Origin: Methylobacterium dankookense
GTDB taxonomy: Bacteria > Pseudomonadota > Alphaproteobacteria > Rhizobiales > Beijerinckiaceae
Length of the DNA stretch: 64,000 bases
Assembly (NCBI RefSeq): GCF_902141855.1
Contig: NZ_CABFVH010000001.1
Coordinates: forward strand, 186,001 to 250,000
Reading direction: 5' to 3'
This document shows positions 1 to 64,000 of this stretch, piece after piece. A program made the translations under genes and the position numbers. The notes beneath the pieces are model-generated. The model had not been told where the DNA came from. It did not search any database and saw only the letters and a program-made list of their open reading frames with translations. Each line of letters opens with the position of its first letter. The first letter of the stretch is position 1.

Positions 1-1
1 C

Positions 2-676
2 AAGACGCGGATGGCCCGCCTCGCCCTCGACCCCGACGCCTTCATCCGCCCCTCCCCGTCCTCAGGCACCCTCGGCGGCGTCGCGGCCAAGACCCGCGAG
101 ACCATGCTGCTCTGCGAGGCGGCGGGGTTCGACGTGATCCTCGTCGAGACGGTGGGCGTCGGCCAATCCGAGACGGCGGTGGCCGACCTCACGGACTTCT
201 TCCTCGTGCTGATGCTGCCCGGGGCCGGCGACGAGCTTCAGGGCATCAAGAAGGGCATCCTGGAACTCGCCGACATGATCGCGGTCAACAAGGCCGACGA
301 GGGCGAGGCCGAGCGCCGGGCGAATGCGGCGGCCTCCGAGTACCGGGCCGCGCTCCACATCCTGACGCCGGCCTCCGCCACCTGGACGCCGCCGGTGGTG
401 ACGATCTCCGGCTTCCACAACCTGCGCCTCGACGCGCTCTGGGAGAAGGTCGTCGACCACCGCCAGCGCCTGACCGCCACGGGCGAGATCGCCAAGCGCC
501 GGCGCGAGCAGGACGTGAAGTGGATGTGGGCGCTGGTCCATGAGCGCCTGCACCAGCGCCTCGTCGGCACCGCCGAGGTGCGGGCGAAGACGGCGGAGGC
601 CGAGGCCTCGGTGGCGGGGGGCGCGCACTCGCCGGCCGCCGGCGCCGCGCTGATCGCCGAGCTGATCGGTTTATGA
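2..676 (+). CDS. meaB: methylmalonyl-CoA mutase-associated GTPase MeaB (3' part)
   Basis: MeaB is a G3E-family P-loop GTPase that protects methylmalonyl-CoA mutase and gates delivery of adenosylcobalamin to it. The window opens inside the gene, so about the first third, including the P-loop, is missing; 224 residues remain against a usual length near 330. The switch region [10 protein letters not shown] (nt 146-175) and the guanine-specificity motif NKAD (nt 287-298) are visible, followed by the helical C-terminal dimerisation arm rich in Arg and Glu. The stop overlaps the start of the next gene as ATGA. The mutase small subunit lies 30 kb away at 31076-32944. The reading frame is open to the window edge, and the call over the related ArgK name rests on the mutase gene being nearby. 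Confidence 0.93.
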
Positions 677-1296
677 ACCCGGTCCTCGTCACCGGATTCG
701 GCCCCTTCCCGGGCATGCCGCGCAACCCGAGCGCGGCGCTCGCCCGCGCGATCGGAGCGGCGCTTCGGCTCCGCGGCGGCCCGGCGCCGCGCATCCTCGT
801 CCTGCGCACCGCCTACGCGTCGATCCCCGGCACGCTGCTGCCGGCGCTGGCCGAGCGGCCCGCGGCCGTGCTGATGCTCGGCGTCGCCTCGCGGGCCAAG
901 CGGATCCGCGTCGAGACGCGCGCCCGCAACCGGGCGAGCCGGCTCTATCCCGACGCCTCGGGCCGCACCGCTGCGCGGCTCGACCTCGATCCGGACGGGC
1001 CGGCCTCCCGCCGCAGCTCCGCGGCGGCGCAGGCGCTGGCAACCCTGCGCCGGCACGGGCTCGACGCGCGACCCTCGAACGATGCGGGCCGCTATCTCTG
1101 CAATGCGAGCTACTATGCGGCGCTCGCTGCGGATTGCCCGGCTCTGTTCGTGCACATCCCGCCGGTTCCGCGCACGGCCCGGCCCCTCCGTGGCGTCTCC
1201 GGCCAAGGCTCCGGCAAGGCCAAGCGGAGCCGCCAGGCCGCGGCCCTCGCCGAGATCGCCCGGGCGATGAGGGTGCGCGCCCGACACGGCCGGTGA
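673..1296 (+). CDS. pcp: pyroglutamyl-peptidase I (peptidase C15)
   Basis: Cytosolic cysteine peptidase that removes N-terminal pyroglutamate from peptides. The 207-residue length is close to the family norm near 215. The N-terminal VTGFGPF segment (6-12), catalytic Glu81, Cys143 in RYLCN and His161 in FVHIP match the C15 triad in order and spacing. The segment between Cys143 and the end is more Arg/Lys-rich than usual (SGKAKRSRQ around 180). It overlaps meaB by 4 bases (ATGA), so translation is probably coupled, though the two functions have no obvious link. The start chosen is the overlapping ATG, which leaves no gap and begins just before the conserved VTGFGPF strand. Confidence 0.9.
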
Positions 1297-1421
1297 GTCT
1301 CCGCACGAATTGTCGGTTCGGAGGCGGGGCCAATCGCGATCTCGGGCGTTCATCGGACGACGGAAGGCGCCGCGCGGACCGACCCGGGCCCGGCGCCCCG
1401 CTTCGACAACGGAGAGATCAT

Positions 1422-1766
1422 ATGGTTGACACGGATCGCATCGTCGGCGGCGCGAAGGAATTCGCCGGGCGCGCCCAGGGCGCGGCGGGCGACTTCGTCG
1501 GCTCGAACCGCGACTCGGTGGAGGGCCGCTTCCGCGAGGCGCAGGGCACCGCGCAGAATATCTACGGCCAGGCCAAGGACACGCTGCGCGACGTGGCCGA
1601 CAATGCCGGCACCTATGCCCGAGACGCCTATGACCGCAGCGGCGACTACCTGCGCGACGGGCGCCACGCGGTGGGCTCGCGCGTGGAGGAGAACCCGCTG
1701 ATCGCCCTGCTGCTGGCGGGCGCCGTCGGCTACGGCCTCGCCCTGCTGCTGCACGGCCGCCGCTGA
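1422..1766 (+). CDS. CsbD/ElaB-like stress protein with C-terminal membrane anchor
   Basis: A 114-residue protein. Residues 1-45 (GGAKEFAGRAQGAAGDFVG) resemble CsbD-like stress proteins, with alternating Ala, Gly and charged residues. Residues 50-85 continue as an amphipathic helix with Asp/Arg. The C-terminus carries a glycine-containing hydrophobic segment (about 92-110, PLIALLLAGAVGYGLALLL) ending in HGRR, as in ElaB/YqjD ribosome-associated inner-membrane proteins. The start is the ATG preceded by GGAGAG at 1411-1416. A perfect hairpin follows the stop. Such proteins are usually induced by general stress or stationary phase; no sigma-factor box was recognised upstream, so regulation here is unknown. 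Exact biochemical role is unknown. Confidence 0.8.
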   Translation: MVDTDRIVGGAKEFAGRAQGAAGDFVGSNRDSVEGRFREAQGTAQNIYGQAKDTLRDVADNAGTYARDAYDRSGDYLRDGRHAVGSRVEENPLIALLLAGAVGYGLALLLHGRR

Positions 1767-1773
1767 TCCAATC

Positions 1774-1804
1774 GCGCGGACGCCCCTCCGGGGGGCGTCC
1801 GCGC
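1774..1804. terminator. bidirectional hairpin terminator
   Basis: A 13-bp perfect stem (1774-1786 with 1792-1804) around a 5-base loop lies between two convergent genes, the CsbD-like gene and 3-hydroxybutyrate dehydrogenase. There is no long T run on either side, so it may act as a barrier hairpin for both transcripts. Confidence 0.75.
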
Positions 1805-1810
1805 CTTCCG

Positions 1811-2596
1811 TCACTGAGCGGTCCAGCCGCCGTCCATGGACAGGTTGGACCCTGTGATCTGGCTCGCGGCGTCCGAGCACAGGAAGACCGCCAGCGCGGC
1901 GACCTGATCGACGGTGACGAACTCCTTGGTCGGCTGCGCCTTCAGCAGCACGTCCTCGATCACCTGCTCCTTGGTGAGCCCGCGCGCCTTCATCGTGTCG
2001 GGGATCTGCGCTTCGACCAGAGGCGTCCAGACATAGCCCGGCGAGATGCAGTTCACCGTGACCCTGTAGGGCGCGAGTTCGAGGCCCGCGCTCTTGGTGA
2101 GGCCGGCGATGCCGTGCTTGGCCGCCACATAGGCCGACTTGAACGGCGAGGCGACGAGCGAGTGCGCCGAGGCCGTGTTGATGATCCGCCCCCATTCGCG
2201 CTTCTTCATGCCGGGGATCGCCGCCTGCATGGCATAGAAGGCCGACGAGAGGTTGATCGCGATGATCTGCTCCCACTTCTCGCCCGGAAACTCCTCGATC
2301 GGCGAGACGTACTGGATGCCGGCATTGTTCACGAGGATGTCGACCGAGCCGGAGCGCTCCTCGGCCTCGCGCACCATCGCCGTGATCTGCTCGGGCTTGG
2401 TCATGTCGGCGTCGGAGTAATGCGCCTTCACGCCGAACTCGGATTCGATGCCGGAGCGCGCCCGCTCGATGTCCTCCGGCTTGCCGAATCCGTTGAGGAC
2501 CACGTCGGCGCCCTCGCGCGCGAAGCCGCGGGCGAGGGCGAGACCGATGCCGCTGGTCGAGCCGGTGACGATGGCGGTCTTGGACTTGAGGGTCAT
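1811..2596 (-). CDS. bdhA: 3-hydroxybutyrate dehydrogenase (SDR)
   Basis: NAD-dependent oxidation of D-3-hydroxybutyrate to acetoacetate, a step in use of polyhydroxybutyrate stores. The 261-residue protein is a classical short-chain dehydrogenase: TGSTSGIG (11-18) binds NAD, NNAG is at 90-93, and the catalytic residues are Ser143, Tyr156 and Lys160. The C-terminal half, with VEAQIP and a long helix before QPTKEFVTVDQVA, is typical of PHB-linked hydroxybutyrate dehydrogenases rather than generic SDRs. It stands alone on the minus strand, convergent with the stress protein and separated from it by a hairpin. PHB synthesis is common in the inferred host group, which fits the role. Confidence 0.9.
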   Translation of the reverse strand: MTLKSKTAIVTGSTSGIGLALARGFAREGADVVLNGFGKPEDIERARSGIESEFGVKAHYSDADMTKPEQITAMVREAEERSGSVDILVNNAGIQYVSPIEEFPGEKWEQIIAINLSSAFYAMQAAIPGMKKREWGRIINTASAHSLVASPFKSAYVAAKHGIAGLTKSAGLELAPYRVTVNCISPGYVWTPLVEAQIPDTMKARGLTKEQVIEDVLLKAQPTKEFVTVDQVAALAVFLCSDAASQITGSNLSMDGGWTAQ

Positions 2597-2687
2597 GGGA
2601 ACTCCGTGGCGGTCGGATCTGCGGCCTCGGGCACGTTACCTGTGCCGGCGCGTGCGGCGCGGCAAGATGGTCCGGGTGAGGGTCGGC

Positions 2688-3422
2688 TCAGCCCGTCACG
2701 GCCGGGACGCCCGCGAAGGCAGCGGCGAGATAGGCCCGCGCGAAGGGCGGCATCCGCGTCCCGTCGATGTCCTGCGCGCCGCGGGCGATGACGACGCGGG
2801 CGAGCTCCGGATCGGCGTCCTGCAGCCGGTGCCGCTCCATCCGGTCCCCGAGCTGTTCGGCGGTCTCGTCGAGGCGGACCGGGCGCAGGAAGGCGAGCTG
2901 GCCGTCGCCGCGCAGGAGCACCCAGGATTCCCCGGCCTCCTCCGGCACGGCGAGGCCGGTCTCCTCCCGAAGCTCGCGGCCGGCGCTGCCGGCGAGGTCC
3001 ACCGTGTCGCCGCGGATGTCGTCGCGGTCGGGCGTGCCGCAGGGGAAGTAGATCTGCCCGGCATTGGCCGTCTGCGGGCCCATCTCGCCCATCAGCACGG
3101 CGCCGTCCGCGCTCCAGGGAACGATCGCCGCGAAGGCGTTGGTCACGTGGCCATCGGGCGAGCCGCCGTCGCGATAGGCGATGAAGCGGGAATAGGTGGT
3201 CTCGAAGAAGTCGACCCGGCAGACGCCGTCCGTCACCGCGCAGGCGCAGGCGAGGAGCACCGGCCCGTCGAAGAGCGCCGGCCGCGCCGCCCGCCGCCGC
3301 TCCCAGTTCTCGGCGACGCGCTCGGCGTTGTCCCGCGCCCAGGCCCAGTCATAGGCCACGAGCCGCGCCTCGATGCGGGCAAGCGGCAGCACCTCGAAGC
3401 CGTAGGGCCGGCCCTCAGACAT
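2688..3422 (-). CDS. Nudix hydrolase
   Basis: A 244-residue protein with a Nudix box: residues 149-156 read RELREETG, and a preceding Gly-rich strand ends in CGTPDRDD (128-135). The upstream Glu of the canonical GxxxxxE element is replaced by Asp or is displaced, so the box is slightly degenerate. The N-terminal 100 residues contain a conserved-looking VLLACACAVTDGVCRVDFFETTYSRF segment positions 55-80 that is not part of the Nudix fold. The start ATG overlaps the end of phzF by 8 bases. Substrate is unknown; membership in an operon with pdxY and phzF suggests a house-cleaning role for a nucleotide or cofactor, but this is only inference. Confidence 0.75.
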   Translation of the reverse strand: MSEGRPYGFEVLPLARIEARLVAYDWAWARDNAERVAENWERRRAARPALFDGPVLLACACAVTDGVCRVDFFETTYSRFIAYRDGGSPDGHVTNAFAAIVPWSADGAVLMGEMGPQTANAGQIYFPCGTPDRDDIRGDTVDLAGSAGRELREETGLAVPEEAGESWVLLRGDGQLAFLRPVRLDETAEQLGDRMERHRLQDADPELARVVIARGAQDIDGTRMPPFARAYLAAAFAGVPAVTG

Positions 3423-4302
3423 GCAGGCTGCCGTCGGCGACCACCACGGCCGCCCCGCCGATCTCGACGGAGCGCAGCGCACCCGCGGCCACCTCGACCT
3501 GGAGGTCGATCTCGCTCGGGCGGCCCATCGCGACGCCCTGGCGGATGGCGACGTCGTGCGTGCCCTCGCCCAATGTCTCGAACTGCATGAGCACGCCGGC
3601 GAAGGCCGCCGCGGCCGAGCCGGTGGCCGGATCCTCGGGCACGCCGAGGGCCGGGGCGAGCATGCGCGACTGGAAGCGCAGGCCGAGGCCCTCCGGATCG
3701 GGCGCGTAGAGATAGACCGCGTCGGCGATCTCCGGCAGGCCCGCGCCGGCCTTCGCGGCGTCGAGGCGGGCGCGGCTCGCCACGGGCACGAAGGTGAATT
3801 CCGGCCCGGCCGCGTGCCGGCTCGGGCGGTGCCGGCCGAAGCCGATATCGCCGGGCTCGAGGCCGAGGGCGGCGGCAAGCGGCGCGGCGTCCGGCCCGTC
3901 GCCGCGGAAATCGGGCATCACCGGCAGCTTGAAGCGGGCGCGGCCCCGGTTCTCGCCCGCCTCCACCACGCAGGGCACCACGCCGAGCTCGACCTCGAGG
4001 CCGAAGGCCACGGCGTCGGCGAGGTCGGCCCGCCGGTCCCGCAGGGCGAGGAGCACCGCGCTGCCCACCGTCGGATGGCCCGCGAAGGGCAGTTCACGGG
4101 TCGGCGTGAAGATGCGCAGCCGCGCCCGGTGCCGCGCCTCGGCCGGCGGCAGCACGAACACCGTCTCCGACAGGTTGAACTCGCGGGCGATGGCCTGCAT
4201 CGCCGCGCCGTCGAGCCCCTCCGCGTCGAGGACGACGGCGAGCGGATTCCCGGCGAGCGGCGTCTGCGTGAACACGTCGAGGATGACGAAGCGGCGCGGC
4301 AT
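3415..4302 (-). CDS. PhzF family isomerase/epimerase
   Basis: A 295-residue member of the PhzF fold (two-domain diaminopimelate-epimerase-like). The N-terminal VFTQTPLAGNPLAVV segment (10-24), catalytic Glu46 in NLSETVF and the second-domain segment EDPATGSAAAAF near 228-239 are diagnostic. Most PhzF homologues outside phenazine clusters have unknown substrates, and no other phenazine genes are present here, so phenazine synthesis is not indicated. It sits between pdxY (69-base gap) and the Nudix gene (8-base overlap), all on the minus strand, and probably shares their transcript. Confidence 0.87.
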   Translation of the reverse strand: MPRRFVILDVFTQTPLAGNPLAVVLDAEGLDGAAMQAIAREFNLSETVFVLPPAEARHRARLRIFTPTRELPFAGHPTVGSAVLLALRDRRADLADAVAFGLEVELGVVPCVVEAGENRGRARFKLPVMPDFRGDGPDAAPLAAALGLEPGDIGFGRHRPSRHAAGPEFTFVPVASRARLDAAKAGAGLPEIADAVYLYAPDPEGLGLRFQSRMLAPALGVPEDPATGSAAAAFAGVLMQFETLGEGTHDVAIRQGVAMGRPSEIDLQVEVAAGALRSVEIGGAAVVVADGSLHV

Positions 4303-4371
4303 GGAGGCTCCTCTGCAGGCGGGCGAGGCGAGCCTGCCTCGTCGAACGCCGCCGGACGGATGGGAACTGTG

Positions 4372-5220
4372 TCAGAGCGGCAGGACCGGGAAGGTCTCGC
4401 TCGGGCTCACGAACTCGTCCTGCGCCGCGACGGTGAGGATCTCGCGGGAGCCGGCCTCGGCGGTGCGCCGCAGCAGCCCGTAGACCGAGGCCCCGGCCAT
4501 GCCGAGGGCGAGCGCCGCCGAGCCGGTGCGGGCGTAGTGGACGAAGAACAGGGCCGCGATGCAGTCCCCCGCCCCGCTCACGTCGAGCGAGAGCCGGGGC
4601 GTGCGCAGGATCCAGAACTTGCCGCCCTCCCCGGCGAGCAGGTCGATGGCGTCGGCGGGGGTCGCGTCGGTGACGAGGGAGGTGACGAGGACGACGCGGG
4701 GGCCGCGCGCCTGGAGCGCCAGCACCGCCCGCTTCGCCTCGTCCAGCGTGCCGGTGGGCAGGCCGGTGAGCGCGTCGAGCTCGAACTGGTTCGGCGTCAG
4801 GATGTCGGCGGCCGGCACCGCCTGGTCGCGCATGAAGTCGGGGATGCCGGGGCGGACATAGACGCCGCGGCCGGTATCGCCCATCACCGGATCGCAGCAA
4901 TAGAGCGCGCTCGGGTTGGCGGCGCGCACGGCGGCCACCGCCCGCAGGATCGCCGTGCCGATATCGGCCGAGCCCATATAGCCGGAGAGCACCCCGTCGC
5001 AGGCGCCGAGCACGCCGCGCTCGCCGATGCCCGCCACCAGTTCCTCGATCGCCGGCCCGTCGAAGACCCGGCCGCGCCAGGCGCCGTAGCCGGTATGGTT
5101 GGAGAACTGCACCGTGTGGATCGGCCAGACCTCGACGCCGAGGCGCTGCATCGGGAACACCGCCGAGGCGTTGCCGACATGGCCGTAGGCGACATGGGAC
5201 TGGATCGACAGGACCTGCAC
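4372..5220 (-). CDS. pdxY: pyridoxal kinase
   Basis: ATP-dependent phosphorylation of pyridoxal in the vitamin B6 salvage pathway. The 282-residue protein matches PdxY length (about 287). The substrate loop SHVAYGHVGN is at 8-17, the YGAW segment at 45-48, the LTPNQFELD stretch at 141-149, and the ribokinase-fold anion hole GAGD at 216-219 with catalytic Asp219. It is the first gene of a minus-strand set with phzF and a Nudix hydrolase. A divergent dedA-like gene begins 145 bases away, so the shared upstream region 5221-5364 should hold both promoters. Confidence 0.93.
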   Translation of the reverse strand: MQVLSIQSHVAYGHVGNASAVFPMQRLGVEVWPIHTVQFSNHTGYGAWRGRVFDGPAIEELVAGIGERGVLGACDGVLSGYMGSADIGTAILRAVAAVRAANPSALYCCDPVMGDTGRGVYVRPGIPDFMRDQAVPAADILTPNQFELDALTGLPTGTLDEAKRAVLALQARGPRVVLVTSLVTDATPADAIDLLAGEGGKFWILRTPRLSLDVSGAGDCIAALFFVHYARTGSAALALGMAGASVYGLLRRTAEAGSREILTVAAQDEFVSPSETFPVLPL

Positions 5221-5364
5221 GGGTTCTCACCTCCGAACTGGGGCGGCTGGACTGTTAGCGGGTTTCCCGTGAGGCCGCATCCCGCATCCGGCCGGGGGCC
5301 GGGTTGCGCGAATGCCGGCACCGCCCCAGATCCGACGCTCTCCGGAACAAGGCGAAGCAGACGA

Positions 5365-5886
5365 ATGGACCTCGAAGCCCTGCGGATCACGGCCCTCGGC
5401 TTCGTCGAGGCCCACAAGAGCTGGGCCCCCCTGATCACCGGCGTGCTCGCCTTCTGCGAATCCATCGCCTTCCTGTCGCTCCTCGTGCCCGCGACCGTGA
5501 TCCTCGTCGGGATCGGGGCGATGGTGGGCGCGGCCGACATCCCGCTCTGGCCGGTGGTGGCCGCCGCCGGGATCGGGGCCGGGCTCGGCGACTGGATCTC
5601 CTACGAGTTCGGCCGCTATTACGGCCCGAACGCCAAGGCGATGTGGCCGATGCGGAACTATCCCGAGATGGTGGCGCGCGGCGAGGGCTTCCTCAAGCGC
5701 TGGGGCGCGGCCTCGGTGGCGGTCGGGCGCTTCTTCGGGCCGGCGCGCGCCGTGGTGCCGCTCATCGCCGGCATCTTCGCGGTGGAGCGCCTGCCCTTCC
5801 AGATCGCCAACTGGCTCTCCGGCTTCGTCTGGGCCTTCGTGCTGCTCGCCCCCGGGGCGGGGCTCCTCACCTGGCTCCAGGGCTGA
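5365..5886 (+). CDS. DedA/VTT family membrane protein
   Basis: A 173-residue inner-membrane protein of the DedA (SNARE-associated/VTT) family, proposed lipid-carrier flippases or proton-dependent transporters. Hydrophobic segments lie at about 21-57, 61-79, 119-140 and 147-170. The re-entrant motifs ESIAFLSLLVPAT (30-42) and GRFFGPARAVVPLIAG (118-133) are hallmark elements. At 173 residues it is short relative to the roughly 200-220 of E. coli DedA paralogues but has both halves of the fold. The ATG start directly precedes a conserved amphipathic helix; an upstream AAGG element (5350-5353) is a plausible ribosome site. Transcribed divergently from pdxY. Confidence 0.88.
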   Translation: MDLEALRITALGFVEAHKSWAPLITGVLAFCESIAFLSLLVPATVILVGIGAMVGAADIPLWPVVAAAGIGAGLGDWISYEFGRYYGPNAKAMWPMRNYPEMVARGEGFLKRWGAASVAVGRFFGPARAVVPLIAGIFAVERLPFQIANWLSGFVWAFVLLAPGAGLLTWLQG

Positions 5887-5938
5887 CGGCCCGGCGCACG
5901 CGCCGCAGGTGACAAGCGGCCCTCGAGCCGGGCAGAGT

Positions 5939-5953
5939 GTTCCGAAACGGAAC
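5939..5953. promoter_or_regulatory. 15-bp palindrome, possible operator of mmcB
   Basis: GTTCCG-AAA-CGGAAC is a perfect inverted repeat immediately upstream of the preferred mmcB start. It contains GTTC-N7-GAAC, close to the alphaproteobacterial LexA box (GTTC-N7-GTTC) but inverted in its second half. mmcB is SOS-induced in Caulobacter, so a damage-response operator is plausible but not shown. Confidence 0.4.
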
Positions 5954-5963
5954 GCTTCGCCCG

Positions 5964-6473
5964 ATGCTCCCTGGCCCGATGCCCCCTGCCCTCGCCACGT
6001 CCCCCGAGACCCTGCTGCCGGCCGACCGCCGCCAGTCGCCGACGGCCTTGCGCATCCAGCGCGGGGTACGCCGGCTGTTCTCGGAACTCGGCTGCGTCAG
6101 CCTGCCCGAGTTCTCCCTGGCGAACGGCCGGCGCGCCGACGTGATCGCCCTGTGCGGGGCGGGCAAGCTCAGCATCGTGGAGATCAAGTCGAGCGTCGCG
6201 GATTTCCGGGCCGACCGGAAATGGCCCGATTACCGCGACTTCTGCGACCGCTTCTACTTCGCGATCTCGGACAGCGTGCCGGAATCGATGATCCCCGAAG
6301 AATGCGGTCTCATCGTCGCCGACGCCTTCGGCGCCGCGATCCTGCGCGAGCCCGCCGAGCACGCGCTGAGCGGCGCCCGCCGCAAGGCCGTGACCCTCCG
6401 CTTCGCCCACAGCGCGGCGCGGCTGCTCCATGCGCTGGCCGATCCCGGCGCGGTGCGCGAGGGGGCGCTTTAA
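5964..6473 (+). CDS. mmcB: MmcB family DNA-repair protein (PD-(D/E)XK-like)
   Basis: A 169-residue protein. The core GRRADVIAL ... LSIVEIKSS, with an Asp followed by E-x-K, is the PD-(D/E)XK nuclease signature, and the downstream WPDYRDFCDRFYFAI block is characteristic of MmcB, an SOS-regulated putative endonuclease known from Caulobacter crescentus. The start is uncertain: a GTG at 5937 would add nine residues but would place the palindrome at 5939-5953 inside the coding region; ATGs at 5964 and 5979 keep it upstream. The gene converges with a dehydrogenase whose stop is 2 bases away, leaving no room for a terminator between them. Confidence 0.8.
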   Translation: MLPGPMPPALATSPETLLPADRRQSPTALRIQRGVRRLFSELGCVSLPEFSLANGRRADVIALCGAGKLSIVEIKSSVADFRADRKWPDYRDFCDRFYFAISDSVPESMIPEECGLIVADAFGAAILREPAEHALSGARRKAVTLRFAHSAARLLHALADPGAVREGAL

Positions 6474-6475
6474 AC

Positions 6476-7345
6476 TTAACCCCGCCCGCTCCGCCGGGCC
6501 GAGACCTTCGCGAGCGCCGCGAGGTCCTTGTCGGCGTCGCCGTGGGCCATGGCCTCGATCAGGCCGTCGCGGAGCACGCTGGCGAAGGGCATCGGCACGC
6601 CGACCGCCTCGGCCGCCTGGAGCGCGAGGCGCATGTCCTTGGCGCCGAGCCTCAGGTTGAAGCCCGGCGGCTCGTAGCGGCTCGCGGCGATGGAGGCGCC
6701 GTAGCCCTTGTAGACGGGCGAGGCGAACAGCGTGTTGGTGAGGAGGTCGAGGAGGTCGGCGCCCGGCACGCCGTGCCCCTCGGCGAAGGCGCAGGCCTCG
6801 CCCATCGCCTCGATCGCCGAGATCAGCATGAAGTTGCCGGCGAGCTTCACCGCGTTGGCGCGGGGCGCCTCCGGGCCGAAGGGCCAGGTCTTCGCGCCCA
6901 TGGCGTCGAGGAGCGGCGCGGCGCGGGAGACGGCCGCCTCGGGGCCGGCGCAGACGATGTTGAGTTCGCCCGCCTCGGCCACGTTCGGCCGTCCGAAGAC
7001 CGGGGCGGCGATGTAGGGCACGCCGGCCCGCTCGTGGATGGCGGCCAGCTCCCGGGAGAGCGCCACCGAGATCGTGCTCATGCCGAGATGCAGGCCGGGC
7101 CGCTCAGCCCCGTCGAGCAGGCCGCCCTCGACGATGACGGAGCGCAGGGCCGCGTCGTCGGCGAGCATGGTGATCGCCGCTTCGCCCCGGAAGGCCTCTG
7201 CGGGGCTTCCCACCACGGTCGCCCCCTCGAGCCCCTCGGCGGCGCCGGCCGAGCGGTTCCAGACCCGGACCCCGTGGCCGGCCCGGAGCAGGCTCGCGAC
7301 CATGCCCCGGCCCATGCGCCCGAGCCCGATGAAGCCGACATCCAT
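6476..7345 (-). CDS. NAD(P)-dependent beta-hydroxyacid dehydrogenase (HIBADH family)
   Basis: A 289-residue protein of the 3-hydroxyisobutyrate dehydrogenase / tartronate semialdehyde reductase superfamily. The Rossmann motif FIGLGRMGRGM is at 5-15, and the substrate-binding KLAGNFM loop (about 166-172) carries the catalytic Lys. The substrate cannot be told from sequence; the KLAGNFMLISAIEAMGEA region and length resemble glyoxylate/succinic semialdehyde reductases. The start ATG at 7345 begins MDVGFIG; an upstream extension to 7399 lacks the family pattern. It lies 58 bases downstream of the histidine kinase on the same strand and may be co-transcribed with it. Confidence 0.83.
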   Translation of the reverse strand: MDVGFIGLGRMGRGMVASLLRAGHGVRVWNRSAGAAEGLEGATVVGSPAEAFRGEAAITMLADDAALRSVIVEGGLLDGAERPGLHLGMSTISVALSRELAAIHERAGVPYIAAPVFGRPNVAEAGELNIVCAGPEAAVSRAAPLLDAMGAKTWPFGPEAPRANAVKLAGNFMLISAIEAMGEACAFAEGHGVPGADLLDLLTNTLFASPVYKGYGASIAASRYEPPGFNLRLGAKDMRLALQAAEAVGVPMPFASVLRDGLIEAMAHGDADKDLAALAKVSARRSGRG

Positions 7346-7403
7346 GCGCGCTCTCCTCCGCTCACGCCCCGCACCGCGCATAACGCGCGGCGGCGCCAAC
7401 GGA

Positions 7404-8798
7404 TCACGCGGCGCGGTCCATCGGCGCCGGCCTCTGCTCGGGCGAGGCGAGAGTGGGTTGCGCGGCCAGCGGCAGCTCGATCACCGCGCTGAACCCGCCC
7501 TCGGGCCGGTTCTCCAGGATCAGCCGGCCGGAATGGGCCTCGACGATCGCCTGCACGATGGACAGGCCGAGGCCGAAGCCGGTGGCCTCGTTGAGGTTCC
7601 GCGCCCGGTCGCCGCGCACGAAGGGCTGGAGCATCGCCTCGCGCTCGGCCTCGGCGATGCCGGGGCCGGGGTCGCGCACCTCGACGCGGGTGCCGCGCGG
7701 GATGGCGTCCATGAACAGGCTGGCGCTGCCGCCATACTTCACGGCGTTGTCCACGAGGTTGGTGATCGCGCGCTGCAACTCGTCGGGCCGGCCGCGCACC
7801 AGGACATGGCGGCTGCGCTCCACCGAGACCTGCGCGCCCACATCCGCGAAGCCGTCGCAGACGGTGTGGACCACGGAGGCGAGGTCGACGAGCGACTGGT
7901 TGCCCATATCGCGGGCCTGGCCGTCGCGCACGAAGGAAAGGGCCGCCTCGACCAGCGCGTTCATCTGGTCGAGGTCGCGCAGGGTGGAGGCGCGGGCGTT
8001 CTCGTCCTCGATGAACTCGGCGCGCAGGCGTAGCCGCGTGATCGGCGTGCGCAGGTCGTGGCTGATGGCGGCGAGCATCTGGGTGCGGTCGTCGATGAGC
8101 CGGCGCACGCGGGCCCGCATCCGGTCGAGCGCCCGGGAGACGGCGAGCACCTCCTTCGGGCCGGCCTGCGGCAGGGCGGCGTGGTCGTCGCGGGTGCCGA
8201 AGGCCTCGGCCGCTCCGGCGAGGCGTGCGAGCGGCGCCGTGAGCGCCCGCGTCGCCCAGACCGAGAGGAGCGTCAGGGTCAGGCCCAGGAAGACGAAGGT
8301 GAAGATGATCGCGCCCTGGCGCGGCGGACGCAGGGGATCGTCCGGCAGCGTACCCTGGAGCATCGCGCCGTTCGGCGTGGCGAGGCCGAGGCGCAGGGCG
8401 TGGCCGCTGCGGGCGGAATCCGGCGTCAGGTCGGCGATGGTGAGGCCGCGGCCGAAGCTCTCGCGCAGGCGCCGCGCCACCGGCTTGTCGGTGCCGGTGT
8501 CGCCGCCCTTCCCGTCCCAGGGGGCGATGTCGAGGATGGCGAGGCTGCGCGCGGCGCTCGCCAGCAGCGTCGGCCGCGTCTCCGGCTCGGAGGCGTCGAG
8601 CAGGCGCGCCACGATCGAGAGGCGGCCGACGAGCACGCCGGGCCGGTCCTCCGGCCGCCAGGGCTCGTGCAGCAGGAAGAAGGCCAGCGTCGCCACCACA
8701 TGCGCTGCGGCGATGGCCGCCACCACGAGGAGCGCGATCTGGCCGCCAATGCTGCGCGGGCGAAGCCGGGCGCGGATGCGCTGCACGAGCCCGCTCAT
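7404..8798 (-). CDS. sensor histidine kinase (EnvZ-like)
   Basis: A 464-residue membrane kinase. Transmembrane helices are at about 20-43 and 162-184, flanking a periplasmic domain of about 118 residues. HAMP follows (185-237), then the H-box with phospho-acceptor His247 in AAISHDLRTPITR, the N-box NLVDNAVKYG (347-356), and the ATP-binding DPGPGIA near 378 with a later GFGLGLSIV G2 box. The layout, HAMP boundary and short H-box resemble EnvZ-type class I kinases. Its start overlaps the response-regulator stop by 4 bases (ATGA), so the two form one unit. The sensed signal is unknown. Confidence 0.92.
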   Translation of the reverse strand: MSGLVQRIRARLRPRSIGGQIALLVVAAIAAAHVVATLAFFLLHEPWRPEDRPGVLVGRLSIVARLLDASEPETRPTLLASAARSLAILDIAPWDGKGGDTGTDKPVARRLRESFGRGLTIADLTPDSARSGHALRLGLATPNGAMLQGTLPDDPLRPPRQGAIIFTFVFLGLTLTLLSVWATRALTAPLARLAGAAEAFGTRDDHAALPQAGPKEVLAVSRALDRMRARVRRLIDDRTQMLAAISHDLRTPITRLRLRAEFIEDENARASTLRDLDQMNALVEAALSFVRDGQARDMGNQSLVDLASVVHTVCDGFADVGAQVSVERSRHVLVRGRPDELQRAITNLVDNAVKYGGSASLFMDAIPRGTRVEVRDPGPGIAEAEREAMLQPFVRGDRARNLNEATGFGLGLSIVQAIVEAHSGRLILENRPEGGFSAVIELPLAAQPTLASPEQRPAPMDRAA

Positions 8799-9538
8799 GC
8801 CCGCGTGACCTCGGGCGTGAACAGGTAGCCGCCGGAGCGGATCGTGCGGATGATCTCGGGATTGCGCGAATCGCGCTCGATCTTCTGGCGGATCCGGCTG
8901 ATCAGCACGTCGATGCTGCGCTCGAACGGGCCGGCCGCCCGCCCCTGCGTGAGATCGAGGAGCTGGTCGCGGGAGAGCACCCGGCCCGGGCGCAGGCAGA
9001 GGGCGTGGAGCAGGTCGAACTCCGCGCCCGTGACGGCGACCCGGGCGCCCTCGGGGCTGAGCACCTGCCGCAGCGACACGTCGAGGGTCCAGCCGGCGAA
9101 GTGGAGGCGGCGCACGCCGTCCTCGTCGGTGGCGTTGGCGGCGGTGCGGCGCAGGATGGCGCGGATGCGCGCCAGGAGCTCGCGCGGGTTGAAGGGCTTG
9201 GCGAGGTAGTCATCGGCGCCGAGCTCCAGCCCGATGATGCGGTCGATCTCCTCACTCTTCGCGGTGAGCATCAGGACGGGGACCTGGGAGGCGGCCCGCA
9301 GGCGGCGGCACAGGCTGAGCCCGTCCTCGCCCGGCAGCATCAGGTCGAGGACGATCAGGTCGACCCTGGCGTCGCCGAGCACCCGGTCCATCTCGCGCCC
9401 GTCGCCGGCCAGCGTCACGCGGCACTCGTTGCCGCGCAGGTAGCGCGCGACGAGGGCCGAGATCTCGCGGTCGTCCTCGACGACGAGGATGTGGGGCGTC
9501 GCGGTCGCGGTCATCACGGAGGGTTCGGTCGCCAGCAT
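8795..9538 (-). CDS. OmpR-family response regulator
   Basis: A 247-residue regulator: receiver domain with acidic pocket EDD (21-23), phospho-acceptor Asp65 in VLDLMLPG, and conserved Lys in YLAKPF near 118, followed by a C-terminal winged helix with the VTGAEFDLLHALCLRPGRV core and the RTIRSGGYLF wing. It precedes its kinase in a 4-base overlap. Two starts are possible, ATG 9538 and ATG 9514; neither has a clear ribosome site, and the shorter one starts 6 residues before the first beta-strand. The target genes are not evident; neighbours do not include an obvious porin. Confidence 0.9.
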   Translation of the reverse strand: MLATEPSVMTATATPHILVVEDDREISALVARYLRGNECRVTLAGDGREMDRVLGDARVDLIVLDLMLPGEDGLSLCRRLRAASQVPVLMLTAKSEEIDRIIGLELGADDYLAKPFNPRELLARIRAILRRTAANATDEDGVRRLHFAGWTLDVSLRQVLSPEGARVAVTGAEFDLLHALCLRPGRVLSRDQLLDLTQGRAAGPFERSIDVLISRIRQKIERDSRNPEIIRTIRSGGYLFTPEVTRA

Positions 9539-9751
9539 GCACTGGTTATGGCCCGGCCCGGGCCGCATTCGGAAGATGGGGCGGCGCGGACAATTGTAAC
9601 CACACGTTTCCGCGGTGGCGGCGGACATATCCGGAAACACGTCAAGCGCTTACGGCCCCGCGCGGATCATCCGCCCGGAGCATGGAAGAGGGTCGCGGTC
9701 GGCATCCCGCAGCCCCCGGGATGCGGCCCGGATATCCGGGCCGCCCCGTCC

Positions 9752-9820
9752 TCACTCCGCCGGCTGCAGGGCGATGGCCGGCTGACGGCGCATCAGCGCG
9801 GCGTAGATCACGACTGCGTC
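9752..9820 (-). pseudogene. possible 3' remnant of an unidentified gene
   Basis: Read on the minus strand, this stretch encodes DAVVIYAALMRRQ followed by a short tail and a TGA at 9752-9754. It looks like the C-terminal helix of a real protein (small hydrophobic residues, no Arg/Pro bias of antisense frames) and stops abruptly where the plus-strand TetR homology begins. The parent family was not recognised. GC-rich inverted repeats (GGATATCC at 9730-9737) lie just beyond the stop. This is an inference from amino-acid texture only. Confidence 0.3.
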
Positions 9821-10324
9821 GTGGGCGTCTCGAAGCCGCACCTGTACTATTACTTCGACCACAAGGAAGATCTGTACCGCGCCCTGCTGGAGCGGGCGAT
9901 GAACACCTGGGCGGCGGACATCGACGCCCTCGACCTCGCGGGCGACCTGCGCACGGTCCTGCGCGACTACATCCACCGCAAGATCGACTTCTCGCGGGAC
10001 CACCCGTCCCTGTCGAAGATCTATGCCACCGAAATCATCAGCGGTGCGCCGCATATCGGCAGCTTCATCGATTCGGTCTCGACGCCGCAGCTGCTCGCGA
10101 AGGTGGCGATGGTGGAGGAATGGGCCGCGGCCGGCTTGGTCCGGCCGATCAGCCCGGCCGATTTGTTCTTCTGCATCTGGGCGATGACGCAGGCCTATGC
10201 CGATTTCTCGGACCAGATGGCGCTGATGAAGAAGAAGGACCGCCTCGACGAGACGGATTACGTGGCCGCGAAGGCGACCATCGTGCAACTGGTGTTCGGC
10301 GGCCTGGGCCTGCCGCTGGATTGA
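9821..10324 (+). pseudogene. TetR/AcrR-family regulator lacking its DNA-binding domain
   Basis: The sequence enters TetR homology at GVSKPHLYYYF (recognition-helix end of the HTH) and then runs through the KEDLYRALLERA hinge and an all-helical ligand domain with SLSKIYATEIISGAPHI, closest in texture to RutR-like regulators. About 45 residues that should precede GVSKP, including helices 1-2 of the HTH, are absent; upstream codons in the same frame show no TetR pattern. From the GTG at 9821 the product would be 167 residues. A normal homologue is about 210. It is therefore probably a 5'-truncated pseudogene, unless the ligand domain alone is made. The next gene is convergent. Confidence 0.7.
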
Positions 10325-10343
10325 GGATCAAGCGGCAGCGCGG

Positions 10344-11213
10344 TCAGCGCCGCCGCTTGATCGAGCCCACCGTCTGCATCTGCGACTGGGCCTCGGTGCG
10401 GTCGTCGTCGCTCGCACTGGCCCAGTTCTTCTCGTAGAGGTTGACGATCCAGTCGTCCTTGCGCCCCTGCGCCCCCTCGCGGGCGAGCGCCAGCCACATC
10501 AGGCCGCGCACCCGCTGCACCGGCACGCCGCCGAGGCCGTTGACGAGGATGTCGCCGAGGAGCGCCTGGGCCGGATGGTGGCCCTTCTCCGCGGCGAGGT
10601 TGAACCAGCGCGCCGCCTGCTTCGGGTCCGCGTCGACGCCGTTGCCGTCGAGGTAGAGCCGGGCGAGGTTGTACTGCGCGTTGGGGTCCCCGAAATAGGA
10701 CGCCGCGTAGTTGAACATGTCGTAGGCGCGCTCGGGGTTCGAGCGCACATAGGTGCCCTTGATCCCGTCGAGGAAATAGGTGCCGAGCGCCGTGAAGGCG
10801 GAGGCCGTCACGGCGGAGGTCTGCGCGTCCGGCCCGTCGGCGTTGCCGGCATCGGCGATGCGCGAGAAATACTCGAACGCCTTCAGGTCGTCGTGCGGCA
10901 CGCCGTCCCCGTCCGCGTACATGCGGCCGAGCTTCCACAGGGCCAGGGCATGGCCCTGGCCGGCGGCGTATTCGAGGGCGCGGGCGGCGCCTTCCTTGTC
11001 GCCCGCATTGTACTCGCGCACGCCCGCCCGCAGCGCGTCCTTGGCGGAGCGGTAGCTCCGCTCCGGCACGGGGGTGCGCGCGGTCGCGTCGAGCGCGCGC
11101 GGGGCCGGCGGCAGCGCGGCCAAGGTCAACGCGGCGCAGAGCCCCGCGAAGACCGAGGAGCGCAGGATTGCGAGCCTTCGGCGCCGACCCGGAGCGGCCC
11201 CGGCCGGCCGCAT
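10344..11213 (-). CDS. exoR: ExoR-like Sel1-repeat periplasmic regulator
   Basis: A 289-residue secreted protein: basic n-region and hydrophobic core up to about residue 38 form a signal peptide, followed by Sel1/TPR-like repeats with the spaced pattern A..G...A...LG.MY..G.GV (for example LWKLGRMYADGDGVPHDD and AQYNLARLYLDGNGVD). The arrangement and the conserved AASYFGDPNAQ stretch match ExoR, which in rhizobia represses the ExoS-ChvI system controlling exopolysaccharide and motility from the periplasm. No exoS/chvI genes are in the window. The start chosen (11213) gives the best signal peptide and avoids overlap with ilvD, whose stop lies 20 bases upstream; an ATG at 11246 is possible. Confidence 0.75.
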   Translation of the reverse strand: MRPAGAAPGRRRRLAILRSSVFAGLCAALTLAALPPAPRALDATARTPVPERSYRSAKDALRAGVREYNAGDKEGAARALEYAAGQGHALALWKLGRMYADGDGVPHDDLKAFEYFSRIADAGNADGPDAQTSAVTASAFTALGTYFLDGIKGTYVRSNPERAYDMFNYAASYFGDPNAQYNLARLYLDGNGVDADPKQAARWFNLAAEKGHHPAQALLGDILVNGLGGVPVQRVRGLMWLALAREGAQGRKDDWIVNLYEKNWASASDDDRTEAQSQMQTVGSIKRRR

Positions 11214-11232
11214 GGGCCGGCAGAGGTCAGTC

Positions 11233-12963
11233 CTAGATGTCCGCATAGCTCTGCGTCTCCTTGGCGCCGCCCGGATGGGTGACGGCGCCGTTCACCGCCG
11301 GGCCGACGCCCTGCGCGTACTTCCAGAGGTAGCCGGAGGTGGCCGTGTTCGGCCGCGGCGCCCAGGCCTTGCGGCGCTCGGCGAGCTCCGCGTCCGAGAG
11401 CGCCACGTCGAGGGTGCCCTTGATCGCGTCGAGGGTGATGATGTCGCCGTCGCGCAGCAGGCCGATCGGCCCGCCGACCGCGGCCTCGGGCCCGACATGG
11501 CCGACGCAGAAGCCGCGGGTCGCGCCGGAGAAGCGCCCGTCGGTGATCAGCGCGACCTTGTCGCCCATGCCCTGGCCGTAGAGCGCGGCGGTGGTGGAGA
11601 GCATCTCACGCATGCCGGGTCCGCCGCGCGGGCCCTCGTAGCGGATCACCAGCACCTCGCCCTCCTTGTAGGAGCGCGACTGGACGGCCGCGAAGCAGGC
11701 CTCCTCGCCGTCGAAGACGCGGGCCGGGCCGGTGAAGACCTGCTTCTCGGCGGCCATGCCGGCGACCTTCACGATGGCGCCCTCGGGGGCGAGGTTGCCC
11801 TTGAGGCCGACGACGCCGCCGGTGGGCGTGATCGGGTTGTTGGCCGGGCGCACCACGTCCTGGTCCGGGTTCCAGGCCACCTTCTCGAGGTTCTCGGCGA
11901 TGGTGCGGCCGGTGACCGTCAGGCAGTCGCCGTGCAGGAAGCCGTGGTCGAGCAGCGTCTTCATGAGGAGGGGGATGCCGCCGACCTCGAACATGTCCTT
12001 GGCCACGTAGCGCCCGCCCGGCTTCAGGTCGGCGATGTAGGGCGTGCGCCGGAAGATCTCGGCCACGTCGAACAGGGTGAACGCGATGCCCGCCTCGTGG
12101 GCGATGGCCGGCAGGTGCAGGGCCGCGTTGGTGGAGCCGCCCGAGGCCGCCACCGTCGCGGCGGCGTTCTCCAGCGCCTTGCGGGTGACGATGTCGCGCG
12201 GGCGGATGTTCTTGGCGATGAGCTCCATCACCTTCTCGCCGGCCGCGGCGCAGAACTTGTCGCGGATCTCGTACGGGGCGGGCGCGCCGGCCGAATAGGG
12301 CAGCGCGAGGCCGATCGCTTCGGAGACGGTCGCCATGGTGTTGGCGGTGAACTGCGCGCCGCAGGCGCCGGCCGAGGGGCAGGCGACCTGCTCCAGCTCG
12401 TCGAGGTCGTCGAGGCTCATGTCGCCGACGGCGACCTTGCCCACCGCCTCGAAGAGGTCCTGCACGGTGACCGGCTTGCCGCGGAAGGAGCCGGGCAGGA
12501 TCGAGCCGCCATAGATGAAGATCGACGGCACGTTGAGGCGCACCATGGACATCATCATGCCGGGCAGCGACTTGTCGCAGCCGGCGAGGCCCACGAGGGC
12601 GTCGTAGGCGTGGCCGCGCATGGTCAGCTCGACCGAGTCGGCGATGACCTCGCGCGACGGCAGCGAGGCGCGCATGCCGCTATGCCCCATGGCGATGCCG
12701 TCGGTGACGGTGATGGTGCAGAACTCGCGCGGGGTGCCGTGGGCGGCGGCGACGCCCTTCTTCACCGCCTGCGCCTGGCGCATCAGCGAAATGTTGCAGG
12801 GAGCGGCCTCGTTCCAGCACGAGGCGACGCCCACGAGCGGCTGGTGAATCTGCTCGCGGGTCAGGCCCATGGCGTAGAGATAGGAGCGGTGCGGGGCACG
12901 GTCCGGCCCCTCCGTGACGTGCCGGCTCGGCAGCTTCGACTTGTCGTTCACGCGCGCGTCCAT
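11233..12963 (-). CDS. ilvD: dihydroxy-acid dehydratase
   Basis: Iron-sulfur dehydratase of the branched-chain amino acid pathway, turning 2,3-dihydroxy-isovalerate and 2,3-dihydroxy-3-methylvalerate into 2-oxo acids. The 576-residue protein has conserved cysteines at 56 ([10 protein letters not shown]), 129 ([11 protein letters not shown]) and 201 (CPSAGACG), and the C-terminal [20 protein letters not shown] signature. Length around 575 fits the short IlvD class. An ExoR-like gene follows 19 bases downstream on the same strand, but functional linkage is not expected. The 294-base region upstream showed no leader peptide with clustered Ile/Leu/Val codons. Confidence 0.97.
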
Positions 12964-13257
12964 GACCCAGGTCCCGTCGTACTCTTCGAAGATTCCAGAG
13001 ATGGGGTGCGCAAAGCCCCATCACATCGCCTGGCGACGATGCGCGAGGGACCTCGAAAACGCCTGTCCGGAATCGTTCGCAACCCGGCGGTAAAGCGTTG
13101 CAGGAATTGTCGTTTGCCGCCGATGCTGAGGTGGTCCCGGTTTATGGCGGGAACGCGGCGGATCAGGGCAGCGCTCGGGGCAAACCCGGGATGCTTTCGC
13201 GGTGTTGCGACCTCGCCACAGCTAAGCTTCGCTCCCCGCGTCGAGAGGCGGAGACGA
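12964..13257. other. intergenic region between ilvD and eutC
   Basis: This 294-base stretch contains the upstream region of ilvD (minus strand) and the 3' flank of eutC (also minus strand). No open frame with protein-like composition, riboswitch core or attenuator hairpin with T run was recognised. Confidence 0.5.
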
Positions 13258-14037
13258 TCAGTCTTCCGGAAGCTGCGGGACGGCGGGATTTTCCGCCAGC
13301 ACGCGGTCGCTCTCGTCCTTCAGGCGCACCCCGGTGAGGCCGCGGGCCAGCGCCTGGCTCAGCAGCCAGCCGAGCTTGAACGCCGCCTTGTCGGGGGTGA
13401 GGCCGGCGGGCCGCACATTCGAGATGCAGTTCCGTTCCGCATCGGTTCGGCCGGCGCGCGGATCGAGGGTCAAGTAGATGCCGAGACTGTCCGGCGAGGA
13501 CAGGCCGGGCCGCTCGCCGACCAGGACCGCCACGGCGCGCGCCCGCAGGGCCTCGCCGACGGCGTCGCCGAGCGCCACCCGGGCCTGGGACGCCACCACC
13601 ACGGGGGCGAGGCGCCAGCCGGCCCGCTCCGCATGGGGCAGGAAGGCTTCGAGCAGCGGCACGGCGTTCTCGTGCACCGCCCGGGCCGAGAGGCCGTCCG
13701 CGACGACGAGGGCGAGGTCGCAGGCCTCCCCGGCGGAGGCGGCGAGGCGGCCGCGGTCGTCGGGAGCGAGGCGGCGGCCGAGATCGGGCCGGCGCAGATA
13801 GGCCGCGCGGTCGCCGGCCTGCGAGGCGGCGGGCAATGTGGCGAGGCCGAGCGCCTCGATCTCGACGCGCAGGGCCCGCGCGTCCATGGGCATGTGCACG
13901 GCGTCGCGGGCCTGGGCGTGGGCGAGGCCGAACCGGAGCACGCTCCGCGTGGTCTGGCCGCTGCCGGCGCGGCCGAGGCCGATCCGGGCGGGGGTCAGCC
14001 CGGCCAGCCGCGCCCAGATCTCCGACTGGTCGCTCAT
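13258..14037 (-). CDS. eutC: ethanolamine ammonia-lyase small subunit
   Basis: Light chain of the adenosylcobalamin-dependent ethanolamine ammonia-lyase, which splits ethanolamine into acetaldehyde and ammonia. The 259-residue length is shorter than the E. coli chain (about 295) because the N-terminal extension is reduced, as in many non-enteric EutC. The conserved core (VVADGLSARAVHENAVPLLEAF region around 140-160, ERPGLSSPDSLGIYLT, and ERNCISNVRP near the C-terminus) is complete. It overlaps eutB by 4 bases. No microcompartment shell, eutA reactivase or eutH transporter gene is adjacent. Confidence 0.95.
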   Translation of the reverse strand: MSDQSEIWARLAGLTPARIGLGRAGSGQTTRSVLRFGLAHAQARDAVHMPMDARALRVEIEALGLATLPAASQAGDRAAYLRRPDLGRRLAPDDRGRLAASAGEACDLALVVADGLSARAVHENAVPLLEAFLPHAERAGWRLAPVVVASQARVALGDAVGEALRARAVAVLVGERPGLSSPDSLGIYLTLDPRAGRTDAERNCISNVRPAGLTPDKAAFKLGWLLSQALARGLTGVRLKDESDRVLAENPAVPQLPED

Positions 14038-15413
14038 GCGGCGATCCCGGCTGCGTCGGCGAGCAGGCGGTTCGGCGCGCCGGTCAGAAGCGCCCCCTGC
14101 CCGTCCGTCAGGCCGATGGCGTGCAGCCAGGCCTCGAATTCGGGCGCGCGCTTCAGGCCGAGCACCTCGCGCAGGTAGAGCTGATCGTGGAACGAGGTGG
14201 ACTGGTAGTTCAGCATCACGTCGTCGGCCCCTGGCACGCCCATCACGTAGGTGCAGCCGGCCGCGCCCAGCAGCGTCAGCAGCGTGTCCATGTCGTCCTG
14301 ATCGGCCTCGGCGTGGTTGGTGTAGCAGACGTCGACGCCGAGCGGCACGCCCATCAGCTTGCCGCAGAAATGGTCCTCCAGTCCGGCGCGGATGATCTCC
14401 TTGCCGTCGTAGAGATATTCGGGGCCGATGAAGCCGACCACGGTGTTGACGAGGAGCGGCCGGAAGGCGCGGGCCACCGCGTAGGCGCGCGCCTCCAGCG
14501 TCTGCTGGTCGATGCCGTGATGGGCGTCGGCCGAGAGGCAGGAGCCCTGGCCGGTCTCGAAATACATGCCGTTGTCGCCGAGGCTGCCGCGCTTGAGCCC
14601 CAGCATCGCCTCGTGCGCCTCCTTGAGCAGGCCGAGCGTGACGCCGAACCCCGCATTGGCGGCCTCGGTGCCGGCCACCGACTGGAAGACGAGGTCGACG
14701 GGCAGGCCGCGCTCCATCGCCTCGAGCGTGGTGGTGACATGGGTGAGCACGCATGCTTGCGTCGGGATGGCGTGGCGCTGGATCAGCTCGTCGAGGAGCT
14801 TCAGGAGGTCGCCGAGCGCCTGCACCGAATCCGAGGCCGGGTTGATGCCGATCACCGCGTCGCCGCAGCCATAGGACAGCCCGTCGAGGATCGCTGCGGT
14901 GATGCCGGCGGGATCGTCGGTCGGATGGTTCGGCTGCAGGCGCACGGCCAGGGTGCCGGGCAGGCCGATCGTATTGCGGAACCGCGTGACCACGCGGCAT
15001 TTCCGGGCGACCAGGATCAGGTCCTGGTTGCGCATGATCTTCGACACGGCGGCCGCGATCTCGGGCGTCACCGCGGGCGCGATGCGGGCCAGCGTCTCGG
15101 TGGAGGCGGTGAGCAGGAACTCGCGGAAATCGCCGACCGTGAGGTGCCCGATCTCGGCGAAGGCGGCCTGATCGTGCGTGTCGAGGATCAGGCGGGTGAC
15201 CGCGTCGGCCTCGTAGGGGATGAGCGGCCGGGCCAGGATCTCCTTGAGCGGCACCTCGGCAAGGCACCAGCGCGCCGCCCAGCTCTCCTCCGCCGTCTCC
15301 GCGGCGATGCCGGCGAGCCGGTCGCCCGAACGCGGCGGCGTCGCCTTCGCCATCAGCGTGGCGAGATCCGCGAAGGCCCAAATGTGCGAGCCGACGACGT
15401 GGCGATAGGCCAT
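14034..15413 (-). CDS. eutB: ethanolamine ammonia-lyase large subunit
   Basis: Catalytic (TIM barrel) chain of ethanolamine ammonia-lyase; 459 residues against about 453 in enteric EutB. Recognisable blocks include RNTIGLPGTLAVRLQPNHPTDD, the GDAVIGINPASDS stretch that lines the active site, and NHAEADQDDMDTLLTLLGAAGCTYVMGVPGADDVMLNYQ in the C-terminal third (positions given here only by motif order). The 4-base overlap with eutC (ATGA) implies coupled synthesis. In the inferred host it would supply nitrogen from ethanolamine or free acetaldehyde for oxidation. Upstream, 15414-15636, contains a palindromic repeat rather than a riboswitch that I could recognise. Confidence 0.96.
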   Translation of the reverse strand: MAYRHVVGSHIWAFADLATLMAKATPPRSGDRLAGIAAETAEESWAARWCLAEVPLKEILARPLIPYEADAVTRLILDTHDQAAFAEIGHLTVGDFREFLLTASTETLARIAPAVTPEIAAAVSKIMRNQDLILVARKCRVVTRFRNTIGLPGTLAVRLQPNHPTDDPAGITAAILDGLSYGCGDAVIGINPASDSVQALGDLLKLLDELIQRHAIPTQACVLTHVTTTLEAMERGLPVDLVFQSVAGTEAANAGFGVTLGLLKEAHEAMLGLKRGSLGDNGMYFETGQGSCLSADAHHGIDQQTLEARAYAVARAFRPLLVNTVVGFIGPEYLYDGKEIIRAGLEDHFCGKLMGVPLGVDVCYTNHAEADQDDMDTLLTLLGAAGCTYVMGVPGADDVMLNYQSTSFHDQLYLREVLGLKRAPEFEAWLHAIGLTDGQGALLTGAPNRLLADAAGIAA

Positions 15414-15515
15414 CCGGTCACCCTGTCGAGGATCGAGGTGGTGCGATCATAGCAGAAGGCGGGGCGTTCCAGCGCGGAGCGTGCCACGGCTCCACACCCC
15501 TGCCGAGTGAAACGC

Positions 15516-15548
15516 GGGTCCCCTCTCCCGTTCGGGAGAGGGGGCCCG
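15516..15548. repeat. palindromic intergenic repeat, copy 1
   Basis: An 11-bp inverted repeat (15520-15530 with 15533-15543), core CCCTCTCCCG/CGGGAGAGGG, preceded by ACGCGGGTC. The same core and flank recur at 26991-27023 and 35800-35833 (inverted), so this is a dispersed element. Confidence 0.8.
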
Positions 15549-15636
15549 TCGCGGTTCAGATGCATGTCCTGAAGCCAAGCACCGATTTCCCGTAGAGCGA
15601 CGTGCGCGCACAGGATCACAGGACGACAGGATCCCC

Positions 15637-16497
15637 TCACGCCGCCCCGGCATGCGGGGCGGGCTCCTCCGTCGAGATCGCGTCGACGGTGCGCGGTATC
15701 GGGCTGCCCATCCCGTCGACGCGCTGGATGCGGATCTGCTGGTTGACCGGCTGCATGTTGCCGTAGGGCGTCGAGAAGGCGATCTCGGCCGCATCCCGGC
15801 CGATGCCGATGCGCACCAGCCCGTCGAGATCGGCCTGCCGCGTGGCGTCGAACAGCCACCAGCGCCCGTCGAGATAGGCCTCGAACACCGCGTGGAAGTC
15901 GCTCGGCACGAGGCCGTGCGCGTAGCAGCTCACGAAGCGGGCCGGGATGCCGAGCGCCCGGCAGAAGGCGGTGCCGAGATGCGCGAAGTCGCGGCAGACG
16001 CCCGCGCGCTTCAGCAGGGTCTCGTCGGCGGTGGTCTCCTGGTCGCTGGCGCCGGGCACGTAGGCGATGTGGTCGTGGATCCAGTTGCAGATCGCGTTGA
16101 CGCGCTGGTGGCCCTTGGGCAGCGCCGAGAACTCGGCCCGGGCGAAGGGCGTCAGCCGGTCGGAGGAGACGAAGCGGCTCGGCAGCAGGAAGGGCAGGAT
16201 GTCGATGGGCAGCGCCGAGATCGGCGTCTCGTTGACGGTCGCCGGGTCGGCGCGGTGCACCGTGAGGTCGACCTCGGCGTTGTACTCCACCGCGAGCTGG
16301 CCGACCGGCACGTTGACGCCGAGATAGCGGTTCTTGAGATCGGGCGTGACGTAGACCTCGCGCCTGAGATCCGGCGTGAGAACCAGGCTCTCACTCAGGA
16401 TCTCGACGCTCCTCAGCCGCGCCACCTCGAAATTGAAGATGAAGGTCGTGTCCGCGAGGATGTTGTAGGACAGGCTGCAGCCGAGGGTGTAGCGCAT
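15637..16497 (-). CDS. transglutaminase-like cysteine protease domain protein
   Basis: A 286-residue cytosolic protein without signal peptide. The transglutaminase-core triad is visible in order: Cys168 (AGVCRDFAHL), His202 (DFHAVFEAYL) and Asp217 (WLFDATR), with an N-terminal beta-rich half (1-125) as in the alpha/proteobacterial transglutaminase family often found next to circularly permuted ATP-grasp and alpha-E genes. Those partners are not here; it is followed by lutC on the same strand after a 94-base gap. The start ATG 16497 is chosen because residues before it lack conservation. Substrate unknown. Confidence 0.8.
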   Translation of the reverse strand: MRYTLGCSLSYNILADTTFIFNFEVARLRSVEILSESLVLTPDLRREVYVTPDLKNRYLGVNVPVGQLAVEYNAEVDLTVHRADPATVNETPISALPIDILPFLLPSRFVSSDRLTPFARAEFSALPKGHQRVNAICNWIHDHIAYVPGASDQETTADETLLKRAGVCRDFAHLGTAFCRALGIPARFVSCYAHGLVPSDFHAVFEAYLDGRWWLFDATRQADLDGLVRIGIGRDAAEIAFSTPYGNMQPVNQQIRIQRVDGMGSPIPRTVDAISTEEPAPHAGAA

Positions 16498-16591
16498 CGG
16501 GAGTCTTTCGCTGGGGCCGTTTCGGCCACCAGCACAAGCGCGCAAAGCTATGCCGGTTCCCGGCCCGCCTGCCCGAAAAAGCGTCGTCGGC

Positions 16592-17188
16592 TTAAGGGTT
16601 TGCCCGCGGTTGCAGCACCACGGTCAGCGAGCGCACGCCCTGTGCCCCGTGGATCAGCACGCCCTCGATGTCGGCCGTGGCCGAGGGGCCGGTATGGAGC
16701 ACCGCATAGGCCGCCTGCCCGAATTCCGGGCGGCGATAGGCCGCCTGAACGTTGGGCAGGATATCGGCGGGGTCGAGCAGCACAACGAGGTGCTGGGCGA
16801 GGTAGGCGACCGCGTTCACGATCAACTGGTCCTGCGTAAAGAGGACCGAGCCGGTCTCGGCGATGCCGAAGACGGCGCGGACCACCGCCACGTCCACGTC
16901 GTTCACCTCCTGCGGACGCGACACCGCGCGCAGATCGAGGGTGCCCTCGAGCTCCGGCACGGCCGAGGCGACGACCTTGGCGGCGTCCAGGCGTTCGCGC
17001 ACGCCGGCGAAGACGTCGTCCGCACCGGGCTCGGCCACGCGGCCGCCCATGCGTACCAGCCGCTCGCCGAACTCGGCGACGAGGTCGTCGCCGACCAGCG
17101 GCTGGAACAGGGGCACCTCCGGCAGGGGGAACTCGCCCGCCGGCCGGTTCTGACGGATGTCGGAGAAGATCGCCTCGCGTGCGCTCAC
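16592..17188 (-). CDS. lutC: lactate utilization protein C (LUD domain)
   Basis: A 198-residue LUD-domain protein, third component of the LutABC iron-sulfur lactate oxidase complex. The core GTLDLRAVSRP ... DVAVVRAVFGIAETGSVLF and the late PSATADIEGVLIHGAQG motif are typical of LutC/YkgG. It begins with GTG at 17188, overlapping the lutB stop as GTGA; no ATG is near. Compared with B. subtilis LutC (about 240 residues) the N-terminal part is shortened. Last gene of lutA-lutB-lutC on the minus strand. Confidence 0.9.
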   Translation of the reverse strand: MSAREAIFSDIRQNRPAGEFPLPEVPLFQPLVGDDLVAEFGERLVRMGGRVAEPGADDVFAGVRERLDAAKVVASAVPELEGTLDLRAVSRPQEVNDVDVAVVRAVFGIAETGSVLFTQDQLIVNAVAYLAQHLVVLLDPADILPNVQAAYRRPEFGQAAYAVLHTGPSATADIEGVLIHGAQGVRSLTVVLQPRANP

Positions 17189-18756
17189 TTGGAGCCGTCC
17201 TTCATGCGGTTCTCCTTGTACCAGGCATGGAAGCTCTGGCGCGGGGCGTCCGGCATCTCGCGCTTCTTCCCCCAGGTGTTGAGCGGGTTGTAGACGGCGA
17301 AGCGCGGCAGCACCTTCAGCGCCGAATCCGCCGCGCCGATCGCCGCCCGGTAGGCGGCGGGCCGCGCCAGCACGGCGCCCGCGGCCTTCATCATGCCCTG
17401 CTTCAGGAGCGGGATCTGGTGCTCCTCGGCGAGCACCTTGCGCCAGGCGAAGATCTGCTCGTGGATGTTGATCTTCACCGGGCAGACATTGGTGCAGGAG
17501 CCGTTCATGGTCGAGGAGAACGGCAGCGTCGAGTATTTCCGCTTGTTGAAGGTCGGGTCGATGATGAGTCCGATCGGCCCGGCATAGGTCGCGCCGTAGG
17601 AGAGCCCGCCCGAGCGCCGGTAGACCGGGCAGGTGTTCATGCAGGCGCCGCAGCGGATGCATTTGAGCGAGGTCCAGAACTCCTCCATGCCGAGGCGCGC
17701 GGCGCGGCCATTGTCGACCAGCACATAGTGCATTTCGGAGCCAGTCCGCGGTTTGCGGAAATGCGAGGTGTACTGGGTGATCGGCGAGCCGAGCGCCGAG
17801 CGCGAGAGCAGGCGGATGAACACGCCGAGATGCTCGATGCGCGGGATCAGCTTCTCGATGCCGATCGAGTGGATCTGCAGCTTGGGCACGTTGCCCGAGA
17901 GGTCGGCATTGCCTTCGTTGGTGCAGGTGACCACCGTGCCCGTCTCGGCGATGGCGAAGTTGCACCCCGTCATCCCGGCATCGGCGGCGAGGATGTGCGG
18001 GCGCGTGGTCTCGCGCTGGCTCTCGGCGAGATAGTGGGCGTCGTCGTTGTCGGGGTCGGTCCCGAGCGTCCGCGCGAAGACCTCGGCCACGTCGAGGCGG
18101 GTCTTGTGCACGGCCGGGGCCACGATGTGGCTCGGCTCCTCGTCGTCGAGCTGCTGGATGCGCTCGCCGAGATCGGTCTCGATGATCTCGATCCCCTCCC
18201 CGGCCATGAAGTGGCGGAAGCCGCACTCCTCGGTGAGCATCGATTTCGACTTCACGATCGTCCGCGCGCCATGGTCGCGCAGGATGCCGAGCACGATGCG
18301 GTTGTGCTCGGCCCCGTCGCGCGCCCAGTGGACATGGACGCCGTTCGCCTTCGCGGCCGCCTCGAACTGCTCGAGGTAGAGGTCGAGATGGGAGAGCGTG
18401 TGCGTCTTGATCTGGGAGGCCAGCTCGCGCAGCTCCTCCCATTCGGGGATGCCGAAGGCGGCGGCGTCCCGCTTCTTGCGCAGGTCCCACAGGCGCTCGT
18501 CATGGGCGGCGGCGTGGAGGGGCGCGGCGAGGAAGCGCTCGGCGGCCTCGGCCTGGTCGATCGGCCGGTCGCCGCGGATCTTGGCGCCGCGGGGCTGCGG
18601 TTCGCGCACGGGCGGCGCCTTGATCGGCTTCGAGCTGCCCTCGGCATGGTCGAGCCGGCGCCCGTCCTGGCCGCGCTCGCTCTCGTCGGTCGCGGCGCGG
18701 ACGGCCGGGTTGACGACGCCCTCGCGCTCGCGGGGGTGAAGCTCCTCGGCGCTCAT
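17185..18756 (-). CDS. lutB: lactate utilization iron-sulfur protein LutB
   Basis: A 523-residue iron-sulfur protein with an N-terminal LUD-like domain (about 105-340) and a C-terminal ferredoxin-like domain: cysteines at 366, 369, 372 and 376 (CIRCGACMNTCPVYR) and at 421 and 425 (CTNVCPV). The SMLTEECGFRHFMAGEG segment near 172-188 and GMTGCNFAIAETG near 261-273 are family hallmarks. The first 65 residues are polar and basic, without counterpart in B. subtilis LutB (about 476 residues), and are probably disordered. Start ATG overlaps the lutA stop (ATGA). Confidence 0.93.
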   Translation of the reverse strand: MSAEELHPREREGVVNPAVRAATDESERGQDGRRLDHAEGSSKPIKAPPVREPQPRGAKIRGDRPIDQAEAAERFLAAPLHAAAHDERLWDLRKKRDAAAFGIPEWEELRELASQIKTHTLSHLDLYLEQFEAAAKANGVHVHWARDGAEHNRIVLGILRDHGARTIVKSKSMLTEECGFRHFMAGEGIEIIETDLGERIQQLDDEEPSHIVAPAVHKTRLDVAEVFARTLGTDPDNDDAHYLAESQRETTRPHILAADAGMTGCNFAIAETGTVVTCTNEGNADLSGNVPKLQIHSIGIEKLIPRIEHLGVFIRLLSRSALGSPITQYTSHFRKPRTGSEMHYVLVDNGRAARLGMEEFWTSLKCIRCGACMNTCPVYRRSGGLSYGATYAGPIGLIIDPTFNKRKYSTLPFSSTMNGSCTNVCPVKINIHEQIFAWRKVLAEEHQIPLLKQGMMKAAGAVLARPAAYRAAIGAADSALKVLPRFAVYNPLNTWGKKREMPDAPRQSFHAWYKENRMKDGSK

Positions 18757-19496
18757 GCGGCGGCTCCGTTCAGAACCTGGGCGATGTGGATGTATTTCAG
18801 CGGCAGGCCGAGGCGCTCGGCGCAGCCCTTCTGGTGCATCAGGCAGGAGGAATCGGCCGAGACCACGTAGTCGGCCCCGGCCCGCTTCTGGTCGGCCACC
18901 TTGTCGTAGCCCATCTTGGCCGAGACCGCCGGCTCGAAGACCGAGAAGGCGCCGCCGAAGCCGCAACACTCGTCGGGCCGGGCGAGGTTCACCAGCTCCA
19001 CGCCCGCGACCTTCTTCAGGAGGTTCAGGGGCTTCGAGAAATAGGGCAGGTTCAGCTCGGACGGCCGGGCATGGTCGATGCCGCGCAGCGCGTTGCAATT
19101 GGCGTGATAGGCGACCTTGTGCGGGAAGCGCGCCCAGGGCAGCGCCTCGACCTTCAGCACGTCGTGCAGGAACTCCACGAGTTCGAACGTGGTCTCGCGG
19201 ACTTTCCGCACCGCATCCGTCTGCGGGATCGCGGTCAGATGCTCGCGGACCTGATGCACGCAGGAGCCTGAGGGCGCGACCACGTAGTCAAAGCCGGAGA
19301 AGTTCTTGACGAACAGGGCCTCGGTGGCGGCCGCCTCCTGGTGGCAGCCGGTATTGGTCATCGGCTGGCCGCAGCAGGTCTGGTCGTAGGGGTAGTGCAC
19401 GTCGAGGCCGAAGCGCTCCAGCAGCTCCAGGGTGGCGATGCCGACCTCGGGCTCGAAGGCGTCGACGTAGCAGGGGACGAACAGTCCGATACGCAT
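18753..19496 (-). CDS. lutA: lactate utilization protein A (CCG-domain iron-sulfur protein)
   Basis: A 247-residue protein with two cysteine-rich CCG domains: CCGQPMTNTGC at 41-51 with Cys9, and CCGFGG at 177-182 with HANCNALRG at 131-139. Such domains bind iron-sulfur clusters or heterodisulfide-like centres and shuttle electrons in glycolate/lactate oxidation; LutA with LutB and LutC oxidises L-lactate to pyruvate. Length matches B. subtilis LutA (about 238). The gene is followed by lutB in a 4-base overlap and preceded, 9 bases away, by an MDR reductase gene, so the set with poxB reads as one minus-strand run. Confidence 0.94.
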   Translation of the reverse strand: MRIGLFVPCYVDAFEPEVGIATLELLERFGLDVHYPYDQTCCGQPMTNTGCHQEAAATEALFVKNFSGFDYVVAPSGSCVHQVREHLTAIPQTDAVRKVRETTFELVEFLHDVLKVEALPWARFPHKVAYHANCNALRGIDHARPSELNLPYFSKPLNLLKKVAGVELVNLARPDECCGFGGAFSVFEPAVSAKMGYDKVADQKRAGADYVVSADSSCLMHQKGCAERLGLPLKYIHIAQVLNGAAA

Positions 19497-19505
19497 GGGT
19501 CTCTC

Positions 19506-20528
19506 TCAGCCCTCGGCGTCGGGGCTCACGCGGACCAGCAGCTTGCCGAAATTGCCGCCGGTATAGAGGCTGTTGAGGTGCTCCACCGCCCGGTCGAGCC
19601 CGTCGCGCACGTCCTGGCGGGTCTTCAGCTTGCCCTCCGCCATCCAGCCGACGAGATCGCGGATCGCCTCGGGGTAGCGGTCGAAGTAATCCAGGATGAT
19701 GAAGCCCTGGATGGTCAGGCGGCGCATCAGCACGAGGGCCCATTGCCCGGGCCAGTCTGCTGGCTGGACGTCGTTGTAGCCGGAGATCAGCCCGCAGAGC
19801 GGCATGCGGCCGAAGCGGCTCATGCGCGCGACCACGGCCTGCATGATCTCGCCGCCGACCTGCTCGAAATTGATGTCGATCCCGTTCGGCGCCAGTTCGT
19901 CGAGACGCGCGCCGACATCCTCGTTCTTGTAGTCGATCGCCGCATCGAAGCCGAGCTCGTCCACGATGTAGCGGCACTTCTCGGGGCCGCCCGCGATGCC
20001 GATGACGCGACAGCCCTTGATCTTGCCGATCTGCCCGACGACCTGACCGACGCCGCCGGAGGCCGCCGAGACGACGAGGGTCTCGCCCGCCTTCGGGCGG
20101 CCGATGTCGAGGAGGCCGAAATAGGCGGTGGGGCCGACCATGCCGAGGGCCCCGAAGGCGGTGGCGAGGCTGAGGCCCTTGGGCAGGTCGAGCCGGTTCA
20201 GCCCCTGTCCGTCCGTGATCATGGCATCGGCGAAGACGCCGAGGCCGGAATAGATCTCGCCCTCCGCGACGCCGGGCTTGCGGCTCGCCACCACGCGGCC
20301 GGCGACCAGCGCGCGCATCGGCTCGCCGAGCCCGACCGGGGGCATGTAGCCCTCCGCATCGCTCATCCAGATGCGGTTCGTCGGGTCGAGAGAGATGTAG
20401 AGGATCTTGAGGAGGAACTGGCCCTCCGCCAAATCCGGCAGCGCCTCGCGCTCGAAGGTGAGGTCGCCGTCGCGGATCTCGCCCACGGGGCGGCGCCGGA
20501 GACGCCAGACCTGCCGTTCGGTCGCCAT
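19506..20528 (-). CDS. NADP-dependent oxidoreductase, CurA/YncB-like MDR
   Basis: A 340-residue zinc-independent medium-chain dehydrogenase. The NADP motif AASGGVGQVVGQIGKIKG (about 170-187) and the N-terminal RIWMSDAEGYMPPVGLGEPM stretch identify the leukotriene B4 12-hydroxydehydrogenase / curcumin reductase subgroup, which reduces alkenals and enones. It has no cysteine cluster for structural zinc. It lies 9 bases upstream of lutA and 79 bases downstream of poxB, all on the minus strand, so co-transcription with lactate genes is likely. The relevant substrate in this pathway is not apparent. Confidence 0.9.
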   Translation of the reverse strand: MATERQVWRLRRRPVGEIRDGDLTFEREALPDLAEGQFLLKILYISLDPTNRIWMSDAEGYMPPVGLGEPMRALVAGRVVASRKPGVAEGEIYSGLGVFADAMITDGQGLNRLDLPKGLSLATAFGALGMVGPTAYFGLLDIGRPKAGETLVVSAASGGVGQVVGQIGKIKGCRVIGIAGGPEKCRYIVDELGFDAAIDYKNEDVGARLDELAPNGIDINFEQVGGEIMQAVVARMSRFGRMPLCGLISGYNDVQPADWPGQWALVLMRRLTIQGFIILDYFDRYPEAIRDLVGWMAEGKLKTRQDVRDGLDRAVEHLNSLYTGGNFGKLLVRVSPDAEG

Positions 20529-20607
20529 GCCTGCTTCCTCGCCTGAACGCCGACGGGCCGCCGCTTGTCGTGCCGCGGCGGTCCCTGGAACGCTTCCAGC
20601 CTCGGAT

Positions 20608-22341
20608 CTAGCGGATGAGGTTGGTCTTGGCGAGGTCGAGAACGGAATCGCCCCTCCCGCTCATCACCGCACGCAGCATGTAGAGGCTGAAGCCCTTCAC
20701 CTGCTGGCCGCCGATCTTCGGCGGGATCGACAGCTCGTTGCGCGCCACCGTCACGTCGAGGAGCGAGGGACCGTCGAAGGTGAGGAACTCGCGCACGGCG
20801 CCGGGCAGCTCGCCCGGATCCTCGACGCGCAGCGCGAAGATGCCGGCGGCCCGCGACATCGCGGCGAAATCCGGGTTGTCGAGGGAGACGCCGGTCTCGA
20901 GATAGCCCGCGGCCTTCATCTCCATCTCGACGAAGCCGAGCGAGCCGTTGTTGAACACCACGACCTTCAGCGGCAGGCGGTGCTGACGCAGGGTGAGGAA
21001 GTCGCCCATCAGCATGGAGAAGCCGCCGTCGCCGGAGAGTGCGATCACCTGCCGGTCCCGCTGCGCCGCCTGGATGCCGATGCCCTGCGCCATGGCGTTG
21101 GCCATCGAGCCGTGCACCCAGGAGCCGATCAGGCGGCGGCGCCCGTTCATCGTGAGGTAGCGCGCCGCCCAGACGGTGGGCGTGCCGACATCGGCGGTGA
21201 AGACCGCATCGTCCGCGGCCATCTCGCTCAGCACGCGGGTAAGGTATTGCGGGTGGATCAGCTTGCTGCCGGGCTTGGCCTCGGCGAGCTCGTCCAGCCC
21301 CTCGCGGGCCTTGGCGTAATGCTTGAGGCTGGCATCGAGCCAGCGCCGGTCGTCCTTGACCGCGAGCTTCGGCAGCAGCGCCCGGATCGTCGCCTTCACG
21401 TCGCCGACGAGGCCGAGATCGATCCGGCAGCGGCGACCGAGCTCCTGCGGGCGGATATCGACCTGCGCCACCTTGGCGTCCTGCGGGTAGAACTGCTTGT
21501 AGGGGAAGGCGGTGCCGAGCATCAGCAGGGTCTCGCAGCCCATCATCGCCGCGTAGCCCGACGAGAAGCCGATCAGGCCGGTCATGCCGACATCGTAGGG
21601 GTTGTCGAACTCGACATGGTCCTTGCCGCCGAGCGCGTGCACGATCGGGCTCTTCAGCGCCTCGGCGAGCTGCATCAGCTCGGCATGCGCCCCCGCGCAG
21701 CCGCGCCCGCAGAGCAGCGTCACGCGCTCGGACCCGTCGAGCAGCCTGGCCAGCGCGTCGAGGTCGGAATCGGCCGGGCGCACGAGGGGGCGCGGCGGGA
21801 GCAGGCCGGCGCGTGGCGTCACGGCGCGCTTCGGCGCCTCCTTCATCGCCACGTCACCGGGCAGCACCACCACCGCGACGCCGCGCTGGCCAATGGCCGC
21901 GCGCATGGCGTTCTCGAGCACGTAGGGGAGCTGCGCGGGGTCCGAGACCAGTTCGCAATAATGGCTGCATTCGCGGAACAGCTCGGTCGGGTGCGTCTCC
22001 TGGAAATAGCCGGAGCCGATCTCGGCCGAGGGGATGTGCGCGGCGATGGCGAGCACCGGCGTGCCGGAGCGGTGGCAATCGTAGAGCCCGTTGATCAGGT
22101 GGACGTGGCCCGGCCCGCAGGAGCCGGCGCAGACCGTCAGCTCACCGCTGATCTGCCCCTCGGCACCGGCCGCGAAGGCGCCCGCCTCCTCGTGGCGGAC
22201 ATGGATCCAGTCGATCACGCCGCGCGCCCGGATCGCCTCGGTGATGGCGTTCAGGCTGTCGCCGACGACCCCGTAGACGCGGCGGATGCCCGCCTCCTGC
22301 AGGGTCTCGACGACGAGGTCGGCGACGTTGGTGATGCGCAT
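20608..22341 (-). CDS. poxB: pyruvate oxidase/dehydrogenase, PoxB-like ThDP enzyme
   Basis: A 577-residue thiamine-diphosphate enzyme with the three POX-type domains. The N-terminal activator Glu lies in [13 protein letters not shown] (about 49-61), the FAD/central domain spans about 190-335, and the C-terminal ThDP motif [15 protein letters not shown] contains the GDG metal site, with [13 protein letters not shown] following. This is the pattern of PoxB, which oxidatively decarboxylates pyruvate to acetate and CO2 at the membrane and gives electrons to quinone. Lactate oxidation by LutABC downstream would supply its pyruvate. Acetolactate synthase is less likely, given the PoxB-like [10 protein letters not shown] start. 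Confidence 0.87.
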
Positions 22342-22407
22342 GGTCCGGCTCCGGGTGGTCCCCGAGCCGGAACACCCCCGAGCCGCCGAGGTTCCTGCCG
22401 GATTCGG

Positions 22408-23007
22408 TCAGCCCGCTATGTCCTGCCCGCGGGGCGCGACCACCGCGAACAGGTCGGCCAGGGCCGCGAGGCTCGCCGCCTGGAGCGCGGCGGCCGGCAC
22501 CACCGAGCCGTCCGGCGCCGGCAGGGCGCGGGTCGCGGTGGCCGCCGCCACCACGGTCGGGCGGAAGCCGAGGCTGAAGGCCGAGCGGGCGGTGGAGTTG
22601 ACGCACATATGCGTCATGAAGCCCGCCACGATCACGTCCTGCACGTTCGCCCCGCGCAGGCGCTCCTCCAGATCCGTGCCGACGAAGGCGCTCGGGTAGT
22701 TCTTGGTGATCACCGCCTCGCCGTCCCGCGGCGCCACCTCCGGGCTGATCTGGCCGATCGCCGCCGCGACGTCGTAGGGCGTGCCCGGCCCGGCATCGTG
22801 CTGGACGTGGAAGACCGGGATGCCGGCCGCCCGCGCCCGCTCCAGCAGCTCGGCGGCCTCGCGGATCGCCGGTTCGACATTCTCGAGCCGCATGATTCCG
22901 TCGCGGTAGGTCTCCTGCAGGTCGATCATCAGGAGCGCCGAGCCCTTCAGCGGCGCCGGCTCGGTGCCGAGGCCGGACAGGCCGCGCAGGGTCTTGAGGT
23001 CCGCCAT
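22408..23007 (-). CDS. isochorismatase-family cysteine hydrolase
   Basis: A 199-residue hydrolase with the family triad Asp29 (MIDLQ), Lys102 (ITKNYPSAF) and Cys135 (MTHMCVNSTARSA), and an upstream cis-peptide-like VAGFMTHM. Related enzymes act on isochorismate, nicotinamide, N-carbamoyl compounds or aryl amides, and the substrate cannot be assigned. The start is set by GGGAGG (minus strand, 9 bases before the ATG at 23007); an ATG at 23016 lies directly against that site and is less likely. The gene is 66 bases upstream of poxB on the same strand and follows a repeat-rich stretch. Confidence 0.84.
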   Translation of the reverse strand: MADLKTLRGLSGLGTEPAPLKGSALLMIDLQETYRDGIMRLENVEPAIREAAELLERARAAGIPVFHVQHDAGPGTPYDVAAAIGQISPEVAPRDGEAVITKNYPSAFVGTDLEERLRGANVQDVIVAGFMTHMCVNSTARSAFSLGFRPTVVAAATATRALPAPDGSVVPAAALQAASLAALADLFAVVAPRGQDIAG

Positions 23008-23059
23008 GATCGTCATCCTCCCAGGTTCGCGCGGAGGGTGGGCGAGCGGGCGCGGAAAC

Positions 23060-23572
23060 TCAACCGGGCGGGGGCTTCGCCTTTGGGGGGATAGGCCCCA
23101 GCGCTTCCGCATTCTGAGGTCCATCGGACTCGCGGATCCCCTCTCCCCGCCCGCGGGGAGAGGGCCACGTCTCCCCCTTGTCGGGGAGCGTGGCGAGCCG
23201 GCAGGCGACGGTGAGGGGGCGATTCAGGCAGAGCCCATTCCTGAGCCGCCCCCTTACCGCCGCTCCGGCTTCGCCTCCGCTTCCCGCAGGCACGACAAGG
23301 TGCCTGCGGGCCTCTCCCCGCGCGCGGGGATGAGGGGTTCGACACGTCGTCGGACTCGGCCCGGTACTCCGGCCTCTCCCCGCGCGCGGGGAGAGGGGAT
23401 CGCCCTGGACCAGGGCCGCGTAGAGATGACGGGGCACAACCTCCGATGCAGGACGCATCTGAAGGAGTTGCTCGTCCGTCGCTTCAGCCGCATCGGGATC
23501 CCGAGCGATTGCGGCCTGGATCGCGGCTTCCTGTCCATCCGTAAGCGCCGGTGCCTTTTTCCGCGCCTTCAC
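23060..23572 (-). pseudogene. BrnA-like antitoxin N-terminal fragment running into palindromic repeats
   Basis: A GTG at 23572 overlaps the stop of the HerA-like gene as GTGA, and about 56 codons follow that resemble the N-terminal part of BrnA/DUF4415 antitoxins (AAIQAAIARDPDAAEATDEQ, then RPASEVVPRHLYAALVQ). At about 23400 the frame enters GC-rich palindromic repeats and stays open to 23060, giving a meaningless Arg/Pro/Gly-rich tail and a total of 170 residues. The ribbon-helix-helix C-terminal part that binds DNA in BrnA is missing. No BrnT toxin gene is nearby. The simplest view is an antitoxin gene interrupted by repeat insertion; expression of the fusion is possible. Confidence 0.5.
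23138..23396. repeat. cluster of GC-rich palindromic repeats
   Basis: Four inverted repeats lie in about 260 bases: 23138-23164 (CCCTCTCCCCGC arm), 23283-23310 (CCCGCAGGCAC with GTGCCTGCGGG, 11-bp perfect stem), 23311-23335 and 23373-23396 (both CCTCTCCCCGC with GCGGGG arms). They resemble REP/BIME-like clusters and match, in part, copies elsewhere in the window. No flanking direct repeat or transposase frame was recognised. Confidence 0.75.
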
Positions 23573-25104
23573 TTCTTCATCAACCCACCGAGCACGTTGC
23601 GCAGGATGGCATCTCCCACCTGCTTGCCGACGCTGCGGGCCATGGAGCGGGCGGCGTTCGAGACCACCTGCTCCACGAGGCTCGGCGGCGGCCGGCGGCC
23701 GGTGCGGCCCTGCGCCGCCGCCCCGCCGCCCATGACGTTGCCGAGGATGCCCCCGAGCAGGCCGCCGAGGCCGCCCTCGCTCTGGCCGGCGGCCTCGGCG
23801 GGGGCGCTGTCGAGGCCCTTGCGCTTGGCCAGCATCTCGTAGGCGCTCTCGTTGTCGACCGTCTCGTCGTAGCGGCCGCGCAGGGGGCTCTGGGCGATGA
23901 TCTGGGCGCGCTCCTCCGGGGTGAGCGGCCCGACTCGGCCCTGCGGCGGGGCGATCAGCGCCCGCTCCACCACCGAGGGCGTGCCCTTGGCCTCCAGAAA
24001 GCTCACCAGGGCCTCGCCGACGCCGAGTTCCGTGATCGCCCGCGCGACGTCGAAGCCCGGATTCTGGCGGAAGGTCTCGGCGGCGGCGCGCACCGCGCGC
24101 TGGTCGCGGGGGGTGAAGGCGCGCAACCCGTGCTGCACGCGGTTGCCGAGCTGGCCGAGCACCGTCTCCGGCACGTCGAGGGGGTTCTGCGTCACGAAAT
24201 AGACGCCGACGCCCTTCGAGCGGATCAACCGCACCACCTGCTCGACCGCGTCGAGGAGCGATTTCGGCGCGTCGTTGAACAGGAGATGCGCCTCGTCGAA
24301 GAAGAAGACCAGCTTTTGCCGGTCGAGATCGCCGACCTCGGGCAGGTGCTCGAACAGCTCGGAGAGCATCCACAGCAGGAAGGAGGCGTAGAGCTTCGGC
24401 CGCTGCATGAGCTTGTCGGCGGCCAGGATGTTGACGAAGCCCCGCCCCTCGCGGTCCTTGCGCATGAAGTCGTCGAGGTTCAGCGCCGGCTCGCCGAAGA
24501 ACCTGTCGGCGCCCTGGTTCTCCAGCACCAGGAGCTGGCGCTGGATCGCGCCGACGCTCGCGGCCGAGACGTTGCCGTAGGTGCCCGAGATCTCCTTCAG
24601 GTTCTCCGAGCAGAAGGCGAGCAGCGCGCGCAGGTCCTTCAGGTCGATCACCGGCCACTGGTTCTGGTCGGCGACGCGGAAGGCGATGTTGAGCACGCCC
24701 TCCTGGGTGTCGTTGAGTTCGAGCAGGCGCGCGAGCAGCAGCGGGCCCATCTCGGTCACGGTGCAGCGGATCGGGTGGCCCTGCTCGCCGAACAGGTCCC
24801 AGAACACGGTGGGGAAGCGGTCGGGCTCGTAGGCGATCCCGAGTTCCTCGGCGCGCTTCACGAAGACCGGCTTCGCCTCGCCGGCCGCCGCGATCCCCGA
24901 GAGGTCGCCCTTGATGTCGGCGGCGAAGACCGGGACGCCGGCATTGGAGAAGCCCTCGGCCAGGACCTGCAGCGTCACGGTCTTGCCGGTGCCGGTGGCC
25001 CCGGCCACCAGGCCGTGCCGGTTGGCGAGGCGCAGCGTCAGCACCTCCGGCTTCGGATTCGGCCCGGTGCTCTTGCCGACCAGGAGGGTGCCGTCGTCCG
25101 CCAT
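23569..25104 (-). CDS. HerA-like/DUF853 ATPase
   Basis: A 511-residue ATPase of the DUF853 (helicase HerA-like C-terminal) family. Walker A GATGTGKT is at 35-42, Walker [11 protein letters not shown] at about 266-275, and the intervening [27 protein letters not shown] and [18 protein letters not shown] blocks match the family. The C-terminus (about 435-470) has a Gly-rich [18 protein letters not shown] stretch followed by a basic helix. Function is unclear; the closest biochemical work is on HerA-type DNA-translocating ATPases. The start ATG 25104 begins [12 protein letters not shown]. The gene is divergent from a small Gly/Met-rich gene at 25285 and overlaps the BrnA-like fragment (GTGA). 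Confidence 0.88.
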
Positions 25105-25284
25105 CGCCCGAATCCCGAATTCGCGCGCCCGAGCCGGCGGGGGAACCGGTCCGGCCCCGAAGCGCATCTCAGTCACGGTTATGCCGGTGCGGCGTAACGT
25201 TTTCCAGACGCGGCCCGTCTTGATTTCCGGGGCGTCAGGCCCGAATGACCGCAGGATCTCACGTTCTCGCGAAAGCCGGATCCC

Positions 25285-25671
25285 ATGGAAGAACTGATCG
25301 CCCGCGTGACCAGCCGCACCGGTCTCGACGCCGCCACGGCGCAGACCGCGATCGGGCACATCCTCGCCTTCCTGCAGAAGGAGGGGCCGGCCACCGAGGT
25401 GAGCCAGCTCATGGCCGCGCTGCCCGGCTCCGAGGCGCTCGTCGCCGAATCGAACGCGGCCGAGGGCGGCGGCGGCCTGATGGGCATGCTCGGCGGCATG
25501 ATGGGCGGCGGCGTGATGGCGCTCGGCCAGAAGCTGATGTCGGCCGGCGTGCCGATGGGCCAGATGCAGCCGCTCGGCCAGGAGCTGTTCACCGTGGGCC
25601 GCGAGAAGGCGGGCGAGGACGTGATGGGCCCGATCGTCGGCTCGATCCCGGGCCTCAACCAGTTCGTGTGA
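25285..25671 (+). CDS. small Gly/Met-rich protein, function unknown
   Basis: A 128-residue protein. Residues 1-45 form an amphipathic helical segment ([20 protein letters not shown]) like those of DUF2267/DUF2780-type proteins; residues 60-90 are [16 protein letters not shown]-rich and hydrophobic without a charged break, and the end ([20 protein letters not shown]) is again helical. No signal peptide. It is divergent from the HerA-like ATPase, whose own C-terminus has a similar Gly-rich hydrophobic stretch. The function is not known, and the family assignment is a guess from helix pattern and glycine stretch. Confidence 0.7.
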
Positions 25672-25806
25672 GGCGGGTCGGCCGTCTTTCCGGCGGCCGA
25701 GTGTCATAAAACCGTTCGCGCTTCGTGATCTTGAGTAGGCTCACGAGGCGCGGATCTCGCCATCCCGGGGATGGCGGCCGGGGGCCTTGAGGGCAGGCTT
25801 TCGACG

Positions 25807-26826
25807 ATGGTCGCGAACTTCACGCGTGGGGCCGGCGCGGCCTGGGCGAGCGGCTGGAACCGCGGCGTTGCCGAGCCGATCGCCAAGCTGAAGCGCAAGA
25901 GCGCCGAGGCGGGCCTGCCGGGCTTCGGCGGCCGCAGCCTCGTGCCGCCGGGTGCCACCCCGATCCGCTTTCCCGAGCGCTTCAAGGCGCCGCTCGCCAC
26001 GCCGGGCCTGGGCCCGAGCCTCGGCCGGCTCGGCACGCTGGAGGTGCGGCTCGCGGTGAAGAAGTCCGAGGTGCGGCGCGCCCAGCGCCTGCGCTACGGC
26101 GTGTTCTACGAGGAGATGTCGGCGATCCCGACCGGCATGGCCGCCTTCTCCCGCCGCGACGCCGACGAGTACGACGCCCTCTGCGACCATCTCCTCGTCA
26201 TCGACCATGCCGCGGTGGAGGCCAAGCCCTTCCGCAAGGCGCGGCCGAAGGTGGTGGGCACCTACCGGCTTCTGCGCGGCGAGGTGGCCGAGCGCCATTT
26301 CGGCTTCTACTCGGCGGCCGAGTACGACCTCGCGCCGATCCTGGCGGCGCAGGCGGGCAAGCGCATCCTGGAGCTCGGCCGCTCCTGCGTGCTGAAGCCC
26401 TACCGCACCAAGCGCACCGTCGAGCTGCTCTGGACCGGCATCTACGCCTATCTCCAGCACCACCGCATCGACGCGCTGATCGGTTGCGCCAGCCTGGAGG
26501 GCACCGATCCGGAGCGCCTGGCCCTGCCGCTCAGCTTCCTCCACCACCATGCCCGCGCGCCGGAGGGCTGGTGCGCCCGCGCGCTGCCGGGCCGGCACGT
26601 GCCGATGGACCGCCTCGCCCGCGACGCGGTCGACATGAAGGCGGCCCTGCAGGCGCTGCCGCCGCTGATCAAGGGCTATCTCCGCGTCGGCGCTACCTTC
26701 GGTGACGGCGCCGTGGTGGATCACCAGTTCGGCACCACCGACGTCTTCGTGGTTCTCCCGGTGGAGGCGATCGCCTCGCGCTATCTCGGCCATTTCGGCC
26801 CGGCGGCGAACCGGCACGCGGCGTGA
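25807..26826 (+). CDS. olsB: OlsB-like ornithine N-acyltransferase (GNAT fold)
   Basis: A 339-residue acyltransferase of the hemolysin-like GNAT family that makes lyso-ornithine lipid by moving 3-hydroxyacyl from ACP to ornithine in OlsB. The core begins at LAVKKSEVRRAQRLRYGVF, followed by DEYDALCDHLLVID, VVGTYRLLRGEVAERHFGFYS, LELGRSCVLKPYRTKRTVELLW and IDALIGCASLEGTDPE, all characteristic. The first 80 residues are a variable, glycine-rich extension. A start at 25771 is possible but the 25807 ATG is nearer the conserved part. The acyltransferase olsA, needed for the second step, is not visible; a ParD-like fragment overlaps the stop by 4 bases. Confidence 0.83.
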   Translation: MVANFTRGAGAAWASGWNRGVAEPIAKLKRKSAEAGLPGFGGRSLVPPGATPIRFPERFKAPLATPGLGPSLGRLGTLEVRLAVKKSEVRRAQRLRYGVFYEEMSAIPTGMAAFSRRDADEYDALCDHLLVIDHAAVEAKPFRKARPKVVGTYRLLRGEVAERHFGFYSAAEYDLAPILAAQAGKRILELGRSCVLKPYRTKRTVELLWTGIYAYLQHHRIDALIGCASLEGTDPERLALPLSFLHHHARAPEGWCARALPGRHVPMDRLARDAVDMKAALQALPPLIKGYLRVGATFGDGAVVDHQFGTTDVFVVLPVEAIASRYLGHFGPAANRHAA

Positions 26827-27038
26827 CCGCCGATCCGGACCAGCGGGAGGCCGCCGAGCTGGAGACGTTGCGCGAAGCGATCCAGGAAGGGCTCGCGAGC
26901 GGGCCTCCCGAACCGCTCGATATGGCGGAGATCCGTGCGGAAGCCCGCGCGCGAGCAGGCTTGCCGAACCACTCGACGCCTTCCGAACGGAACGCGGGTC
27001 CCCTCTCCCGTTCGGGAGAGGGACAGGGTGAGGGGTGA
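26823..27038 (+). CDS. ParD-like antitoxin C-terminal fragment, 3' end within palindromic repeat
   Basis: A GTG at 26823 overlaps the olsB-like stop as GTGA. The 71-residue product has an ELETLREAIQEGLASGPPEP segment followed by LDMAEIRAEARAR, closely resembling the toxin-binding half of ParD antitoxins. The ribbon-helix-helix that normally precedes it is missing: the first nine residues are unrelated. The final 20 residues are encoded by the palindromic repeat at 26991-27023. No ParE gene follows. It may be a relic or a small protein retained because it is translationally coupled. Confidence 0.5.
   Translation: MTADPDQREAAELETLREAIQEGLASGPPEPLDMAEIRAEARARAGLPNHSTPSERNAGPLSRSGEGQGEG
26991..27023. 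repeat. palindromic intergenic repeat, copy 2
   Basis: AACGCGGGTC followed by CCCTCTCCCG and its inverted arm (27000-27022), same orientation and flank as the copy at 15511-15548. It encodes the C-terminus of the ParD-like frame. Confidence 0.8.
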
Positions 27039-27100
27039 GAGCTGTCCGGATCGAACTCCGACAGGCCCGCTGCACCGTCGCGACATCTCCGTAGCGTTCT

Positions 27101-27138
27101 TGACCCTCACCCCAGCCCTCTCACGAACGGGAGAGGGA
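27101..27138. repeat. palindromic intergenic repeat, inverted copy 3
   Basis: TGACCCTCACCCC then CCCTCTCACGAACGGGAGAGGG, an inverted half of copy 2 about 100 bases away. Together copies 2 and 3 give a large inverted repeat between converging gene ends, likely able to form a long hairpin. Confidence 0.75.
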
Positions 27139-27193
27139 GCGCGTCGCACTCGGCCGCAGGCCTCGGATCAAGCCATTGTCAGGGGCGCTGCCC

Positions 27194-28053
27194 CTACCCC
27201 TCGTCCTTCAGCGCGGCCAAGCCCTCGCGGTAGGTCGGGAAGGCCAGGTCCACGCCCAGCTCCTCGCGTATCAGCCGGTTCCGCACGCGCTTGTTCTCGC
27301 CGTAGAAGCTGCGGGCCATGGGGCTGAGATCGGCGGTCTCGAAATCGACCTCGGGTGGCAGCGGAAGGCCAGCCAGCTCGGCCGCGTATTCCGTCACCAC
27401 CTGCGGCGGCGCCGGCTCGTCGTCGGTGACGTTGTAGACGGCGCCGGACCGCGGGTGGTCGATCGAGGCGCCGAGCGTCGCGGCGATGTCGTCGATATGG
27501 ATCCGGTTGAAGACCTGTCCCGCCTTGACGATGCGCTGCGAGCGACCCTCGCGCAGCTTCACAATGGGGTTGCGGCCCGGCCCGTAGATTCCGGACAGGC
27601 GGAAGATCTGCACCGCCTTGCCCGTCTCGCGCCCGAGATCGAGCCACGCGGTCTCCACGGCGAGGCGAAGCTTGGAGCGGACGCTCAGCGGCGCCGGGGC
27701 GGTGCTCTCGTCGATCCAGGCGCCGCCATGGTCGCCGTAGACGCCGATGGTGGAGAGATAGCCGATCCAGCCGATGCGGCTGCCCGCAATGGCGTCGCGA
27801 TAGGCGCGCAGCACCGGATCGCCCTCGGCATCGGGCGGCACGGAGACGAGGAGCACGTCCGTGTCGGCGAGATCAGCCGTGATCTCCGGATCGGCGCCGT
27901 CCGGGCCGAAGGCGCGGACCGTGAATCCGGTCTCCTCGGCGAGCGCCCGCGCCTTGTCCGCCTCGGTGACGGTCGCCCGCACCGCCGCGAAGCGGTCGCG
28001 CCGGCTTTCCGCAAAGCGCCGGGCCGAGAAGCCGAGGCCGAAGACGAACAGGT

Positions 28054-28057
<4 letters not shown>
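27194..28057 (-). CDS. SDR-family NAD(P)-dependent oxidoreductase/epimerase-like
   Basis: A 287-residue protein with an N-terminal dinucleotide-binding motif (FVFGLGFSARRFAES, 4-18) and an atypical short-chain reductase core (STIGVYGDHGG..., IFRLSGIYGPGRNPIVKLREG). The YxxxK catalytic pair of classical SDRs is not obvious, so it belongs to the extended NmrA/epimerase-like branch. The start ATG (28057) overlaps the queG stop by 4 bases and it is the last gene of a three-gene minus-strand set behind fzlA-like and queG. Function unknown; the same order recurs in Hyphomicrobiales as I recall it. Confidence 0.82.
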
Positions 28058-29207
<1,150 letters not shown>

Positions 29208-29211
<4 letters not shown>

Positions 29212-29900
29212 AAATCCAGGTCCGCGTAATGCGCCGCCGGCGCCATGCCCGGCACCCGGTCGGCGAGCAGGCTGCGGAAGGAGGGGCGCGACTTCACCCG
29301 CGCATACCAGTCCCGCGCCGTCTCGTCCTCGTCCCAGGGCACGTCGCCGAGATAGTCGACGCAGGAGAGATGGGCCGCCGCGGCGAGATCGGCATAGGTC
29401 AGATGGTCGCCGGCGATCCAGCGGCGCCGGGCGATGAGGTAGCCGATATATTTGAGGTGGTAGCGCACATTGGTACGCGCCGCGCGGATCGCGTGCATGT
29501 CCGGCGGGCCGCCGCCCTGGGCCATCGACATGAAGCGCTTGGCGATCTTCTCCGTGACGAGATAGCCCGTTACCTCGGCCTCGAACTTCGCGAGGAACCA
29601 GTCGAGCAGGCGGCGCACCTCGACGCGCTCGGCCGTGGCCTCCGGCATCATCCGCCGGCCGCTCAGCCCCAGGCCGCGCGTCTCGTCGAGATACTCGGCG
29701 ATGATCCCGGCGCCGGGGATGACGAGGCCGCTCTGCTCCAGCATCACCGGCGTGGTGCCGGCCGGGTTGATCAGCAGGAAGTCGTCACGCCGCTCCCAGG
29801 GCTTCTCCTCTATGAGGACCGGTTCCATGCCCATCTCGGCCAGCACGAGCCGGATGAAGCGGGAATTGGCGCAGAAGGGGAAGTGATAGAGCGTCGCCAT
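29208..29900 (-). CDS. glutathione S-transferase-like protein, possibly FzlA
   Basis: A 230-residue GST-fold protein: thioredoxin-like N-terminal domain (MATLYHFPFCANSRFIRLVL, 1-20; NPAGTTPVML near 46-55) and a helical C-terminal domain. The catalytic Ser/Tyr/Cys position is Tyr5-His6 or Cys10; glutathione chemistry is not assured. In Caulobacter and Agrobacterium, FzlA, an FtsZ-binding GST-like protein required for division, is of this size, and from memory it lies beside queG and uppP, as here. Identity as FzlA is inferred from length and neighbours. Its stop overlaps the inferred queG start. uppP is divergent 230 bases away. Confidence 0.65.
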
Positions 29901-30130
29901 CGAGGCCGTGCGAGGGGGCGGGACACCGCGCGGGAGCCCCGCACTGAATTTTGCGCAATCGAGCGACCTTGAGACATATTGCCCGATCCTTGCCGCCCCC
30001 TTAACACGCTCCGCCGGCTCCGGTAACCGCCCGTCAACCACGGTGGCCGAAGGCTTGCAGCGCAGCATGCGCCGCACAAAACGAAGACGCGCCGAAGTCG
30101 CGCGGCCCGCTCAATCACGATTCGAGGTGG
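29901..30130. promoter_or_regulatory. divergent promoter region between GST-like gene and uppP
   Basis: A 230-base non-coding stretch between divergently transcribed genes. It is somewhat more AT-rich (AATTTTGCGCAATC at 29946-29959, GACATATTGCC near 29972) than the surrounding genes, and should hold promoters for both. No riboswitch or repeat was seen. Confidence 0.5.
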
Positions 30131-30940
30131 ATGATGATGGATGCGATGAGCATCGCGAAAGCGGTCGTGCTCGCCGTCGTCGAGGGGGCGACCGAGTTCA
30201 TCCCGGTCTCGTCCACCGGGCACCAGCTCCTCGTCGGGCATTTCATCGACTTCCACTCACCCAACAACACCTTCGAGGTGCTGATCCAGCTCGGGGCGAT
30301 CCTGGCGATCCTGGCCGTCTATTTCCGGCGGCTGCTGGGCGTGGCGCTCGCCCTGCCGAACGATCCGAACGCGCGGCGCTTCGTGCTGGCGGTGCTGCTC
30401 GCCTTCCTGCCGGCAGCGATCGTCGGCGGCCTCTTCTCGAAGGTGATCAAGGCCTACCTGTTCAACCCGTGGATCGTCTGCGCGACGCTGGTCGCGGGCG
30501 GCCTCGTCCTCCTCGTCCTCGACGACACCGAGCTCGAGGTGAAGAAGACCGACGTCTACGATTTCAGCCTGCCGATGGCCCTGAAGATCGGCATCTTCCA
30601 GTGCCTCGCCATGATCCCCGGCGTCTCGCGCTCGGGCGCCACCATCGTCGGCGCCATGCTTATGGGCGCCGACAAGCGCTCGGCCACCGAGTTCTCGTTC
30701 TACCTCGCCATGCCGACCATGGCCGGCGCCTTCGCCAAGGACCTGCTCGACAACTACAAGAACCTGCACGCCGACGATGTCGGGCTGATCGTGATCGGCT
30801 TCGTGGTGGCCTTCATCGCGGCGCTGATCGTGGTGCGCACGGTGCTCGACTACGTCGCCCGCCACGGCTTCTGGCTGTTCGCGTGGTGGCGCATCATCGT
30901 CGGCTCGCTGGGCTTCGCCGGGCTGATCATCTTCGGCTGA
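30131..30940 (+). CDS. uppP: undecaprenyl-diphosphatase UppP/BacA
   Basis: Integral membrane phosphatase that converts undecaprenyl pyrophosphate to undecaprenyl phosphate for recycling of the peptidoglycan lipid carrier. The 269-residue length fits. The first conserved region VEGATEFIPVSSTGH (17-31) carries the catalytic Glu and Ser residues, and the second, PGVSRSGATI, is at 163-172. About seven to eight hydrophobic segments are spaced over the chain. The start could be any of three nearby ATGs (30131-30146); the upstream one has GAGGTGG just before it. The upstream GST-like division gene is divergent. Confidence 0.95.
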   Translation: MMMDAMSIAKAVVLAVVEGATEFIPVSSTGHQLLVGHFIDFHSPNNTFEVLIQLGAILAILAVYFRRLLGVALALPNDPNARRFVLAVLLAFLPAAIVGGLFSKVIKAYLFNPWIVCATLVAGGLVLLVLDDTELEVKKTDVYDFSLPMALKIGIFQCLAMIPGVSRSGATIVGAMLMGADKRSATEFSFYLAMPTMAGAFAKDLLDNYKNLHADDVGLIVIGFVVAFIAALIVVRTVLDYVARHGFWLFAWWRIIVGSLGFAGLIIFG

Positions 30941-31075
30941 GCCGCGGCGCCCTCGGCCCTCCCGCCCCAGCTTCGACCTTCGCCCCGATTGCCACGCCCG
31001 AGAGGGTGTGCCAGGGCAGTGACGAAGACAGGGCGGGTGTAACCGCTGGCCAGAGGACACGCAGGGCTTACGCGC

Positions 31076-32944
31076 ATGGAAGACAGACCGCTCGCCGACC
31101 TTTTCGAGCCCGCCACGCGCGAGCGCTGGCTCGGCCTCGTCGAGGGCGTGCTGAAGGGCGCGGATTTCGAGAAGCGGCTGGTCTCGAAGACCGCGGACGG
31201 CCTGCGCATCGACCCGCTCTACGACCCCGCCGAGCCGGCCGCGCAGCCAGTGCGCGCGCCCGGCCCCTGGCGGGTGGCGCAGCGGGTCGACCATCCCGAC
31301 GCGACCGCGGCGAACCGGCAGGCGCTCGCCGATCTCGAAGGCGGCGCCGATGCGCTGACCCTCGTCTTCTCTGCATCCCCGGCCGCGCGCGGCTACGGCC
31401 TCACCACCGCCAGCGTGGACGAGCTCGACGCCGTGCTCGCGGGCGTGATGCTGCCGCTGATCGCGCTGCGCCTCGATGCGGGCGGGCAGGCGCTGGAAGC
31501 GGCCGAGCTGATCAAAGGGCTGGCGGCCAAGCGCGGCGACGACCTCTCGGCCCTCGATATCGACCTCGGCATCGATCCCGTGGGCCGGCTCGCCGGCACG
31601 GGCAGCCTCGGCGCGGTTTGGACCGACATCGTGCCGCGGCTCGGCGCGACCCTGCGCGCCTTCGACGAGGCCGGCTTCACCGGCCGGGCGCTGCTCGCCG
31701 ACGGGCGCCCCTACCACGAAGGCGGCGCGGGCGAGGTGGACGAGCTCGCTGCCGTGCTCGCCACCGCCGTCACCTATCTGCGCGCCCTGGAGGCCGAGGG
31801 CCACGACCTCGGCCGCGCCCGCGACGCGATCGGCGTGCTGCTGGCGGCGGATGCCGACGAGTTCACGGGCATCGCCAAGTTCCGCGCCATGCGCCGGCTG
31901 TGGGCCCGGGTGGAGCAGGCCTGCGGGCTCGATCCGAAACCGCTGCGGCTGCATGCCGAGAGCGCGTGGCGGATGATGACCCGGCGCGACCCCTTCGTGA
32001 ACATCCTGCGCACCGCCATGGCCGCCACGGCGGCGGGGCTCGGCGGCGCCGATTCGGTGGCGCTGCTGCCCTATACCCAGGCGCTCGGCCTGCCCGATGC
32101 CTTCGCCCGGCGCGTCGCCCGCAACAGCCAGATCGTCCTGCTGGAGGAATCGGGCCTCGCCCGCGTCTCCGATCCGGCGGCCGGCGCGGGCGGCCTCGAG
32201 GCGCTCACCGCCGCGCTAACCGAGAAGGCCTGGGACGCCTTCCAGACGATCGAGCGCGAGGGCGGCATCGTCGCCTCGCTCAGCGTCGGCAAGCTGCAGC
32301 GACGGATCGAGGCGGTGCGCGAGGCGCGTGCGCGCAACCTCGCCACACGCCGCGAGGCGCTGACCGGCGCGACCGAGTTCCCCTTCTTGGCCGAGAAGCC
32401 GGTGGCGGTCCTCGACGTGGCCGCGGTCGAGCCGCAGGCGGCCTCGAATTTCGGCGCTGGCGCGGCGGTCGCCTGCGACGCCCTGCCCGCGCAGCGCCTC
32501 GCCGAGCCCTTCGAGGCCCTGCGCGACGCCTCCGATGCGGTGCTCGCCAAGGACGGCCGCCGGCCCGGCGTGTTCCTGGCCAATCTCGGGCCGCTCTCCG
32601 CCTTCAACACCCGCGCGACCTTCGCGGCCAACGCCTTCGCCGCGGGCGGCGTCGAGGCGCTCGGCACCGAGGGCTTCGCGGACGATGCGGCCCTGGCGGA
32701 GGCCTTCAAGGCATCGGGCGCGTCCCTCGCCTGCCTCTGCTCCTCGGACGCGATCTACGCCGAGCGCGCGGTCGCCGCGGCCCGGGCCCTGAAAGAGGCC
32801 GGCGCCGGCACGATCTACCTCGCCGGCAAGCCGGGCGATCTCGGCGACGCGCTCAAGGAGGCCGGCGTCCACGCCTACCTGTTCGCGGGCTGCGACCTCC
32901 TCGCCCTGCTCAACGAGGCGCTGCGGCGGGCCGTGAAGGGCTGA
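31076..32944 (+). CDS. mutA: methylmalonyl-CoA mutase small subunit
   Basis: Beta chain of the heterodimeric methylmalonyl-CoA mutase, which interconverts succinyl-CoA and methylmalonyl-CoA; in methylotrophs such as M. extorquens it works in the ethylmalonyl-CoA pathway that regenerates glyoxylate. The 622-residue chain matches MutA/McmB length (about 630). The TIM-barrel half (LVFSASPAARGYGLTT, DIDLGIDPVGRLAGTG) and the degenerate cobalamin-binding C-terminal domain (TIYLAGKPGDLGDALKEAGVHAYLF), lacking the His that binds cobalt in the large subunit, are clear. The large subunit is not in this window; MeaB is at the window start. Confidence 0.93.
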   Translation: MEDRPLADLFEPATRERWLGLVEGVLKGADFEKRLVSKTADGLRIDPLYDPAEPAAQPVRAPGPWRVAQRVDHPDATAANRQALADLEGGADALTLVFSASPAARGYGLTTASVDELDAVLAGVMLPLIALRLDAGGQALEAAELIKGLAAKRGDDLSALDIDLGIDPVGRLAGTGSLGAVWTDIVPRLGATLRAFDEAGFTGRALLADGRPYHEGGAGEVDELAAVLATAVTYLRALEAEGHDLGRARDAIGVLLAADADEFTGIAKFRAMRRLWARVEQACGLDPKPLRLHAESAWRMMTRRDPFVNILRTAMAATAAGLGGADSVALLPYTQALGLPDAFARRVARNSQIVLLEESGLARVSDPAAGAGGLEALTAALTEKAWDAFQTIEREGGIVASLSVGKLQRRIEAVREARARNLATRREALTGATEFPFLAEKPVAVLDVAAVEPQAASNFGAGAAVACDALPAQRLAEPFEALRDASDAVLAKDGRRPGVFLANLGPLSAFNTRATFAANAFAAGGVEALGTEGFADDAALAEAFKASGASLACLCSSDAIYAERAVAAARALKEAGAGTIYLAGKPGDLGDALKEAGVHAYLFAGCDLLALLNEALRRAVKG

Positions 32945-32963
32945 GATCATAGCGCAATGCGAC

Positions 32964-32992
32964 CCTCTCTCCCTCCGTCGGAGAGGTAGGAC
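32964..32992. repeat. short palindromic repeat downstream of mutA
   Basis: A CCTCTC/GAGAGG inverted repeat (arms at about 32966 and 32985) follows the mutA stop and resembles a degenerate copy of the intergenic palindromes at 15516 and 26991. It may serve as a terminator-like structure; no T run follows. Confidence 0.45.
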
Positions 32993-33089
32993 GCCCCAAC
33001 CCGGCGCGCGGCGCGTTTTCGCGGTGCAACCGTTGCCGCGCTGGCGAGTTTCCGGGTCGAGCCAAGCGTAACGGGACAGCAGACCAGCC

Positions 33090-33473
33090 ATGAAGGCCCT
33101 CACCCTCTTCGCCGCCCTGCCGCTGATCGCCGTGAGCCTCGGGGGGGCCGAAGCGGCAAGCCGGAAGGCTCAGGTGCCGAATCGCTTCGACGGCAACTGG
33201 AGCATCGAGGTCATCACCGAATCCGGCAGCTGCGACCGCGCCTACCGCTACGGCGTGCGCATCGAGCAGGGGCAGGCGAGCTATCCGGGCGGCGACTTCC
33301 AGATCAGCGGACGGGTCACGCCGAACGGGGCGGTGCGCGCCACGATCTCGAACAGCCTGGGCAGCGCCAACGTCGTCGGCCGTCTCGCCGCCGGTGGCTA
33401 CGGCAATGGCACCTGGACGGCCTCCGGCTCCAACCAGTGCCGCGGGCGCTGGAACGCCGAGCGGCGCGGCTGA
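33090..33473 (+). CDS. secreted protein of unknown function
   Basis: A 127-residue protein with a signal peptide (MKALTLFAALPLIAVSLGGAEA, cleavage near 22). The mature part is rich in Gly, Ser, Asn and Tyr with a regular beta pattern (FDGNWSIEVITESGSC, then VRIEQGQASY, SGRVTPNGAVRATI, GRLAAGGYGNGTWTA) suggesting a small beta-sandwich or barrel. Two cysteines, in the SGSCDRAY and SNQCRGRWN segments, could form a disulfide. Such proteins occur in Methylobacterium as unnamed heat-stable exported proteins. The ATG is preceded by CCAGCC and no clear purine-rich ribosome site. Function not known. Confidence 0.7.
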   Translation: MKALTLFAALPLIAVSLGGAEAASRKAQVPNRFDGNWSIEVITESGSCDRAYRYGVRIEQGQASYPGGDFQISGRVTPNGAVRATISNSLGSANVVGRLAAGGYGNGTWTASGSNQCRGRWNAERRG

Positions 33474-33649
33474 GCGGCACCGATCGCGCTTCGGAGGACG
33501 GGCGGCGGGGCGATGTGCCCCGCGGGCGACAGGAATCCGGTGCGTTGGCCGGAATGCTGCATCACGGGCGAGAAGCCCCGATGAGGCCCTGTTCCCGACG
33601 CAATCGCGGAGGAATACTGGGCCTGTTCGCGCCCCGCTCGAGACTCCGC

Positions 33650-34072
33650 ATGAAGACTGCCCTGCTCGGATCCCTGGCCGTCCTCGCCCTCGTTTCCACC
33701 GCAGACGCGCGTCCGCGCCCGCGGCCGGATGCCGAGGCGACGCTGGAACCCCTGCGTCAGGCCGCCACCGATTGCTTCGCCGAGACGGTGATGTCAAATC
33801 CCGGCGCCATGAACCACGCCCGGGCCGGCCGCTGGTACCAGGCCGCCGGCGTGATCGGTTTCCTCTGCCGTCCCGAGGTCGACGCCATGGTGACGGCGCA
33901 CGACCGGCTCTTCGGGCGCGGCACCGGCGAGCGATACTTCAAGGGCGCCTACGCCAAGCATCTCGACCAGCAGCTTGCCGCCCGCATCCAGCCGATGCTG
34001 GAGCGCAAGGCCGTGGCGAGCGCCGAGCCGCCCGCCGAGAAGGCCGAGCCCGAGGCCGAAGCGGCGCACTGA
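33650..34072 (+). CDS. secreted small protein with Glu/Ala-rich tail
   Basis: A 140-residue exported protein. The signal peptide MKTALLGSLAVLALVSTADA is followed by a basic stretch RPRPRPDAEATLE, a helical region with one Cys pair (DCFAETVMSN and GFLCRPEVDAMV), and an Ala/Glu-rich disordered tail EKAEPEAEAAH. A possible start is in-frame upstream (33437) but no signal peptide would then form at the N-terminus. Family unknown. A disulfide between the two Cys is plausible given its periplasmic location. Confidence 0.7.
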   Translation: MKTALLGSLAVLALVSTADARPRPRPDAEATLEPLRQAATDCFAETVMSNPGAMNHARAGRWYQAAGVIGFLCRPEVDAMVTAHDRLFGRGTGERYFKGAYAKHLDQQLAARIQPMLERKAVASAEPPAEKAEPEAEAAH

Positions 34073-34145
34073 GCGCCGGAGCACCATCGGAACACGGACT
34101 CGGAACCCGAGCGCCCTCCCCGGCCTGTCAGCGGAGGAGGATGCC

Positions 34146-34853
34146 ATGGCCTACGAGCTCTATTACTGGCCGACGATCCAGGGGCGCGGCGAGTTCGTCC
34201 GCCTCGCCCTGGAGGAGGCCGGCGCCGACTACGTCGACGTCGTGCGCGAAGCCGGCGTGCCGGCGATGATGCGGATCCTGGAGGATCCGGACCGGCCGCG
34301 CCCGCCCTTCGCCTGCCCATTCCTGAAGGATGGCGACCTGATCGTCGGCCAGACGGCGGCGATCCTGCTCCACCTCGGGCCGAAGCTCGGCCTCGTCGGC
34401 GAGGATCCGGACGACCGGCTCTGGACGCACCAGATCCAGCTCACCATCGCCGACGTGGTCGCCGAGGCGCACGACACCCACCACCCGGTCGCGGTGAGCC
34501 TCACCTACGAGGAACAGAAGCCGGAAGCCGCGCGGCGCGCCGCGGATTTCTGCCGCAACCGCATCCCGGAATATCTCTCCTGGTTCGAGCATGTGCTGAG
34601 CCGGGCCGGCGGCGCCCATCTCGTCGGCGGCCGCCTGAGCTATGCCGACCTCTCCCTGTTCCAGCTCGTGGACGGCCTGCTCTACGCCTTCCCGAAGACC
34701 ACGGCGGCCGTCCTGCGCGAACTCACGCAGGTCGCGCGCCTGCACGATTCGGTGCGGCAGCGCCCGCGCATCACCGCCTATCTGGCGAGCCCGCGCCGCC
34801 TGCCCTTCAACGAGCAGGGCATCTTCCGCCGCTATCCGGAACTCGAAGCCTGA
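34146..34853 (+). CDS. glutathione S-transferase
   Basis: A 235-residue GST with the N-terminal YELYYWPTIQGRGEFVRLALEEAGADY segment (positions 3-29) and a catalytic Tyr7; the cis-Pro loop FACPFLKDGDLIVGQTAAIL follows. The C-terminal domain includes LSYADLSLFQLVDGLLYAFP, the GST N-capping box. It resembles the sigma/alpha-like class with GRGEF typical of Methylobacterium GSTs. The start has GGAGGAGG at 34133-34140 upstream, five bases before the ATG at 34146; an out-of-frame ATG at 34141 is not used. Substrate unknown. Confidence 0.86.
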   Translation: MAYELYYWPTIQGRGEFVRLALEEAGADYVDVVREAGVPAMMRILEDPDRPRPPFACPFLKDGDLIVGQTAAILLHLGPKLGLVGEDPDDRLWTHQIQLTIADVVAEAHDTHHPVAVSLTYEEQKPEAARRAADFCRNRIPEYLSWFEHVLSRAGGAHLVGGRLSYADLSLFQLVDGLLYAFPKTTAAVLRELTQVARLHDSVRQRPRITAYLASPRRLPFNEQGIFRRYPELEA

Positions 34854-34905
34854 TTCGGGCCCACGGGACGGTCCTGCGGGACCGGACCCGTGGGGCCGCG
34901 GCGTC

Positions 34906-35154
34906 TCAGAACGGCGCGTTGTCGGTGCGCGCTCCGAACAGGTGCAACGTGTTCTCGTAGGAGCTGGCGCGCTCCGTCAGAACGGCAGCGCTGCCGCCGG
35001 AGGTGTAGGCGCGGGGCACCGCGACCGAGCCGGTGCGCTCCACCGCGGCGGCGCGAGCGGCCGCGTCGCGGTATCCGCCAGCCTCGGCGGCCGTGGTGAT
35101 GGCGGCAAGGCCGAGGGCGCCGAGGGCCAGGCCGGTGATGATGCGGGTCTGCAT
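34906..35154 (-). CDS. small secreted protein
   Basis: An 82-residue protein with a signal peptide (MQTRIITGLALGALGLAAITTAAEA, cleavage near 25) and a 57-residue polar mature part containing GYRDAAARAAAVERTGS and ending ENTLHLFGARTDNAPF. No cysteine and no recognised domain. Divergently transcribed from the MarR-family gene at 35307, with paired 23-base direct repeats between them, so the two genes may share regulation. The start ATG is followed by a typical n-region; the stop is close to the GST stop. Function unknown. Confidence 0.6.
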   Translation of the reverse strand: MQTRIITGLALGALGLAAITTAAEAGGYRDAAARAAAVERTGSVAVPRAYTSGGSAAVLTERASSYENTLHLFGARTDNAPF

Positions 35155-35227
35155 GGTCCGTCTCCATTCCGTGATCGGGAGGCACCCTTGAGATCGAGGG
35201 GCCCCTGCGTCGCTCGCTTGCGACAGC

Positions 35228-35300
35228 GTTGATATGCACCTAAATTGGAGCGGACGACGTGCCGTAGCGCACATTAGTTGATATAAACGTAATTTGGGAG
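35228..35300. promoter_or_regulatory. two direct repeats in the marR / small-secreted-protein promoter region
   Basis: Two direct copies, 35228-35250 and 35277-35300, begin with GTTGATAT and share ACxTAAxTT-GG-GAG in the rest; they are spaced 49 bases start to start. The second overlaps a TATAAA element (35282-35287), 20 bases upstream of the MarR start. Typical of paired operator sites for an autoregulated MarR protein. Confidence 0.55.
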
Positions 35301-35306
35301 GATAGG

Positions 35307-35762
35307 ATGGGCGACCGCCCCCTGGCCCCGGCCGTGGACGAGACCGCGATCGATGCGTGCTGCATCGGGCTCGCGTCGCAGCGCCTCGCCCGCGCGGTGA
35401 GCCGCCGCTACGACGCCGCCTTCCGCCCCCTCGGCCTGTCGGGCTGGCAGTTCACGCTGCTGATGGCGACCCGCCGCCCGGCGGCGCCGACCATCTCGGA
35501 CCTCGCCGATTGGCTCGACATGGACCGCACCACGGTGACGGCGAACCTCAAGCCGCTGACCCGGCGCGGCCTTCTCGCGATCGAGACCGACGCCGAGGAC
35601 AGGCGCGCTCGGCGGGTGGTCCTGACCGAGGCGGGCGGGGAGATCCTGGCTCGGGCGATCCCGCTCTGGCACGGCGTGCAGGATTCCTACCGGGCCAGCG
35701 TCGGCGAGGCCGACCTCGCCCGTCTGCGGGAGCTGGTGAAGCGGGTGGTGGGCACCGCCTGA
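35307..35762 (+). CDS. MarR-family transcriptional regulator
   Basis: A 151-residue winged-helix regulator. The helix-turn-helix region has LADWLDMDRTTVTANLKPLTRRGLL (about 70-94), and the wing follows (AEDRRARRVVLTEAGGE). The N-terminal dimerisation helix contains CCIGLASQRLARAVSRRY with two adjacent Cys (12-13), which could be redox sensors, as in some MarR proteins. It is preceded by paired direct repeats at 35228-35300, consistent with autoregulation and regulation of the divergent secreted protein. A palindromic repeat at 35800 ends the transcript. The ATG has GGGAGGA just upstream. Confidence 0.9.
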   Translation: MGDRPLAPAVDETAIDACCIGLASQRLARAVSRRYDAAFRPLGLSGWQFTLLMATRRPAAPTISDLADWLDMDRTTVTANLKPLTRRGLLAIETDAEDRRARRVVLTEAGGEILARAIPLWHGVQDSYRASVGEADLARLRELVKRVVGTA

Positions 35763-35797
35763 GGCGCTCGGACCGCAAAGGCCGACGAAGCACAACG

Positions 35798-35833
35798 CGC
35801 GCCTTCTCCCGATCGGGAGAGGGGACCCGCGTA
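35798..35833. repeat. palindromic intergenic repeat, inverted copy 4
   Basis: CTTCTCCCGATCGGGAGAGGGGACCCGCGT is the reverse complement of the copies at 15511-15548 and 26991-27023 with one base changed in the loop. It lies between convergent marR and comM, where it can form a hairpin for both transcripts. Confidence 0.8.
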
Positions 35834-35888
35834 TGGCTCGGCAACGTGGTGGCGGAACGCCTGTGCGATGCGGCCCGGCCGCAACTCC

Positions 35889-37421
35889 TCAGGCCGCCAC
35901 CCGCTCGCTCCGCCCGCGATATGACAGCGCCTCCGCGAGATGCATCCGGCGCACGCGGGGTTCGCCGTCGAGGTCGGCGAGGGTACGGGCGACGCGCAGC
36001 GTGCGGTGGAAGCCGCGGGCGGAGAGGCGCAGCGATTCCGCGGCCGTGCGGATAAGGGCGGTGCCCTCCGCATCGGGGCTCGCCACTTCCTCGATCAGCG
36101 TCGCCGGGCAGGTGGCATTGGTGGTGGAGGCGGGAAGGCCGCGGGCCGCGTAGCGCTGCCCTTGCGCAGTGCGCGCCGCGGCGACCCGGGCGGCGGCCTC
36201 GCGCGAGCCCTCGGCGGGCGGCGGCAGGATCAGGTCGGCGGCGGTGACCGCCGGCACCTCGATGCGCAGGTCGATCCGGTCGAGCAGCGGGCCGGAGATG
36301 CGCGCCCCGTACTGGGCGACGCAGCGCTCATTCGGCCCGCGCCGGCAGGCATAGCCCGGCTCCAGCGCCTGCCCGCAGCGGCATGGGTTCATCGCGGCGA
36401 CGAGCTGGAAGCGGGCCGGGTAGACGACGCGGTGGTTGGCCCGCGCGATCATCACCTCGCCGGTCTCCATGGGCTGGCGCAGAGAATCGAGCACTTGCGG
36501 CGTGAATTCCGGCAACTCGTCGAGGAAGAGCACGCCGCCATGCGCGAGCGAGGCCTCGCCGGGCTTTGCGCCGAGGCCGCCGCCGATGAGGGCGGCCATC
36601 GAGGCGGAATGGTGCGGCTGACGGAACGGGCGCCGGCTCGAGAGCGCGCCACCGCGCAATTCGCCGGCCACCGACTGGATCATCGAGATGTCGAGAAGCT
36701 CGCGCGGCGACAGCGGCGGCAGGATCGAGGGCAGGCGCGCGGCGAGCATCGACTTGCCGGCCCCGGGAGGGCCGTTGAACAAGAGATTGTGCCCGCCGCT
36801 CGCCGCGATCTCCAACGCCCGCTTGGCGCCTTCCTGGCCCTTGATGTCGGCGAGATCCGGCAGAGTCCCGGTAGGCGCCGCGATCGCCGGCTCGGGCCGG
36901 GCCATGACCTGGCTGCCCTTGAAGTGGTTGGCGAGCTGGATGAGCGAGCGCGGCGCCAGCACGTCGAGGTCGCCGCCGGCCCAGGCGGCCTCCGGTCCGC
37001 AGGGGCCGGGGCAGATCAGGCCGAGGCCGCGCGCCCCCGCCGCGATGGCCGCCGGCAGCACGCCGTTGACCGCGGTGATCGCGCCGTCGAGGGCGAGCTC
37101 GCCGAGCACGCAATAGCCGGCGAGCGCGTCGGCCGGGATCGCGCCGATCGCCGCCATGACGCCGAGCGCGATCGGCAGGTCGTAATGCGAGCCCTCCTTG
37201 GGCAGATCGGCGGGGGCGAGGTTCACGGTGATGCGCTTGGCCGGCAGCGCCAGCCCGGAGGCGATCAGCGCGCCGCGCACCCGCTCCCGCGATTCGGCCA
37301 CCGCCTTGTCGGGCAGGCCGACCACGGCGAAATGCACCGCGCCGGGGATGATCTGCACCTGAACGTCCACGGCCCGCGCCTCGATGCCCTCGAAGGCGAC
37401 GGTAGCGACGCGGGTGACCAT
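35889..37421 (-). CDS. comM: YifB/ComM-family Mg-chelatase-like AAA ATPase
   Basis: A 510-residue hexameric AAA+ helicase related to ComM, which extends strand exchange in natural transformation. The N-terminal protease-like domain (VATVAFEGIEARAVDVQVQI, VVGLPDKAVAESRERVRGAL, NLAPADLPKEGSHYDLPIALG) is followed by the ATPase with Walker A FNGPPGAGKSM and Walker B GGVLFLDELPEF, then the C-terminal Mg-chelatase region with CRCG...C cysteines (AAMNPCRCGQ). The start ATG is at 37421; open codons farther upstream have no family similarity. Convergent with marR. Confidence 0.93.
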   Translation of the reverse strand: MVTRVATVAFEGIEARAVDVQVQIIPGAVHFAVVGLPDKAVAESRERVRGALIASGLALPAKRITVNLAPADLPKEGSHYDLPIALGVMAAIGAIPADALAGYCVLGELALDGAITAVNGVLPAAIAAGARGLGLICPGPCGPEAAWAGGDLDVLAPRSLIQLANHFKGSQVMARPEPAIAAPTGTLPDLADIKGQEGAKRALEIAASGGHNLLFNGPPGAGKSMLAARLPSILPPLSPRELLDISMIQSVAGELRGGALSSRRPFRQPHHSASMAALIGGGLGAKPGEASLAHGGVLFLDELPEFTPQVLDSLRQPMETGEVMIARANHRVVYPARFQLVAAMNPCRCGQALEPGYACRRGPNERCVAQYGARISGPLLDRIDLRIEVPAVTAADLILPPPAEGSREAAARVAAARTAQGQRYAARGLPASTTNATCPATLIEEVASPDAEGTALIRTAAESLRLSARGFHRTLRVARTLADLDGEPRVRRMHLAEALSYRGRSERVAA

Positions 37422-37568
37422 GCGCGTAAAGTCCTCACGGGGAGACGATGAGCCTAAGCATGGGACCCCGCTCTGACAACCTGAGCGCGGCTGCGGAACC
37501 GGCCCCGCCCCCGGCTGTTCACCGGGCGTCGTCCCGACAGAGTGCGACACCTCCAGGAGGAAACCGTC

Positions 37569-37829
37569 ATGCGTCCGATGCCCGTCCTCGCCGCCCTCGC
37601 CCTCGGCCTCGCCCTCACGGCGACCGCGCGCGCCGACGAGAAGCTGCCGCCCGACCAGCAGGCCAAGGTCGAGGCCATGCTGAAGCAGGAGGGCTTCACC
37701 AAGTGGAAGGAGATCGAGCTCGACGACGGCATGATCGAGGTGGATGACGCCATCGACGCCGCGGGCAAGAAGTTCGACCTCAAGCTCGACCCGAAGACGC
37801 TCGCCATCGTGAAGCGCAAGGCGGAGTGA
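37569..37829 (+). CDS. PepSY-like exported protein
   Basis: An 86-residue protein with a signal peptide (MRPMPVLAALALGLALTATARA) and a mature part of about 65 residues resembling a PepSY domain (KVEAMLKQEGFTKWKEIELDDGMIEVDDAIDAAGKKFDLKLD), common in Methylobacterium periplasm, where it probably inhibits peptidases or senses metal. GGAGGAA (37557-37563) lies 5 bases before the ATG. It is transcribed toward ffs and ended by a strong terminator at 37837-37866. Confidence 0.75.
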   Translation: MRPMPVLAALALGLALTATARADEKLPPDQQAKVEAMLKQEGFTKWKEIELDDGMIEVDDAIDAAGKKFDLKLDPKTLAIVKRKAE

Positions 37830-37836
37830 GCCGCAG

Positions 37837-37866
37837 GCCCGGTCGCCCATGCGATCGGGCATTTTT
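37837..37866 (+). terminator. rho-independent terminator after PepSY-like gene
   Basis: A 10-bp stem (37837-37846 with 37851-37860, one G-U pair) with a CCAT loop is followed by ATTTTT, a textbook intrinsic terminator right after the stop at 37829. Confidence 0.88.
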
Positions 37867-37991
37867 CGCATGCGGGCGCGAAGAGCGCCACGCGCAGCGG
37901 GCCTCGGCCTTGGCCGAGGCGTCGAGCGGAGCGTAGCCTGAGGCCGCGGACGCGGCCGCCGGCGCTTGAGGCAGGCAGGAAGCCTGCGCGC

Positions 37992-38020
37992 TTGCATCCG
38001 GGCTGCGGCCCGGCCATATA
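37992..38020 (+). promoter_or_regulatory. promoter of the SRP RNA gene
   Basis: TTGCAT (37992-37997) and CATATA (38015-38020) are separated by 17 bases, close to sigma-70 consensus spacing. The predicted transcript start, about seven bases downstream, falls on the 5' end of the SRP RNA. Confidence 0.65.
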
Positions 38021-38025
38021 GGCGG

Positions 38026-38123
38026 CGGGGGGTTGGCGAGGGACGTATCACTCGCCAACCGGGTCAGGTCCGGAAGGAAGCAGCCCTAACGAGACCGAGC
38101 GGGTCTTCGTCCAGCCTCCCACC
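38026..38123 (+). ncRNA. ffs: signal recognition particle 4.5S RNA
   Basis: The SRP Alu-less small RNA: the invariant apical loop segment GGTCAGGTCCGGAAGGAAGC begins at 38062, with AGCAGCCCTAACGAG following. The ends pair, GGGGGGTTGG at 38027-38036 with CCAGCCTCCC at 38111-38120, giving a hairpin of about 95 bases. It binds Ffh and targets nascent membrane proteins. The position just upstream of dnaX is the usual alphaproteobacterial arrangement. Exact 5' and 3' ends are uncertain by a few bases. Confidence 0.95.
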
Positions 38124-38204
38124 CTTTCTCCGATGCGCCGCGCATCGCGGACCGCCCGGCCGAGCGCGGTCCGGGGCGGTCGCCCGGCGCCCACGAATGG
38201 TCGC

Positions 38205-40094
38205 ATGGACGCGCGCACGGGCACCCCTGACGACGAGCCGGGGCTTCCCGGGTTCACCGCCAAGCCCGCGGCCGCCGCGCCCTACCGGGTGCTCGCGCGC
38301 AAGTACCGGCCCCAGAACTTCGACGACCTGATCGGCCAGGGCGCCATGGTGCGCACGCTGGCGAACGCCTTCGCGGCCGGCCGCATCCCGCAGGCCTGGA
38401 TGCTGACGGGGGTGCGCGGGGTCGGCAAGACCACCACGGCACGCATCCTGGCGCGGGGCCTCAACTACGTCCGCCCGGGCGCGCCCGATACCGGCCCCAC
38501 CGTGACGATGCCGGAACTCGGCCTGCACTGCCAGGCGATCATGGAATCCCGGCACTTGGACGTGCTGGAGATGGACGCCGCCTCGCATACCGGCATCGAC
38601 GATGTGCGCGGCATCATCGACGGCATCCGCTACGCGCCCTCCGACGCCCGCTACAAGGTCTACATCGTGGACGAGGTCCACATGCTCTCGGAGAAGGCCT
38701 TCAACGCCTTCCTGAAGACCCTGGAGGAGCCGCCCCCCCACGCCAAGTTCGTGTTCGCCACCACCGAGATCCGCAAGGTCCCGGTCACGATCCTCTCGCG
38801 CTGCCAGCGCTTCGACCTGCGCCGCGTCGAGGCGGACGTGCTCGCCGCCCATCTCAAGCGCATCTGCGGGGCGGAGGGCGTCGCGGTGGAGGACGAGGCC
38901 CTCGGCGCGCTGGTCCGCGCCGCCGAGGGCTCGGTGCGCGACGCGCTCTCCCTTCTCGACCAGGCCATCGCCCACGGGGCCGGCACCGTCACGGGCGCCG
39001 GCGTGCGCGACATGCTCGGCCTCGCCGACCGCGGGCGCATCGTCGACCTGTTCGAGGCGGCGATGCGCGGTGATGTGCCGGCCTCCTTCGCCGAGCTGCG
39101 CGCGCAGTACGATTCGGGCGCCGACCCGGCCGTGGTGCTCTCGGACCTCGCCGGCTTCACCCATCTCGTCACCCGGCTCAAGATGGTGCCGGACGCCGCC
39201 GCCGCCGATCCGACGCTGAGCGAGGTCGAGCGGGTGCGCGGCGCCGCTTTCGCCGAGAAGCTCTCGGTGCGGGCGCTGTCCCGCGCCTGGCAGATCCTGC
39301 TCAAGGCCCTGCCGGAGGTGCAGGCCGCGCCGCGCCCGCTCGCGGCCGCCGAGATGGCGCTGGTGCGCCTCGCCTACGCCGCCGACCTGCCGACGCCCGA
39401 CGAGGCGCTCCGCCAACTCAGGGCGGAGGCGCTGGCGGGCTCGGGCGAGGCGCCCGCGGCGCGCCCGGCCCTGTCCCAGGCGCCGGAGCCGCGTGCGGAG
39501 CTGCCCCGGGCTGAATTGCCCCGGCCGGAACTGCCACGAGCAGAGCTGCCGCCACGTGCCACCGAGCCGGCCCCGCGGATCGCAGCAATGGCGGGCGCAC
39601 CGGCCCGCCAGCCCCTGGTGCCCCAGCCGGCCGTCGCCCCCGAGCCTGCGGGGCCCCGGCTCACCCGCTTCGAGGACGTGGTGGCGCTCGCCGGCGAGCG
39701 GCGCGACATCCTGATGAAGGCGGCGCTCGAGCGCGAGGTCCACCTCGTGCGCTTCGAGGAGGGGCGGATCGAGTTCCGGCTCGCCCCCGGCGGCCGGCCG
39801 AGCCTCGCCAACGATCTCGCCCGCGCCCTCGACGCCTGGACCGGGCGGCGCTGGATCGTCGCCATCTCGAAGGAAGAGGGCGGGCAGACTCTCGACGCGC
39901 AGGCTCGCGCCGCCAGCGAGACACGCCGCGAGACCGCTGCCGCCCACCCGCTGGTGCGGGAGGTGATGGCGCGTTTCCCCGGCGCGCAGATTGTCGACGT
40001 GCGCGACACCGCGCCCGAGGCGCCGCCGAATGCCGAGGCCGAGATCCTCGGCGAGGCCGACCCCGCCGAGGCCGGTGGCGACGACGAGGCGTAG
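38205..40094 (+). CDS. dnaX: DNA polymerase III subunit gamma/tau
   Basis: Clamp-loader ATPase of the replisome. The 629-residue protein has Walker A GVRGVGKT, Walker B VYIVDEVHML, the sensor-1 SRC-type LSRCQRFDL, and a C-terminal tau domain after a low-complexity linker of ELPRAELPRPELPRAELPP at about 435-455. The four-cysteine zinc module found in E. coli DnaX is replaced by GPTVTMPELGLHCQAIMESR, as in other Hyphomicrobiales. No A-rich slippery site for programmed frameshifting was seen. Start 38205 is preferred over 38133 because the latter lies within 10 bases of the ffs end. ybaB follows after 59 bases. Confidence 0.95.
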   Translation: MDARTGTPDDEPGLPGFTAKPAAAAPYRVLARKYRPQNFDDLIGQGAMVRTLANAFAAGRIPQAWMLTGVRGVGKTTTARILARGLNYVRPGAPDTGPTVTMPELGLHCQAIMESRHLDVLEMDAASHTGIDDVRGIIDGIRYAPSDARYKVYIVDEVHMLSEKAFNAFLKTLEEPPPHAKFVFATTEIRKVPVTILSRCQRFDLRRVEADVLAAHLKRICGAEGVAVEDEALGALVRAAEGSVRDALSLLDQAIAHGAGTVTGAGVRDMLGLADRGRIVDLFEAAMRGDVPASFAELRAQYDSGADPAVVLSDLAGFTHLVTRLKMVPDAAAADPTLSEVERVRGAAFAEKLSVRALSRAWQILLKALPEVQAAPRPLAAAEMALVRLAYAADLPTPDEALRQLRAEALAGSGEAPAARPALSQAPEPRAELPRAELPRPELPRAELPPRATEPAPRIAAMAGAPARQPLVPQPAVAPEPAGPRLTRFEDVVALAGERRDILMKAALEREVHLVRFEEGRIEFRLAPGGRPSLANDLARALDAWTGRRWIVAISKEEGGQTLDAQARAASETRRETAAAHPLVREVMARFPGAQIVDVRDTAPEAPPNAEAEILGEADPAEAGGDDEA

Positions 40095-40153
40095 CATCTC
40101 GGCCGCCCGCGGCTTACATCGGACCAGAGAACTCGAACCGGACGGGATCCGCC

Positions 40154-40477
40154 ATGCGCGACATCATGGGGCTGATGAAGCAGGCCCAGGCCATGCAGGA
40201 GAAGATGGCGAGCCTGCAGGAGGAGCTCGACACCGTCGAGGTTACTGGGGCCGCGGGCGGCGACGCCGTGCAGGTGACGATGACCGCCAAGGGCCAGACC
40301 CGCTCGGTGCGCATCGACCCGAGCCTGATGGTGGCCGACGAGCGCGAGATCCTGGAGGACCTGCTGGTCGCCGCCCTCAACGACGCGCGCGGCAAGGCCG
40401 AGCAGGCCGCGCAGGAGCGCATGGCCGAGTTGACCAAGGGCCTGCCCCTGCCCCCCGGCATGAAGCTGCCCTTCTAG
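40154..40477 (+). CDS. ybaB: YbaB/EbfC nucleoid-associated protein
   Basis: A 107-residue member of the YbaB/EbfC family, which binds DNA as a tweezer-like dimer. The N-terminal helix MKQAQAMQEKMASLQEELDT, the conserved AAGGDAVQVTMTAKGQ strand and LPLPPGMKLPF end match the family. The short 59-base gap after dnaX and usual following gene recR, here displaced 4.3 kb, suggest an ancestral dnaX-ybaB-recR operon that was later broken. Confidence 0.93.
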   Translation: MRDIMGLMKQAQAMQEKMASLQEELDTVEVTGAAGGDAVQVTMTAKGQTRSVRIDPSLMVADEREILEDLLVAALNDARGKAEQAAQERMAELTKGLPLPPGMKLPF

Positions 40478-40488
40478 GCCGGCGCGCG

Positions 40489-41247
40489 ATGATCAACCTC
40501 CTCCGCCCGGGGCGGCCCGCGCAGCTCCATCCGGGCTTTTCCGGCACGCTCTACCTCGATTTCCTGGCCGAGCTGGCGCGCAAGCGCGGCACGCGCAACT
40601 ACCTGGAGATCGGCGTGCATTTCGGGCACGCCCTGACCCGCATCGCCTGCGACACGGCCGTCGGCGTCGATCCCGACTACGTGCTGGAGGAGGACGTGAC
40701 CAAGGGGAAGCGGCGCACCCTGCTGCACCGCTGCACCAGCGACCGCTTCTTCGCCGAGACCGACGTGCGGGCCCTCGTCGGCGGCGGGATCGACCTCGCC
40801 TTCCTCGACGGCCTGCACCTGTTCGAGTTCCTGCTGCGCGACTTCTACAACACCGAGGCCGTCAGCGACCCGAACGGGCTGATCGTGCTGCACGATTGCA
40901 TGCCGCTCAACATCGAGATGACGGCGCGCGACCCGGCCGCGCCCCGCACCGATCCGTTCAAGGCGATGTGGACCGGCGACGTCTGGAAGATCGTGCCGAT
41001 CCTCAAGACCTTCCGGCCGGACCTCGACGTGGTGCTGGTCGACTGCCCGCCCACCGGGCTCGTCTGCATCACCGGGCTCGACCCGACCTCGCGGGTGCTG
41101 TCCGACCGCTACCGGGAGATCGTGCGCAGCTTCCGCGACCTGGCCGATCCGGCCGAGCGCATCGCCGCGATGTATGCCGAGACGCCGGTCCTGCGCTCGG
41201 CCGACATCCTGAACGGCGAGGACCACTCGCTGTATTTCCGGATCTGA
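40489..41247 (+). CDS. class I SAM-dependent methyltransferase-like protein
   Basis: A 252-residue Rossmann-fold protein. The SAM-binding type I motif is YLEIGVHFGHALT (34-46), with the acidic strand end VGVDPD (55-60), and a later catalytic-like DLAFLDGLHLFEF (about 101-113) and VLHDCMPLN. The pattern fits the Methyltransf_24 group of O- or N-methyltransferases often linked to glycan or natural product modification. It starts 11 bases after ybaB and may be co-transcribed. Substrate unknown; two hairpins follow the gene. Confidence 0.8.
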   Translation: MINLLRPGRPAQLHPGFSGTLYLDFLAELARKRGTRNYLEIGVHFGHALTRIACDTAVGVDPDYVLEEDVTKGKRRTLLHRCTSDRFFAETDVRALVGGGIDLAFLDGLHLFEFLLRDFYNTEAVSDPNGLIVLHDCMPLNIEMTARDPAAPRTDPFKAMWTGDVWKIVPILKTFRPDLDVVLVDCPPTGLVCITGLDPTSRVLSDRYREIVRSFRDLADPAERIAAMYAETPVLRSADILNGEDHSLYFRI

Positions 41248-41257
41248 TCCCGGCTTT

Positions 41258-41303
41258 CCAAAGGGATCATCCCTTTGGCGGGGTATCGGGGCGGAGCCCC
41301 GAT
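41258..41303. terminator. tandem hairpins between convergent genes
   Basis: Two 8-bp perfect stems: CCAAAGGG with CCCTTTGG (41258-41265/41271-41278) and ATCGGGGC with GCCCCGAT (41285-41292/41296-41303). They separate the convergent methyltransferase and PAS-HTH genes and could stop both transcripts; T tracts are short. Confidence 0.7.
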
Positions 41304-41308
41304 GCGGA

Positions 41309-42331
41309 TCAGCTCGGGGCGACCGCGATGGTGCCGTCGTCCATGCTGATGAAGCGGACTCCGCCGGCCCGGAGGGCCTCGATGGCGCGGCCGCGGGAGC
41401 GGTCCGATTGCGGGGCGCCGTCTTCCTCCAGGCGGCGCACCGTCGAGAGCGAGAGGCCGCTGGCCTCGGCAAGCGCCGTCATCGACCAGTCGAGCAGTGC
41501 CCGCGCCGCCCGCAGGTGGTGGCCGCATACCGCCTGCTCCAGGGCGTGGCGCAGGCGGTCGTCGGCCTGCCCCGTCTCCGGCAGGTGGAGGGCGTGCTTC
41601 AACCCGGCCGCCCCGAGATAGGCGCCGTCCGGCCCGAACAGGGGGACGCCCACGATCCGGAATTGCCAGATCTCGCCGTCGGCGAGTCGCTCGCGGGTGG
41701 TGCCCTGGAAGTGCACGCGACGCGATTCGGCCTGCCGGCTATAGTCCCGGAACCGCTCGCGCTCCTCGGCCAGCACCATCATGAAGGGATCGAAGCAGAT
41801 CTCCTCGTACTCCAGCCCGTGCACCTCGGACATCGCCCTGGGGAAATCGATGATCCGGTCGGGGGGAACCGAGTAGGTGGCCACCCGCTTCGCCAAGTAC
41901 AGCGCCTCGCGCTGCTGCCGCTCGAGCGCCCGCAGGCGGGCGAGCTTCTCCCGGTCGCTCACGTCCAGGGCGACGCCGCGGACGGCGATGGGCCGGCCGT
42001 CGATGCCGATATGGACCTCGATGCGCAGCGACAGAGAGCGGACCCGGCCGTCCGGCAGGACGAGGCGCACGATCCGCGGGACCGGCCCGGCGCCGCCCTG
42101 AACCAGGGCGTCGAGGTCGAGCCCCTGGCGGTCGTCGGGATGGATCATGCTGAGGAAGAGGGTATAGCTCGGCCGCACGGTCACCGCGCTCAGGCCAAGT
42201 AATTGGAACAGGCCCGGAGACCAGATCTGGTCGTTGGTGGCGAAGCGAACAGACCAGGTGCCGAACTGAGCATGGCTCTCGACGCGGTGCGGGAACGCAT
42301 CATAATCTGGGTTAAGATTATTCGCATTCAT
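41309..42331 (-). CDS. PAS domain regulator with C-terminal XRE-type helix-turn-helix
   Basis: A 340-residue protein. Residues 20-115 form a PAS domain (WSVRFATNDQIWSPGLFQLLGL, then VLPDGRVRSLSLRIEVHI), a second PAS-like part spans about 140-245 (EICFDPFMMVLAEERER ... GVPLFGPDGAYLGAAG), and residues 270-320 form an XRE-type HTH (ALLDWSMTALAEASGLSLSTVRRLEEDG), followed by an Arg-rich helix. There is no transmembrane segment, kinase or GGDEF part, so it is probably a soluble sensor-regulator that binds DNA. Upstream sequence is unusually AT-rich for the window. ATG at 42331 is the only start giving an intact PAS N-terminus. Confidence 0.78.
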   Translation of the reverse strand: MNANNLNPDYDAFPHRVESHAQFGTWSVRFATNDQIWSPGLFQLLGLSAVTVRPSYTLFLSMIHPDDRQGLDLDALVQGGAGPVPRIVRLVLPDGRVRSLSLRIEVHIGIDGRPIAVRGVALDVSDREKLARLRALERQQREALYLAKRVATYSVPPDRIIDFPRAMSEVHGLEYEEICFDPFMMVLAEERERFRDYSRQAESRRVHFQGTTRERLADGEIWQFRIVGVPLFGPDGAYLGAAGLKHALHLPETGQADDRLRHALEQAVCGHHLRAARALLDWSMTALAEASGLSLSTVRRLEEDGAPQSDRSRGRAIEALRAGGVRFISMDDGTIAVAPS

Positions 42332-42612
42332 AGTGGGCTCATCACGCCATAATTCTTTTTCACTCACGACGGATCGGGGCTCTGAATACCGAGTCGATCT
42401 ACCATTCTCCGAAGATTTTCGCCACTCTCGTATCATACAAGACCGAATCAAGAAACGTGGCGTTATTTTCCCTCGCGCATCGCTGGAACCAAGCCAATCT
42501 ACTCCGATCAAGCAGTCAATGACCGTGGCAAGATGCTGGATGCGCTCCCGATCGCGCTGCAATCGAGACTTGCACTTAAGCTCTTGTTTCGCCCCGCTCT
42601 CCTCGGTTCCAT
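42332..42612. other. AT-richer intergenic region
   Basis: About 280 bases between the PAS-HTH start and the pckA terminator. It is visibly lower in GC than the flanks (CATAATTCTTTTTCACTC at 42350-42367, GATTTTCGCC near 42411), with scattered stops in all frames and no protein-like frame. It must contain the PAS-HTH promoter. It could be a remnant of acquired DNA. Confidence 0.5.
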
Positions 42613-42648
42613 GAAAAAACCCTCCCCGCCGGAGCGGGAAGGGTGAAA
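42613..42648 (-). terminator. rho-independent terminator of pckA
   Basis: Read on the minus strand, the CCCTTCCCGC arm pairs with GCGGGGAGGG and is followed by TTTTTT (minus-strand read of AAAAAAC at 42615-42620). It lies about 50 bases after the pckA stop. Confidence 0.9.
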
Positions 42649-42695
42649 AATCGTACCGGAGCGGCTGCGGGCGCGGGCGCCCGCAGCGGGATGCG

Positions 42696-44315
<1,620 letters not shown>

Positions 44316-44756
44316 GTTCGTCTCTCCCGAGCCCCTGGTTCGTGCCGTTTCGTGTCCCGGACGCGTCAGGGTGTCCGTGGGTCATCCGTGGAAGCGTCTG
44401 GCGGCCCGTCGCTTCCGGCTTCGCTTTGGTTAGGCAGCCAAGCTGCCACGTCAATATGTATTTTCGACCTAGACTACCAAGCACAACCGAATGTAGGCCC
44501 TGATTTGCCGGGCAAAACCCGACACCCCGAAACATTCAAAGCCGATCCTGTCAGGTTCCCGAATGGCAAGACCTTGAGCGGGTGCTTTGGGGACGGATCG
44601 TCTATATTGTAACACTGGTCGACCAGAGGTCCGCACGCCTCGGCGGCTGGGTGCGCGGCGAGACGCGCCCTTCCGTATTCCCCGCTTCTGCCGCTATGCG
44701 CTGTAGGGTGGCGCGAGACCCATCCCGCGCCTCGCACGAGTGAGTCCGAGAACCCG
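44316..44756. promoter_or_regulatory. divergent promoter region pckA / recR
   Basis: A 440-base gap between divergent genes. It is AT-richer than the coding flanks (TATGTATTTTCGACC at 44455-44469). A TATATT element (44603-44608) is followed by the 12-base palindrome CTGGTCGACCAG at 44615-44626, of GntR/LacI-like operator type, upstream of recR. No coding frame with protein-like content was seen. Confidence 0.5.
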
Positions 44757-45362
44757 ATGCCTCAAGCCGTCGCCGGGCCCGAGATCGAGCGCCTGATCCA
44801 GCTTCTCGCCCGCATGCCGGGCCTCGGCCCCCGCTCCGCCCGGCGCGCCGCCCTGCAGCTCATCAAGAAGCGCGACACCCTGCTCGGGCCCCTCGCCGAA
44901 GCGATGCGGATCGCAGCCGAGAGCATCGTGGTCTGCGGCAATTGCGGCAACGTCGACACGCGCGATCCCTGCACCGTCTGCCGCGACCCCACCCGCGACC
45001 CGAGCACCCTCGTCGTGGTCGAGGATGTCTCGGACCTCTGGGCGCTGGAGCGCTCGGGCGCCGTCTCCGCGCGCTACCACGTGCTCGGCGGCGTGCTCTC
45101 CGCCCTCGACGGGGTGCGGCCGGAGCACCTCAACATCGCCAGGCTCGTGGAGCGGGCGAGCGACCCGGCGGTGACGGAGGTGATCCTGGCGCTGAACGCC
45201 ACCGTGGATGGCCAGACCACGGCCCATTACGTCACCGAATCGATCCGCCACCTGAATCTCAAGGTCACCCGCCTCGCCCATGGCGTGCCGGTGGGCGGCG
45301 AGCTCGACTATCTCGACGAGGGGACGCTCTCGGCGGCGATCCGCAGCCGGACGGCGTTCTGA
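44757..45362 (+). CDS. recR: recombination mediator protein RecR
   Basis: RecFOR-pathway protein that loads RecA at gaps. The 201-residue chain has an N-terminal helix-hairpin-helix ([20 protein letters not shown], 17-36), the zinc finger Cys60-Cys63-Cys72-Cys75 (CGNCGN...CTVC), a Toprim domain with [15 protein letters not shown], and the C-terminal ATP-binding-like [17 protein letters not shown]. Length matches E. coli RecR. In other alphaproteobacteria it directly follows ybaB; here pckA, the PAS gene and a methyltransferase gene stand between. Start is an ATG with no overlap to other genes. Confidence 0.96.
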
Positions 45363-45455
45363 CGCCCCTTCATTTGACCGCCCCGGCGCCCCACCCTATT
45401 GCCTTGCGCTTTCGCACGCCGCCCGCGCCCTTCTTCGAGCCATCCCCGTCGATCC

Positions 45456-45971
45456 ATGGCCATCCTCCCCCTTGTCATCCTGCCGGATTCGCGCCTGCGC
45501 CTCGTCTCCGAGCCCGTGGGCTCGGTCACGAGCGAGATCCGCAAGCTCGCCGACGACATGCTGGAGACGATGTACGACGCACCCGGCGTCGGCTTGGCGG
45601 CGATCCAGATCGGCGTGCTGAAGCGGCTCGTGACCATCGACACCTCGAAGGAGGAGAACGTCCGCCGCCCGCAGGTCTTCATCGATCCGGTGATCAGCTG
45701 GGAATCCGAGGAGACGCGCAGCTACGACGAGGGCTGCCTCTCGATCCCCGACTACTACGCCGAGGTGATCCGCCCGGACCGGGTGCGCGTGCGCTTCCGC
45801 GACCTCGACGGCAAGGAACAGGAGATCGAGGCCGACGGGCTGCTCGCCACCTGCATCCAGCACGAGATCGACCACCTGAACGGCACGCTGTTCATCGACC
45901 ACATCTCGAAGCTGAAGCGCGACCGCGTGATGAAGAAGTTCACCAAGGCGGCCAAGCGCGACGCCGCCTGA
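45456..45971 (+). CDS. def: peptide deformylase
   Basis: Metalloenzyme removing the formyl group from new proteins. The 171-residue protein carries all three motifs: [10 protein letters not shown] (44-53), EGCLS (92-96) and HEIDH (136-140), with the two His and Cys binding iron or zinc. The ATG 45456 begins [15 protein letters not shown], which matches the family start; an upstream frame extends to 45399 without support. The stop overlaps the fmt start by 1 base (TGATG), giving a def-fmt unit as in most bacteria. Confidence 0.97.
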
Positions 45972-46900
45972 TGCGCGTCGTCTTCATGGGCACCCCGGAT
46001 TTCGCGGTGCCGACGCTCCGGCGCCTCGCGGAGGACGGGCACGACATCGTGGCCGTCTACACCCGCGCCCCGGCCAAGGCCGGCCGCGGCATGGCGCTGC
46101 GCCCCTCCCCCGTCCACGCGCTGGCCGAGACCCTCGGCGCGCCCGTGCTCACGCCTGCGAGCCTCAAGGGGCCGGACGCCGTCGCGACCTTCGCCGGCCA
46201 CGGGGCGGATGTGGCGGTGGTCGTCGCCTACGGGATGCTGCTGCCGCAGACGATCCTCGACCTGCCGCGCCACGGTTGCCTCAACCTGCACGGCTCGCTG
46301 CTGCCGCGCTGGCGCGGCGCCGCCCCGATCCAGCGCGCGGTGATGGCGGGCGATGCCGAGAGCGGCGTCGGCGTGATGCGGATGGAGGCCGGGCTCGATA
46401 CCGGTCCGGTGGCGCTGGAGGCGCAGCTGCCGATCCCGGCCGGCATGACGGCCGGCGAGCTGCACGACGCCCTGATGCCGCTCGGCGCGGGGCTGATGGC
46501 AGAGGCGCTGCACAGGCTGGAGCAGGGCGACCTCGCCTTCACCCCCCAGGCCGAAGACGGCATCCTCTACGCGCACAAGATCACCAACGACGAGGCGCGG
46601 ATCGACTGGGCGGAATCGGCCGAGGCCGTGGCGCGCAAGGTCAACGGGCTCTCGCCTTTCCCGGGCGCCTTCTTCGAGGCCGATCTCGGCAAGGGGCCGG
46701 AGCGCGTGAAGGTGCTGCGTGCCCTGCCTGCCGCCGGCTCCGGCGCGCCCGGTACGCTCCTCGACGCGGACGGCACGGTCGCCTGCGGCGGCGGCGCCGT
46801 GCGGCTCGTCGAGCTGCGCCGGGCCGGCAAGGGCGGCAGCGCGAGCGGCGCGGAGTTCCTGCGCGGCGCCCGGCTCGAGCCCGGCGCCCGGCTGGCCTGA
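45971..46900 (+). CDS. fmt: methionyl-tRNA formyltransferase
   Basis: Formylates initiator methionyl-tRNA with 10-formyltetrahydrofolate, relevant in a C1-metabolising host. The 309-residue chain has the GART-type core: FMGTPDFAVP (5-14), the catalytic trio Asn105, His107 (NLHGSLLPRWRGAAPIQ) and Asp143 (GLDTGPV), and the C-terminal tRNA-binding domain (about 206-305). One-base overlap with def and a 12-base gap to truA imply a single transcript def-fmt-truA. Confidence 0.97.
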   Translation: MRVVFMGTPDFAVPTLRRLAEDGHDIVAVYTRAPAKAGRGMALRPSPVHALAETLGAPVLTPASLKGPDAVATFAGHGADVAVVVAYGMLLPQTILDLPRHGCLNLHGSLLPRWRGAAPIQRAVMAGDAESGVGVMRMEAGLDTGPVALEAQLPIPAGMTAGELHDALMPLGAGLMAEALHRLEQGDLAFTPQAEDGILYAHKITNDEARIDWAESAEAVARKVNGLSPFPGAFFEADLGKGPERVKVLRALPAAGSGAPGTLLDADGTVACGGGAVRLVELRRAGKGGSASGAEFLRGARLEPGARLA

Positions 46901-46912
46901 GCGGCGGCCGCC

Positions 46913-47665
46913 ATGCCCCGCTACAAGCTCGTCATCGAGTATGACGGCGCCCCCTTCTGCGGCTGGCAGCGGCAGGCCGAGGACCCGACCGTGCAGGCGG
47001 CGTTGGAGGAGGCGGTGCTGCGCTTCTCCGGCGAGCGGGTGCGCCTGACCTGCGCCGGGCGTACCGATGCCGGCGTCCACGCCATCCATCAGGTCGCCCA
47101 TCTCGATCTGGCCAAGGAATGGCGCACCGACACGGTGCGCGACGCGCTGAACGCGCATCTGCGCCCGCAGCCGGTCTCGGTGCTTTCCGCCGTGATCGTC
47201 CCCGAGAGCTTCGACGCCCGCCATTCCGCGATCCGGCGGCACTACCGCTACCGCATCCTCAACCGCCGGAGCCCCGCGGCGCTGACGCGCGCCCATGTCT
47301 GGCAGGTGCCCTGGCCCCTCGACGCGGCGCTGATGCACGCGGCCGCGCAGCGCCTCCTCGGCCGCCACGACTTCTCGGCCTTCCGCGCCGCGGAGTGCCA
47401 AGCCAACAGCCCCGTGCGGACGCTGGAGCAACTCGACGTGGCCCGCCAGCAGGTCGGCCTGTTCGAGGAGATCGTGGTCTCGACCTCGGCCCGCTCCTTC
47501 CTGCACCATCAGGTCCGCGCCATGGTCGGCACCCTGATGCTCGCGGGCTCGCGCCGCCTCAGCGCCGACGACGTGGCCGAGATCCTGGCGACCCGGGCCA
47601 AGCATCGCTGCGGCCCCCTGGCGCCGGCCTGCGGGCTGACCTTCGCGGGCGTCGACTACGCCTGA
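46913..47665 (+). CDS. truA: tRNA pseudouridine synthase A
   Basis: Makes pseudouridine at positions 38-40 of tRNA anticodon arms. The 250-residue protein has the essential Asp52 in [27 protein letters not shown] at 6-21, the [10 protein letters not shown] (around 106-115) and [15 protein letters not shown] (late) motifs. Start is 12 bases after fmt. A complex palindromic repeat (47685-47782) follows the stop and separates it from the convergent dapE. Confidence 0.97.
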
Positions 47666-47684
47666 GCAGAACCGATGGGCGAAC

Positions 47685-47782
47685 TCCCCTCCCCCTTGCG
47701 GGGTGGTGCAGGATCGAGCGTTCCGGTGCCTTCTGAACCACCCCCACCTCCGGCTCCTCCCCGCAAGGGGGAGGAGAGGCCA
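47685..47782. repeat. about 100-base imperfect palindrome between truA and dapE
   Basis: The outer 20-base arms (CTCCCCTCCCCCTTGCGGGG at 47685-47704 and its complement ending near 47782) match at 19 of 20 positions, with TGGTGCAG...CTGAACCA arms inside. It has the form of a REP/BIME or small MITE and lies exactly between convergent genes. Confidence 0.8.
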
Positions 47783-47806
47783 GCGGCGCGCGCGAGAGGT
47801 CGCCGG

Positions 47807-48964
47807 CTACTCCGCGAAATACGCGCCCAGAACCCGCCGGTAGATCGCCGTCAGCCGCTCGATATCGGCGACCGCCACGCACTCGTCGACCTGATGCATG
47901 GTCTCGCCGACGAGGCCGAACTCGATCACCGGGCAGGCATCCTTGATGAAGCGCGCGTCCGAGGTGCCCCCCGTGGTCGAGAGCGCCGGGCGCCGGCCGG
48001 TCTCGGCCTCGATCGCCTCGGAGACGAGGTCCACGAAGGCGTCGGGGCGGGTCAGAAAGGCCGGCGAGTTCGAGGGCAGCAGGTCGAGGGCGTAGCGCAC
48101 CGCATTGCCCGCGGCCCGGTCGAGCCGGGCGCGGATCTCGTCGCCGAGCGTCTGCGCCGTCCAGCGATCGTTGAAGCGGATGTTGAACACCGCCCGCGCC
48201 TCGGCCGGGATGACGTTGGTCGCCGGGTTGCCGACATCGATCGTCGTGAATTCGAGGTTCGAGGCGTCGAAATGCTGCGTGCCGCCGTCGATCGGATCGG
48301 CGGTGAGCGCAGCGGTGAGGCGGATCAGGCCGGGGATCGGATTCTCGGCCCGGTGCGGATAGGCGACATGCCCCTGACGCCCGTGCACGGTGAGCTTGCC
48401 GGTGAGCGAGCCGCGCCGGCCGATCTTGATCATGTCGCCGAGCGCCTGCGGGTTGGTCGGCTCGCCGAGCAGGCAATGGTCGAAGCGCTCACCGCGCGCC
48501 TTCGCCCAATCGAGGAGCTTCACGGTGCCGTTCACCGCCGGCCCCTCCTCGTCTCCGGCGATCAGGAAGGCGATGGAGCCCCGGTTCAGGCCGTGCGCGC
48601 GCAGATGCTCCAGCGCCGCGGCGAGCATGCAGGCGATGCCGCCCTTCATGTCGGCGGCGCCGCGACCGTAGAGCATGCCGTCCGCCACCGTGCCTCCGAA
48701 CGGGTCGTGCCGCCAGGCGCCCGTATCGCCCGGGGGCACCACGTCGGTATGGCCGGCGAAGACGAGGCAGGGCGCGCCCGTGCCGATCCGCGCGTAGAGG
48801 TTCTCGATGTCCGGCATGCCGGCTTCCGAGAAGACCGGCCGCTCGACCGTGAAGCCCGCCTCGCCGAGCACCCGGGCGAGGAGATCGAGCGCCCCGCCCT
48901 CCTCCGGCGTCACCGACGGGCAGCGGATCAGGGCCTGGGCGAGGTCGAGGGCGAGCGTGGACAT
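47807..48964 (-). CDS. dapE: succinyl-diaminopimelate desuccinylase
   Basis: Zinc hydrolase of the lysine/diaminopimelate pathway. The 385-residue M20 peptidase-like protein has the metal-binding segment [13 protein letters not shown] (His in HTD), the catalytic Glu and second zinc site in [12 protein letters not shown], the dimerisation insert and the late DEC...C-terminal. Length matches DapE (about 375). The ATG 48964 is preferred to one 39 bases upstream. It is convergent with truA, unlike its usual association with dapD, and is followed by a repeat. Confidence 0.95.
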
Positions 48965-49156
48965 GGGGTCATCCCGGGGATGCGATGCGGCGGACACGAC
49001 CACGCCGCTCGTGCCGATGCAAGCTCGGGATCGATAAAATTTAGCGCAACCATCGATGTATGCGCTGTAAACCCTGAAGCTATACTTTCAAAGGCGAGAC
49101 AACACTAGGTCTGTGCCGCCTATTATCCGCTGCAACGGGGTGGATGCAGCATAATC

Positions 49157-49537
49157 ATGGGTGGGAGCACAAACAAAGATACGCTCAAGGGTGACAGTCC
49201 CGGCCGGCGGGCGCATGACCGGTTCGCGGTCATGATCCCGGCTGCCGTGATCCTGCCGGACGGCGTGGTGGTGGCCTGCGTGATCCGCGACATCTCTGTG
49301 ATGGGCGCGCGCCTGTCGATCGCCCGGCGGCACCGCCTCGAATCGACCTTTCCGCTCCGGGTGGCGAGCTTCGCCGAGCCCTTCCCCATGCGCCGGATCT
49401 GGCAGCAGGGCGATTTCGCGGGCGCGATGCTCGACCTGCCGGCCACCGAGGAGACGGTGGCCGGCACGCATCTGGCGATCGCGCCGCCTACTTCACCATC
49501 GCCACCTGGGCATCGCCCGTCCGGCGCAGGACGCTGA
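49157..49537 (+). CDS. PilZ-domain protein
   Basis: A 126-residue protein with both c-di-GMP-binding motifs of PilZ: RxxxR (Arg18-Ala-His-Asp-Arg22) and DxSxxG (Asp45-Ile-Ser47-Val-Met-Gly50). The beta-barrel strands follow (RLSIARRHRLESTFPLRVAS; MRRIWQQGDFAGAML). The C-terminal 20 residues are Pro/Ser-rich. The last 50 bases overlap antisense with the 3' end of the debranching-like gene (49488-51812), so the two transcripts converge with overlap. The N-terminal extension MGGSTNKDTLKGDSPG is basic. Effector role is unknown; effects on motility or exopolysaccharide are usual in the family. Confidence 0.85.
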   Translation: MGGSTNKDTLKGDSPGRRAHDRFAVMIPAAVILPDGVVVACVIRDISVMGARLSIARRHRLESTFPLRVASFAEPFPMRRIWQQGDFAGAMLDLPATEETVAGTHLAIAPPTSPSPPGHRPSGAGR

Positions 49538-51812
49538 CGGTGACGTCCTCCTCCAGGCGCTGCAACTTGAGGTCGAGGCGGCTCCCTCCGAGCTTCAGGT
49601 TGAAGATCGAGATGCCGTCGAGGAAGGGCGGCAGGATCGGGTTGCGGAAGCGGACGCGGTTGCGGGCGTGGTCGATCTCCAGGCCGAGGCAGGCCGCCAG
49701 GAAGGCGAAGGGCGCGGCCGCCGCCCAGGCCTGCGGGCTGCAGGCCACGGGATAGGAGACCGGGCCGCGCTGGCGGCGGCGCATGAAGCCGCAGAACAGC
49801 TCCGGCAGGCGCTTCTGGTCCTGGTAGAGCGAGGTCTCGAACATGCCCTGGAAGATGCGCGCGGCCTCGGGCTTGAGGTCGTAGCGGGCGAGGCCCATCG
49901 CGATCATCGCGTTGTCGTGCGGCCAGATCGAGCCGTTGTGGTAGGACATCGGGTTGTAGCGCGCCTCGCCGCGGGCGATCGTGCGCACGCCCCAGCCGTT
50001 GAACCCGTCCTTCGAGAGCAGCTGCTCGGCGACCTTGGCCGCGCGCTCCGGCAGCGCGATGCCGGTGAACAGGGCGTGTCCGGCATTGGACGAGCGCACG
50101 GCGCATTGCTTCTTGGCCCCGTCGAGGGCGAGCGCGTAGGTGCCGAGTTCCTCGTTCCAGAAGGCCGCGTCGAACGCCTCGCGCAGCTCCCGCGCCTCGT
50201 GGGTGAGCCGCTCGGCCAGGGCGTCGTGGCCGAGCATGGCGGCGAGCTTGGCCATGCCGTTCTTGGCGGCGTAGACGTAGCCCTGCACCTCGCAGAGGGC
50301 GATCGGACCCTTCGCGAGCTGCCCGTCGGCGTGGAAGATCGAATCGTGGCTGTCCTTCCAGCCCTGGTTCTCCAGGCCCTTGTCGGTGTCGCGGGCATAT
50401 TCCACGAAGCCGTCGCCGTCGCGGTCGCCGTACTCGTTCATCCAGGCGAGGGCGAGTTCGAGGGCCGGCCAGATCCGCGCGATGGTCTCGCGGTCGCCGG
50501 TGACGGCGTAGTATTCCCAGGCCAGCATCACGAAGAGCGGCGTGCCGTCGATCGTGCCGTAATAGTGCCGGAACGGCACCTCGCCGAGCATCGCCATCTC
50601 GCCGCGGCGCGTCTCGTGCAGCACCTTGCCGGGCTGCGCGTCGGCGGCCGGGTCGACCGCCTTGGCCTGGGTCGAGGCGAGGTAGCGCAGCACGCCCTTG
50701 GCGAAGTTCGGGTCGATCCACAGGGCCATCATCGCGGTGATGATGCCGTCACGGCCGAACACGGTGGAGTACCAGGGGATGCCGGCGAAGGGGTAGATGC
50801 CCTCAGGCGTGCGGCTCGCCAGCATGTAGAGGTCGGCGGTGGCCCGGCAGGCGCCCTCGTTGAACTGGTCGTTCGAGGAGATGATCGTGGTAATGCCGGC
50901 GCAGAGCGCGCGCAGGTCGCGCCGGGCGTCCCGGTAGGCGCGGGCGAAGATGGTGCCCTCGTAGAGCCCCTTCGGGTGGGGCGCGCCGCCGCCGCTCCCG
51001 GCCGCGAGCGAGAGCTTGGCCGCCGCGTCCTCGCCGACCTGCTCGGCGCTCGGCGCGGTGATGAAGGCCCGGTGCGATTCGAACACCACCCGCACGAAGA
51101 GCGAGGCGCGGCCGCCCGGCGGCAACGAGACCTCGAACACGGCCCGGCCGGGCTCCAGCTCCTTCGGCTTTGGCCCGAAATGCAGGGAGGTCGTGCGCAC
51201 GATCTCGTCGAGGCCGACATAGCGGAACTGCACCTCGCTCTCGCTCGCCACCTGCACGGCCCGGCGCCCGCGCCGCGGACGGTCGGTGCCGCGCACCTCG
51301 AACAGGTCGCGGTAATCGGCGTCGAAGGCGAAGGCGATCCGCAGGGTCCGGTGGCGCGAATCGTAGGAGCGCAGGCCGATCCGATCGTAGCAGGCGCCCT
51401 TGAACAGGAACTTGGTGCGCTCGATGGCGATCACCTCACGCGGGATCGTGGTCTCGTCATGCGCGTCGAGGCGGATGTCGGGCGTCGTCATGTCGACGCT
51501 CAGCGCCCCGTTGTCATCCTGCATCACCGAGGAGAGCATCAGCGGGCGCTGGCCCTCCACCGTGAATTCCAGGCGCGAGAGGTAGCGCGTGTCCTGGAAG
51601 TAGAGCCCCTCCGGCCCCGGCTGCACGCCGATATCGCCGTAGGAATCGAGGACGCCGAACGACTCGCCGTACTTGAGGGAGCGCAGCGGCCGCTCGGTGA
51701 GCGAGGTCTGCGCCTCGATATGGTAGGGGGGCAGGACCTCGTCGGCATCCTGGAAGCCGCGCAGAGCCGCCTTCACCGTGTTCTGCACCTTCGCCGCAAC
51801 GCTCTCCGCCAT
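49488..51812 (-). CDS. amylo-alpha-1,6-glucosidase (glycogen-debranching-like)
   Basis: A 774-residue two-domain protein: N-terminal glycogen-debranching-type beta-rich domain (about 30-260) and C-terminal (alpha/alpha)6 barrel (about 310-740) with GFVEYARDTDKGLENQGWKDSHDSI and RYNPMSYHNGSIWPHDNAMIA signatures, the acidic pair at GRDGIITAMMALW and DSHDS. These enzymes hydrolyse alpha-1,6 branches or act on related alpha-glucans. In Alphaproteobacteria a GT4 glycosyltransferase gene commonly lies next to it, as here. A 32-base perfect palindrome lies between the two genes. The 3' end overlaps pilZ antisense by 50 bases. Confidence 0.87.
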   Translation of the reverse strand: MAESVAAKVQNTVKAALRGFQDADEVLPPYHIEAQTSLTERPLRSLKYGESFGVLDSYGDIGVQPGPEGLYFQDTRYLSRLEFTVEGQRPLMLSSVMQDDNGALSVDMTTPDIRLDAHDETTIPREVIAIERTKFLFKGACYDRIGLRSYDSRHRTLRIAFAFDADYRDLFEVRGTDRPRRGRRAVQVASESEVQFRYVGLDEIVRTTSLHFGPKPKELEPGRAVFEVSLPPGGRASLFVRVVFESHRAFITAPSAEQVGEDAAAKLSLAAGSGGGAPHPKGLYEGTIFARAYRDARRDLRALCAGITTIISSNDQFNEGACRATADLYMLASRTPEGIYPFAGIPWYSTVFGRDGIITAMMALWIDPNFAKGVLRYLASTQAKAVDPAADAQPGKVLHETRRGEMAMLGEVPFRHYYGTIDGTPLFVMLAWEYYAVTGDRETIARIWPALELALAWMNEYGDRDGDGFVEYARDTDKGLENQGWKDSHDSIFHADGQLAKGPIALCEVQGYVYAAKNGMAKLAAMLGHDALAERLTHEARELREAFDAAFWNEELGTYALALDGAKKQCAVRSSNAGHALFTGIALPERAAKVAEQLLSKDGFNGWGVRTIARGEARYNPMSYHNGSIWPHDNAMIAMGLARYDLKPEAARIFQGMFETSLYQDQKRLPELFCGFMRRRQRGPVSYPVACSPQAWAAAAPFAFLAACLGLEIDHARNRVRFRNPILPPFLDGISIFNLKLGGSRLDLKLQRLEEDVTVSVLRRTGDAQVAMVK

Positions 51813-51874
51813 GCTTCAGCTCTCCGGTCCGGGTGTGTCGGGCTTCACGATCGGTGGCCGGGCCACGAATCGAC

Positions 51875-51906
51875 AGGGCCGCCGCATCGCGCGATGCGGC
51901 GGCCCT
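51875..51906. promoter_or_regulatory. 32-bp perfect palindrome between GT4 and debranching-like genes
   Basis: The sequence reads the same on both strands through 51875-51906 with no loop bases (central GCATCGCGCGATGC). It is downstream of the GT4 stop and 62 bases upstream of the debranching-like start, and could be an intercistronic stem or operator. Confidence 0.6.
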
Positions 51907-51932
51907 TGTGACCGTCTGAGTTAGGCGCTTGT

Positions 51933-51954
51933 GGGACGCCCGCCAGGGTGTCCC
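51933..51954 (-). terminator. hairpin after GT4 glycosyltransferase
   Basis: A 9-bp stem (51933-51941 with 51946-51954, one G-U pair) around a GCCA loop follows the minus-strand glycosyltransferase stop at 51978. No T tract, so an attenuating stem or processing site is also possible. Confidence 0.55.
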
Positions 51955-51977
51955 GCCCGATCAGTACCGGTGCCGGC

Positions 51978-53111
51978 TCAGGCCGGCATGGCGGCGACCG
52001 AGATCGGGGGACGCGCCGAGCCGTTCATGTCGCCGTAATGCGGCGCGAAGGGCGCGGCCTTCTGCAGCTTGATGACCTCGCCCTGGCGCGAGATCAGGTC
52101 CTCGTAGGCGGCGACGTACTTCTTCACCATGCACTCGGCGGTGAAGGCGGTCTCGAAGTGGCGGCGCACGCCAGCGCGGCTCATCGTCTTGACCTTGTCC
52201 ACCGCGGCCACGGCCTCGTCCATCGAGTCGCAGAGCACGCCGCCGACGCCGTCCTTGATCACCTCGGGGACCGAGCCGTTGCGGAAGGCGATCACCGGGG
52301 TTCCGGCCGACATCGCCTCGATCATGACCAGGCCGAAGGGCTCCGGCCAGTCGATCGGGAAGGCGAGCGCGAGCGCGTTGCCGAGGAAGTCCTTCTTCTG
52401 CTCCTCGTTGATCTCGCCGATATACTCGATCAGCGGGTGGTGGATCATCGGCTCGATGACCTCGTCCCAGTACTCCTGGTCCGCCTTGTCGACCTTGGCG
52501 GCGATCTTCAGCGGCACGCCGGAGCGCTTGGCCATCTCGATCGCGCGGTCGGGCCGCTTCTCGGGCGAGATGCGGCCGAGGAAGGCGAGGTAGCCGCCCT
52601 TCGACTCGGGGTAGAACGGGCAGTTCTCCGCCGGCAGGCCGTGATGGATCGTCGACAGCCAGTTCGAGTTCGAGGGCATGGGCAGGCGCTGGTTGTCGGA
52701 GATCGACACCAGGGGCATGCCCGTGAAGGTCTTGTAGACCGGCATGAAGTCCGGAACGTCGAGGCGGCCGTGCATCGTGGTGACGCACTTGTAATAGAGG
52801 TCCTCGAACATCGGGTACTGAAGCAGGTCGATGTGGAAGTGCAGGATGTCGAACTCGTGCGCCCTGCGATGGACCTGATGCAGCATCGCGAGATGGCTCG
52901 CGGTATGGTCGCGGTAGCCGAGCAGGCGCAGGCCCTCCGGCGTGCAGGCCGCAAGCTTGGCGCTCGTCTGGGAATCGCCGCTGGCGAACAGGGTCACGTC
53001 GTGGCCCTGACGGACGAGTTCTTCGGTGATCCAGCTAACGACGCGCTCGGTGCCGCCGTAGAACTTCGGAGGAACAGCCTCCGAAAGCGGGGCAATCTGG
53101 GCAATGCGCAC
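51978..53111 (-). CDS. GT4-family glycosyltransferase
   Basis: A 377-residue GT-B glycosyltransferase. The N-terminal domain begins MRIAQIAPLSEAVPPKFYGGTER; the donor-binding C-terminal domain shows the E-x7-E motif in WPEPFGLVMIEAMSAG and FRNGSVPEVI. The family uses retaining nucleotide-sugar transfer; the acceptor is unknown. It lies directly upstream of the glycogen-debranching-like gene, so a role in alpha-glucan metabolism or envelope glycan is plausible. Divergent from rpmI; 389 bases of upstream sequence separate them. Confidence 0.9.
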   Translation of the reverse strand: MRIAQIAPLSEAVPPKFYGGTERVVSWITEELVRQGHDVTLFASGDSQTSAKLAACTPEGLRLLGYRDHTASHLAMLHQVHRRAHEFDILHFHIDLLQYPMFEDLYYKCVTTMHGRLDVPDFMPVYKTFTGMPLVSISDNQRLPMPSNSNWLSTIHHGLPAENCPFYPESKGGYLAFLGRISPEKRPDRAIEMAKRSGVPLKIAAKVDKADQEYWDEVIEPMIHHPLIEYIGEINEEQKKDFLGNALALAFPIDWPEPFGLVMIEAMSAGTPVIAFRNGSVPEVIKDGVGGVLCDSMDEAVAAVDKVKTMSRAGVRRHFETAFTAECMVKKYVAAYEDLISRQGEVIKLQKAAPFAPHYGDMNGSARPPISVAAMPA

Positions 53112-53500
53112 GAAAGTGTCTCCTGTGAAGGCCGGAATTGCGGGGATCTAACCCGATCGGGCCTGAGTGGGACATGAACGAAACGGACGGCCAAGGTTTA
53201 TGGTTCCTGGGACCCGCCACGGTCACGCGCGATTTGTGCAACGCGCAAACCGGTCCCCGATTTCCACGCCCGGGCGGTGATTCGTGCGCCCTTCCCGCGC
53301 CGCGGGAGCCGGCCTTGGAAGCGGGCCGAGCACCGCCGGGTGCTCCCATTGATGCGGCGTCTCGTTTCTGTCATAAGCCGCCCCGCGTCGAACCGACCGG
53401 CCGTAGGGCTGCCGTGGCGGTTCGTGCTGCTCCTCATGAAGCATCAGGGCGCGTGGTTCCGGTCTCCCGGCCGGAAGCGTTCGCGCCATCGGAGAGCCAA
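53112..53500. promoter_or_regulatory. leader/promoter region upstream of rpmI and the GT4 gene
   Basis: This 389-base region between divergent genes contains a GAGCACC/GGTGCTC hairpin at 53328-53345 and other inverted repeats, such as the TTTGTGCAACGCGCAAA stretch near 53233, but no typical attenuator T run. It probably contains the rpmI-rplT promoter and a structured leader. No infC gene is adjacent, unlike in many bacteria. Confidence 0.5.
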
Positions 53501-53704
53501 ATGCCCAAGCTGAAGACGAAGTCGGGCGCTAAGAAGCGCTTCAAGATCACCGGGACCGGCAAGGTCCTCTACGCCCAGGCCGGCAAGCGCCACGGGATGA
53601 TCAAGCGGACGACGAAGCAGATCCGCAACCTGCGCGGCACCACGACCCTCTTCGAGGGCGATGCCGCCAACGTGAAGAAGTACTTCCTGCCGAACCAGCG
53701 GTAA
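53501..53704 (+). CDS. rpmI: 50S ribosomal protein L35
   Basis: A 67-residue basic ribosomal protein. [20 protein letters not shown] at the N-terminus and the [20 protein letters not shown] helix match L35. The start is the ATG at 53501 with GGAGAG at 53491-53496 upstream. It precedes rplT by 50 bases, the common rpmI-rplT order. L20 in other bacteria represses this operon; no L20-binding pseudoknot was recognised here. Confidence 0.98.
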
Positions 53705-53754
53705 GTCCTTCATCCTGAAGCGTATCTGATTTCTAGAATTCCAGGAGAGATCCC

Positions 53755-54120
53755 ATGGCCCGCGTCAAGCGCGGCGTGACGAGTCACGCGAAGCACAAGA
53801 AGGTCCTGAAGGCGGCGAAGGGCTATTACGGCCGTCGCAAGAACACCATCCGCATCGCCAAGCAGGCGGTCGAGAAGGGCATGCAGTATGCCTACCGCGA
53901 CCGCAAGAACAAGAAGCGCACCTTCCGCGCCCTCTGGATCCAGCGCCTCAACGCCGCGGTCCGCGAGCACGGCCTGACCTATTCGCGCTTCATCGACGGC
54001 CTCGCGAAGTCGGGCATCGTCGTCGACCGCAAGGCTCTGTCGGAGCTCGCCATCCACGAGCCGGCGAGCTTCGCCGCCGTCGTCGAGAAGGCCAAGGCCG
54101 CCCTCCCGAAGGCCGCCTGA
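53755..54120 (+). CDS. rplT: 50S ribosomal protein L20
   Basis: A 121-residue ribosomal protein needed for 50S assembly. The N-terminal [20 protein letters not shown] with long basic helix and the [27 protein letters not shown] core match L20. GGAGAG at 53742-53747 precedes the ATG at 53755 by 7 bases. A strong hairpin terminator follows at 54149-54183. Confidence 0.98.
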
Positions 54121-54148
54121 GCGCGACCCGGCATCCTGCGATGCTGCG

Positions 54149-54183
54149 AAAGGCGCGGCGCTCCTCGTGAGCGCCGCGCCTTT
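54149..54183 (+). terminator. terminator of rpmI-rplT
   Basis: A 15-bp perfect stem (54149-54163 with 54169-54183) around a CTCGT loop, ending in TTT on the plus strand, follows the rplT stop by 28 bases. Confidence 0.9.
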
Positions 54184-54226
54184 GCCGTTTCCGGCGCCCT
54201 GAAATGCGGCGATGCGGGCGCCTCGT

Positions 54227-54266
54227 CGTTTGCGCGCTTGCGTGAAACCGAGCAAACGCGCAAACG
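54227..54266 (+). promoter_or_regulatory. long hairpin upstream of pheS
   Basis: A 14-bp stem (54227-54240 with 54253-54266, one wobble pair) around a 12-base loop lies 43 bases before the pheS ATG at 54310, downstream of the rplT terminator. No T run follows, so it may be a leader structure or protein site rather than a terminator. Confidence 0.55.
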
Positions 54267-54309
54267 CCTCCGCACCAGCACGACCAGCGGCGACATGACG
54301 ACCGGCGAC

Positions 54310-55398
54310 ATGGCAACGACCGACCTCGACACCCTCGAACGCGATCTCCTGGCCCAGGTCGAATCCGCCTCCGACGAAGCGGCGCTCGAGGCCGTGCGCG
54401 TCGCGGCGCTCGGCAAGAAGGGCAGCGTCTCGGACCTCCTGAAGACGCTGGGCGCCATGACGCCCGACGAGCGCAAGACCCGCGGCCCGCAGATCAACGG
54501 GCTGCGAGACCGCGTTCAGGGCGCGCTCGCCGGCCGCCGCGAGGCGCTGGCCGAGGCCGCTCTGGAGACGCGCCTCGCGGCCGAGCGGATCGACGTGACG
54601 CTCCCCTTGCGCGAGGCGCCGGAATCGCGCGGGCGCATCCACCCGATCTCCCAGGTGGTGGACGAGATCACCGCGATCTTCGCCGATATGGGCTTCGCGG
54701 TGGCCGAGGGGCCGGACATCGAGACGGACGAGCTGAACTTCACCGCGCTCAACTTCCCGCCCGGCCATCCTGCGCGCGAGATGCACGACACCTTCTTCCT
54801 CGCGCCCGACGCGCAGGGGAAGCGCAAGGTGCTGCGCACGCACACCTCGCCGGTCCAGATCCGCACCATGCGCGCGCAGCAGCCGCCGATCCGGGTGATC
54901 ATCCCGGGGCGGACCTACCGGCACGATTCCGACCAGACCCACACGCCGATGTTCCACCAGTGCGAGGGGCTGGTGATCGATTCCGCGGCCAACATCGCGA
55001 ACCTGAAATGGGTGCTGGAGGAGTTCTGCCGCGCCTTCTTCGAGGTGGACGCGGTGAAGATGCGCTTCCGGCCCTCGTTCTTCCCCTTCACCGAGCCGTC
55101 GGCCGAGGTCGACATCCAGTGCGCCCGCAAGGGCGGCGAAATCCGCTTCGGCGAGGGCACGGACTGGCTGGAGATCCTCGGCTGCGGCATGGTCCACCCG
55201 AACGTGCTGCGCAATTGCGGGCTCGATCCGGACCAGGTGCAGGGCTTCGCCTTCGGCGTCGGCCTCGACCGCATCGCCATGCTCAAATACGGCATGCCGG
55301 ACCTGCGCCCCTTCTTCGAGGCGGATATGCGCTGGCTCGACCATTACGGCTTCCGCCCGCTCGACGTGCCGAGCCTGGTCGCCGGGCTGACCGCCTGA
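54310..55398 (+). CDS. pheS: phenylalanyl-tRNA synthetase alpha subunit
   Basis: Class II synthetase alpha chain. The 362-residue protein has the coiled N-terminal arm ([20 protein letters not shown]), motif 2 region with [13 protein letters not shown] and [20 protein letters not shown], and motif 3 [17 protein letters not shown]. The start is placed at ATG 54310; an ATG at 54295 would add five residues. pheT follows after 82 bases. The hairpin at 54227-54266 precedes it. Confidence 0.97.
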
Positions 55399-55480
55399 TC
55401 CCTGCGGCGGCCGCGGGCCGCCATCCGCGCATCCTGCCCGGCGCGCCGGCCCGACCGGTGCCTGCCGAGGGACCTATCCG

Positions 55481-57901
55481 ATGAAGTTCACCCTCTCCTG
55501 GCTCAAGGACCACCTCGACACCACGGCCTCCCTCGACGAGATCGCCGAGACGCTGACGCGCATCGGCCTCGAGGTGGAGGGCATCGAGGACAAGGCCGCC
55601 GCCCTGAAGCCCTATGTCGTGGCCCGGGTGCTCACCGCCGAGCAGCACCCGAACGCCGACCGGCTGCGGGTCTGCACCGTCGATTCCGGCGACGGGCAGC
55701 CGCTGCAGGTGGTCTGCGGCGCGCCGAACGCCCGAGCGGGCATGATCTCGGTCTTCGCGCCGCCGGGCACCTACGTGCCGGGCAAGAACATCACCCTCTC
55801 GGTCGGCACCATCCGCGGCGTCGAGAGCCGGGGCATGCTCTGCTCGGGCGCCGAGCTCGGCCTCGGCGACGACCATGACGGTATCCTCGACCTGCCCGCG
55901 GATGCCCCCGTCGGCACGCCCTACGCGCTCTATGCCGGGCTCGACGATCCGGTCATCGAGATCAACCTGACCCCGAACCGGCCGGACTGCACCGCCGTGT
56001 CGGGCATCGCTCGCGACCTCGCGGCGGCCGGCCTTGGCAGTCTGAAGCGCGAGCCGCAACCGCCGCTGCGGGGCGAGGGCCCCTGCCCCGTCGGCGTGAC
56101 CCTCGATTTCGACCCGAACCATCGCGACCTCGCCCCGCTCTTCGCGCTCCGTCTGGTGCGCGGCGTGCGCAACGGGCCCTCGCCCGACTGGATGCAGGCG
56201 CGGCTGCGGGCGATCGGCCTGCGCCCGATCAACGCGCTCGTCGACATCACCAACTACATGACCTTCGATCGCGGCCGGCCGCTCCACGTCTTCGACGCGG
56301 CCAAGGTGCGGGGCGACCTCTCGGTGCGCCTCGCCCGCCCGGATGAGCGCCTGAAGGCGCTCGATGGCCGCGAGCACGCGCTCACGGGCGAGATGGTGGT
56401 GATCGCCGACCAGCAGGGCGTCGAGTCGATCGCCGGCATCATCGGCGGCGAGGCCTCGGGCTGCGACGAGGCCACCACCGACGTGCTGATCGAATCGGCG
56501 CTCTGGAACCCGCAGAACATCGCCCAGACCGGGCGGCGCCTCGGCGTGGTGACGGATGCGCGCTACCGCTTCGAGCGCGGCGTCGATCCGGCCTCGACGC
56601 TGCCCGGGCTCGACATCGCGACACGCCTCGTCGTCGAGATCTGCGGCGGCAGCCCGACCGAGGCCGTGATCGCGGGCGAGCTGCCCGAGACCGAGCACGT
56701 CATCGACTTCCCCTGGACCGAGGTGCGCCGGCTCGCCGGCATCGACCTGCCGCGGCCGGAGATGAGGGTCATCCTCGAATCCCTCGGCTTCCACGTGGCC
56801 GGCTCGGGCGACCGGGTGAAGGTGCTCACCCCCTCCTGGCGCCCGGACGTCGAGGGGAAGGCCGATCTCGTCGAGGAGATCGTGCGCATCGCCGGCCTCG
56901 ACCGGATCGAGGCGAAGCCCCTGCCCCGGCCCGGCAACGTGGCGAAGTCCGTGCTCACGCCCCTGCAGAAGCGCACCCGCCTCGCCCGCCGGGCGCTCGC
57001 GAGCCGCGGCCTGATGGAGGCGGTGACGTGGTCCTTCATCCCGCATGCCGATGCCGAGCTGTTCGGCGGCGGCGGGGCGGATCTGGTCCTCGCCAACCCG
57101 ATCGCCTCCGACCTCTCGGACATGCGCCCGAGCCTCGTGCCGGGCCTCGCCCGTGCCGCCCAGCGCAACGCCGACCGCGGCTATCCGGACGCCGCCCTGT
57201 TCGAGGTCGGCCAGTGCTTCGGCAGCGACGAGCCCGAGGGCCAGTCCCTGCGCGCCGCCGCCCTGCGCCGCGGCAGCGCGGGCTTCGCCGGGGCCGGCCG
57301 GCACTGGGACGGCACGGCCGCGACGGTGGACGCCTTCCAGGCCAAGGCCGACGCGCTCGCCCTGCTGGCGAGCCTCGGCGTGCCGAGCGGCGGCCTTCAG
57401 GTGGTGGCCGGCGGCCCGGCCTGGCTGCATCCCGGCCGGTCCGGCACGCTCCAGTTCGGGCCGAAGAACCAGGTCGGCTTCTTCGGCGAGATCCATCCGC
57501 GGGTGATGAAGGCCCTCGACCTCAAGGGCACGCTCGTCGCCTTCGAGATCGATCTCGGCGCCCTGCCCCTGCCGAAGCAGAAGGCGACCAAGACCAAGCC
57601 CGTGCTGGCGCTCTCCGACTTCCAGCCGCTCTCGCGCGACTTCGCCTTCGTGGTCGGCCGCGACGTGCCGGCGGGCGAGATCGTGCGGGCGGCGCAAGGT
57701 GCGGAGCGCAAGCTCGTCGCAGGCATCGACGTGTTCGACATCTACGAGGGCACCGGCATCCCCGAGGGCCAGAAGTCGGTGGCGATCGCGGTGCGGCTCC
57801 AGCCGGTGGAGCGCACGCTCACCGATGCGGAGATCGAGGCGGTGAGCCAGAAGATCGTCGCCGAGGTCGCGCGCAAGACCGGCGCCACCCTGCGGGCCTG
57901 A
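55481..57901 (+). CDS. pheT: phenylalanyl-tRNA synthetase beta subunit
   Basis: Large chain of the phenylalanyl-tRNA synthetase, 806 residues as expected (E. coli 795). [29 protein letters not shown] at the start is the B1/tRNA-binding type, followed by B3/B4 editing domain ([22 protein letters not shown]), B5, and the C-terminal ferredoxin-fold anticodon-binding domain ([22 protein letters not shown]). The gene forms pheS-pheT with the preceding gene. The following SEC-C gene is 93 bases away. Confidence 0.97.
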
Positions 57902-57994
57902 CCGGATCCGCCCCGCCCGCCACAAGCGGACGGGGCGCCCGGCTCCCCCGTATCGCATGGCCTTGCGCCGAACCGGCCAGCTGAGGAGCGGAGC

Positions 57995-58843
57995 ATGGAC
58001 GACGCCGCCTTGATCGCGGAGCTTTCGGGCTCCCTCCATCTGCCGAAGGTCGCCCTGCGCAAGGCGCTGGAGCGGCCGGAGCTGCTCGCGCCGGAAACCC
58101 TGCGGCTCCTCGAGAAGGCCGCCTCCGGCGCCGAGCTGGAGGAAGCCGAATCCAGCCTGATGTTCTGGGGCCTGCACGTGCTGGCCCATGCGCGGGACGG
58201 GCGCGCCCTGCCCCCGCTCCTGCGCCTGCTGCGCCAGGACGGCGACACGGTCGACGCCCATCTCGGCGACGCCGTCACCACGACGCTGGCCAAGGTGGTG
58301 GCGAGCCTGTTCGACGGGGAGCCCGAGCCGATCTTCGCGCTCATCCTCGACAGCACGGTGGACGACTTCGTCCGCCAAGCGCTGTTCTCGGCCTGCATCA
58401 CCCTCTGCCATACCGGCCGGATCCCGCGGGAGGCCGTGCACGCCCTGCTCGTGCGCTTCGACGAGGCTTCCGCCGCCGTCGAGGAGGCGTCGGCCTGGAT
58501 CGGCTGGGAGGAGACGATCGCGCAGCTCGGCTTCCGCGATCTCGTGCCCCGGGTCGAGGCCGCACGGCGCGACGGGCGCATCACCGACGAGTTCAGCGAC
58601 TTCGCCTGGTTCAAGGAGGCCCTGCGCAAGGCGGAGGCGCGCCCGGACGACCTGCGCCGCTTCGACCGCTGGAGCTATGGCACCCTCGACGATCCGGTCG
58701 AGGACCTCGCCTGGACGGCGGAGGGGGCGGGGTCGCCGCAGCGCAACCCCTACAAGGATGTCGGCCGCAACGATCCCTGCCCCTGCGGCAGCGGCAAGAA
58801 GTTCAAGAAGTGCTGCCTGTCGAAGGTCGAGGCCGACCTATAG
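57995..58843 (+). CDS. DUF1186-like protein with C-terminal SEC-C motif
   Basis: A 282-residue protein of mostly helical repeats (about 1-220; FWGLHVLAHARDGRALPPLLRLLRQ, FALILDSTVDDFVRQALFSACI) resembling DUF1186, ending in a zinc-binding SEC-C motif (CPCGSGKKFKKCC). SEC-C tails also occur in SecA and nuclease-associated proteins and may bind RNA or ribosomal proteins; no function is known. Its stop overlaps the aldo/keto reductase stop by 6 bases on the opposite strand. It follows pheT on the same strand after 93 bases. Confidence 0.83.
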   Translation: MDDAALIAELSGSLHLPKVALRKALERPELLAPETLRLLEKAASGAELEEAESSLMFWGLHVLAHARDGRALPPLLRLLRQDGDTVDAHLGDAVTTTLAKVVASLFDGEPEPIFALILDSTVDDFVRQALFSACITLCHTGRIPREAVHALLVRFDEASAAVEEASAWIGWEETIAQLGFRDLVPRVEAARRDGRITDEFSDFAWFKEALRKAEARPDDLRRFDRWSYGTLDDPVEDLAWTAEGAGSPQRNPYKDVGRNDPCPCGSGKKFKKCCLSKVEADL

Positions 58844-59677
58844 CATCGGCAGCGTGCGCGGGCGCGGCCCGCGCGGGAAATGCGCGTCGATCATCGCGAT
58901 CTCGGCGGCGTTCAGGACGAGGTCGGCGGCGCCGGCATTCTCGATCGCCCGGGCGGCGCGCACCGTCTTCGGCACGGTGAAGGTGTTGTCGAGCCGCGTG
59001 AGGAAGGCCAGGGCCACGGCGTAGGGCGTGGTGCCGTGGGCGCGGGCGATGCTCGCGAGCACGCCGCCGCCTGCGCTCGACGGATCCGGGAACTCGCCGC
59101 TCCCGAAGGGCGAGTAGCCGACCAGCGCGACGCCGTGCTGCGCGCACCAGGGGATGACGGCGTGCTCGATCGCCCGCTCGCCGAGGTGGTAGAGCACCTG
59201 GTTGCAGGCGATGCGGTAGGGGCCGGCGATCCGCAGCGCGGCCTCAAGGTCGTCCACGTCGAAGTTGCTGAGGCCCCAGGACAGGATCTTGCCGTCGTGG
59301 CGCAGGTCCTCGAACCCGGCGATCGTCTCCTCCAGGGGATGGTGGCCCGGCCAGTGCAGCAGGTAGCAGTCGAGCCGGTCGGTGCCGAGGCGCTTCAGGG
59401 ACTGTTCGCAGGCGCGCACGACCCCGCGCCGCGTGGCGTTGCCCGGCACCACCTTCGAGACGAGGAAGACCTCCTCGCGGAGGCCCTGGACGGCCTCGCA
59501 GACGATGGCCTCGCCGTCGTCGTACATCTCGGCCGTATCGATATGCGTCATCCCCGCATCGACGCCGGCGCGCAAAGCCCGCACCGCGGCGGAGCGCTCC
59601 GCCGAGTCGATGCGCCACGTGCCCTGGCCGATCACGGGCACCCGCACCCCCGTCGAGCCGAAGCTTCTGGCGTACAT
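58838..59677 (-). CDS. aldo/keto reductase
   Basis: A 279-residue TIM-barrel NADPH-dependent oxidoreductase. The catalytic tetrad is in place: Asp47 and Tyr52 (DTAEMYDD), Lys75 (VSKVVPG), His108 (LLHWPG). NADP-binding residues occur in the late SNFD and PFGSGE segments. Substrate unknown; it groups with methylglyoxal/2-oxoaldehyde reductases in texture. The ATG start (59677) begins MYARSFGSTG; upstream in-frame residues (to 59737) are unconserved. Convergent with the SEC-C gene. Confidence 0.9.
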   Translation of the reverse strand: MYARSFGSTGVRVPVIGQGTWRIDSAERSAAVRALRAGVDAGMTHIDTAEMYDDGEAIVCEAVQGLREEVFLVSKVVPGNATRRGVVRACEQSLKRLGTDRLDCYLLHWPGHHPLEETIAGFEDLRHDGKILSWGLSNFDVDDLEAALRIAGPYRIACNQVLYHLGERAIEHAVIPWCAQHGVALVGYSPFGSGEFPDPSSAGGGVLASIARAHGTTPYAVALAFLTRLDNTFTVPKTVRAARAIENAGAADLVLNAAEIAMIDAHFPRGPRPRTLPML

Positions 59678-59933
59678 GCGGCGCTCCCTCTCGTGCCACC
59701 CGCTGTCCGGACGCGTCGGCGGCCCTGTCTTGCACACCCGGCAGAGTCCAACCTGTGGTTGTCATGCTTGGGGCGGGCGCGTCGCATCCGCGTAGACCGC
59801 CTTATTCACGCCATCAACGGGGAATGAGCAATGGGTCGGTCCCGTCGCCAGTGGTAGACTTTCGGCCAGGATGTCGCCTTTCGGGCGGCCAGGCCTCGCC
59901 GTCCCTGCGGACGCGGACCGAAGGGGGGCACGG

Positions 59934-61013
59934 ATGCTGCCGCAGCATCGCTGGTTCTGGATTTTCATCCTGCTCGCCACGGCGGGAGCCGGCGTCGTCT
60001 ACAACTTCATCTTCGCCGCGGGCATCTCACCGCTGGCCGGGCTCGCCTATGGCCTGTGCATGGGCGGCACGGCGCTCGCCTTCGACCGCGGCCTGATCCT
60101 GGCGGGCCTCCAGGCGCATATCCGCCGCCTGCCGGCCGTCCTGTTCGTGCCGGCGGCCGAGCTTGCCTACGTCGCGATGATCGTGCTCGGCAACGCCCTC
60201 GGCGGCCTCGTGGTCTGGACCTTCGGGCTGACCGGCGATCCGCTCAACGAGGCGGTGCGGATGACGCCGCGGGTGCTCACCTACGCGCTCGCCGTCTCGG
60301 CTCTTCTCGTCTTCGTGATCCGCATGCGCGACCTGATCGGGGCCGAGGTCTTCGTGAACCTCTTGGTCGGCCGCTACCACCGGCCGGTGGAGGAGGAGCG
60401 GATCTTCCTGTTCCTCGACGTGGTCGGCTCCACCGCCTTCGCCGAGACCCATGGGGACCTGCGCGCCCAGGAATATCTGAGCGCCGTCTTCGCGGCGCTT
60501 GCCGAGCCCGTGCGACGCAACCTCGGCTCGACCGACGACTATATCGGCGACCTCGCCATGATCACCTGGCCGATGAGCCGGGGATTGCCCGACGCACGCT
60601 GCGTCGCCTGCGTCTTCGACGTGCTCGACAAGATCGAGGCGGAGGCCGAGAGCTGGGTCGCGCGCTTCGGCACGGTGCCGCGCCTGCGCGCCGCGTTGCA
60701 CGGCGGCTCGGTGGTCACGGCCGAGGTCGGCGTGGACCGGCACAAGATCGCCTATTTCGGGGATGCGGTGAACGTCACCTCGCGGATCGAGGCCCTGTGC
60801 CGCCCGCTCGGCGCGAGCATCCTGATCTCGCAGGACCTGCTCGACCGCCTGCCGAGCCTGCCCCCCGGCATCCAGGCCCGCTCCCTCGGGGCGCACGCCC
60901 TGCGCGGGCGCGATCAGCCGCTCTCGATCGCGACCCTGGAACGAGCGGTGGTGGAGACGGAGACGGTCCAGCCCCTGCGCCGGTCGATGCGGGTCGTGGG
61001 ACGCCGCCGGTGA
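59934..61013 (+). CDS. membrane-anchored class III adenylate/guanylate cyclase
   Basis: A 359-residue protein: about four transmembrane helices (7-27, 32-50, 68-98, 115-136) and a cytosolic cyclase catalytic domain. Metal-binding Asp162 (FLFLDVVGST) and Asp206 (YIGDLAMI) are present, with the transition-state GDAVNVTSRIEAL stretch around 280-292 and the substrate-specificity KIAYFGDA segment. The Lys before Ile suggests ATP use, but this is not certain. A GTG ORF (61010) overlaps its stop. The start is fixed by GGGGGG (59926-59931) just upstream of ATG 59934; an ATG at 59871 has no such site. Confidence 0.85.
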   Translation: MLPQHRWFWIFILLATAGAGVVYNFIFAAGISPLAGLAYGLCMGGTALAFDRGLILAGLQAHIRRLPAVLFVPAAELAYVAMIVLGNALGGLVVWTFGLTGDPLNEAVRMTPRVLTYALAVSALLVFVIRMRDLIGAEVFVNLLVGRYHRPVEEERIFLFLDVVGSTAFAETHGDLRAQEYLSAVFAALAEPVRRNLGSTDDYIGDLAMITWPMSRGLPDARCVACVFDVLDKIEAEAESWVARFGTVPRLRAALHGGSVVTAEVGVDRHKIAYFGDAVNVTSRIEALCRPLGASILISQDLLDRLPSLPPGIQARSLGAHALRGRDQPLSIATLERAVVETETVQPLRRSMRVVGRRR

Positions 61014-61207
61014 GGGGCGACGGCGCGCTCCGCGCTCTGCGCGGCGCCCTGCAATTCGGATTCCCGCTCGCCGGACTGATCGTGATCGGCCACGCGGTGA
61101 TCATCTCGATCGGCGGGGATATCGAGCGCTGGCAATTCGCCCTCGGCGTCCTGCTCATCCTGCTCGGCTTCAGCGCCCGGCTGATCCCGGTAGCGCGCGG
61201 GCCCTGA
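61010..61207 (+). CDS. small two-helix membrane protein coupled to the cyclase gene
   Basis: The GTG at 61010 overlaps the cyclase stop (GTGA). The 65-residue product has two hydrophobic segments (GLIVIGHAVIISIG and WQFALGVLLILLGFSARL) separated by a short polar loop, with a basic N-terminus (RGDGALRALRG). No family was recognised. Translational coupling to the cyclase suggests a partner or accessory subunit in the membrane. Such small proteins are easily missed. Confidence 0.6.
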   Translation: MRGDGALRALRGALQFGFPLAGLIVIGHAVIISIGGDIERWQFALGVLLILLGFSARLIPVARGP

Positions 61208-61216
61208 GGGGCGCCC

Positions 61217-61456
61217 TCAGCGCGCGATCAGCGCCTTGAGGGCCTCGTTGATCCGGTCCTGCCAGCCGGGACCGTCCTTCTGGAAATGCTCCAGTACGGC
61301 GCTGTCGATGCGCAGCGTCACGCTCTCGCGCGCGCCCGGCGCAGCCGGGGCCGCGGGTGCCGCCGGCCCCTCCGGACGGCGCGCGGTGGCCGCCCGAAAA
61401 GCGGCCTCCGCGGCCTTGCGCGGGTCGGAGGTTCTGCGGCCTCGCATGTCGGACAC
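61217..61456 (-). CDS. BrnA-like antitoxin (DUF4415 domain) without its toxin
   Basis: A 79-residue protein ending in ESVTLRIDSAVLEHFQKDGP (residues 47-66) then WQDRINEALKALI, which is the DUF4415/BrnA ribbon-helix-helix and tail. The N-terminal part is short and basic (MRGRRTSDPRKAAEAAFRAA). The GTG at 61456 has GAAGGG 9 bases upstream, so it is preferred over the ATG at 61447. BrnA normally pairs with toxin BrnT encoded just upstream; here the neighbour 5 bases away is instead a Lys/Ala-rich protein of another type. It may be an orphan antitoxin or a regulator. Confidence 0.75.
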   Translation of the reverse strand: MSDMRGRRTSDPRKAAEAAFRAATARRPEGPAAPAAPAAPGARESVTLRIDSAVLEHFQKDGPGWQDRINEALKALIAR

Positions 61457-61461
61457 GATCG

Positions 61462-61758
61462 TCAGCCCTTCTTCGCCGCGGCCTTGCGGGTGCCCTTGCG
61501 AGCAGCTGGCGGCGCAGCCGCCTTGGCCTGCGCATCCGCAGCCTCCTTCGCGAGACGCAGAGCCCGCAAGCGCACCGTCCGCTCGTCGACGGCCTTGATC
61601 GCGGCCAGGTGCTCGGCCATCGCCTGCGCGCCCTCGCGGGCCATGCGCTCGGCACGTTCCGCCCGCTCGGCGCGGTTCTCCGCCTTCGCCTTGGCCTGCG
61701 CCTCGGAATCCTGGACCTCGTCGTCGATCTCGGTCTCGGTCTCGATCTGCTGGCTCAT
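61462..61758 (-). CDS. acidic-basic helical protein, BrnA-like partner, unknown
   Basis: A 98-residue protein: residues 1-20 are acidic (MSQQIETETEIDDEVQDSEA), 20-75 are a long charged helix of Ala, Arg, Glu and Lys repeats (AKAENRAERAERAERMAREG), and the C-terminus is PPAARKGTRKAAAKKG, a histone-like basic tail. It occupies the place of a BrnT toxin in front of the BrnA-like gene (5 bases apart), yet it has no BrnT pattern. A DNA- or RNA-binding role from the tail is plausible. No family recognised. ATG start follows an AGGGACAGG site. Confidence 0.6.
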   Translation of the reverse strand: MSQQIETETEIDDEVQDSEAQAKAKAENRAERAERAERMAREGAQAMAEHLAAIKAVDERTVRLRALRLAKEAADAQAKAAAPPAARKGTRKAAAKKG

Positions 61759-62054
61759 CCTGTCCCTTTCTGGCCTGACCGCCCGCGCGCTCGATGGCGC
61801 GCGACGGCTTCGGCTGATGCAGGTGCGGCCCTGTGGAGGGGAGTGAATCACGGGCCGACGTTCCGACCCGACGAGCGGCCGCGAAGGACTTTCGGCGGGC
61901 ACGGCACACAATATGTAGGGTGCCGCGGCGAAACTGCCAGAGTTTGACCCGAATTTCCCGCCCCGCTTCCGGCCGGGACAACCGCTAGTCGCAGGATTTT
62001 TAGCTCTCACAACGTCCTGTGATCGCGCCGGAATCGCGGATCATCAGAATTCCA
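61759..62054. other. intergenic region with promoter of the BrnA-like pair
   Basis: About 296 bases between the acidic-basic protein start and the tonB terminator. The part 61890-62050 is less GC-rich (CACAATATGTAGG near 61907-61919, GGATTTTTAGC at 61996-62006). No protein-like frame or riboswitch was recognised. Confidence 0.5.
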
Positions 62055-62085
62055 CCGGCCCCGCGACTCGGATGCGGGGCCGGTC
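62055..62085 (-). terminator. hairpin terminator after tonB
   Basis: An 11-bp perfect stem ACCGGCCCCGC with GCGGGGCCGGT (62055-62065 and 62075-62085) lies just past the tonB stop at 62090 on the minus strand. Confidence 0.82.
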
Positions 62086-62089
62086 CTGC

Positions 62090-63142
62090 TTAGCGCGAGA
62101 CGGTGAAGCGCAGCGGGATCGTGATGGCGAGGCTCGACACGGTGACGCCTGCCGGCGCCGCCGGCATGCCGCCGCGCACGGCCGCGAGGGCGGCGCTGTC
62201 GATCTGGCCGACGCCGCTGCTGCTGGCGAGGCCGGCGCTGGTGACCTGACCCGAGCGCGTGACGGTGAAGCGGACCGAGGCGACGCCGCCCGCCGTTCCG
62301 ACCGCGGCGTTGCGGTTCATCCGGCCGTGGATCGCCGCGCTGATCGCCCCCTGCCATTGCCGCATCGCCGAGGGGTCGTTGCCCGCCGCCGCGCGGCCGC
62401 TGGCGTTCTCGCGGGAGGAAGCGGCGGAGCTGCGCTCGGCGCCCTGCGCGGCGCGGGCCTGGCGGGCCCTCGCCTCGCGCTCGGCCTTGAGCTTGGCCTC
62501 CTTCGCCTCCCGGGCCGCCTCGCGGCGCTCCTCGACGATCTCCTCGCGGCGCTTGGCCTCGCGGATGGCCTTGAGCTTCGCCTCGCGCTCCGCCTTCAGC
62601 TTGGCGAGGTCGGGCTTGGGCTTCTCGGGCTCGACGGGTTTGGGCTGCTCGGCCACCACGGGCGGCGGCGGGGGCGCCAGCGGCTCCGCCTCCGGCGCGG
62701 TCGAGGTGATGACCTGGCTCTCGGGCTCGGCGGGCAGCGCCTCGGTCGGCGCCTCGGTCATCGCCTGAGTCTCGGGCGGCCGCTCGGCCGGCACCTCCTC
62801 GGGCTTGACCTCGGCCACCTCCGGCGGCGGCGGGGGCTGCGTCGCCTCCTCCACCGGCTTCTCGACCGGCTGGGTCTCGGGCGGCGTCTCCACGCTCGCC
62901 TGCTGCTCGCTCTGCGTCTGGGTCGGCGCCTCGGTCATCAGCGGCGCGAGGTCCACCGTCACCTGCTGCTCGCCCGGGGGCGTCGGCGGCGTCAGGCGGA
63001 GATAGGCGATTCCGATCAGGCCGAGGCCGTGGAGCGCGAGGGCGACGAGGAAGGCCGCGGCGAGGCCGGAGGGCCGGTTCTTCGGAGCCTCCGGCATCGG
63101 GCCGGCGAGGCTCGGTCCTGCGGGCATGGGGGTCGCGCTCAT
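62090..63142 (-). CDS. tonB: TonB-family energy transducer
   Basis: A 350-residue protein that couples the proton motive force via ExbBD to outer membrane transporters. N-terminal TM helix at about 27-49 (AAFLVALALHGLGLIGIAYL), a long Pro/Glu-rich periplasmic spacer (VEKPVEEATQPPPPPEVAEV to a Lys/Glu-rich helix at 175-220), and a C-terminal domain with VRFTVTRSGQVTSAGLASSSGVG and LAITIPLRFTVSR, the TonB-type alpha/beta fold. It forms a run exbB-exbD-tonB on the minus strand, four bases from exbD. Confidence 0.92.
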   Translation of the reverse strand: MSATPMPAGPSLAGPMPEAPKNRPSGLAAAFLVALALHGLGLIGIAYLRLTPPTPPGEQQVTVDLAPLMTEAPTQTQSEQQASVETPPETQPVEKPVEEATQPPPPPEVAEVKPEEVPAERPPETQAMTEAPTEALPAEPESQVITSTAPEAEPLAPPPPPVVAEQPKPVEPEKPKPDLAKLKAEREAKLKAIREAKRREEIVEERREAAREAKEAKLKAEREARARQARAAQGAERSSAASSRENASGRAAAGNDPSAMRQWQGAISAAIHGRMNRNAAVGTAGGVASVRFTVTRSGQVTSAGLASSSGVGQIDSAALAAVRGGMPAAPAGVTVSSLAITIPLRFTVSR

Positions 63143-63146
63143 CGGA

Positions 63147-63659
63147 TCAGCGGGCCGCCCCGTCGGAGGCCGGAGCCGGCGCAGCGCCGGAGGGGGCCGC
63201 GGCCGGCGCCGGGCCGCCGGGGGACTGCGCGATCAGCGAGACCTTGCTGAACCCGGCCTGGCCGACGAGGCCCATCACCTCCATCACCTTGCCATAGGAG
63301 ACGTCGCGGTCGCCGCGCACCAGCACGACCTGATCCTTGTTCTCGGCCGCCATCTCGCGCAGGCGCGGCACGAGACTCTCCAGGGTGAAGATCTCCTTGG
63401 CGATCGAGGGCTGGCCCTCCTTGTCGACGGTGACCTCCAGCGGCTTCTTCGACTGCGCCACCTTGGCTGCGGCGGTCTTGGGCAACTGCACCGGCACGCC
63501 CGTCGTCATCAGCGGCGCCGCCACCATGAAGATGATCAGCAGCACGAGCATCACGTCCACCATCGGGGTGACGTTGATCTCCGACATCGGGGTCGCGTCG
63601 AGGCCGTCCTCGTCGTCGCCCCCGCCCGTGCGGATCGAACCCATCGCCATCGGAAACAT
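63147..63659 (-). CDS. exbD: ExbD/TolR biopolymer transport protein
   Basis: A 170-residue inner membrane protein with one TM helix (about 30-52; [20 protein letters not shown]) that includes the conserved proton-handling Asp in the [15 protein letters not shown] motif, and a periplasmic domain ([20 protein letters not shown] ... [24 protein letters not shown]). The C-terminus extends about 25 residues ([17 protein letters not shown]) beyond the usual length. It lies between exbB and tonB, four bases from tonB. Confidence 0.92.
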
Positions 63660-63759
63660 CCTCCGGGCCGGCGCCGCCCGCGCGGACGCCGCATCAAACC
63701 ATCGAAACGAAATGCGAGGTGGCGCCCGGGCCTTTCGGGACGGGCGCCGGAGCGCGCCC

Positions 63760-64000
<241 letters not shown>

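Follow-up and report, generated by a model that had tools for sequence, protein, structure and literature searches.

Bacteria harbour small dispersed palindromic elements, among them the REP/BIME, ERIC and MITE-like repeats. A MITE of ~400 bp, MiniMdi3, is described from Methylobacterium (PMC2680597). In enterobacteria, repeat units continue annotated frames, according to Delihas 2007 (PMC2759123). A second system of relevance here is the type II BrnT/BrnA toxin-antitoxin pair, in which the RHH of the antitoxin BrnA is located at the C-terminus (PMC11980606). The locus considered below resembles both, since it joins the N-terminal part of a BrnA (PF14384) to a small repeat that happens to extend its open frame.

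The locus lies in a window (the whole stretch of DNA that was analysed, 64,000 nt, with a GC content of 71%) on contig C1 of a genome of 6,149,484 bases in 132 contigs. On the minus strand of the window, positions 23572 to 23060 read as a frame of 170 codons with a GTG start and zero internal stops. From the upstream to the downstream end, the features of the region are as follows:

23569-25707, minus strand: HerA-like ATPase frame (HerA_C, PF05872), from the ORF list and Pfam (E 2.2e-224); start approximate
23571-23569, minus strand: TGA of the HerA-like gene, from the ORF list
23405-23572, minus strand: front part (5' fragment) of an antitoxin gene, brnA, of 56 codons, from BrnA alignments; 3' limit soft (23405 to about 23363)
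23373-23401, unstranded: short GC-rich palindrome of 29 nt abutting the brnA fragment, from the repeat search
23338-23372, minus strand: spacer separating the palindrome from the dispersed element, from reading the sequence
23131-23337, minus strand: one copy of a dispersed multi-branched hairpin element of ~207 nt, making up most of the open tail, from repeat, fold and copy comparison
23060-23130, minus strand: remaining intergenic DNA with the TGA that closes the 170-codon frame, from comparison with the relative G011
22408-23007 (start approximate), minus strand: isochorismatase-family gene, next downstream, from Pfam (PF00857, E 5.1e-35)

A scan for sigma-70 promoters and intrinsic terminators found neither type in 22950-23700. 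The original prediction had offered two readings of the frame, a disrupted relic or a new translation-coupled small protein. The first is supported, whereas the second finds no support in the site, the element or the composition of the tail. We consider it very likely that the frame is an orphan 5' relic of brnA with a fortuitous open tail running through a dispersed structured repeat; the relic itself probably has no function. The main value of this reading is that it guards against annotating a fused small protein where a remnant plus a structured repeat explain the frame better.

The proposed resemblance of the first ~56 codons to BrnA N-termini was borne out by direct comparison with homologues from the genus. 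Compared with 23 loci, the 56-aa part showed 43-66% identity over 28-55 codons; at most of these loci an RHH-like part follows, and at many of them a frame resembling BrnT ends at the brnA start. The codon-by-codon comparison covered 15 of the 23 loci and 12 distinct proteins (the proteins in rows L137, L139 and L140 are those already present in L054, L053 and L055) and gave 49-63% identity over 47-55 codons. This similarity is above chance, the best match in another genome having an E-value of 1.6e-13. At E<=0.01, the 56-aa part was matched in 13 of the 61 genomes searched, its own genome included. At the DNA level, no near-identical sequence was found in the other genomes of the genus (111 genomes), where the best other match was 75% over 85 nt. 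A scan of named genomes with the 56-aa part gave six loci, namely four from Methylobacterium (57-61% identity), the genus in which the BrnA-like part has its best named matches, and two from distant bacteria; a BrnT-like frame is located upstream in three of the four Methylobacterium loci, whereas the fourth, L139, has just the final BrnT residues in front of an intact brnA. Two matched full-length proteins were scanned as well, and both are BrnA (PF14384), each with a BrnT (PF04365) directly upstream.

The fragment resembles BrnA proper in that its alignments with BrnA of this genome and of the genus begin close to the start codon. Unlike BrnA, it is recognized by no Pfam family: at E<=1, zero families were found for the 170-aa frame or the 56-aa part. 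Against PF14384, scores of 70.2 and 75.6 bits were obtained for two intact homologues, and only 15.2 bits for the 55-aa N-terminal cut of an intact BrnA; from this low score it follows that the profile lies mostly in the half that is missing here. In NCBIfam, the sole match of the 56 aa was weak and unrelated (PA5502_lipo, E 0.052, 13.1 bits versus a cut-off of 285). PADLOC returned no match for the 170-codon frame at E<=0.1, and in a plasmid collection the 56-aa part was unmatched at E<=1e-5.

All 56 codons of the fragment are open, and the BrnA-like residues DPD and MRPASEV are kept. Differences from the homologues fall mostly on third codon positions (for example, 13/10/27 against L008), a bias which shows a coding past with no obvious decay. 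The GC content by codon position is 0.82/0.46/0.64, its third-position value being below that of all 15 homologue rows (0.77-0.88). Aligning the frame with BrnA had been suggested as a way to find the insertion point. With three of the four BrnA tested, the alignments of the 56-aa part end at codon 56-59, but with the fourth (L009) the BLAST alignment extends to about 23363. Since the latter runs on through the palindrome, the exact 3' end of the fragment is soft.

The fragment also differs from BrnA in having neither the C-terminal RHH half nor an adjacent brnT. As to the former, the reported lack of the C-terminal DNA-binding part was confirmed, there being no credible match in 22900-23700. 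The C-terminal halves of four BrnA found nothing credible there (best E 0.24), and one full-length BrnA query gave a weak match (E 0.031) on the opposite strand with a stop inside. Because the RHH is situated at the BrnA C-terminus, the fragment is devoid of the repressor part. As to the latter, the statement that no BrnT toxin is present is true locally; the gene upstream of the frame is the HerA-like one.

The missing half was also sought elsewhere in the window. The best match, at ~61.2 kb, was rejected because it belongs to another RHH-like frame that has a start of its own. Three weaker matches to the C-terminal half were seen (E 0.019-0.095), including one within the ATPase gene region at 23753-23833. 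The short frame at 61217-61460 (minus strand) has an RHH part that matches PF14384 (positions 12-66 of 68, 49.5 bits) and an N-terminal part unlike BrnA; its contig has no BrnT match.

For a comparison of the site across the genus we used the HerA-like gene, which was matched in 68 of the 111 genomes at E<=1e-60 and unmatched at that threshold in the other 43. Downstream regions were read at 67 loci, with G134 excluded because its contig ends at the gene; one of the 67, G028, extends for just 39 nt beyond the gene and is uninformative. The brnA fragment is found behind the HerA-like gene in one of these 67 loci, that of the genome studied here, and likewise the hairpin element (E<=0.001). An isochorismatase gene follows the HerA-like gene in 4 of the 67 loci (G000, which is this genome, G011, G014 and G126), as judged from the stretch available at each. 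The closest relative by the HerA-like gene is G011, with 96% identity over 299 aa. It has the HerA-like and then the isochorismatase gene with about 208 nt between them, and neither fragment nor element. From about 23092, the DNA of G011 rejoins the window, matching at 161 of 176 positions in a stretch that reaches into the isochorismatase gene.

Weak tblastn matches to the fragment (E 0.001-0.05) occurred at eight further loci of the 67. A control with the reversed query at the same threshold matched 4 of the 67 loci, compared with 9 of the 67 for the real query, this genome being in both sets. Three of the weak matches (G073, G108 and G096) lie directly behind the HerA-like stop; they were rejected, the aligned frames being 29-42% identical with no DPD or MRPASEV. 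The gene after these three frames reads MFAVIKTGGKQYRV, which we take to be ribosomal L21-like. The other five are located at least 300 nt downstream of the HerA-like gene.

According to the original prediction, the case would be a simple disruption with no function if relatives without the repeats had BrnA intact and BrnT beside it. For the gene family this is indeed the picture, as this genome and its relatives both contain intact brnT-brnA pairs, but at the exact site it is not, as the nearest relative has its short spacer with no brnA and no element. The G011 site without brnA thus points to an orphan fragment at a foreign site and does not show an intact operon that was interrupted where it stood.

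The start of the frame overlaps the stop of the HerA-like gene, as had been noticed, in that the GTG shares GTGA with the TGA of the ATPase. GTGA forms the end of the HerA-like gene in 13 of the 67 genus loci, this genome included (AAGTGA in 2 of the 13), and the final HerA-like residues are identical in G032, G022, G019 and G028. Given the 13 loci, what the overlap contains is the stop of the ATPase itself; no selection for coupling would be needed, since a brnA piece joined behind AAGTGA in the right frame would suffice. The start position in a possible translation-coupling overlap is a frame coincidence of 1 in 3 at least.

As to the origin of the arrangement, we propose that a 5' piece of brnA, with one cut close to the start codon and the other after about 56-59 codons, landed directly behind the HerA-like stop, presumably by illegitimate recombination. 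The GTG overlap would then have arisen incidentally, when the piece was joined to the TGA that ends the ATPase gene. Behind the brnA piece lie the short palindrome and then one copy of the dispersed repeat, through which the frame would stay open fortuitously; any product made would have no selected function. Counted against a relic are the 56 open codons, the conservation of BrnA-like residues and codon pattern, the L009 alignment into the palindrome, the start in a coupling overlap and one covariation measure (see below).

Another history of the same relic would start from an intact brnTA operon at this place, with the element inserted into brnA. It agrees with the palindrome beginning where most BrnA alignments end, but we regard it as unlikely: credible C-terminal BrnA sequence is missing from 22900-23700, no brnT separates the brnA start from the HerA-like gene, which is itself complete to its end, the site in the nearest relative measures only about 208 nt, and a later deletion of the C-terminal brnA part plus brnT must be added. 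This history is a variant within the relic reading, and its odds are not added to those of the latter.

In the relic reading, the open tail calls for no explanation other than chance. The frame of 110 codons through the repeats, to which attention had been drawn, is real, but its openness is ordinary: among 2000 dinucleotide shuffles of the tail, 360 were open for at least 110 codons and 330 for at least 114. With the window as a yardstick, 7,218 of 18,188 arbitrary positions and frames, real genes included, were open for 114 codons. The open tail is not beyond chance in such GC-rich DNA. Its GC content by codon position is flat (0.75/0.71/0.75), compared with 0.72/0.44/0.97 in the ATPase frame, and the tail is thus without a coding signature. 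The frames of Delihas 2007 (PMC2759123) are similar in that a small repeat happens to extend an open frame. They differ in that theirs are in annotated gene loci, whereas the frame extended here belongs to a gene fragment, found at this site in one genome only.

The repeat search yielded one 25-nt palindrome in three copies plus further hairpins. Four palindromic repeats, as originally counted, were a fair reading by eye, but the region is better described as a lone palindrome (23373-23401) and a composite element of ~207 nt that carries the other two. The genome has at least 20 copies of the element, window copy included (L081-L100). It was matched in 82 of the 111 genus genomes at E<=1e-10, the copy numbers in other genomes being lower bounds (seven candidates scored per genome).

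As RNA, the element adopts a branched fold of -165.6 kcal/mol (z -11.6 versus 200 shuffles). Standard pairs occupy 98.5% of the pair cells across the 20 copies, in a structure derived from the same alignment, and pairing falls to 47-54% when partners are slid by 1-3 columns. Changes on both sides were seen in 77 cells at 13 pairs, where cells count copies and not independent events; the shuffled mean was 25, and none of 500 shuffles reached 77. Of the 13 pairs changed on both sides, 12 are located in two arms. Further pair types, one of five covariation measures, did not exceed the shuffled values (395 of 500 shuffles gave at least as many). The frame of the window, followed across the 20 copies, is open in 11 and has stops in 9, and in 11 of the 20 the phase changes before the end of the element (L090, a row without its first bases, is uncertain). 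With pairing kept and frames broken or drifting, it is base pairing that is conserved among the copies; they do not keep a protein.

Judged by composition, 18 of the 20 copies have no overlap with a coding-like ORF; of the remaining two, one overlaps by 3 nt and the other (L091) overlaps a frame with a probably over-extended start. In the 75-nt flanks of the 20 copies we found only inverted matches of 6-12 nt, with none in two copies; target duplication was not demonstrated, and the element is itself an imperfect palindrome. Rfam gave no family at gathering score in 22900-23700. The 16 Rfam matches at E<=1 (microRNA models and a plant-virus promoter hairpin) are far below gathering scores and were taken as chance hairpins. 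In the plasmid collection, the element region matches four Methylobacterium records, of which two were inspected; these have one annotated feature each and are uninformative on gene context. A literature search found no paper plainly describing the ~207-nt element. We assign it to the dispersed extragenic palindromic repeats, REP/ERIC-like in the wide sense. It shares with REP/BIME, ERIC and MITE-like repeats that it is dispersed, mostly extragenic (by the composition test) and strongly self-complementary. It departs from them in its length of about 207 nt and its several arms, two of which covary strongly.

These observations bear on the possibility of a new translation-coupled small protein, for which ribosomes would restart at GTGA and produce a BrnA N-terminal domain with a functional repeat-encoded tail. 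The GTGA overlap, the 170 open codons and the codon pattern kept in the BrnA part speak for such a protein, as do the enterobacterial repeat units that continue annotated frames (PMC2759123). Yet the TGA of the overlap is that of the ATPase, GTGA ending the gene in 13 of the 67 loci, the tail is without a coding signature, the element keeps base pairing rather than frame, and the frame is absent at the site in all other loci examined. We therefore consider a coupled protein highly unlikely.

An overlapping proposal is that of a truncated antitoxin acting in trans, in which the BrnA N-terminal piece would bind BrnT without repressing transcription. With the RHH of BrnA being C-terminal (PMC11980606), the N-terminal half could face the toxin; among solved structures, no match was found for the one BrnA tested. 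Six BrnT matches exceed the cut-off in this genome, on contigs C9, C22, C41, C44, C83 and C96, the window being on C1. However, an antitoxin-like ORF lies directly downstream of every one; three of these ORFs are BrnA-like, corresponding to the PF14384 matches on C41, C44 and C83, and three HTH-like (by eye). A partnerless BrnT in need of the fragment was therefore rejected: with an antitoxin-like ORF adjoining every BrnT, no toxin lacks a candidate partner and would depend on the fragment, which makes an action in trans very improbable. If termination-reinitiation on the HerA-like mRNA gave a BrnA N-terminal domain with a repeat-born tail, and this protein titrated BrnT, the repeat-tailed piece would be a domesticated half-antitoxin, but we judge this extremely unlikely.

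The BrnT genes on C9, C22 and C96 (L101, L103 and L104) are followed by antitoxin ORFs that appear by eye to be HTH-like and not RHH-like. In L139 (Methylobacterium sp. GXS13) and L053, an intact brnA is located behind only the last BrnT residues, in a frame fused to other sequence, which may be another sign of brnTA decay in the genus. The hairpin element, being genus-wide and having compensatory changes in its arms, may merit a study of its own. For 12 of the 20 copies, the 3' end of a coding-like ORF (composition criterion) is within 30 nt, in L090 and L098 on both sides; such a position would suit a role at transcript ends.
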